Origin: a virus
Reading direction: 5' to 3' (one strand)
Virus record (IMG/VR): IMGVR_UViG_3300044644_000454
Coordinates: 1 to 28,367 of that record
DNA: 28,367 bases
The notes beneath the pieces are model-generated. The model was not told the DNA's origin, ran no database searches, and saw only the letters and a program-made list of their open reading frames with translations. Shown here piece after piece: positions 1 to 28,367 of this stretch (positions are counted from its first letter, which is position 1; each line of letters starts with the position of its first letter). Made by a program: the position numbers and the translations under genes.

Positions 1-1464
1 ATTTGCATCTTTAAATGCTATACCTGTTTGGATACTTAGGTAATTTGTTTTAAACAACATATCATATAGTAGTGCATTAATAATCTGCTCAGTATATGTT
101 TGTAATGCTGTTGTATTATACGAAAAGTCGATGATCTGATCTCTTACAAAATTAACAGTTTCAACCCACTGAATTAACCCTTCACTAGTAAGATTATCAT
201 GAATATAACTTACACCTTCCCAATATGAATTATAGTTAGTACTCGATGTATCTGAATCTGGGCTAGTTGCACCTAATACTAAATCTTCACCGATATTAGA
301 TAATAACGAGTTAATTTTAATAGTTAATGTTTCATGATCATATGAAAATGAATTAACATATTTTTTATTAATATATGCAATTGTTTCTGATTGAATAAAC
401 TCTTTATTTGCTTGTAGTAAGTTAAATGCAGCAACATATCCCGGATTAGCAGCGTTGCCCCCAGTTAATGTAACTTTTTGTATTTTTGAAAAATAACGAT
501 TAGGACCAAGTGAATATGAAACCCGTTGTGTGTACGGTCCGGGTTCTTGACTTGCTACATTAATCAACGATTCAGCATGTAATAATGCTGCACTGATAGT
601 ATTAAATGAATAATTCCAGAATCTTCCTTCTTTACCTGGCGGTGATGTTAATTGTAAATCATCACCACTTGTAGTAACATATAGGTTTACGTTACTAGAA
701 AATGTTTTGTTATCAACATAAAACGAAGTAGCAGCTTGATATTCAGATCTATCTGCGGTTCCAACAATACCAGCTAACTCATTTGGATGATCATTCAAAT
801 AAAGCGGCCCTGACATCGTATCACCGCCTCGATAAACTAAATCTTTACGAGGTACTATTGATGTTGACAAATAATTACCAGTTAATGCTGGATCGTAAAA
901 TTCACTAGTAGTATCAAGATGTCCTTCAACTGTAGTTAATGATGGTTGAATTACATTACCGGTACTATCTTTATACCCAATTACACCGTTATATACAGCT
1001 AGATAAGTCTTATTTGCATAACCAACGTTAACTGGTAACTGATCAAGTGTAGTTTGTTCGATCCATGCCGCATTAAACGCATCTACTAATGCTTCGCTTG
1101 GTTCCGGCACACGACCAATTGCTTTTAAATTTACGTTAAACGGATATTTAATCTGAGGTGTTGTATCTTCTGAAAGTTGCGATGCTTTAGAAGCAATAGT
1201 TACTGCAGAACTGCTAACTACGATAGCAATATTTTCACCTGCTGTTAATGTTCTTGCGGTTAAGCTATCACCGACTGCATTGCCCATAATAAGCTGATTT
1301 CCTGTATAATCAGAACCATCAGCTAATTCGGAAAATGTTATACGGCCTTCTCCAAATATACTATAAACTTCATTAAAATTTTCGTTAACTTTACGAAATG
1401 CATCGCGTATACTATCACCGGTGCCGTCGTTACCCTGTACACCGATTTTAATTTCTTGTTTCAT
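1..1464 (-). CDS. Tail-fibre-like virion structural protein, C-terminal end cut by window edge
   Basis: The frame is open from the ATG at 1464 down to base 1, giving 488 codons without a stop, so the C-terminus lies outside the window. The N-terminus contains the motif NDGTGDSIRDAFRKVNENF followed by a short acidic stretch. Modules of this kind sit at the start of many tail-fibre and baseplate-associated proteins of marine T4-type phages. The rest is Thr/Ser/Asn-rich with beta-prone segments, as expected of an elongated virion protein. An AGGGGTGA Shine-Dalgarno (SD) sequence lies about 9 nt before the ATG, and a late-type octamer lies 42 nt upstream. The structural class is fairly safe; the exact role (fibre, baseplate spike or decoration) is not known. 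Confidence 0.7.
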   Translation of the reverse strand, partial: MKQEIKIGVQGNDGTGDSIRDAFRKVNENFNEVYSIFGEGRITFSELADGSDYTGNQLIMGNAVGDSLTARTLTAGENIAIVVSSSAVTIASKASQLSEDTTPQIKYPFNVNLKAIGRVPEPSEALVDAFNAAWIEQTTLDQLPVNVGYANKTYLAVYNGVIGYKDSTGNVIQPSLTTVEGHLDTTSEFYDPALTGNYLSTSIVPRKDLVYRGGDTMSGPLYLNDHPNELAGIVGTADRSEYQAATSFYVDNKTFSSNVNLYVTTSGDDLQLTSPPGKEGRFWNYSFNTISAALLHAESLINVASQEPGPYTQRVSYSLGPNRYFSKIQKVTLTGGNAANPGYVAAFNLLQANKEFIQSETIAYINKKYVNSFSYDHETLTIKINSLLSNIGEDLVLGATSPDSDTSSTNYNSYWEGVSYIHDNLTSEGLIQWVETVNFVRDQIIDFSYNTTALQTYTEQIINALLYDMLFKTNYLSIQTGIAFKDAN

Positions 1465-1505
1465 ATTACGTGTCACCCCTTTTGTGAGAATGTTGTTTGA
1501 TACGG

Positions 1506-1513
1506 TATTTATC
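1506..1513 (-). promoter_or_regulatory. T4-late-type promoter octamer (GATAAATA)
   Basis: On the minus strand these bases read GATAAATA, one base from the T4 late consensus TATAAATA. The octamer lies 42 nt upstream of the leftward fibre gene. The same variant precedes two other late-looking genes in the window (5733-5740 and 14455-14462). Confidence 0.55.
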
Positions 1514-1546
1514 AAATAAATTTTATAATCTTAACGTAAATACTGT

Positions 1547-1834
1547 ATGATTATTTCTACAGAATATGTTACTACTGAGTATACAAGGATTAGTAAATAT
1601 GGAAAATCTCACACTTACTTTCGAAAAAAAACTGTAATCGTATTAAGGTGCGACAATTGTAATCGGATATTTAATCGTGATAAAGGATCAATGGATCCAG
1701 CAAGATTAACTAATCAATTTTATCATGTTTGTAGTAAATGTAATGCTAAACAATTTGCACAATCCAAAGGTGTTGAACGTAGAAAAATATGGGAAATGCC
1801 AGTTAGTAGTTTAAAGACATTAGACCAATTATAA
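1547..1834 (+). CDS. Small zinc-ribbon protein
   Basis: This 95-residue protein has two CxxC knuckles (C35/C38 and C62/C65) about 24 residues apart, which is the layout of a four-Cys zinc ribbon. A basic segment follows the second knuckle (FAQSKGVERRKIW). Small proteins with this pattern recur in marine T4-type phages, but I know of no assigned role; nucleic-acid binding is an inference from the ribbon and the basic tail. The ATG has no SD sequence. A TATAAT hexamer at 1524-1529 would start transcription near 1536, leaving a leader of about 10 nt, but no good -35 is visible. It is followed by the Lys/Pro-rich gene after 19 nt. Confidence 0.7.
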   Translation: MIISTEYVTTEYTRISKYGKSHTYFRKKTVIVLRCDNCNRIFNRDKGSMDPARLTNQFYHVCSKCNAKQFAQSKGVERRKIWEMPVSSLKTLDQL

Positions 1835-1853
1835 ATATGGGAAAGGAGATTTT

Positions 1854-2183
1854 ATGTTTGAATTTATCAAATCGTTATTTAAAAGAAAGACTACTGAAGA
1901 CCAATCTACTCCAGTACTAGTGCATACCGACATCAATGAAAGTATTGTTATTAAAGAAGTTGCTTTAGCAGAGGTAAAACCAAAAAAAGCTAAACCAAAA
2001 GTGACTAAATTAACAGAAGTTAAACCAGTAGAAGCTCCAGTTGTAGCTAAAGGTGTTAAACCTGCTACTAAAAAACCCGCTGCTAAAAAACCTACAGAAA
2101 AAGCCGAACCTGCAAAGATTGTTCAACTTGTTCAACCGTTACCGGTTAAGAAAAAAGGTCGTCCTAAGAAAGACAAAGTATAA
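1854..2183 (+). CDS. Lys/Pro/Ala-rich basic protein with AT-hook-like C-terminus
   Basis: This is a 109-residue low-complexity protein. After an amphipathic start (MFEFIKSLFKRK) it becomes a chain of Lys, Pro, Ala and Val and ends in KKKGRPKKDKV. The GRPKK core resembles an AT-hook, a minor-groove binder of AT-rich DNA. The composition suggests a disordered nucleic-acid-binding or scaffold-like protein, but no family is recognised. A strong AAAGGAG SD precedes the ATG. The stop codon lies within an inverted repeat that also forms the upstream region of the UvdE gene. Confidence 0.6.
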   Translation: MFEFIKSLFKRKTTEDQSTPVLVHTDINESIVIKEVALAEVKPKKAKPKVTKLTEVKPVEAPVVAKGVKPATKKPAAKKPTEKAEPAKIVQLVQPLPVKKKGRPKKDKV

Positions 2184-2227
2184 TATTGTAATATTTGCAC
2201 AATTATGTTATTATACTACTTTATAAT
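2177..2227 (+). promoter_or_regulatory. Stem-loop and AT-rich promoter region upstream of the UvdE gene
   Basis: A 9-bp perfect inverted repeat (AGTATAATA at 2177-2185 and TATTATACT at 2209-2217) flanks a TTGCAC hexamer (2195-2200). A TATAAT lies at 2222-2227, but 21 nt from TTGCAC is too far. TTGTAA (2187-2192) with TATTAT (2209-2214), 16 nt apart, is an alternative pair. The downstream leader (ACTACGAGGTGCTACT before the GTG start) resembles the leaders of the SPFH unit and clpA. A promoter here is likely; which hexamers are used is unclear. Confidence 0.4.
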
Positions 2228-2244
2228 AACTACGAGGTGCTACT

Positions 2245-3240
2245 GTGAAAAAAATCGGCTTTGCTTGCAAGTATGTTGACAGCACTAAAACCGGGTTTGA
2301 AAATGTTAAAGAATTAAACATGGGAGCAACTACAGTTGCATGGCTAGGTCGTCAATCTAAACAAGTAGCAGAAAAAAAGCTGTGGGAAATTGCTATGCAA
2401 AATCTCACAGCAACTTCTAATCTTATTAGAAAGGTAGGTACTTTAGATGAACATTTACGTATGGTTCGTATCGGGTCTGATGTTATTCCAATGTATACTC
2501 ATGATTTATATCGCAGCTTTTGGCAAGAACCATCAAGAATCAAAATTATCGAACAAAACTTATCTAAGATTGGACAATATGCTAAAGATTCTAATATTCG
2601 TCTCAGTTTTCATCCTGGTCAGTTTGTGTGCATTGCTAGCGACAGAGATGATGTCATTACTAGATCTTTGGAAGAACTTGAATATCACGCTGACATGGCA
2701 AGATTTATGGGATTCGGTCAGTCTAAATTAGATTTTAAGATTAATGTACATGTTAGTGGTAGACGTGGTATAGCAGGTTTTGATGCTGCATGGCAACGAA
2801 TGAGTCCAGAACTGCGTAACTGCTTAACATTAGAGAACGACGAGTACCAACAAGGGTTAGATGAGTTGTTAGCTTTGAAAGACAAGGTTGGTATCGTGCT
2901 TGATATACATCATCATTTTATTAAAACAGGCGAATATATAAAAGCATCTGATCCTAGAATACAAGGTGTACTTGAAAGTTGGCAAGGTGTTAGACCAACA
3001 TTCCATTACAGTCAATCAAAATCAGAATTAATACCTCGTACTGGTATGACAACTATGGAAACATTACTTGAATCTACTTCTAAAAGTAAATTACGAGCTC
3101 ATAGTGATTTTTATACAAATAAAGATATTAACAGATGGGCACTAACACATCTTGAATGGGGTAACATGATGGCGGAATCTAAAGCTAAGAACCTAGCATC
3201 ATTTGAACTGTTTGACCAGTTTAAAGAAGAATTTATGTAA
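2245..3240 (+). CDS. uvdE: UV damage endonuclease (UvdE/UVDE family)
   Basis: UvdE enzymes are metal-dependent TIM-barrel endonucleases that nick DNA 5' of UV photoproducts and start an alternative excision-repair route. The 331-residue length fits the family. The metal-ligand signatures appear in order: HPGQF (123-127), H148 in the ELEYH segment, H169 in NVHVSG, LTLEND (E197), LDIHHH (219-224), HYSQS (254-258) and HSDF (286-289). The start is GTG, chosen because AGGTG precedes it and the ACKYV segment matches the family N-terminus. T4 itself uses the unrelated DenV glycosylase, so this is a different answer to UV damage, sensible for a phage in sunlit water. A terminator follows directly. 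Confidence 0.9.
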   Translation: MKKIGFACKYVDSTKTGFENVKELNMGATTVAWLGRQSKQVAEKKLWEIAMQNLTATSNLIRKVGTLDEHLRMVRIGSDVIPMYTHDLYRSFWQEPSRIKIIEQNLSKIGQYAKDSNIRLSFHPGQFVCIASDRDDVITRSLEELEYHADMARFMGFGQSKLDFKINVHVSGRRGIAGFDAAWQRMSPELRNCLTLENDEYQQGLDELLALKDKVGIVLDIHHHFIKTGEYIKASDPRIQGVLESWQGVRPTFHYSQSKSELIPRTGMTTMETLLESTSKSKLRAHSDFYTNKDINRWALTHLEWGNMMAESKAKNLASFELFDQFKEEFM

Positions 3241-3245
3241 TCAAT

Positions 3246-3273
3246 AAAAAAGGCAGCTTACGCTGCCTTTTTT
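3246..3273. terminator. Bidirectional Rho-independent terminator
   Basis: A perfect 7-bp stem (AGGCAGC at 3251-3257, GCTGCCT at 3262-3268) with a TTAC loop is flanked by A-runs on the left and T-runs on the right, so it can act on both strands. It lies exactly between the convergent UvdE and queD genes. Confidence 0.9.
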
Positions 3274-3274
3274 C

Positions 3275-3808
3275 TTATCCTGTATATCTACAATGGCTTT
3301 TGCGAGTTTCCCACAGCTCAACTGCAGTAACCTTTGCTACATCACCTATACGTGATTGAGCATATTCAAACAAATACTTACAAATGTTTTCACTAGTTGG
3401 TACAAAATCTACTAGTACAAAACTGTTATAATGTAATTGTTCACCTTCAGTTAATCCAACCCAGTTGTAACTTCCTAAGTTAGTAAAGTTTGCAAATGGG
3501 TGTTTGGCTTTGCTCCATTCGTTACCTGTAATTAACTTAAAGTTTGGATCATTGATATCAATCATAAACTTATGATCTAACACATCATCTACAAATTGTT
3601 TCATAAAGTTTAAATTCTTAAAGTCTGTAACCATTTCTGAATGATCTAACGTATCAGAACCTAAAAATACTTTAATTGAATAGCTGTGTCCGTGTAAATG
3701 CTTGCAGGCACAGTCAGTTGAAATACTTAACTCAACATGATTTAATTTTTGTGCCCATACTCTGTGTCCCATTTCAAAATGAAACTCTTTATCTATTTCC
3801 CATTTCAT
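3275..3808 (-). CDS. queD: 6-carboxytetrahydropterin synthase-like protein (QueD/PTPS family)
   Basis: QueD converts 7,8-dihydroneopterin triphosphate to 6-carboxytetrahydropterin, the second step towards preQ0 and 7-deazaguanines. The zinc ligands are visible as H15 in EMGHR and H39/H41 in LHGHSY, with the catalytic Cys at C35 (CKHLHGH spacing as in QueD). Further family marks are MVTDFKNLN, LDHKFMIDINDP, PTSENICKYLFEYA and the C-terminal VELWET glutamate. At 177 residues it is longer than bacterial QueD (about 120), with an insertion around residues 90-125. Some phages use this pathway to put deazaguanines in DNA to escape restriction; no other gene of the pathway lies in this window. A strong sigma70-type promoter precedes it. 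Confidence 0.85.
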   Translation of the reverse strand: MKWEIDKEFHFEMGHRVWAQKLNHVELSISTDCACKHLHGHSYSIKVFLGSDTLDHSEMVTDFKNLNFMKQFVDDVLDHKFMIDINDPNFKLITGNEWSKAKHPFANFTNLGSYNWVGLTEGEQLHYNSFVLVDFVPTSENICKYLFEYAQSRIGDVAKVTAVELWETRKSHCRYTG

Positions 3809-3835
3809 ATAATTGCCTGTCTATTAAAAAGCTAT

Positions 3836-3874
3836 ATTATATAATCATTGCTTCAAGAAGTCAACTACTTCTTG
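3836..3874 (-). promoter_or_regulatory. Sigma70-type promoter for queD with -35 inside a stem-loop
   Basis: On the minus strand TTGACT (3859-3864) and TATAAT (3836-3841) are separated by exactly 17 nt. The -35 overlaps a perfect 8-bp stem (CAAGAAGT/ACTTCTTG, 3854-3861 and 3867-3874) with a 5-nt loop, which also contains the stop codon of the upstream gene. No T-run follows on the minus strand, so this is a promoter plus hairpin rather than a complete terminator. Confidence 0.75.
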
Positions 3875-4260
3875 TTATTAGAACAACCACCGACAACAGG
3901 ACATTTGTTACAAATTGTGTTGTTATCTTCTCTACATTTTAATATTATCTTTACCTGTTCTATGCTATCTGTTATATCAGACAATATTTTGTATTCACTA
4001 TCAATGCTACTCGCTAACTCTGATAATGACTTCATTGTCCAATACCACCAATTTACACTAATTAGTAAACTTAATGAAATAACAACCCACCAAATTTTAC
4101 TATCATGCATAGCATCTAAATAATTCCACCCAAAAATTAAAAATATAACAGCGGTATACACTAGTGAACTAGAATATAACCACATCCTGCGTTGTTTATA
4201 AATCGTCTCTAACTTGTTGGTGTGATCTTTTATTTTAATTCTGTTATCATATTCTATCAT
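3865..4260 (-). CDS. Small two-span membrane protein with C-terminal cysteine cluster
   Basis: Starting at the ATG at 4260 gives 131 residues and an ATGA overlap with the preceding fibre gene, the usual coupling in this genome. A further in-frame ATG at 4287 would add nine residues inside the fibre gene. A charged N-terminal region is followed by two hydrophobic segments (YSSSLVYTAVIFLIFGW and IWWVVISLSLLISVNWWYW). A helical region then leads to a tail with four cysteines (C-x8-C-x2-C-x5-C) that could bind metal or form disulfides. No family is recognised. Linkage to the fibre gene suggests co-expression, but the queD promoter hairpin overlaps its stop codon. Confidence 0.65.
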   Translation of the reverse strand: MIEYDNRIKIKDHTNKLETIYKQRRMWLYSSSLVYTAVIFLIFGWNYLDAMHDSKIWWVVISLSLLISVNWWYWTMKSLSELASSIDSEYKILSDITDSIEQVKIILKCREDNNTICNKCPVVGGCSNNKK

Positions 4261-5714
4261 GCTCCTAAAGCACCAAACGGTCTCCATTCACCTGGGGCGC
4301 CACTGCGGATACAAACCCAACCTACATAACCATCTTCTACTGGATTTTCACTCCATATGATATCTCCTTTTACATACGAACCAGTAACCGGTATTCCCAC
4401 ACCATTCATAAATCTTTTATTATTAAAACTAACATCTCCATTTACAGCTAAACTAACTGACGGATCCGGATTAGTAATTCCGATAGATACTGACCCAAAT
4501 ACTTTAAATGGACGACGACTTTGTTGTTTTGAACCAACAATTATTTCAGATTCGTTTGCATAAAATACATCAGTTTCTGCAGCTTTAATTGATATAGAGC
4601 TAGCTGATGTTAATTCATTTAAATCTAAAGAGTTAACAACTAATGGATTATTTAAATTTAAGTTACCATTTACTGTTATATTGCCATCGACTGTTAAATC
4701 TTTTAAAATACCAACAGTTTCTAAACTAGAATTTAATATAGTATCGCCTAATGCCGTTTGTGTAATAACTTCTCTACCATTAATATAATATGATTTGTCT
4801 GCAGCTAAATCAAATGATTCACTTGACCATATTCTAGACGGGTTGTTGATTAACAATAGTTGTCTTGTACTAGTTTCAGTTTTCCATACTAGACCTTTAT
4901 TGTATATACTATCTGCTCTAGTTTCGTTAAATTCTAACGACGAAGTACGTGCAACTCTTGTATCTGTAACAATTTCATCTGCATATATTGAACCATATAC
5001 TCGCAAAATTCCAGACTTACTAATTGCATCACTAATATGAACCTCACCTGATTGTTTTACAGTTATGCGAGCGGTATTATCAGTAATAATAGCAAAATCA
5101 TGATTTGAATATGTTCCAACAGTTGCTAAATTATATGCAGGACTTCCTAATGAAATTTCAACATTGTTATCAACAATGCTAATTGACGCGTTTGGCTCTG
5201 ATGTACCTAATCCAAATCGGTTTGTATTATTATCAAAGTATGCAAATCCGCCTATCGATGCTGCGCCAATAACTGATAATGCAGTTAACGCACCGACTTG
5301 TCTAAGATTACTTCTAGTAATACTTTGTCCTAATGTGGTCGAACTTAACACCGGAATGCTATCGATCATGTAAGTTGATTCGGCTGCAATATCAACATTA
5401 CTTGAAGTCCAAATACGATTACCTGTTCGATATATTAATTGAGTGTTGCCTTCGTCGCAAGTCCATGTAATACCTTTACCATTAAGTTCATTAAATGTTG
5501 CTGCTGACCAATTTCCAAACTCAGTAGTTTCGGAAATTAACTCCTTAACTCTTAAAGTTCCTGCTGTAATATTAGCAGTTTGTAAATCACCGGTAATCTT
5601 AACCGAACCGTTTGCTATGGTAGTTCCATTAATAGTAATATCGCTATTAATCTGCGAAACAACTAAATTGTCAATAACAACGGTATTGTCTTGAATAGTA
5701 AATAAATGTGTCAT
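4257..5714 (-). CDS. Tail-fibre-like structural protein with internal duplication
   Basis: This 485-residue protein is Asn/Thr/Ser/Ile-rich, with many short beta repeats (DGNITVNGNLNLNN and similar), typical of trimeric phage fibres. Residues about 50-150 and 245-345 are clearly duplicated: the first copy has GNRIWTSSNVDIAAESTY and SSTTLGQSITRSNL, the second PSRIWSSESFDLAADKSYY and TQTALGDTILNSSL. The C-terminus (GDIIWSENP, GYVGWVCIRSG, EWRPFG) matches a motif common at the tips of marine phage fibres. It probably contributes to host recognition. The ATG is preceded by an AAGAGA SD and by a GATAAATA late octamer about 18 nt upstream. Confidence 0.75.
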   Translation of the reverse strand: MTHLFTIQDNTVVIDNLVVSQINSDITINGTTIANGSVKITGDLQTANITAGTLRVKELISETTEFGNWSAATFNELNGKGITWTCDEGNTQLIYRTGNRIWTSSNVDIAAESTYMIDSIPVLSSTTLGQSITRSNLRQVGALTALSVIGAASIGGFAYFDNNTNRFGLGTSEPNASISIVDNNVEISLGSPAYNLATVGTYSNHDFAIITDNTARITVKQSGEVHISDAISKSGILRVYGSIYADEIVTDTRVARTSSLEFNETRADSIYNKGLVWKTETSTRQLLLINNPSRIWSSESFDLAADKSYYINGREVITQTALGDTILNSSLETVGILKDLTVDGNITVNGNLNLNNPLVVNSLDLNELTSASSISIKAAETDVFYANESEIIVGSKQQSRRPFKVFGSVSIGITNPDPSVSLAVNGDVSFNNKRFMNGVGIPVTGSYVKGDIIWSENPVEDGYVGWVCIRSGAPGEWRPFGALGA

Positions 5715-5732
5715 AATTAAGTCTCTTTTTAA

Positions 5733-5740
5733 TATTTATC
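5733..5740 (-). promoter_or_regulatory. T4-late-type promoter octamer (GATAAATA)
   Basis: The minus strand reads GATAAATA 18 nt before the ATG of the duplicated fibre gene. It is half of a divergent late-promoter pair in the 86-nt gap between two structural genes. Confidence 0.65.
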
Positions 5741-5774
5741 ATAATTACGGCGAGTAGCAGACACACAGAAATCT

Positions 5775-5782
5775 TATAAATA
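5775..5782 (+). promoter_or_regulatory. T4-late promoter (exact TATAAATA)
   Basis: An exact match to the T4 late promoter octamer recognised by the gp55 sigma factor lies 18 nt before the ATG of the large structural gene. T4 late promoters need no -35, and none is seen here. Confidence 0.8.
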
Positions 5783-5800
5783 CTGCAAACGAGAACAAAT

Positions 5801-8434
5801 ATGGCACTAACTGTTTGGACACAACCATCCGGGTCTCTTGGTATATTCCAAGAAGGCTCTAATTTTAATTTACAACTACCTGTTAATCCCGATAACGAGG
5901 TCAAATATTCAGTTATTTCTGGAAAGCTCCCTGGCGGATTATGGTTATATAACGATTATATACTCGGGTCGCCATTTGAAGTTGCTCGAGATACTGATTT
6001 TTCTTTCTGTATCAGAGCAACTAAGAATAATCAAATTGCTGACAGAACATTTACTATTACTGTTAGCGGTGCAGACGCGCCAGTAATTTTAACACCTACA
6101 GGGTTATTAGACGTTGGACCTTACCAACAATTATTTGTAGTTGATAACTCAGTTGTTAACTATCAACTAACCGCAATAGATACTGATACGCTTGCTGGAC
6201 AATCATTAACTTATTTTATAACAGAAGGAGTATTGCCGCCTGGGTTATCGCTTACACCTGACGGAGTGATTTATGGTGAAGTTAATTCAGTAACAACATT
6301 ACGGCTTGAAGAAGGAAACGGATCATATGATCACGGTTTTTATGGTGTCGGACCATACGATTTTGCAAGCCCACAAGCACAAAATGGGTACGATGTTTTA
6401 AAGTATGATTATGCAGGTCTTGGATATGATTATTTTACTATATCTCAGCCTAGAGCTCTTAATAGAATTTACGATTTTGTAGTTGCAGTTACAGACGGTG
6501 ATACATTATCTCCGCCTTACCGCAAGTTTCAATTATATGTTATTAATCCAATGTATTTTAGAGCTGATTCAGAATCGTTAATTTCAAACTCGAATATCTT
6601 TACAGCAGACGTAACCTATAATCAACAGCCAGTTTGGATTACTCCGTCTAATCTAGGAACACATCGCGCTAACAATTACCTTACATTTGTATTAGATGTA
6701 TTTGATACTAAGCTAATATATTACAAATTAGAATTAGTCAACGCAAATTCAATTGCAATTGCTAATCGAAAAACGTTACAAGACAATCGAATTGGTAGTT
6801 ACACAGTATCAACTACATCGACTACTAAGGCGCCACAAGTCGGCCATTATATAAAATTTAACGGGTCTAATATATACAATCAGGTCACTCAAGTATCAAT
6901 AAGCAATTCAACTGAATACACATTGACCATGTCGTCTCCATTAGATGTTAATATTGCTAATGGTACTAGATTCTTTATTGGAACAAAAAGCGAACTTCCG
7001 TTAGGGATGAGTTTTGATAGTATCACCGGTGATGTATTTGGAAGAGTTCCTGCACAATCAGCTATTACAAATACTTACAACTTTACAGTAACAGCAATTC
7101 GAATTGGAGATAACGATACAGACGAAACTAATAGTGTTTCTCGTGTGTTTACTGTTGATATAATTGGTGAAATCGACAGTGTCATCCAATGGAGCACCGC
7201 AACTGACTTAGGACGTATTAATGCAGGATACAGCTCGGTGTTAAGTATTAACGCAACTACCACTCTTTCTAATGCAATTGTTGTTTATACGATAGTTGAT
7301 GGGAAATTACCACCTGGATTAAAATTAGAATACGACGGTGAAATTACCGGAACGATATCTCAATATTCTAATCATCTTAGCTTTGATAATTACACTACAG
7401 TATTTGACTCTAATCCATTAATACACTATGTGTCATTTGATAATAATAACTGCGTATTTGATTCAAGCCTTACAACATTCGGAACATCTATTTTAAAAGC
7501 AGATACGTTACTAACTAGATTTTACGATACAACTGAAATCAATGTAACAGAGTTACGAATTTTTGATAATAATCTAACAACATTTACACCGGCATATTTT
7601 ACAACATTTAATGATACAATTAAAAAAGTCGGACTGTTAACATTTGACTTACGGTTACCTCAATATACTACATTTGATAACAACACTACTACAATCGACC
7701 GAGTGTATAAATTTACAGTTGCCGCATCTGATCAATATCAACTAGGAATTTCAAATCGTGAGTTTTTAATAACAGTTGATACTCCAAATAAGCTTAATTA
7801 CAGTAATATATACGTTAAACCTTTTATGACACTAACTCATAGAGATATCTGGTCTAAATTTATTAACAACTTGGATATTTTTACATCATCATCGATATAT
7901 CGACCATACGATACTTCATTTGGAGTTCAGGATTCGTTATCAATGTTAATTTATGCCGGTATTGAAACAAAATTATTATCAGATTATAGTTCATTAACTA
8001 ATAATTCTATTAAACGGTTTCAATTTGAAGATGTATACAAAGCAACCGCATATCTTCCAGGAACTAAAACTCCAGTGTACGAAGTAATATACATTAAAAT
8101 GATTGACCCGTTAATGTATCAAACATCATCTAATAAAAATAACGTTAACTCGTGGCGATCTCAAATTTCAAATCTAGGAGAAATAAAATGGGATTATCTT
8201 CCATTATGGATGAGATCTGTCCAATCTGATTCTAGAATGGAACTAGGATTTATATTAGCAGTTCCTTTATGTTTTTGTAAAGTAGGAAGTGCAGATACTG
8301 TTATGCTAAACATTAAAAATAGCAATTTTGATTTTAAACTGGTAGATTATACAGTTGACAGATTTATAATAAACAAAATTATCGGTGAAGATTCCGATAA
8401 ATATATTGTATTTAATAATAGGAACCTCCAATGA
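5801..8434 (+). CDS. Large virion protein with putative Ig-like (He_PIG-type) repeats
   Basis: This 877-residue protein carries four copies of a G-x-LP-x-G-(x)n-G-x-I/V-x-G pattern typical of putative-Ig (He_PIG/cadherin-like) beta-sandwich repeats, near residues 41-57 (GKLPGGLWLY), 143-159 (GVLPPGLSLTPDGVIYG), 398-414 (SELPLGMSF) and 501-517 (GKLPPGLKLEYDGEITG). Residues about 527-631 are a run of degenerate TTFDNN-like units. Residues 665-877 are non-repetitive and may anchor the protein. Such domains in phage virions usually bind surfaces or build baseplate and fibre modules. A late promoter sits just upstream, and the stop overlaps the next gene as ATGA. No better identity (for example a named baseplate subunit) can be given. 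Confidence 0.75.
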   Translation: MALTVWTQPSGSLGIFQEGSNFNLQLPVNPDNEVKYSVISGKLPGGLWLYNDYILGSPFEVARDTDFSFCIRATKNNQIADRTFTITVSGADAPVILTPTGLLDVGPYQQLFVVDNSVVNYQLTAIDTDTLAGQSLTYFITEGVLPPGLSLTPDGVIYGEVNSVTTLRLEEGNGSYDHGFYGVGPYDFASPQAQNGYDVLKYDYAGLGYDYFTISQPRALNRIYDFVVAVTDGDTLSPPYRKFQLYVINPMYFRADSESLISNSNIFTADVTYNQQPVWITPSNLGTHRANNYLTFVLDVFDTKLIYYKLELVNANSIAIANRKTLQDNRIGSYTVSTTSTTKAPQVGHYIKFNGSNIYNQVTQVSISNSTEYTLTMSSPLDVNIANGTRFFIGTKSELPLGMSFDSITGDVFGRVPAQSAITNTYNFTVTAIRIGDNDTDETNSVSRVFTVDIIGEIDSVIQWSTATDLGRINAGYSSVLSINATTTLSNAIVVYTIVDGKLPPGLKLEYDGEITGTISQYSNHLSFDNYTTVFDSNPLIHYVSFDNNNCVFDSSLTTFGTSILKADTLLTRFYDTTEINVTELRIFDNNLTTFTPAYFTTFNDTIKKVGLLTFDLRLPQYTTFDNNTTTIDRVYKFTVAASDQYQLGISNREFLITVDTPNKLNYSNIYVKPFMTLTHRDIWSKFINNLDIFTSSSIYRPYDTSFGVQDSLSMLIYAGIETKLLSDYSSLTNNSIKRFQFEDVYKATAYLPGTKTPVYEVIYIKMIDPLMYQTSSNKNNVNSWRSQISNLGEIKWDYLPLWMRSVQSDSRMELGFILAVPLCFCKVGSADTVMLNIKNSNFDFKLVDYTVDRFIINKIIGEDSDKYIVFNNRNLQ

Positions 8435-9039
8435 GTAGTGATATAACAACAACAACAATCAACGCCCTTTATCCGGTTGCAGGGCAAGACAATGATAGTG
8501 CCGGTTTTCGAAATAACTTCGGTGCAATCAAAACTGCATTACAAGTAGCTAAGGTTGAAATTGAAGAATTGCAAAATAAAGCAGTATTAAAATCGTCAAT
8601 TGGTGACACTGCTACTGCAGTTACAAGTGATTTAGGCGAAGGAGTAATTTTAAATGGCGGATATAATAAGTTTTACGGTGTGCGTTCTACTTATTCACAA
8701 AGTTTAACTGATACTGGAGATAATATACTCGAAGCATCATTATATAACGGCGTTTTTCAATTATTTTCAGTTGCTCGTGCTTCGACTCTTCGTTTTAGTA
8801 ACTGGCCAGTTAACGCAAGAGGAGTTTACGCTTCTATAAGAGTTCATTTAATTGGTTTAGGTGTGTCTTCACATGAATTAACTGCAATATCGTCAGCTAA
8901 TGCTGGTGTTGTTATCCGTGAAGCGTCATTTCCGGCAATTGAAATTGACAATTCAGCATATCATGCTATTGAAGCTTATACTTATGACGGTGGTGCTACT
9001 GTATTTGTGAAGTATTTAGGTCGTTATGCTATTCCGTAA
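8431..9039 (+). CDS. Fibre/baseplate-associated structural protein
   Basis: This 202-residue protein is coupled by an ATGA overlap to the preceding structural gene. Its N-terminus (YPVAGQDNDSAGFRNNF followed by a helical AIKTALQVAKVEIEEL) resembles the module at the start of the leftward fibre gene at 1-1464, in which NDGTGDS is followed by a RDAFRKVNENF helix. The rest is beta-rich, ending FVKYLGRYAIP. The N-terminal part probably attaches to a common partner in the tail, with the C-terminal part exposed. The specific role is unknown. Confidence 0.7.
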   Translation: MSSDITTTTINALYPVAGQDNDSAGFRNNFGAIKTALQVAKVEIEELQNKAVLKSSIGDTATAVTSDLGEGVILNGGYNKFYGVRSTYSQSLTDTGDNILEASLYNGVFQLFSVARASTLRFSNWPVNARGVYASIRVHLIGLGVSSHELTAISSANAGVVIREASFPAIEIDNSAYHAIEAYTYDGGATVFVKYLGRYAIP

Positions 9040-9042
9040 TTT

Positions 9043-9273
9043 ATGCATCCACTAATATATAATTTATCAGAGTTAAAAACTGCTGAAATTGAAGCAAAAA
9101 TAAACGATTTAACTAAAAAATACTTTATGACTTCAAATTTTGAAGTGCAATCTCAAATTACTAACATGTTAGATGCTTACAAAGAAGAATTAAGTAACAG
9201 ACAACGTGAAGAATGGAATAAAGTTATGGAATCGAGGAATAAAGGACTTGACAAACTAATAAATGTAAGTTAA
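9043..9273 (+). CDS. Small helical protein, unrecognised
   Basis: This 76-residue protein starts four bases after the preceding stop and has no SD, so it depends on coupling or leaderless initiation. It is highly charged and helical throughout (SELKTAEIEAKINDLTKKYF, then DAYKEELSNRQREEW), consistent with a short coiled coil. Its 3' end contains the -35 of the promoter for the next gene. Similar small proteins occur near tail genes of marine T4-type phages, but no function is known to me. Confidence 0.6.
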   Translation: MHPLIYNLSELKTAEIEAKINDLTKKYFMTSNFEVQSQITNMLDAYKEELSNRQREEWNKVMESRNKGLDKLINVS

Positions 9274-9276
9274 AAT
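9248..9276 (+). promoter_or_regulatory. Sigma70-type promoter giving a near-leaderless transcript
   Basis: TTGACA (9248-9253), a 17-nt spacer and TAAAAT (9271-9276) form a strong match. Transcription would begin about 6-8 nt later, at or next to the ATG at 9283. That gene has no SD, so a leaderless mRNA is predicted. Confidence 0.65.
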
Positions 9277-9282
9277 ACATGC

Positions 9283-9792
9283 ATGAAATTAGATAAATTT
9301 GCAAACCCAATTTTTAACGAAGCTGACATATTTGATGTCTTGTACTCAGGACATCAAACAGCTTTATCAGATATCGTAGTTGAAGATACCTACGAACTTT
9401 CACAGCTTGCTAACATTGCAGAATTAAATTTTGCTAAAATTGATCCATCTTTATATGATTTATCAATTGACGAGTTTGATAGCAACGCACAAGATTTATG
9501 GTTTATGCCAACGGAATACTATTCCTTTGATGTATACGCTTATTGTATTTCAAAATGTAATTCACCTTTTGAAGAATCTAGAGTAAAAGACGAATTGTTA
9601 GAATTTGAAAAAAGAAAAATGATTCGAGTGCTACAATGGCTTAAATTTTTTGTAGATACGTGTTTACAAGAAAATATAATATGGGGTGTAGGTCGAGGAT
9701 CCAGTGTTTCTAGTTTTGTTTTATATTTGTTAGACGTTCATAAGATTAACAGTATTAAATATAATTTAGATTGGCGTGACTTTTTAAGATAA
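9283..9792 (+). CDS. Fragment homologous to DNA polymerase III alpha (DnaE-like), no catalytic core
   Basis: Residues about 75-169 follow the pre-palm segment of bacterial C-family polymerases: FMPTEYYSFDVYAY, an ELLEFEKRKM helix, WLKFFVDTCLQENIIWGV, then GRGSSVSSFVLYLL (137-150) and DWRDFLR. In DnaE the equivalent GRGS motif binds primer/dNTP phosphates and is followed by the catalytic PDIDxDF. This protein stops at FLR, just before that segment, so the catalytic acids are absent. It is not a polymerase on its own. It may be a captured domain reused for nucleotide binding or for interfering with the host replisome. It has its own promoter and no SD. The relationship is clear by motif; the function is unknown. 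Confidence 0.7.
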   Translation: MKLDKFANPIFNEADIFDVLYSGHQTALSDIVVEDTYELSQLANIAELNFAKIDPSLYDLSIDEFDSNAQDLWFMPTEYYSFDVYAYCISKCNSPFEESRVKDELLEFEKRKMIRVLQWLKFFVDTCLQENIIWGVGRGSSVSSFVLYLLDVHKINSIKYNLDWRDFLR

Positions 9793-9812
9793 GTAGAATA
9801 AAGGAGAACAAC

Positions 9813-10139
9813 ATGGCAATATATAAATCAGCTAAAGGTAAAACAATTGATATGGGCAGACTAGTAAGTCAAAATGAACTTGCAGTCGCAGTTAGTAATG
9901 TGCAAATTAATGCACGGGGCGATATATTAGGTCCAGGTGGACAGATTATTCGTAAACAATCAGACATTCCACATGTTCCATCAACTGGAATTCCAGTTGA
10001 ACGTCATATAGTAACTGAACCAGTTGTTGAACAAAGAGTGCAACCGGCATTAATAAAGCCAGCACCGATAGTCGATACACTAATCGACCCGATTGTAAAA
10101 GAATCAGAAAAGCCTAGCAACTATAAAGGTAAACAATGA
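9813..10139 (+). CDS. Conserved-looking phage protein, unrecognised
   Basis: This 108-residue protein has a strong AAGGAG SD. The first half is compact (MAIYKSAKGKTIDMGRLVSQ, then ARGDILGPGGQIIRKQ). The second half is Pro/Val-rich and probably disordered. It overlaps the co-chaperonin gene as ATGA, so the two are translated together. The N-terminal pattern is one I associate with hypothetical proteins of marine T4-type phages; no function is assigned. A virion or chaperonin-related role is possible from linkage only. Confidence 0.6.
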   Translation: MAIYKSAKGKTIDMGRLVSQNELAVAVSNVQINARGDILGPGGQIIRKQSDIPHVPSTGIPVERHIVTEPVVEQRVQPALIKPAPIVDTLIDPIVKESEKPSNYKGKQ

Positions 10140-10516
10140 TTATAACAGAACAATTAGAAACTATTCATGATAATGTACTTGTTTCGGATATGAATTTTGA
10201 AGAACAAGTAACCGCTAGCGGTATTATTGTTAGTAGCGATAATGGAAAAACTGAAGGAATTAAACCTCGTTGGGGTAAAGTTTATAAAATCGGTCCTGAT
10301 CAACACGATGTAAAAATTGGTGATTGGATCTTAGTTGAACACGGACGGTGGACACGTGGTGTTCAAGTAGAAGATAATAATACTGTATTCACCGTTAGAC
10401 GAGTTGAAACTAAGTCAATTTTAGCAGTATCAGATCATCGACCTACAGACATTAATTTAGGCGCATCAAACGCATCAACTGTACAAGAGTTTGACTTTAG
10501 TCAACCGATGTACTAA
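10136..10516 (+). CDS. GroES/gp31-like co-chaperonin
   Basis: This 126-residue protein has the GroES beta-barrel signatures: HDNVLVSDMNFEEQ at the start, a mobile-loop-like stretch ending in SGIIV (residues 19-32), then GKVYKIGP, VKIGDWILVEHGRW and a C-terminal strand. T4 gp31 replaces host GroES so that the GroEL cage can fold the major capsid protein; the same job is likely here. A C-terminal extension of about 30 residues follows the barrel. It is coupled to the upstream gene (ATGA) and is followed by a stem-loop that doubles as a promoter region for the clamp loader. Confidence 0.8.
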   Translation: MIITEQLETIHDNVLVSDMNFEEQVTASGIIVSSDNGKTEGIKPRWGKVYKIGPDQHDVKIGDWILVEHGRWTRGVQVEDNNTVFTVRRVETKSILAVSDHRPTDINLGASNASTVQEFDFSQPMY

Positions 10517-10523
10517 TCATTTG

Positions 10524-10554
10524 AAGACACAGCATTTGACATGTTGTGTCTTTT
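10524..10554 (+). terminator. Stem-loop terminator after the co-chaperonin gene
   Basis: An 11-bp stem with one G-T pair (10524-10534 with 10542-10552) closes a 7-nt loop and leads into TTTT. It begins 7 nt after the co-chaperonin stop codon. The loop contains the -35 hexamer of the next gene's promoter. Confidence 0.65.
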
Positions 10555-10564
10555 ACTCTATAAT
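10536..10564 (+). promoter_or_regulatory. Consensus sigma70 promoter for the clamp-loader gene
   Basis: TTGACA (10536-10541) and TATAAT (10559-10564) are separated by exactly 17 nt, a perfect match to the bacterial consensus. The -35 lies in the loop of the preceding terminator stem-loop, like the promoter-stem-loop cassettes (PeSLs) described in T4-type phages. Confidence 0.85.
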
Positions 10565-10594
10565 ACACTTTTAACTTAAACAAAAGGCATTAAT

Positions 10595-11515
10595 ATGGCA
10601 ACAAAATCATTATGGGTCGAATCTTATCGTCCGTCAACTATTGACGGGTATGTTTTTAAAGATGAAAAACAACAACAACAAATACGCAGTTGGCTTGAAC
10701 AAAAAAGCATTCCTCATTTATTATTCAGTGGCGGCGCAGGTGTAGGTAAAACAACACTTGCAAAAATATTATTTAATGAGTTAGAAATTGACGACTTAGA
10801 CATTTTAGAAATAAACGCATCGAGAGAACGTGGTATTGACGCAATGCGAGATCGTATTACTAATTTTATTCAAATGATTCCATTTGGTGAATTTAAGGTA
10901 GTGTTGCTTGATGAAGCTGATTTCTTAACACCTCCTGCACAAGCTAGCTTACGTGGTATTATGGAAGAATATTCCGATACTTCAAGATTTGTACTAACGT
11001 GTAACTACCCAAACAAAATTATCCCTGCTATCCATTCAAGATGTCAAGGATTCCATATTGAAAAAGTTGATATGGTCGAGTTTACAGCAAGAGTTGCTAC
11101 AATTTTAATGGATGAAAATATTGAATTTGATTTAGATACACTTGACACTTACGTTAAAGCAACATATCCAGACTTAAGAAAATGTATTAATACTGTACAA
11201 ATGAATAGTATTTCAGGTGTTTTAAAATCAGCGAATGCAAGTGATTCAGGTTTAGCCGATTATAAAATTGAAATGGTTGAATTGTTTAAAGCAGGTAAAA
11301 TTGAAGCTGCTCGTAAATTACTATGCTCGCAAGCACGTCCGGAAGAGATGGAAGAAATTTACAGATGGTTGTATGATAATATCGAACTGTTTGGAGATGA
11401 TGATACACAAAGAAAAGCTATTCTTATTATTAAACAAGGTTTAGTTGATCACGCATTGATTTGCGATGCAGAGATCAACTTATCAGCTACGTTAATACGA
11501 TTAGGTAACTTGTAA
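10595..11515 (+). CDS. 44: Sliding-clamp loader ATPase subunit (T4 gp44-like)
   Basis: This 306-residue AAA+ protein of the RFC/gp44 type loads the sliding clamp onto primer-template DNA for the phage polymerase. Signatures in order: WVESYRPSTIDGYV at the start, Walker A GGAGVGKT (46-53), Walker B VVLLDEAD (102-109), sensor-1 TCNYPNKI and the arginine-finger motif SRC (148-150). A collar-type helical domain follows. T4 gp44 is 319 residues. Its usual partner gp62 is not recognised in this window; the next gene (85 residues) is too short and does not resemble it. A consensus sigma70 promoter and a 30-nt leader precede the ATG. Confidence 0.88.
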   Translation: MATKSLWVESYRPSTIDGYVFKDEKQQQQIRSWLEQKSIPHLLFSGGAGVGKTTLAKILFNELEIDDLDILEINASRERGIDAMRDRITNFIQMIPFGEFKVVLLDEADFLTPPAQASLRGIMEEYSDTSRFVLTCNYPNKIIPAIHSRCQGFHIEKVDMVEFTARVATILMDENIEFDLDTLDTYVKATYPDLRKCINTVQMNSISGVLKSANASDSGLADYKIEMVELFKAGKIEAARKLLCSQARPEEMEEIYRWLYDNIELFGDDDTQRKAILIIKQGLVDHALICDAEINLSATLIRLGNL

Positions 11516-11772
11516 TGAAGTTTCTTGTGAAATGTGCAATTAAGGTAAATGCACAACACAATATGTCGGATGTGATAGAGTGGTGTATAGATGAATTCGG
11601 TTCGGATTACGATCGATGGGATCAGATCGATGACACCACTGTAGAATTTTATCACAGTATAAACGATGCAAACTTATTTTTAATTTATTGGGATAGCACT
11701 GTAATTGATTCAGTAATTGAAGATCGATATACTGCTACTATAATAGCAGATACACTGTTTACCTTTGATTAA
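11515..11772 (+). CDS. Small acidic protein, unrecognised
   Basis: This 85-residue protein is coupled to the clamp-loader gene by a TAATG overlap. It looks like a small alpha/beta fold (KFLVKCAIKV strand, SDVIEWCIDEFG helix, TTVEFYH and LFLIYW strands) and is strongly acidic. It sits where T4 has gene 62 but is less than half that length, and I see no sequence support for a gp62 assignment. Confidence 0.6.
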   Translation: MKFLVKCAIKVNAQHNMSDVIEWCIDEFGSDYDRWDQIDDTTVEFYHSINDANLFLIYWDSTVIDSVIEDRYTATIIADTLFTFD

Positions 11773-11780
11773 ATTAGAAC

Positions 11781-11808
11781 TTGCACTTATTATATAATAG
11801 TGTATAAT
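11781..11808 (+). promoter_or_regulatory. Sigma70-type promoter for the membrane/SPFH unit
   Basis: TTGCAC (11781-11786), 16 nt, then TATAAT (11803-11808) with TG immediately before it. The spacer, -10 and leader are nearly identical to those upstream of clpA. Confidence 0.75.
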
Positions 11809-11823
11809 ATAACTTTATTTAAT
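11787..11823 (+). repeat. 37-nt promoter/leader repeat, copy 1
   Basis: These 37 nt match 19375-19411 with a single mismatch (position 9, T here, A there). Similarity continues loosely through the SD (ACTAAGGAGCAACT here, ACTACAAGGAGCTACT there). The repeat covers the promoter spacer, the -10 and the transcription start region. Confidence 0.9.
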
Positions 11824-11838
11824 TACTAAGGAGCAACT

Positions 11839-12048
11839 ATGTTGTTAATTTATTTTAAGGTGTTAGCTGTATTATTATTTTTTCTACTACAGTTTATTTT
11901 TGTACTACCATACTATATGTCATCAAACCAATGGTGGGAATTTAGTTTAGGTTGGTTTATTTTACTAATCATCGATCCAGTTGTAATTTACAAATTATGG
12001 AAAGATGCAGTTAAACCCGTTGACGAACTTTTTAAGGATGTAAAATAA
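11839..12048 (+). CDS. Small two-span membrane protein
   Basis: This 69-residue protein has two long hydrophobic stretches (LIYFKVLAVLLFFLLQFIFVL and GWFILLIIDPVVIYKLW) and a charged tail. A strong AAGGAGC SD precedes it. It ends in a TAATG overlap with the SPFH lipoprotein gene, suggesting the two act together at the inner membrane. No family is recognised. Confidence 0.7.
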   Translation: MLLIYFKVLAVLLFFLLQFIFVLPYYMSSNQWWEFSLGWFILLIIDPVVIYKLWKDAVKPVDELFKDVK

Positions 12049-12899
12049 TGAATAAATTACTATTAGTTGCTGCAATGGCTACTGTGCTTTCTGGCTGCTC
12101 AAATGTTAACGTAGGTGAAGTTGGTATTAAGGTACACTTACTCGGTGGTGACAAAGGGGTTGATTCAGAAATTTTATCACCAGGACGTTACTGGATCGGT
12201 GTTAATGAACGATTATACACGTTTCCGACTTTTATGCAAAACTACACATGGTCTAAATCCCACACTGAAGGTAATGCTGAAGATGAGTCTATTACGTTCC
12301 AAACTAAAGAAGGTTTATCTGTAAACGCTGACATTGGTATTACCTATACGTTACAACCAGATAAGATTCCAGTATTGTTCCAAAAGTATCGTAAAGGTAT
12401 CACCGAAATTACCGATGTGTACTTGCGTAACTTAGTGCGAGATGCGATTAATACAGAATCGTCTACTAAACCAATCGAATCAGTATACGGCGAAGGTAAA
12501 GCAGAGTTAATTAAAGCTGCCGAAGTTAGAGTGCGTGCTGAAATTGAACCATACGGCATTCATTTAGATCACTTGTCATGGGTTGGCAATATTAGATTGC
12601 CAGAAACTGTAACTAACGCAATCGATGCTAAGATTTCTGCATCACAAATTGCAATCACACGTCAAAATGAAATTGAAACTGCTAAAGCTGAAGCACAGAA
12701 AGCTATTGCAGTTGCAGAAGGCGAAGCTAATGCAAGATTGTTAGTAGCAGAAGCCGAAGCTAAAGCAATTCGGTTAAAAGGCGAAGCTGTTCGTAACAAT
12801 CCAGGTGTAGCAGAACTAAATGCTATTGAAAAATGGAATGGAGTATTACCTGTTACTATGTTACCAAATAGTTCAGTGCCGATGATTGGGATTAAGTAA
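12048..12899 (+). CDS. SPFH/prohibitin-like lipoprotein
   Basis: This 283-residue protein starts with a lipoprotein signal (MNKLLLVAAMATVLSGC, lipid-modified Cys at 17). A band-7/SPFH domain follows (residues about 22-190: GEVGIKVHLLG, LSVNADIGITYTL, YLRNLVRDAINTES, IEPYGIHLDHL). Then comes the Ala/Glu-rich coiled coil typical of prohibitin and HflK/C (ETAKAEAQKAIAVAEGEANA), which drives ring or microdomain assembly. Bacterial HflK/C cages restrain the FtsH protease; a phage copy might alter FtsH activity or stabilise the membrane, which is inference. Lipid anchoring instead of an N-terminal span is unusual for the family. An AAGGAT SD lies inside the preceding gene. The promoter leader is shared with clpA. 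Confidence 0.8.
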   Translation: MNKLLLVAAMATVLSGCSNVNVGEVGIKVHLLGGDKGVDSEILSPGRYWIGVNERLYTFPTFMQNYTWSKSHTEGNAEDESITFQTKEGLSVNADIGITYTLQPDKIPVLFQKYRKGITEITDVYLRNLVRDAINTESSTKPIESVYGEGKAELIKAAEVRVRAEIEPYGIHLDHLSWVGNIRLPETVTNAIDAKISASQIAITRQNEIETAKAEAQKAIAVAEGEANARLLVAEAEAKAIRLKGEAVRNNPGVAELNAIEKWNGVLPVTMLPNSSVPMIGIK

Positions 12900-12926
12900 T
12901 GAAAATATTTAACGAGGAGAATTACT

Positions 12927-13082
12927 ATGTTTAATTATGTTTGGACAACTATTACTAAAATTTTTAAAAGTGATGACAATTATCATACAGGAGACATTTC
13001 AAAATGTCCATTTATGAATTCGCCAGCACCTAAAGAACTAACAGAAAAGCAATCTGTTGATGATCATGAAACAAAAGTTTAA
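12927..13082 (+). CDS. 51-residue small protein
   Basis: A strong GAGGAG SD sits 8 nt before the ATG, and the frame runs 51 codons to TAA. The protein begins MFNYVWTTITKIFKSDDN, contains KCPFMNSP in the middle and ends DDHETKV. The amphipathic start could associate with membrane. It overlaps the start of the dCMP deaminase gene by 17 nt. No homologue is recognised; the SD and the operon position are the support. Confidence 0.6.
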   Translation: MFNYVWTTITKIFKSDDNYHTGDISKCPFMNSPAPKELTEKQSVDDHETKV

Positions 13083-13563
13083 AAATGCTTTTATGAAAAC
13101 AGCTTATACATTTGCGGAACTTAGTTCCGCAATTAAGCTTAAAGTTGGCGCGGTTGTAGTTAAAGATGATCGTATTATTAGTCTTGGCTACAACGGTACT
13201 CCCACCGGATGGGACAACTGTTGTGAGCGTGTCATTTACCCGGATGAAAATCATGGCGATTATGATTGTGACCCAGAAGAGTTCGCAATAAATTTTCCGT
13301 ATGTTAGAGATGATAACCAGCGATATGCACTAAAAACAAAATCAGAAGTGATACACGCAGAAATGAATGCGCTAATGAAATTAGCAAGTTCATCTGAATC
13401 TGGTAAAGGTGCTTTTATGTTTATTACGCATGCTCCATGTATAGAGTGCGCTAAAGGAATATATCAGACCGGAATTACTAAAGTGTTCTACAAAGAAACT
13501 TATCGTAGTACTGCCGGACTTGAATTTTTAGAAAAATGTGGTATAACTGTTGAAAAACTATAA
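13066..13563 (+). CDS. cd: dCMP deaminase
   Basis: dCMP deaminase converts dCMP to dUMP and feeds thymidylate synthesis during phage DNA replication. The zinc site is clear: HAE (H97-E99) and PCIEC (C125, C128). The substrate-loop signature GYNGTPTGWDNCCE (41-54) and the basic KLKVGAVVVKDDRIISLGYNG core are as in T4 Cd and ComEB. I chose the ATG at 13066 (165 residues); in-frame TTG 13057 and ATG 13060 would add two or three residues. The start lies inside the preceding 51-residue gene, so translation is probably coupled. Confidence 0.85.
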   Translation: MKQKFKNAFMKTAYTFAELSSAIKLKVGAVVVKDDRIISLGYNGTPTGWDNCCERVIYPDENHGDYDCDPEEFAINFPYVRDDNQRYALKTKSEVIHAEMNALMKLASSSESGKGAFMFITHAPCIECAKGIYQTGITKVFYKETYRSTAGLEFLEKCGITVEKL

Positions 13564-13600
13564 AAATAGCAGCTGACTAGTCAGCTGCTAGTTCTATTTT
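13563..13600. terminator. 24-bp perfect palindrome between convergent genes, probable terminator
   Basis: Positions 13567-13590 form a perfect 24-bp palindrome centred between 13578 and 13579 (half TAGCAGCTGACT). On the minus strand it runs straight into TTTTTA, a good terminator for phoH. On the plus strand the T-run comes only after a few bases (TTCTATTTT), so termination of the deaminase operon is plausible but weaker. Confidence 0.8.
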
Positions 13601-13607
13601 AAAACTT

Positions 13608-14339
13608 CTAACTTTCCCCGTAGAGTGCTAAAACCTCCTTCACTGCACTATGTCTTTCAATATCTTTATGCGTAAAATACGCAACATCAATATGGCTTAA
13701 CGCTGTCTTATTTTTATCTAATCTATCAATAAATTCCAATAATCCATTGTCATGCAAGCGATCAGCTTGCGCTAAATCTCCTGTTACAATCATACGTGAA
13801 TTTTCTCCTAAGCGGGTAAGAGCCATTTTCATTTGATTTGGCGTAGTATTCTGCGCTTCGTCAAAAATGATATAAGCATTCTTAAATGTCCTACCTCTCA
13901 TATAGCTTAGTGGACTAATTTCAATCTCACCTTCAGCCAAAAATTTTGCAATGTCTGTCTGATGGTAATACTCTCCGAATACGTCAAAAATAGGTCTTGT
14001 CCATGGCGCCATTTTTTCATTTAATGTGCCTGGTAAGAAGCCTAATTCCTCATCTACCGATACTGCCGGTCTAGTTACTATAATTTTATCTATAACTCCC
14101 TCTTGAAACAACTTAATACCTTGTTGTACAGCTAACATTGTTTTACCAGTACCTGCTGGTCCTATTGCAAATACAATACTATTAGTCTCGTCTTGCAACA
14201 TTGCAACGTATTCTTTTTGACTTTGATTACGTGGATTTAATGATACACTGTAGCGTTTAGGTTTAATAAGTTTTAGTTGTTGAAATTCTACTATATTAAC
14301 ATGTGATGTAAAACGTTTTTGTACTCGTTTGTGGCCCAT
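13608..14339 (-). CDS. phoH: PhoH-like ATPase
   Basis: This 243-residue P-loop ATPase of the PhoH family is very common in marine phages. Visible motifs are Walker A GPAGTGKT (60-67), the KIIVTRPAVSVDEELGFLPG segment (85-104), Walker B IIFDEAQN (157-164) and the sensor-like MIVTGDLAQ. Family members are linked to RNA metabolism and, in some hosts, phosphate stress; the phage role is not settled. An AGGAG SD lies 8 nt before the ATG. No clear sigma70 promoter is visible upstream on this strand. It is the only leftward gene between 5714 and the right edge and faces the deaminase across a palindrome. Confidence 0.9.
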   Translation of the reverse strand: MGHKRVQKRFTSHVNIVEFQQLKLIKPKRYSVSLNPRNQSQKEYVAMLQDETNSIVFAIGPAGTGKTMLAVQQGIKLFQEGVIDKIIVTRPAVSVDEELGFLPGTLNEKMAPWTRPIFDVFGEYYHQTDIAKFLAEGEIEISPLSYMRGRTFKNAYIIFDEAQNTTPNQMKMALTRLGENSRMIVTGDLAQADRLHDNGLLEFIDRLDKNKTALSHIDVAYFTHKDIERHSAVKEVLALYGES

Positions 14340-14454
14340 ATAGGTAACTCCTAGTTTTTGTTAGAATGGTAGTAACCACAGCGACATGGATACTACACAT
14401 TTATTTAACGAAAGATAATCAAATACAAAGAAATACAGGTTGATTTTAAACCAG

Positions 14455-14462
14455 GATAAATA
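14455..14462 (+). promoter_or_regulatory. T4-late-type promoter octamer (GATAAATA)
   Basis: GATAAATA lies 25 nt before the first gene of the lysis-containing operon. The 148-nt gap between phoH and 14488 holds this element and the phoH SD; nothing else is evident. Confidence 0.65.
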
Positions 14463-14487
14463 AGTGTAAAAGTTTTAGGATATTATT

Positions 14488-15084
14488 ATGGCTACAGATG
14501 TATTAGATATTATTAAAAACATACAAACTTTATACGAAAACAATTCAAGTCTAGCAGTACTAAAAGATTTTGAAAGAGTTCTTGATGAATTAGATTTGTA
14601 TGTTTATAAAAATTGGGAAGATGGCGAATTAGCCTATGGACCAAAAGTTGATCGTCATTGGATCACTGTTGGGTTTATGTGGCCTCAAGATAAAATGCCA
14701 GATCCGAACGGCGGTAAACGATTAATTGATTTAGGATGCAAAGTTAAATATCAAAAATCTCATCTTGTTGAGCCGCGTCAAATTAAAACACCAGAAGACA
14801 TCCGTCCAGGTACTAAGAAAGGTAAACTAGATCGCCATCCTATTTGGATTGTAGAAATCCAAATGCCAAAAAAGACAGCCTTTGATATGTATAAAGGTTA
14901 TATGGATAAATTAAAAAATGAAAACATTACACCGGATAAAGCTCCACAACAAGGAACTCCAACTCCGGCAGCACCTGGCGCATCACCTGGAATGGCTCCA
15001 GCAGCTCCTGCTCCGGCAGGCGGAATGGCTCCACCGATGGGCGGCGGAATGCCAGCAGGTGCACCTGCTGCAGCACCAATGTAA
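14488..15084 (+). CDS. Putative virion protein with Pro/Ala/Gly/Met-rich tail
   Basis: This 198-residue protein has a folded part (residues 1-150) starting with a helical region (VLDIIKNIQTLYENN), then DLYVYKNWEDGELAYGPKV, WITVGFMWP and PIWIVEIQMPKKTAFDMYKG. Its last 45 residues are almost only Pro, Ala, Gly and Met, a flexible tail. It is first in a late-promoter operon, so a virion role is likely. I recognise the general type from marine T4-type phages but cannot name a function. Confidence 0.65.
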   Translation: MATDVLDIIKNIQTLYENNSSLAVLKDFERVLDELDLYVYKNWEDGELAYGPKVDRHWITVGFMWPQDKMPDPNGGKRLIDLGCKVKYQKSHLVEPRQIKTPEDIRPGTKKGKLDRHPIWIVEIQMPKKTAFDMYKGYMDKLKNENITPDKAPQQGTPTPAAPGASPGMAPAAPAPAGGMAPPMGGGMPAGAPAAAPM

Positions 15085-15092
15085 GGATGAAT

Positions 15093-15818
15093 ATGATTAA
15101 CGAAAGTTTACACGCAACCGATCTTAAACATTTAGTGAATCGTATATTTGAAATCGATGCATATAAAAGTAAAATTGGTGATGACGAAGATGTTATCGTA
15201 TTGTCATTTACTGTTGATCACGAAGATCCTGCAAAAGATTTAGAAAACTTTGTTGAAATGGGGTATGACTCTGTACTAGATGCAGACGTTAGTCCGGGAG
15301 AAACAGACGATGGCAATTACAAAGTATTCATCGAAATTGAACGTACACGACACGCACCTGAGACTATTTTAGAATTACTAAACGGAATTGAAAAACTTAC
15401 AGGAATTCCTGATATGAAATTCCGTTATTTTAAAAATTTTAAAAGTTACGATGCAAATTTAAAAAATTTAACTAAACATATTCCTTGCAATCAAGAAGAT
15501 TATGAGGAAGCAACTAAAAAACAAGGTCTAGATAATTTCAGTAACTTTTTTAAAGAAAGTTTTTCAGAAGTTAGTGTACTTGATGAATCGATTACATTTA
15601 AAAATCAGTGGAGTGATTCGTTAAAATTTGATATTATCACTAGCGGACCTAAGCCAGAGGTATATAGTTATATACAAGGTCCAATCATGTTAGAAGGAAG
15701 TGCAATTGCAGAAGTAATGTACTTTACAAAACGCATTGGCAATTACAATATTACCAAAGTTGGTAATACATTTATATTTGAAAACAGCGGATGGGCTGTA
15801 GCATTGGAGAAAAAATAA
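15093..15818 (+). CDS. Putative virion-associated protein, unrecognised
   Basis: Starting at ATG 15093 gives 241 residues and a proper AAGGA SD six bases upstream; the ATG at 15087 would sit directly on that SD. The N-terminus is helical (MINESLHATDLKHLVNRIFE) and is followed by an acidic alpha/beta region (DDEDVIVLSFTV, NYKVFIEIERTRHAPETILE) that suggests a small ferredoxin-like fold. The C-terminal half is beta-rich and ends VALEKK. It overlaps the endolysin start as TAATG. No family function is known to me. Confidence 0.65.
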   Translation: MINESLHATDLKHLVNRIFEIDAYKSKIGDDEDVIVLSFTVDHEDPAKDLENFVEMGYDSVLDADVSPGETDDGNYKVFIEIERTRHAPETILELLNGIEKLTGIPDMKFRYFKNFKSYDANLKNLTKHIPCNQEDYEEATKKQGLDNFSNFFKESFSEVSVLDESITFKNQWSDSLKFDIITSGPKPEVYSYIQGPIMLEGSAIAEVMYFTKRIGNYNITKVGNTFIFENSGWAVALEKK

Positions 15819-16438
15819 TGGCATTTACATTTACAGAAGCACACTTAGCAAAAATTATTCCAGGTAACTCATATATTTCAGAATGGTATGATGCACTATC
15901 GTCTATTTTACCAGAATACGATATTAACACACCAGAACGTGTTGCAGCATTCCTTGCTCAAACTGCACACGAAAGCGGTAACTACACTGCATTGAAAGAA
16001 AACTTAAACTACAAAGCAGCTACTTTGCAAAAAGTGTTTCCTAAATACTTTCCAACTGCAGCATTAGCAGAATCATATGCAGGTAAACCGGAAAAAATTG
16101 CAAGTAAAGTGTATGGCGGACGTATGGGCAATGGAGACGAATCTACAGGCGAAGGTTATAAATTCTGCGGACGTGGTCTTATCCAATTAACAGGTAAAGA
16201 CAACTACACACGCTTTGCTGAAAGTTTAGAAATGGAAATTGACGAAGCTATTGAATACTTAGAAACATTTGAAGGTGCTGTACAAAGTGCTTGCTGGTTT
16301 TGGGAAACTAATAACTTAAACCAATGGGCAGATAAAGGTGACATCATTACACTTACAAAAAGAATTAATGGCGGAACTATTGGAATTGAAGACCGTAAAC
16401 ATCACTATGCTAATGCAATCAAAGTATTGAGTGCATAA
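15818..16438 (+). CDS. Endolysin, glycoside hydrolase family 19
   Basis: GH19 (chitinase-like) endolysins cut the glycan strands of peptidoglycan. The 206-residue protein has the family core: FLAQTAHESGNYTALKENL with the two catalytic glutamates expected at E52 and E61, then RMGNGDESTGEGYKFCGRG, LIQLTGKDNY and CWFWE. No signal peptide or transmembrane segment is visible, so release should need a holin. ATG 15818 is preferred because it forms a TAATG overlap with GGAG upstream; an upstream in-frame ATG at 15791 would add nine residues. It is followed by the spanin genes. Confidence 0.9.
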   Translation: MAFTFTEAHLAKIIPGNSYISEWYDALSSILPEYDINTPERVAAFLAQTAHESGNYTALKENLNYKAATLQKVFPKYFPTAALAESYAGKPEKIASKVYGGRMGNGDESTGEGYKFCGRGLIQLTGKDNYTRFAESLEMEIDEAIEYLETFEGAVQSACWFWETNNLNQWADKGDIITLTKRINGGTIGIEDRKHHYANAIKVLSA

Positions 16439-16938
16439 TGTTTATCTTACATTTCCTCCCTGATTCATATTTACTTTGGGCGGTTAATACAATCCTGCTA
16501 CTCGGTGCTATCGGTACCGTAGCAGGATTTTTTATTAAGTTTATTCCATTCTTAGATCATTACAAATTATTGTTAAATATAATATCAACAATTTTGTTAG
16601 TTGCTGGTGTATATTTTAAAGGCGGATATGGTGTTGAAATGGAATGGCGTAACCGTGTAGCAGAACTTGAACAAAAAATAGCAGAAGCAGAAGCTCAGTC
16701 ACACGAAGTTAATGTTCAAATAGAAACTCGTGTAGTAGAAAAAGTAAAAGTTATCAAGGAAAAAGTATATGCGACTAAAAAGATTATCCAAGAACACAAA
16801 GAGATTATTAACGCCGAGTGTACTGTTCCTGATGTTGCAAGGGTGCTCTACAACAGTGCCGTTAACAATGAGCTTCCCGCAGGTACCTCCATCCTTGATG
16901 GAGCCGGCGCCAACGTTAAAGACATTATCTCAAACTAA
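16438..16938 (+). CDS. Inner-membrane spanin (Rz-like)
   Basis: This 166-residue protein is coupled to the endolysin by a TAATG overlap. It has two predicted spans (residues about 12-36 and 42-60) instead of the usual single N-terminal anchor, then a long coiled coil (EMEWRNRVAELEQKIAEAEA onwards, about 72-123). It ends with AECTVPDVARVLYNSAVN, a Cys-x-VP-x3-V/R-L-x-N pattern typical of Rz-like proteins. Two spans with a short basic cytoplasmic loop would place the C-terminus in the periplasm as required. Its 3' part overlaps the outer spanin in another frame. A strong terminator-like hairpin lies inside the gene at 16491-16533. Confidence 0.8.
   Translation: MFILHFLPDSYLLWAVNTILLLGAIGTVAGFFIKFIPFLDHYKLLLNIISTILLVAGVYFKGGYGVEMEWRNRVAELEQKIAEAEAQSHEVNVQIETRVVEKVKVIKEKVYATKKIIQEHKEIINAECTVPDVARVLYNSAVNNELPAGTSILDGAGANVKDIISN
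16491..16533 (+). terminator. Terminator-like hairpin inside the inner-spanin gene
   Basis: A perfect 11-bp inverted repeat (AATCCTGCTAC at 16491-16501, GTAGCAGGATT at 16519-16529) runs into six T residues (16528-16533). A GGT/ACC pair inside the 17-nt loop can extend the stem. It lies about 55 nt into the coding region, shortly after the endolysin stop, and could reduce spanin transcription or end some endolysin messages. Confidence 0.6.
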
Positions 16939-17068
16939 ACCAGAACTAAGCGATATATTAGAAAATGCTAGTGAGAATTACGGTTCTTACTATGAACTAC
17001 GAGAACGATATCTTGCATGGCAAGATTGGTACAAGCAACAAAAGAAAATATATGAGGACGTAAAATGA
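16769..17068 (+). CDS. Outer-membrane spanin lipoprotein (Rz1-like)
   Basis: This 99-residue protein overlaps the inner spanin out of frame for 170 nt and then extends beyond it, so the pair is overlapped rather than fully nested as in lambda. A basic N-terminus and hydrophobic stretch end in the lipobox LMLQGC (Cys 26), followed by a Pro-rich segment (SFPQVPPSLMEPAPTL). A helical tail with NYGSYYELRERYLAWQDWY is typical of o-spanins. An AAGGA SD lies 8 nt before the ATG. With its partner it should bridge and fuse the inner and outer membranes at lysis. Confidence 0.85.
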   Translation: MRLKRLSKNTKRLLTPSVLFLMLQGCSTTVPLTMSFPQVPPSLMEPAPTLKTLSQTKPELSDILENASENYGSYYELRERYLAWQDWYKQQKKIYEDVK

Positions 17069-17469
17069 AAAAAGTATTAGCAATTATTATACTTAGTATG
17101 CTATCTGGTTGTGCAGCAATGGATGCGTATTTTATGGCAAAATTTGATCAAAACGAATATCAATTGATTAATGACGTTCGTAGCCTTTCTCAAATAGGCT
17201 CGGAGTTTTGTAGCAACCAACAACAGATGGTTCCTATTGTAGATCGTATATATTTAAAAAGTATTGAATTTAAAAACTATGCTGAATTTATACCAGAAAA
17301 CAAAGCTACTATAAAATTATCAGAATCATTAATGGATTTAACTGAACCATTACATGTACGATATCATAAAACAGAAAAAATAAGTGAAGCTTATTGTAAA
17401 CAAAAAATGGATATTTTAACAAAAGCGGCAACTACAATTGCCCAAACAATAGGAGGTAAACCACGATGA
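17065..17469 (+). CDS. Small lipoprotein in the lysis operon
   Basis: This 134-residue protein starts inside the o-spanin stop (ATGA overlap). The signal MKKVLAIIILSMLSGC gives a lipidated Cys at 16. The mature part is helical, with two further cysteines (SEFCSNQQQ and EAYCKQKMD) that may pair in the periplasm. No family is recognised. Its place between spanin and holin candidates suggests a lysis or envelope role. Confidence 0.7.
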   Translation: MKKVLAIIILSMLSGCAAMDAYFMAKFDQNEYQLINDVRSLSQIGSEFCSNQQQMVPIVDRIYLKSIEFKNYAEFIPENKATIKLSESLMDLTEPLHVRYHKTEKISEAYCKQKMDILTKAATTIAQTIGGKPR

Positions 17470-17738
17470 GTAGTACACAAGATATTTTAAATAGTTTAAG
17501 TGGATATGATACTGTTAAAAGTCACGCTCTTGCAGATGCAGCAGCAGAACTTAAATCATTGACAGAAGATTACCAAAATGGAACAATTAGTGCTTCAGAA
17601 TATGAAGAATTGTTATCAGACATTTCTACGACAGGGATTATTGTAGAAGATGCAGCCGCACTTAACGCACAAACAGAATTAAACAAAATTATAAACACTG
17701 CAATCACAATTGCATCAACAGCAGCAAAAGCAATTTAA
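17466..17738 (+). CDS. Small helical protein, unrecognised
   Basis: This 90-residue protein is ATGA-coupled to the lipoprotein gene. It is Ala/Thr-rich and helical, with EDYQNGTISASEYEELLSDI in the middle, a short linker-helix pattern seen in many small phage and bacterial proteins. The C-terminal INTAITIASTAAKAI is mildly hydrophobic but too polar for a confident span. No function can be assigned. Confidence 0.6.
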   Translation: MSSTQDILNSLSGYDTVKSHALADAAAELKSLTEDYQNGTISASEYEELLSDISTTGIIVEDAAALNAQTELNKIINTAITIASTAAKAI

Positions 17739-17753
17739 ATACAAGGAACGTAA

Positions 17754-18218
17754 ATGGAAGAAAACAAAGAGGATTTTATGACAAAATACTGGCGCCCAAT
17801 GATGGCAATGACTTACATGGCAACATGTTTGTTTGACTTTATTGTAGGACCGATTTTATACAACATGTTGCAATATTATAACCCTGGACAAAACTTAGAC
17901 ATGTGGCAACCATTAACATTACAAGGTGGTGGTCTTTATCACATTGCAATGGGTGTTGTATTAGGTATCTCAGCACACGGTCGTACACAAGAAAAAATTG
18001 CTGGTCCGAGTTTACCTGATTTTAGCAGCTTTACACCACCGCCTGCAGCACCTGCTCCTGCGTATGCGCCTGCACCTGCACCGGTTTATACACCGCCTGC
18101 TCCTGCACCGGTTGTTATTCCAGAACCTGTAGTCGAAACAGCTCCAGAACCTGTTGTACAAGAAGCTCCTAAAGTGGCAAGAAAACGCCCTGCAGGCAAA
18201 CCAATTCCAAAATCATAA
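17754..18218 (+). CDS. Holin candidate with two possible starts and Pro/Ala-rich tail
   Basis: This 154-residue protein has two hydrophobic segments (MAMTYMATCLFDFIVGPILY and GLYHIAMGVVLGISAHG). The WRP before the first span and the GGGLYH-x5-V-L-G pattern resemble holins of the GTA-type 3TM family. A Pro/Ala-rich linker follows (residues about 90-140), then a basic end (KVARKRPAGKPIPKS), as often seen on the cytoplasmic side of holins. Two in-frame ATGs, 17754 and 17778, each have an SD (AAGGAA; AGAGGA), so forms of 154 and 146 residues are possible. It lies in the lysis operon, and no other holin is evident. Confidence 0.65.
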   Translation: MEENKEDFMTKYWRPMMAMTYMATCLFDFIVGPILYNMLQYYNPGQNLDMWQPLTLQGGGLYHIAMGVVLGISAHGRTQEKIAGPSLPDFSSFTPPPAAPAPAYAPAPAPVYTPPAPAPVVIPEPVVETAPEPVVQEAPKVARKRPAGKPIPKS

Positions 18219-18229
18219 AAGGAAACAAT

Positions 18230-18463
18230 ATGAAAAAACTATTATCATTAATTATTATTAGCATGTTAGCAGCTCCAGTTGCTTATGCTAATCATGAAGA
18301 AGGACACGTTGGTCCAACTACTAAAGAAGTTTGCAAAACTGTAAAAGGTAAGAAACAATGTAAAACTATCAAAGTTCATAAGAAGTTTGAAGGTAAAAAA
18401 GTTCCACCTAAAAAACCAGTTGTAAAACCAGCTCCAAAAAAAGTAGTTAAAAAACGTAAATAA
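18230..18463 (+). CDS. Small secreted Lys-rich protein
   Basis: This 77-residue protein has a clear Sec signal peptide (MKKLLSLIIISMLAAPVAYA, cleavage probably after AYA). The mature part has two Cys (VCKTVKGKKQC) and a tail made almost only of Lys, Pro and Val. The exported polycation could bind the envelope or lipopolysaccharide, but that is inference. An AAAGGAA SD precedes it. It is the last gene before the stem-loop/promoter of dnaJ. Confidence 0.7.
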   Translation: MKKLLSLIIISMLAAPVAYANHEEGHVGPTTKEVCKTVKGKKQCKTIKVHKKFEGKKVPPKKPVVKPAPKKVVKKRK

Positions 18464-18471
18464 TCAAAATA

Positions 18472-18500
18472 TTGACAGGTCAGTCTTAGTATAGTATAAT
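18472..18500 (+). promoter_or_regulatory. Consensus sigma70 promoter for dnaJ, embedded in a stem-loop
   Basis: TTGACA (18472-18477) and TATAAT (18495-18500) have exactly 17 nt between them. The -10 falls on the top of a long stem-loop (18477-18518), so the start site (about 18507) lies in its 3' arm. Confidence 0.85.
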
Positions 18501-18521
18501 TACTATACTAACTGACCTTTT
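18477..18521 (+). terminator. Long stem-loop terminating the lysis operon
   Basis: An 11-bp perfect stem (18486-18496 with 18501-18511) closed by TAAT sits on a 7-bp stem (18477-18483 with 18512-18518) with a 2-nt bulge, followed by TTTT. Read-through transcripts from the upstream operon would form the whole structure; transcripts from the embedded promoter would not. Confidence 0.7.
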
Positions 18522-18538
18522 ATTATGAGAGATTAATC

Positions 18539-19372
18539 ATGACAGACTTTTATTCAAAATTAGGTGTGTCGCAAGACGCATCACAGGACGATATTAAAAA
18601 AGCATATCGTTCATTAGCAAACAAACATCACCCAGACAAAGGCGGTTCTCCCGAAACCTTTAAAGATATCTCCGTAGCATATGACACACTAAGTGATCCA
18701 CAAAAACGTCAAGAATACGATATGCAACAAAGCGGTCATCACTTTGGTGGCTTTGGCGGTGGACAACATTTCCATTTTGACATGAACGATATGTTTGGTC
18801 AACATGCACATTTTACAAATATGTTTGGCAATGGATTTAGACAACAACGTAACAGAGACTTAAATCTACAAGTTCAAGTAACATTAGTCGAATCGTTTAA
18901 TGGAAAACAAGTAGATGCTACGTTTACGTTACCGAGTGGTCGACCGCAGACTGTAAACATTAATGTTCCTGCAGGTATTGACCACGGTGATACTATTAGA
19001 TATAATGGATTAGGTGACGATTCGATACCTAATGTTCCACGCGGGAATCTTAATGTAACTGTACATATACTACCTGACCGTAATTTTAGACGAGAAGGAA
19101 ATGATTTATATACAACATTAGACATTTCCCCAATCGAAGCAATGATTGGATGTACTAAAACTGTTAAAACAATAACAGGCGATACTGTTCAAATGCCAAT
19201 TAGGCCAGGTGTTGAATCAGGAACAGAATTTGCAAAGGCAGGCGCAGGGTTTACTAATTTACACAGTAAACAAACTGGAAGATTTGTTACTGTTATTAAA
19301 ATTGCTCCAGTATCAGTTACAGATCCTGTATTAGTAGCACAGTTACAGCAAATACAAAGCCAATTAAGTTGA
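18539..19372 (+). CDS. DnaJ/CbpA-like J-domain co-chaperone
   Basis: J-domain proteins stimulate DnaK ATPase and deliver substrates to it. This 277-residue protein has a J domain (residues 1-62) with the essential HPD in HHPDKGGS. A Gly/Phe/His-rich linker follows (GHHFGGFGGGQHFHFD), then two C-terminal substrate-binding domains (DLNLQVQVTLVESFNG, INVPAGIDHGDTIRYNGLGD, VRPGVESG-like). The CxxCxGxG zinc domain is absent, so it is of the CbpA/class II type. It would work with host DnaK, since no phage DnaK is seen. It is the first gene after the consensus promoter; the -35 of the clpA promoter overlaps its stop codon. Confidence 0.88.
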   Translation: MTDFYSKLGVSQDASQDDIKKAYRSLANKHHPDKGGSPETFKDISVAYDTLSDPQKRQEYDMQQSGHHFGGFGGGQHFHFDMNDMFGQHAHFTNMFGNGFRQQRNRDLNLQVQVTLVESFNGKQVDATFTLPSGRPQTVNINVPAGIDHGDTIRYNGLGDDSIPNVPRGNLNVTVHILPDRNFRREGNDLYTTLDISPIEAMIGCTKTVKTITGDTVQMPIRPGVESGTEFAKAGAGFTNLHSKQTGRFVTVIKIAPVSVTDPVLVAQLQQIQSQLS

Positions 19373-19396
19373 CATTATTATAAAATAGTGTATAAT
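19369..19396 (+). promoter_or_regulatory. Sigma70-type promoter for clpA
   Basis: TTGACA (19369-19374, overlapping the dnaJ stop codon), 16 nt, then TATAAT (19391-19396). The leader ends in ACAAGGAGCTACT, a strong SD before the ATG. Confidence 0.82.
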
Positions 19397-19411
19397 ATAA
19401 CTTTATTTAAT
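19375..19411 (+). repeat. 37-nt promoter/leader repeat, copy 2
   Basis: Identical to 11787-11823 except for one base. The two copies drive clpA and the membrane/SPFH unit respectively. Confidence 0.9.
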
Positions 19412-19430
19412 ACTACAAGGAGCTACTAAT

Positions 19431-21713
19431 ATGGTTGAACCAAGCGAAAAACTACAAACTATTTTTGACAAAGCTATTACTGCTGCAAAAAACATGCATC
19501 ACGAATATGTTACTCTTGAGCATGTGTTGTTTTCGATGCTCATGGAAGATGAACAATTTGCTAATACTATTCAAGGGTATGGCGCAGACACTGTGTATCT
19601 TAAAAATTTAGTTTTAGATCATCTGCAAACTAAATGTCATGAGATTACTACACCCGAAGTAGTAGTTAAACCTAAAAAAACACAAGCAGTTGAACGATCA
19701 TTAAATCGTGCATTTACCCAAGTGTTGTTTAACGGCGGACAAAAGATTCAGCCTGTTGATTTTTTCCTAGCAATGTTAGGTGAAAAAAGATCATGGGCGT
19801 TTTATTACGTATCGCAAGTAAATATTTCTAAGGAAAAATTTAACGAATACTTAGTTAACGTAGCCGACGATGACGATATTACTACCGAATCAGTTAAATC
19901 GTCGCCTGTTAACAATAAAGCACTTCAAGCTTACACTACTAACTTAAACGAAGAAGTTAAGCAGAACAAAATTGACCCAGTTATCGGTCGTGTTGATGAA
20001 CTTGAGCATATTTCATTAGCACTAGGTCGTCGTAACAAAAATAATGTTATTTTAGTAGGCGATCCAGGCGTAGGTAAAACTGCAATTGCAGAAGGCCTTG
20101 CATATAACATCGTACAAGGCGCAGTTCCTGAATTTTTAACAGATTATACTGTTTATAATTTAGATATTGCTGCTATGTTAGCTGGTTCTAAATACCGTGG
20201 CGACTTTGAAGAACGCTTCAAATCAGTTATTAAATCTCTACAAAAGTTAGGCAAGTGTGTATTGTTTATCGACGAAGCACATATGATTAGTGGTGCAGGT
20301 GCATCTGGTAATTCTTCTAATGATTTAGCTAACATGATGAAACCTGCTCTTAGTAAAGGTAATATTAAAGTTATTGCATCTACTACATGGGATGAATATC
20401 GCAAACACTTTGAAAAAGATCGTGCATTGATGCGTAGATTCCAACGTATTACAGTTGACGAGCCTACACAGGAAATGACTTTGCAGATTCTTAAAGGTAT
20501 TAAGAAGTATTACGAAGGGCATCATAAACTTAAAATCAAAGATGATGCATTGCAAGCGTCGATTAAACTTTCAGTAAAATATCAAGCTGATAAAAAGCTA
20601 CCGGACAAAGCTATTGACCTAATCGATTGTGCATGTTCACGCTTTAATTTAAAACTTGCTGACGAACGAGTAGTTACTGAAGCTGAAATTCAATTTGAAT
20701 TAGCTAAAATGATTAATATGCCAGTTGAGCAAATTATGCAAACTGAAACTACTGCACTAGTTACTCTACAAGAAAAACTTGAAGCTGAAGTGTATGGTCA
20801 GGATACTGCATTAACCGAAATTGTTGACAAAATTATGGTTGCACAAGCAGGCTTAAAACCAGAAAACAAACCAATCGGTAGCTTTGTGTTTATGGGTCCT
20901 ACAGGTTGTGGTAAAACCGAAACTGCTAAAGCACTTGCTAAACATTTGAATACTAAATTATTGCGTTTTGATATGTCAGAGTATCAAGAGAAACACAGTA
21001 TTAGTAAACTGATCGGTAGTCCTCCAGGTTATGTAGGTTTTGAAGACAATGCAGGGTTGTTAATTACACAAATTCAAGAGAATCCTAACGCTGTATTATT
21101 ATTTGATGAGATCGAAAAATCACATCCCGATGTATCTACTGTATTACTACAGATGATGGATAACGGGTTTGTTACTGGATCAAATGGTAAACAAGCTGAT
21201 TGTCGTCACATTGTGTTAATTTTAACTACTAATGCAGGTGCGCAATCTGCAGAAAAGAATCAGATTGGCTTTGGTACTCAAGAAAAAGACTACTCGGATG
21301 CAGATCTTAAGAAGTTTTTATCGCCTGAGTTCCGTAACAGGTTAGACGGTGTTATTACGTTTAATAAGTTAAGTAAAGACTCTATGGTTAAAGTTATTAA
21401 CAAGTTTATCGATGAAGTACGTGAACAAGTTAAAGATAAAGGTATTCGTATTAAGATTGACAAAACTGCAACTAACTGGTTGTTAGAAAAAGGATTTGAT
21501 CCTAAGATGGGTGCTAGACCATTACATCGTGTAATTGATAAAGAGATCAAACGTGATCTTGCTAAAATGATGTTGTTCGGTGATCTTAAAAATGGTGGCT
21601 GGTTAACAATTAGTGTCACTGATGATAAAATTGCACTTATTGCTAAACCGAAAACCCCTAAAGTACCTGCAATTACACTTAACAAATTAGAGATTGACCA
21701 TGTCAGTGTATAA
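19431..21713 (+). CDS. clpA: ClpA-like AAA+ unfoldase
   Basis: At 760 residues it is as long as E. coli ClpA. Parts in order: Clp N-domain (1-145), first AAA+ module with Walker A GDPGVGKT (210-217), pore loop KYRG (254-257) and Walker B VLFIDEAH (277-284), second module with Walker A GPTGCGKT (489-496), pore-loop GYVG (533-536) and Walker B VLLFDE (555-560), then the D2 small domain. There is no ClpB-type middle coiled coil. QIGFG at 611-615 occupies the position of the ClpA IGL loop that docks on ClpP, so it should form a protease with host ClpP; no ClpP is in the window. It shares its promoter leader with the SPFH unit. Confidence 0.92.
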   Translation: MVEPSEKLQTIFDKAITAAKNMHHEYVTLEHVLFSMLMEDEQFANTIQGYGADTVYLKNLVLDHLQTKCHEITTPEVVVKPKKTQAVERSLNRAFTQVLFNGGQKIQPVDFFLAMLGEKRSWAFYYVSQVNISKEKFNEYLVNVADDDDITTESVKSSPVNNKALQAYTTNLNEEVKQNKIDPVIGRVDELEHISLALGRRNKNNVILVGDPGVGKTAIAEGLAYNIVQGAVPEFLTDYTVYNLDIAAMLAGSKYRGDFEERFKSVIKSLQKLGKCVLFIDEAHMISGAGASGNSSNDLANMMKPALSKGNIKVIASTTWDEYRKHFEKDRALMRRFQRITVDEPTQEMTLQILKGIKKYYEGHHKLKIKDDALQASIKLSVKYQADKKLPDKAIDLIDCACSRFNLKLADERVVTEAEIQFELAKMINMPVEQIMQTETTALVTLQEKLEAEVYGQDTALTEIVDKIMVAQAGLKPENKPIGSFVFMGPTGCGKTETAKALAKHLNTKLLRFDMSEYQEKHSISKLIGSPPGYVGFEDNAGLLITQIQENPNAVLLFDEIEKSHPDVSTVLLQMMDNGFVTGSNGKQADCRHIVLILTTNAGAQSAEKNQIGFGTQEKDYSDADLKKFLSPEFRNRLDGVITFNKLSKDSMVKVINKFIDEVREQVKDKGIRIKIDKTATNWLLEKGFDPKMGARPLHRVIDKEIKRDLAKMMLFGDLKNGGWLTISVTDDKIALIAKPKTPKVPAITLNKLEIDHVSV

Positions 21714-22314
21714 CACTGTTAAGAAACTGTACAAAGGCGAGTACAAGTACAACATTGTACTCCGTCTTTGGAACGGGGATATATTTCGAGGTAAAGACAA
21801 ACGCAAGTACACTCAAGAGTTTAACTATACTATGAATCAAGGTATAAAACCGAGATGGACGCATATAAAAGATGAATTTAGTTTGTTACCTCAAATATAC
21901 GAATATATAATGGATATGGAAAATTTTGCAACTAGGTTTGAACAACCAAGATTGCATGTTTATACTAATAACTATGATGATATTTTAGGTTTAATGAACG
22001 CCGTTCCTGAAAACATAATCGTATCAATCGGTTTGCCGGCAGAAGGTTTAGAAAAAGGTATGGTTTACATGCCTGATACTCCATATGAATTTCGTGTTAC
22101 ATTAGGTTCTATTACTAATATTAATACAGAATTTGTTGAATGGGCAGAAGGTAATAAAAATATAAAGTTACAACCTCGTACTAAATCTAATTTAGTATCA
22201 CCTGGCATTTATAATTCAGGTACTCAACTTTACGTTACTGGTGAACGCAATTTGTTGTTTGTACGATTGCATCTAGGCAACGTTAATTTAACTGTTGAGC
22301 GGATCCTTAATTAG
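21700..22314 (+). CDS. Conserved-looking phage protein, unrecognised
   Basis: This 204-residue protein starts inside the end of clpA (14-nt overlap), so it is translated with it; an in-frame TTG at 21694 is a less likely start. The N-terminus is basic and aromatic (YNTVKKLYKGEYKYNIVLRLWNGDIFRGKDKRKYT), followed by an alpha/beta region (RLHVYTNNYDDILGLMNAVPENIIVSIG) and a beta-rich end (GTQLYVTGERNLLFVRLHLG). I see no diagnostic motif. Linkage to clpA is the only clue; an adaptor role would be speculation. Confidence 0.65.
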   Translation: MSVYNTVKKLYKGEYKYNIVLRLWNGDIFRGKDKRKYTQEFNYTMNQGIKPRWTHIKDEFSLLPQIYEYIMDMENFATRFEQPRLHVYTNNYDDILGLMNAVPENIIVSIGLPAEGLEKGMVYMPDTPYEFRVTLGSITNINTEFVEWAEGNKNIKLQPRTKSNLVSPGIYNSGTQLYVTGERNLLFVRLHLGNVNLTVERILN

Positions 22315-22322
22315 TATAAATA
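22315..22322 (+). promoter_or_regulatory. T4-late promoter (exact TATAAATA)
   Basis: An exact T4 late octamer begins at the base after the stop codon of the preceding gene and lies 22 nt before the next ATG. It marks the switch from the early dnaJ-clpA block to the late block on the right. Confidence 0.75.
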
Positions 22323-22344
22323 TACTAATAACCTGGAACATAAC

Positions 22345-22719
22345 ATGCGTATTACAGACTTACTTGAAAACGCTCACTTTAAAAGTGAGGAATTTATTAA
22401 AAAAACTAACGATGGTAACGAAATTGATTACGATTTAATTGACGATTTAGTGTTTTATCTAAACAATGACGACAATGTATATCGTCATCATTTACTTCCT
22501 ACTATTCACAAATTTATCGATTTGCAAAAAGCAGATAAAGAAATTAAGTACACTATCTTTAAATCTGCAGTAGCAAAAGGATATAAAGAGTATATTAAAC
22601 AATATCCAATCCGTGAATTGCCAAACACCATTGATTCTAAATCATGGAGAGCAGTTTGTAAAAAACTGTTCAACGACATTTCTAAAGATATGGAAGATGG
22701 CCATTACGATCACAACTAA
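22345..22719 (+). CDS. Helical protein with T4 internal-protein-like N-terminus, unrecognised
   Basis: This 124-residue, mostly helical, acidic protein is the first gene after an exact late promoter. The start MRITDLLENAHF resembles the short capsid-targeting peptide of T4 internal proteins, with a possible cleavage after LLE. The remainder (YDLIDDLVFYLNNDDNVYR, HKFIDLQKADKEI, RAVCKKLFNDISKDM) has no known motif. Confidence 0.65.
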   Translation: MRITDLLENAHFKSEEFIKKTNDGNEIDYDLIDDLVFYLNNDDNVYRHHLLPTIHKFIDLQKADKEIKYTIFKSAVAKGYKEYIKQYPIRELPNTIDSKSWRAVCKKLFNDISKDMEDGHYDHN

Positions 22720-22743
22720 CATTTTTACTATATAGGTAACAAT

Positions 22744-24444
22744 ATGGCAGGAATTGCACACCCTGAAGATCTTATTATTAACGAAGGATCTGCAGGAGCT
22801 CACCGAGCAGTTAATGAATTAATTAATCTTTCAACATTAACTATTAAGTGGGACGGCTTTCCTGCAATAGTTTTTGGTAGAGATAAAAATGGAACTTTAG
22901 TGCTTGTTGATAAGCACATGTTCAAACAAGTTGCTAAAGGCAACCTCGAATTTACTTCAATTAGAGAATATGACTTAACCCGCAATATAGATCGCAATGA
23001 TTTATGGGATAAGGAAGACATTCTCCGTCCTGCATTAGACAAGATAATTCCAAACATAACTGACACTTATTACATGGGAGATTTGCTATGGGTTAACACT
23101 CCTGCAAGTATCGGTGATTCGTTCGTCTTTAAACCTAACACAGTTGAATATAGAGTTAAACATACTAGTGATTTAGGGCAGTCGATTGCTAGCAGTATTG
23201 GTGGTATTGCAGTACATACATTTATTTCCGGATTAACTGCAGAAGATGAACCGATTACTGGTTTTGATGTATTTTCAGATTGTAAGGATATTACATTTAT
23301 TGCAACTGAGATGAAACAGCCAAATGTTGTTATAAACAGCGTATTACTGCAAGCTGTACAAACTGCACTTGCTACACATTCCAGCGACGTAGATGCTACT
23401 ATTGCTAAATTAACTGAGTTAAAATGTAAAAGTGTAATTACTGCAATGGGGCCATTTATCACTAGTATGATTAATAGTGAAGATCTCTCTATTAACATTG
23501 CTAAACGATTTATCGAATTTACTACTCCTCGACTCACACAATCTGCTCATTCTAAATTGTTTTTACCAAATGGGAAAATACGTAAAGATGTTTACAACGG
23601 TATTATCGGACTATGGGAGATATGGAGTGCAATTTCTAATTTAAAATTAGATATTAAACAACAAATTGACGAGCAACAACTATACAGTGCAGTACAACCT
23701 GTAATAAATAGTATTATAAGTCATGAAGGTTATGTTTGCGGGGCCGGTACTAATAAAATAAAAATTGTTAATCGATTAGAATTTAGTCGTGCTAATTTTT
23801 CTAAATATAAAGTATCTGTTGAAGAAATTGAAATAAAAAGTAAAATGCCAATGGCAACTTTTTGCTTTGGTAGAATGAATCCTCCTACAGTCGGACATAA
23901 AACCGTTATACAACAAACTGTAGAACTCGGAAAAGAACATGCATACATATTTGCAAGCAATAAGCATGATCCAAAAAGTGACCCATTAGAATATAATGTT
24001 AAGACTGAATTTATTAAAAAGATTCATCCTGATTATTCTAACTTTATGGTAACTGAATATGTTAGAGATCCATGGCAAGCTGCATGTTGGTTATATGATA
24101 GAGGTTACAGACATATGACATTTGTGGCAGGAAGTGATAGATTAGGTGCAGGTAATCTCAGTTTAGAATCTGCACTTAACAATTGGAATAGCGGCCCATC
24201 TCGCACATCGGATTATGCCCGCGGTCCGAATGGTAGGGAACATGTAGTATTAAAATTTGTTAGTAGTGGAAATCGTAAAGATAACACTAATAACGCTAGC
24301 GGTACATTAGCGCGTGAGTACGCTAAACTAGGTGACAAAATTAATTTCCAACTAATAACTGGTGTAAGTGAAGATATCACAGTATGTGGTAAAACACTAT
24401 ACGAAGCTACACGGGAGGGAATGAATGTACAACGGAATGAATAA
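22744..24444 (+). CDS. Fusion of a ligase-type (KxDG) and an HxGH-type nucleotidyltransferase
   Basis: This 566-residue protein has two enzyme-like parts. The N-terminal part has KWDG (35-38), matching motif I of ATP-dependent DNA/RNA ligases and capping enzymes, whose Lys takes the AMP. Also present are YYMGDLLW (109-116), possibly motif III, HEGYV (327-331), like motif IV, and K338-I-K340, like motif V. The gap between motifs I and IV is larger than usual, with a helical insertion (about 190-320). The C-terminal part (from about 368) starts FCFGRMNPPTVGH, whose TVGH is the (H/T)xGH motif of NMNAT/cytidylyltransferase-type enzymes, and has GSDR at 463-466. I infer a nucleotide-transfer, NAD or RNA-end reaction; the substrate is unknown. 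Confidence 0.65.
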   Translation: MAGIAHPEDLIINEGSAGAHRAVNELINLSTLTIKWDGFPAIVFGRDKNGTLVLVDKHMFKQVAKGNLEFTSIREYDLTRNIDRNDLWDKEDILRPALDKIIPNITDTYYMGDLLWVNTPASIGDSFVFKPNTVEYRVKHTSDLGQSIASSIGGIAVHTFISGLTAEDEPITGFDVFSDCKDITFIATEMKQPNVVINSVLLQAVQTALATHSSDVDATIAKLTELKCKSVITAMGPFITSMINSEDLSINIAKRFIEFTTPRLTQSAHSKLFLPNGKIRKDVYNGIIGLWEIWSAISNLKLDIKQQIDEQQLYSAVQPVINSIISHEGYVCGAGTNKIKIVNRLEFSRANFSKYKVSVEEIEIKSKMPMATFCFGRMNPPTVGHKTVIQQTVELGKEHAYIFASNKHDPKSDPLEYNVKTEFIKKIHPDYSNFMVTEYVRDPWQAACWLYDRGYRHMTFVAGSDRLGAGNLSLESALNNWNSGPSRTSDYARGPNGREHVVLKFVSSGNRKDNTNNASGTLAREYAKLGDKINFQLITGVSEDITVCGKTLYEATREGMNVQRNE

Positions 24445-24848
24445 TGAAACGATATACAAACGAAGACATACGGGAATTCGAGGTTGCCGTAGAAGAAATG
24501 ACAGCGATTATGCAAGAAAGCAAATTGCATCATGGTACAAGAAAAGCATTAAAAAATTTATCTGCATGGCCTGCATTGGATAACAATAACAATCCATATC
24601 ATGCATATAGATTCGGTGTAGCATTAGCTGGATCGCCTAGTCGATCTATGGATAAAGAAGGACCGATCGGCGGTAACTTTGTTACCCTTGCATATACTGA
24701 TGGCGATCAAGAGATTTTAGATGGTGCTGCAAAAAGCATCGGTGTTAGCAGCTCGTCTCTAGGTTCTTCTAAAAAGTCATCTGAATTAGATGACGTTCAC
24801 AAAGTTAGTCCAGTTGCTAATAAAAAACGTAACAGGTATGGGATTTAA
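24444..24848 (+). CDS. Small protein, unrecognised
   Basis: This 134-residue protein is coupled to the fusion enzyme by a TAATG overlap. An acidic helical start (NEDIREFEVAVEEMTAIMQE) is followed by NNNNPYHAYRFGVALAGSP, GGNFVTLAYTDGDQEILDGA and a basic end (ANKKRNRYGI). No catalytic motif is evident. The SKKSSELDDVHKVSPVANKK tail is probably disordered. Confidence 0.65.
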   Translation: MKRYTNEDIREFEVAVEEMTAIMQESKLHHGTRKALKNLSAWPALDNNNNPYHAYRFGVALAGSPSRSMDKEGPIGGNFVTLAYTDGDQEILDGAAKSIGVSSSSLGSSKKSSELDDVHKVSPVANKKRNRYGI

Positions 24849-24851
24849 AAT

Positions 24852-25112
24852 GTGAAACAGTATAGAATAACATCTGAGAATATACTACAAGACAGTCCTG
24901 ATGACTGTTTTCTCGCATCTGATGATCCAATACATGAATTAAAAATTGCTCAGTATTTAGGTGGATTAGGTGCTGAAGCTAGATTACATGAATATCGTGT
25001 TAACCAAGCTGAACAAAAAGCGTTTAGTGACGAACGCGGTAAATATCAACGCGAAAACAATATCAAACCCGGAACACCTGCATGGTTTGAATTGTGGGGT
25101 AATAAATTATGA
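24852..25112 (+). CDS. Small protein with GTG start, unrecognised
   Basis: This 86-residue protein begins with GTG three bases after the previous stop, without a clear SD, so initiation probably depends on coupling. It is acidic and helical, with SPDDCFLASDDPIHELKIAQ and QAEQKAFSDERGKYQRENN, ending GTPAWFELWGNKL. It overlaps the next gene as ATGA. No family is recognised. Confidence 0.6.
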   Translation: MKQYRITSENILQDSPDDCFLASDDPIHELKIAQYLGGLGAEARLHEYRVNQAEQKAFSDERGKYQRENNIKPGTPAWFELWGNKL

Positions 25113-25372
25113 GAATTAGAGAAATTATAGTAGAATTTGCATCAGCCGGTGCAACTAGTTCTGCAAACATCGGCACAGTTGCCAATCCACATATTAGCCC
25201 AGGAAAAGCTAGAGGCAAAAAATCATATACAGGTAGCATGGCTACTGGTAGCGGAACTAAAGCACCTCCGCAACCTAAAGTAGTACAACCTAAAAATCCA
25301 GACGGCACTGCTAAAAATGGTGCCGATCTAAATGTCAGTTTATTTGGCGGCGGAACTATTAAAAGAGGCTAA
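25109..25372 (+). CDS. Small basic, Gly/Pro-rich protein with internal-protein-like N-terminus
   Basis: This 87-residue protein has the start MRIREIIVEFASAGATSS, very like the T4 internal-protein leader MKTYQEFIAE, with a possible protease site after IVE. The rest is Gly/Lys/Pro-rich and probably disordered (SPGKARGKKSYTG, KAPPQPKVVQPKNPDG), ending FGGGTIKRG. The basic composition would suit a packaged internal head protein; this is inference. Confidence 0.65.
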   Translation: MRIREIIVEFASAGATSSANIGTVANPHISPGKARGKKSYTGSMATGSGTKAPPQPKVVQPKNPDGTAKNGADLNVSLFGGGTIKRG

Positions 25373-25375
25373 ATA
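25368..25375 (+). promoter_or_regulatory. Degenerate late-type promoter element (GCTAAATA)
   Basis: GCTAAATA followed by TAC lies 19 nt before the ATG at 25395 and overlaps the previous stop codon. It shares six of eight bases with TATAAATA and the downstream context of the exact site at 22315, but is a weak match. Confidence 0.35.
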
Positions 25376-25394
25376 TACTATAACGGAGTTTACC

Positions 25395-26510
25395 ATGAAA
25401 AATAGAAAAAACCTTTCGGAATTTGCAGGACTCGAAGTAGAGTTACCAAAGATTGAGTTACCAGAACCAAACTTAGACATCTCATCAGACGAATTACAGC
25501 ATGACGGTCATAACATCGATGCTGACGATGAAGGTGCAATGATGAAAGCTGACTTATATAAGTTAGCAAAATATAGCGTTAAATTGTTCAAAAAAATTGA
25601 AGATCAAGATCAGTTTGAATCATGGGTTCAAGCTAAAATTACTAAAGCTGCAGATTATATTTCTTCAGTTTACCATTATTTAGAATACGAAATGAAATTT
25701 AGCGAATACGGCGATAAGATAGAGAATAGTGATATGTACTCAGAAAGTCAAAAAAGACAAATGAAAAATGCGTTAATGGAAGCAAAGAAATCTCTTGCCG
25801 CCCTTAAAATCGATCAAGCTGAAAAACTTGACAAATCTACAGTTAAAGAAGGCGTTGCTCACACATGCGGTGAATGCGGCGGAACTGGTATGGTAGAAAA
25901 ACCACTTCCAGAAGCTACAAAACAAAAAGTTGAAAAATATAATCGTCAAGCTAAAGCATTCCATGCTGCTTCAAAACGTCTAGATAAAAATAACAACGGC
26001 ATCCCTGATGACGAAGAATTTGAAGAAGAAATTACACCAGTTAAAAAACCAAGTGCAATTGCTGATAAAAAAGGTAATAATCCATTTGCTAAAAAAGACG
26101 AAAAGAAAGGCAACGGTGATGCATTTAAAAAAGAATTAGATAAAGAAAAATCTAAAACTACTAAAGAAGAATCAAGTGATACTACATCTGATGCTCCTAA
26201 GAAACCTAAAAAAGCAAAGTCTGAAACAGAAGAGTCTAAAACAGAAAGTTTTTATGGTGGTTCGATCTACGAACAATCTGCAATCAACCGTGCAAAATCA
26301 GAATGGAAGTCTGCTAAAGAACTTATGAAAATAGCAGAAGCTAAAAAAGCTAAAAAAGATTATGACAAAGATGGCAAAATTGAAACCGGTGAAGAAGAAC
26401 ACAAAGGTGCAGTTGACAATGCAATTAAAAAAGAAAAAGAAAAAGATTGCATGAATGAATCCGTCGAATTGCAACGTTTAAGAGAACTTACTTCAAGAGT
26501 AATTTTATAA
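25395..26510 (+). CDS. Putative virion protein with EF-hand loops and a DnaJ-like zinc knuckle
   Basis: The ATG at 25395 has a CGGAG SD and gives 371 residues; longer in-frame starts run back into the previous gene. The N-terminus MKNRKNLSEFAG looks like an internal-protein leader. A helical domain (about 45-135: MKADLYKLAKYSVKLFKKIE, ADYISSVYHYLEYEMKFSEYG) is of a type common in marine T4-type phage structural proteins. Next come CGECGGTG (158-165), an EF-hand-like loop D197-E208 (DKNNNGIPDDEE), a long Lys/Glu/Ser-rich linker and a canonical EF-hand loop D322-E333 (DYDKDGKIETGE). It is probably a structural or internal head protein that binds calcium; the exact role is unknown. Confidence 0.7.
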   Translation: MKNRKNLSEFAGLEVELPKIELPEPNLDISSDELQHDGHNIDADDEGAMMKADLYKLAKYSVKLFKKIEDQDQFESWVQAKITKAADYISSVYHYLEYEMKFSEYGDKIENSDMYSESQKRQMKNALMEAKKSLAALKIDQAEKLDKSTVKEGVAHTCGECGGTGMVEKPLPEATKQKVEKYNRQAKAFHAASKRLDKNNNGIPDDEEFEEEITPVKKPSAIADKKGNNPFAKKDEKKGNGDAFKKELDKEKSKTTKEESSDTTSDAPKKPKKAKSETEESKTESFYGGSIYEQSAINRAKSEWKSAKELMKIAEAKKAKKDYDKDGKIETGEEEHKGAVDNAIKKEKEKDCMNESVELQRLRELTSRVIL

Positions 26511-26512
26511 TT

Positions 26513-27112
26513 ATGGATATGAAAGCAATTCTACAGGCAATGGATTCAGTTAAGACATCTGCTCCTATAGAAAATACAGACGACATGAAGAAATTCATGT
26601 CAATTGTTACAGAAGGATCAAATCCTCATAAAGTTGCATTACCTGTACAACTGGCAATGCAACATTATGCCACGCCTGTTAAAGATGAACTGTCTAAACC
26701 AGCATTAGCAAGACCTTCGTTACTTAAACAGTACATGGCTGAAGCATCTGAAGAACAAGAACAAGCACGTTATGCAAAGAAAGCAGAAATTAATCAGTAT
26801 GCACAATACATTGCAAACAAAGTAATGGAAAATACAATACCTGGCCATTCGCCCGGATTTACCGGTGGTGTCGGTCCAGGCACGGAACCACAAGAATCTT
26901 TTAACAATCCTCAAGATGTAGTTACATTAGATGTTCCGTTGCTTATTCGATTATTTGAATATTCTAGAGAAGATGCTCAAACCGATATGGATTTGCATAA
27001 TGTAGCAGACATGTTAATTAAGTTAAGTGCCACAGGTGAGGTGCTAACAATGGACAATTATGATCAGATAGTTGGCGATCAGCAACTAATAGGACCTCCA
27101 GAGGAAGACTAA
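26513..27112 (+). CDS. Putative virion-associated protein, unrecognised
   Basis: This 199-residue protein starts two bases after the previous stop, with no clear SD; a second in-frame ATG at 26519 is possible. The first part is flexible (MDMKAILQAMDSV, MAEASEEQEQARYAKKAEIN). The C-terminal part carries DVPLLIRLFEYSREDAQTDMDLHNVADMLIKLS (residues about 140-172), a block I associate with conserved proteins of marine T4-type phages. It is coupled to the next gene by TAATG. Confidence 0.65.
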   Translation: MDMKAILQAMDSVKTSAPIENTDDMKKFMSIVTEGSNPHKVALPVQLAMQHYATPVKDELSKPALARPSLLKQYMAEASEEQEQARYAKKAEINQYAQYIANKVMENTIPGHSPGFTGGVGPGTEPQESFNNPQDVVTLDVPLLIRLFEYSREDAQTDMDLHNVADMLIKLSATGEVLTMDNYDQIVGDQQLIGPPEED

Positions 27113-28367
27113 TGAATTTTAGAGATTTAATGAATAAACTAGACAACATTAATAATGGAATGTTGGCTGAAGGGTTAACACTATCTGCAATCATTGCAGT
27201 AACATCAGGGTATGAACAAGATGATAAGGTAAGAATACCAAAATTAGCACAATTAGCTAAAGAAAACGGTTTAGAAGGATTAGTTGATCCAGTAAATGGA
27301 AATTATATTTCAAACGAAGGCGAAGTAGACGATGAAGTACCATTTGAAATTGCGCAAAAATTATCAGCAGCTGGTCTATTGCCTAAAAACGCTAGATTGC
27401 CGCAGGCAGGTTGGTTTGACAACGAAGACACCTTTAAAAAAGCAAACGCGGACTTAGTTAGTCAAAGTTCTCAAATTTCAGGTGATGCAGATGCGTTACA
27501 TGATAAAATTAAACAAATGATGGACTTGTTTAATAAAATTTTAGAATTACGTAAAAAACGCGCTGATAAAAACTTAGCAGCTAATAGCTTAGGATCACCT
27601 GGTGCAAATGCAGCAGCTGCCAATGCTATTACTCCTCCAAATATTGCTAATACACTAAACAACATTCAAACTAGTATGAAAGATGCAAGTGCTGGACTAG
27701 CAAATGCACCTGCTGGACTTAAAGAATCATACGGTATGGCTAATGCATTACTTGACAGCTTCGGTTATGAACAGTTAAATGAAGATCTTGCAAGCGACGC
27801 AGGAGACCTTGGACGCGGTGTATGGAACGGTGTTACATGGGGTACTGGTAGCAATATTAATGCCGGGGTTAAAAGTTTAGTTAAAGGAACCAAATATAAA
27901 GACGAACTAGCAGGGGAACTTGCTGCTAATAAAGCAGCCGAAGAAAGAAGTCCATGGTTATACGGTGGTGGTGACTTAGCTGGAAGTTTTGTAACTCCGG
28001 GCGGTGCAGCTAAAGGTCTTGCAGGTGCTGCAGGTGTAGTAGGTAAACGATATATTGCAGGACAAGCAGTCGATGCAGCTAATGCACATACTTTAGGTAC
28101 CCAACAAACTCCAGTAGGTCCGCATCCTGCAGGTAATGCTGGTACTAATCATATCATGGCATTGCAACAACAATTAAAAGCTAAAGGTGCTGACTTAGGT
28201 ACAAGCGGTCCTAACCACGACGGCGTTGACGGAATTATGGGGCCTAAAACTAAAGCAGCACAAGCAAAATTTGGCATTAAAGAAGGTACAGAAATGAAAC
28301 AATTAACAGTAGCTGAATCAATTGCAGCTATGCGTGATACATTGGAACGTATTAACAATCCACAAGT
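27112..28367 (+). CDS. Virion-associated protein with peptidoglycan-binding domain, C-terminus cut by window edge
   Basis: The frame is open from ATG 27112 (TAATG overlap, AGAGGAAG SD) to the right edge, 418 codons. The start MNFRDLMNKLDNINNGMLAE could be an internal-protein-type leader with cleavage after LAE. Residues about 230-330 are Ala/Gly/Asn-rich with mildly hydrophobic stretches (LGRGVWNGVTWGTGSN). Around residues 347-382, IMALQQQLKAKG and DGVDGIMGPKTKAAQAKFG match the PG_binding_1 fold, which binds cell-wall peptide or glycan. A protein carried in the virion that touches the wall at entry is the simplest reading. Any catalytic domain could lie beyond the edge. Confidence 0.65.
   Translation, partial: MNFRDLMNKLDNINNGMLAEGLTLSAIIAVTSGYEQDDKVRIPKLAQLAKENGLEGLVDPVNGNYISNEGEVDDEVPFEIAQKLSAAGLLPKNARLPQAGWFDNEDTFKKANADLVSQSSQISGDADALHDKIKQMMDLFNKILELRKKRADKNLAANSLGSPGANAAAANAITPPNIANTLNNIQTSMKDASAGLANAPAGLKESYGMANALLDSFGYEQLNEDLASDAGDLGRGVWNGVTWGTGSNINAGVKSLVKGTKYKDELAGELAANKAAEERSPWLYGGGDLAGSFVTPGGAAKGLAGAAGVVGKRYIAGQAVDAANAHTLGTQQTPVGPHPAGNAGTNHIMALQQQLKAKGADLGTSGPNHDGVDGIMGPKTKAAQAKFGIKEGTEMKQLTVAESIAAMRDTLERINNPQ

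Follow-up and report, generated by a model that had tools for sequence, protein, structure and literature searches.

Ligases are recognised by motifs named I, III, IIIa, IV and V, which follow one another in a characteristic order, and in NAD-dependent DNA ligases an NMN-binding Ia domain precedes the catalytic lysine; NMNAT and PPAT enzymes carry motifs named (H/T)xGH and SxTxxR. Enzymes of the latter kind have been found in cyanophage particles: Sullivan et al. 2010 (PMC3037559) detected the GC190 cytidylyltransferase in particles of S-SM1, and later work found an NMNAT in those of S-SCSM1 (PMC9602691) and the cytidylyltransferase ORF154 in those of S-CREM2 (PMC10665884), the last two papers cautioning that virion detection may be carry-over. 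As regards ligases, Clokie et al. 2010 (PMC2984593) describe g30 as having no homologues found in cyanomyoviruses; they name distant unidentified homologues as one possibility and hold true absence, with the host ligase serving, to be more probable. A search of PMC found no paper on the family DUF6267 and nothing on a cyanophage 'cytitidyltransferase' or, by title, on a phage NMNAT-ligase fusion.

The gene described here unites two enzymes that are usually neighbours in T4-like cyanophages, of which the probable ligase-type one had gone unrecognised. Its N-terminal half is a member of DUF6267 (T4-GC71, PHROG 455), yet differs from the family at large in being fused to a partner. Its C-terminal half belongs with the cytidylyltransferase/NMNAT-like virion protein of cyanophages (T4-GC190, PHROG 3041), called the partner below; the cyanophage forms are mostly separate genes, many with a capsid-targeting-like leader, whereas the form described here is without one.

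The fused gene and its owner

The window, that is, the whole 28,367-base virus fragment of the source record, holds on its forward strand an ORF at 22744-24444 that opens with ATG at 22744, closes with a stop codon at 24442-24444 and encodes 566 aa. Its start and stop, an AGGT ahead of the start and purifying selection on both halves identify it as a true gene: between the window and 11 relatives, omega was 0.10-0.21 for residues 1-165 and 0.07-0.14 for residues 368-566. Among five blocks the linker (residues 357-367) had the top omega in nine of the 11 comparisons, and block 166-317 exceeded residues 1-165 in all 11. The product holds two unrelated nucleotidyltransferase folds in a single chain, as the original prediction had proposed from motifs, and predicted structures and conserved motifs confirm this; the ORF and the motifs on which the proposal was built (K35-W-D-G38, YYMGDLLW at 109-116, EGYV at 328-331, KIK at 338-340, TVGH at 382-385 and GSDR at 463-466) are all where it had placed them. 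In the full-length model (pLDDT 90.1, pTM 0.72) the orientation of the two domains to each other is unsure. The features are as follows.

22734..22737, + strand: AGGT, ribosome-binding-site-like, 6 bases 5' of the ATG (seen in the sequence; presumed ribosome-binding role)
22744..24444, + strand: fused gene, DUF6267 (predicted ligase-type nucleotidyltransferase) plus NMNAT/PPAT-type nucleotidyltransferase, 566 aa (ORF, Pfam, structure models)
22744..23811, + strand: DUF6267 / predicted ligase-fold domain, residues 1-356 (Pfam E 3.3e-35; model pLDDT 91.4, pTM 0.88; VIA Z 9.1 to Naegleria RNA ligase)
22846..22857, + strand: motif I, K35-W-D-G38, with the predicted nucleotidylated lysine (K35, D37 and G38 invariant in 103 rows)
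23068..23091, + strand: motif III, residues 109-116 (YYMGDLLW), D113 replacing the usual Glu (D113 invariant in 103 rows, 62/62)
23215..23220, + strand: H158-T159, motif IIIa region (H158 invariant in 103 rows)
23338..23676, + strand: helical insertion, residues 199-311, between motifs IIIa and IV (predicted helices 199-225, 229-244, 252-263, 266-272 and 281-311)
23725..23736, + strand: motif IV, E328-G-Y-V331 (E328, G329 and V331 invariant in 103 rows)
23755..23775, + strand: motif V region, K338-I-K340-I-V-N-R344 (only K340 and R344 invariant)
23845..24435, + strand: NMNAT/PPAT-fold domain, residues 368-564 (PHROG 3041 E 7e-26; VIA Z 12.8 to PPAT, 12.6 to NMNAT 1ej2)
23869..23898, + strand: GRMNPPTVGH, residues 376-385, HxGH-type NTP-binding motif in its TxGH variant (from conservation)
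24130..24141, + strand: GSDR, residues 463-466 (G463 and R466 in 30/30 rows, D465 in 29/30)
24298..24315, + strand: SGTLAR, residues 519-524, counterpart of the SxTxxR motif (S519 and R524 in 30/30 rows)

A protein identical to the window's fusion is encoded on a 372-kb IMG/VR contig (locus L001, genome G001), and a fusion 72% identical to it on a second 372-kb IMG/VR contig (locus L032, genome G002); because its closest forms sit on contigs of this size, the owner is probably a jumbo phage. The RNA fold at the start codon of the fused gene was no better than that of shuffled sequence, and promoter-like sites showed no excess (18 against 19.9 in shuffles). Terminator-like sites numbered 6, against 2.7 +/- 1.5 in shuffles.

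Folds and motifs of the two halves

Residues 5-355 match DUF6267 (PF19782; E 3.3e-35), a Pfam family of unknown function, and the N-terminal half likewise matches PHROG 455 (unknown); the GC label T4-GC71 comes from record notes. We aligned the window with 102 IMG/VR relatives, mostly 20-33% identical to it, leaving out contig-end ORFs (except one), named-phage loci, rows more than 85% identical to a kept row, nine rows with a split domain match and one fragment. In these 103 rows 20 columns are invariant: H6, E8, G15, K35, D37, G38, G45, K57, D113, Y136, H158, K301, E328, G329, V331, K340, R344, F347, S348 and F352. Among the 257 non-edge DUF6267 ORFs taken whole, KxDG is present in 256, the sole miss being a fragment, while EG[FYWI]V and K-hyd-hyd-x-R are each present in all 257 non-edge ORFs; judged by such counts, and by those for the C-terminal half below, the quoted motifs exceed chance. 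The acidic residue of motif III is Asp at position 113 in every row, where ligases usually have Glu, and in motif V the invariant lysine is K340, the window's K338 not being kept among relatives. A weak Pfam match to Dit_C (E 0.0034; three of the 103 rows) was put down to chance.

Folded alone, as the original prediction had suggested, residues 1-360 gave a confident AlphaFold2 model (pLDDT 91.4, pTM 0.88) that matched ligase nucleotidyltransferases in VIA-align. Its best match was the RNA ligase of Naegleria gruberi, which we take to be Rnl5-type (Z 9.1, rmsd 4.0 over 187 residues; across the chains of this enzyme Z 9.1 to 8.6, 182-188 residues and rmsd 3.9-4.0), followed by T4 Rnl1 and Rnl2 (Z 7.8), Trl1 (7.4), archaeal RNA ligases and DNA ligases. 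Among the best 50 matches listed, 46 are titled ligases; the remaining four are individual chains from NHEJ complexes, whose alignments span the range that the DNA ligase IV rows cover. A Z of 9.1 is modest, and all 12 chains above 8 belong to one enzyme. Foldseek against the PDB was weak for this model, its best match being a DNA ligase at E 0.03; against viral models the top matches were uncharacterised and cytidyltransferase-like phage proteins, and the first match that was not cytidyltransferase, NrdB, uncharacterised or unnamed was an RNA ligase (E 2.4e-3, prob 0.96). In the model K35 stands at the end of a strand, followed by the KxDG loop and the next strand, which would be the place expected for a ligase-type lysine. 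Residues 1-354 of the model align with residues 144-339 of the Naegleria chain, and from this range alone K340 would fall near K326, and E328 near E312, of that enzyme, both known from the names of mutants in structure-entry titles; the placement is only consistent with equivalence.

By fold, then, DUF6267 appears to have its nucleotidyltransferase core in common with the Naegleria enzyme, T4 Rnl1 and Rnl2 and the fungal Trl1 ligase domain, and like them it shows, in the order known from ligases, a lysine of the KxDG type, EGxV and a lysine in motif V. It is unlike them in its motif III Asp, its single motif V lysine, its helical insertion between IIIa and IV, its want of an OB or C-terminal accessory domain and its want of a profile match to T4 Rnl2 relatives. 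An OB domain with motif VI is absent after motif V, where in the fusion the NMNAT-like domain follows; five split relatives stop about 18 to 28 residues past the motif V lysine, and no OB domain was seen before or after the DUF6267 core. The Pfam ligase models PF01068, PF09414, PF09511 and PF01653 matched none of the 103 rows (E 0.01). In hhalign, DUF6267 matched neither T4 Rnl2 relatives, whether whole or with insertion columns cut, nor the RNA and DNA ligases of the 372-kb phages themselves, and these comparisons scored like the negative control, the partner profile. A PDB sequence search with the full protein or the N-terminal profile gave no meaningful relative. A place among NAD-dependent DNA ligases is not indicated either, as none of the 103 rows matches PF01653 and only 34 residues precede K35. 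Since profile matches are lacking and the family differs from textbook ligases, what we claim is a fold and a likely active site rather than membership of a known ligase family. So limited, the ligase assignment of the N-terminal half, in fold and active-site type, seems to us quite probable, its basis being the predicted fold and the ordered invariant motifs.

In the C-terminal half, residues 368-564 of the full-length model, which lie within the second region that the original prediction had singled out for a structural comparison, matched the NMNAT/PPAT fold, with PPAT best (VIA Z 12.8, rmsd 3.0 over 151 residues) and in effect tied with NMNAT 1ej2 (Z 12.6); in the VIA search with the full-length model the best 50 matches all lay on this domain, so that search is silent on the N-terminal half. 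Matches to PHROG 3041 and 395 (cytidyltransferase) accompany a CTP_transf_like match at 374-427 (E 0.003) that is below the Pfam threshold. GRxxPPTxGH, GSDR and SxTxxR are kept in the partner family, with G384, H385, G463, R466, S519 and R524 present in 30/30 rows. The domain thus has its fold, (H/T)xGH and SxTxxR in common with the NMNATs NadM/NadR and with PPAT (CoaD), but is far under the cut-offs of those families: NMNAT NCBIfam models gave weak matches in 14 of 25 members, and the window's domain scored 19.9 bits with TIGR00482, well short of the equivalog cut-off of 112.45. Matches of the partner profile to S-layer proteins in the PDB (E 0.008) cover some 50 residues around the GxDR stretch and were taken as chance.

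The gene pair in other phages

The window's phage is not alone in joining the two genes, which form a conserved neighbourhood and are also a single gene in a record of S-PM2. Of 284 DUF6267 ORFs, 40 form one gene with the partner, and in 198 the partner lies at a distance of -200 to 1500 bases; 30 of the remainder lie near a contig end and 16 are without a partner nearby though the contig continues. Reduced to distinct sequences these become 240, of which 26 are fused, and the partner adjoins 163 of the 194 non-edge split ones. On the same strand the partner lies downstream of DUF6267 199 times and upstream never. The 284-ORF and 199-versus-0 counts include near-duplicate loci, and gene-order counts describe the fetched loci rather than all phages, as the queries were few and two were taken from pair-bearing phages. 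On a quick ML tree of the 103 rows the label 'fused' changes at least three times, and likewise when only starred branches are used; the number of changes is unsure, because some long branches meet. In the S-PM2 record LN828717 (a deletion mutant) the fusion is a single 591-aa ORF, S-PM2d138, labelled T4-GC71, whereas in older S-PM2 records it is in two pieces annotated as separate genes. In P-SSM7 the T4-GC71-like and GC190 genes are neighbours, and in S-SCSM1, S-CREM2 and S-CRM01 DUF6267 does not adjoin the partner.

Among other neighbours, gp41 is found upstream in 136 loci and gp61 downstream in 47; the DUF6267 gene of P-SSM7 lies between the two. Twelve ORFs, spread over 12 loci, match the Zeta/AAA_33-type kinase domain of locus L112, and six of these ORFs are fusions with the partner. 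An ORF resembling HAD phosphatases precedes DUF6267 in two of 251 loci, one of these matching HAD_SAK_1 just under the cut-off. Such kinase and phosphatase neighbours would suit RNA repair, one of the uses the original prediction had offered; the fold and these few neighbourhoods favour it, the neighbourhood signal being suggestive and lineage-specific. Another use offered there, the making and using of an NAD-linked end on RNA, would be a speculative one.

The partner is also marked by its N-terminus. A leader such as MKKFSAFLTEA starts 91 of 146 distinct stand-alone partner ORFs, compared with 29 of the 1222 other ORFs, and shuffled sequences gave a mean of 0.115 of 146; as the pattern was written after seeing examples, these counts are descriptive, and the background of 1222 includes spurious frames and true leader proteins. 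Nine of the 284 DUF6267 ORFs have it, all within the 29 background matches. T4 IpII and IpIII begin MKTYQEFIAEA, which resembles the leader of the cyanophage partners, the likeness being one of leader only. The window's fusion, with MAGIAHPEDL at its N-terminus, has no capsid-targeting leader. The DUF6267 protein of S-CREM2 (gp87) is absent from the published virion list (PMC10665884), and that of S-SCSM1 (SSCSM1_257) carries no virion label. Next to the S-SCSM1 NMNAT stands the virion protein SSCSM1_90, which on comparison did not turn out to be a DUF6267 member. As the T4-like leader is on the partner in T4-like cyanophages and on the ligase-like protein in some marine phages, we suggest that in leader-bearing phages the pair probably serves early in infection.

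Possible roles of the pair

From sequence, conservation, predicted folds and gene order we infer both chemistries, a nucleic-acid acceptor and joint action of the two halves. Our preferred reading, to which we would give a probability of about one half, is that the protein is a two-headed nucleotidyltransferase in which lysine adenylylation and nucleic-acid end joining are coupled to an NMNAT-like reaction. The DUF6267 half would form a divergent, newly recognised clade within the lysine-dependent ligase/capping superfamily, its fold being closest to that of RNA ligases. In our model K35 would take AMP (or another NMP) from a nucleotide, D113 and E328 would give metal help and K340 would contact phosphate; the NMP would then be passed to an acceptor end, most likely the 5'-phosphate of RNA or of nicked nucleic acid, for sealing. 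The C-terminal half would catalyse the condensation of an NTP with a phosphorylated acceptor, either a small molecule or an end. We propose that both halves act in one pathway, and that this is why they are neighbours in most retrieved relatives and fused in several lineages. A broader scheme, which we put forward tentatively and regard as rather unlikely in its full form, is that DUF6267 is an overlooked OB-less polynucleotide ligase clade, near-universal in T4-like cyanophages, that supplies the end-joining these phages were believed not to have; that with the partner and, in some lineages, the kinase and phosphatase it makes up a set of end-repair enzymes, some of them packaged in the head and delivered together with the DNA; and that jumbo phages have welded the two core enzymes together.

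In a first alternative, DUF6267 would be the missing replicative, nick-sealing DNA ligase of T4-like cyanophages and the NMNAT-like protein its helper. DUF6267 was found in nine of nine Kyanoviridae records, seven of them picked because they held a match, and in these PF09414, PF09511 and PF01653 had no match and PF01068 had one only in S-CRM01. When tblastn records are sorted by first word, DUF6267 gives 371 Synechococcus, 61 Cyanophage and 24 Prochlorococcus records and UvsX 375 Synechococcus and 61 Cyanophage; with counts so nearly equal, DUF6267 appears near-universal in T4-like cyanophages. With the S-CRM01 DNA ligase and T4 Rnl2 as queries, Synechococcus fell outside the ten commonest names, and therefore at most 20 and 28 such records, respectively, can match them. 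The place of the P-SSM7 gene between gp41 and gp61 would suit a replicative ligase, as would the distant g30 homologues that Clokie et al. 2010 (PMC2984593) allow for. The same authors, however, favour true absence, and DUF6267 has neither an OB domain nor motif VI. Moreover, some phages carry a DNA ligase besides DUF6267: G001 has one together with Rnl2-type and Rnl1-type RNA ligases, S-CRM01 has the PF01068 match, and Stenotrophomonas phage DLP6, which has DUF6267 too, has a gp30 DNA ligase (PMC5349666). Elsewhere the families part company, T4 having PF01068, PF09414 and PF09511 and not DUF6267, and Pseudomonas phage Deifobo the partner and PF01068 and not DUF6267. Blanks in the genome search, that for NAMPT in G001 included, are not proof, because the search returned no PF09414 for G002 though one of its ORFs passes the family cut-off (38.6 against 27 bits), that is, it missed an RNA ligase. 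On balance we find the missing-ligase role doubtful.

There are two further alternatives. In one, NAD salvage or counter-defence, the C-terminal half would be a phage NMNAT and the N-terminal half would use or sense NAD; the original prediction had also entertained an NAD-salvage counter-defence. Both of its fold assignments stood, this interpretation did not fare well, and we disfavour NAD salvage as the role of the fusion and think it improbable. The NMNAT fold, the weak NMNAT-model matches in 14 of 25 members and published suggestions for the cyanophage virion NMNAT (PMC9602691, PMC10665884) speak for it; the shortfall of 19.9 bits against 112.45 and the tie of PPAT with NMNAT speak against it. 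G002 has adjacent genes for NAMPT and an NMNAT-Nudix protein elsewhere in its genome, so the fusion seems not to be needed for NAD salvage where the pathway exists, and G001 gave no match to NAPRT, NAMPT or a second NMNAT-like gene in a genome search that can miss members. We also rejected the idea that the NMNAT half recycles NMN released by a LigA-like reaction, as PF01653 is not matched and the stretch ahead of K35 is too short. It is less probable still that the N-terminal half passes its nucleotide to a protein or small molecule, modifying its target for host takeover as T4 Alt does, though with another fold: the capsid-targeting-like leaders in relatives, the large helical insertion and the want of a recognised nucleic-acid-binding accessory domain would fit such a target, but the nearest folds work on nucleic-acid ends and the cyanophage DUF6267 genes lie near replication genes.

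The fusion as such joins known kinds of enzyme; the novelty lies in the ligase-like look of a function-less family, apparently near-universal in cyanophages, and in its tie to an enzyme of the virion. The two-headed reading gives DUF6267 a concrete testable activity, links it to a protein that others have detected in cyanophage particles and bears on the published question of how cyanophages that encode no recognised ligase join broken DNA or RNA. In a separate scan of genome contigs we met 35 loci, mostly, by their titles, on MAG or bin contigs, with one in an isolate, Nonlabens xiamenensis.

The NMNAT-like domain as a recurrent module

The domain recurs in large phage proteins, joined to different companion domains at three loci:

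L111, 1661-4555: with PAP2 and NTP_transf_2
L109, 3329-6040: with DUF192 and, below the cut-off, HNH_3
L112, 2741-5065: with a Zeta/AAA_33 kinase and DUF5824

A DUF6267 plus NMNAT-like stretch of phage metaG-MbCM1 (JN371769, 145353-147065) carries the label 'NrdB ribonucleotide reductase A subunit', which looks like a misannotation.

NAD salvage and a third nucleotidyltransferase fold

In G002, a 372-kb relative of the window's phage, a dedicated phage NAD-salvage cluster lies within positions 40-5330 of locus L330, where adjacent NAMPT and NMNAT-Nudix genes occur near an Rnl2-type RNA ligase and an ORF that by eye is macrodomain-like and to which Pfam gives no match. NAMPT was not matched in G001, the contig encoding the window's protein, by a family search that may miss members. 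In S-CREM2, gp156 (L285, 6013-6726), a pol-beta-type NTP_transf_2 protein encoded two genes past the cytidylyltransferase, is a third nucleotidyltransferase fold within that cluster and is present in the published virion list (PMC10665884).

Leader-like N-termini and other window genes

Several ORFs flanking the fusion have short hydrophobic-acidic N-termini that resemble prohead-targeting leaders:

22345-22719: start MRITDLLENA
25109-25372: start MRIREIIVEF
26513-27112: internal MKKFMSIVTEG
27112-28365: start MNFRDLMNKL

Among these four, only MKKFMSIVTEG matched our leader pattern, which was written after seeing examples. At another locus (L101, 720-1292), an adenylate kinase in the DUF6267/NMNAT-like neighbourhood carries the capsid-targeting-like leader MKSFKQYFFEA. 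Elsewhere, the window encodes four ORFs assigned by eye and, last in this list, a Clp-type ATPase that falls in PHROG 4871 (ATP-dependent protease):

2245-3240: UV-endonuclease-like
3275-3808: 6-pyruvoyl-tetrahydropterin-synthase-like
12048-12899: SPFH/prohibitin-like
18539-19372: DnaJ-like
19431-21713: Clp-type ATPase
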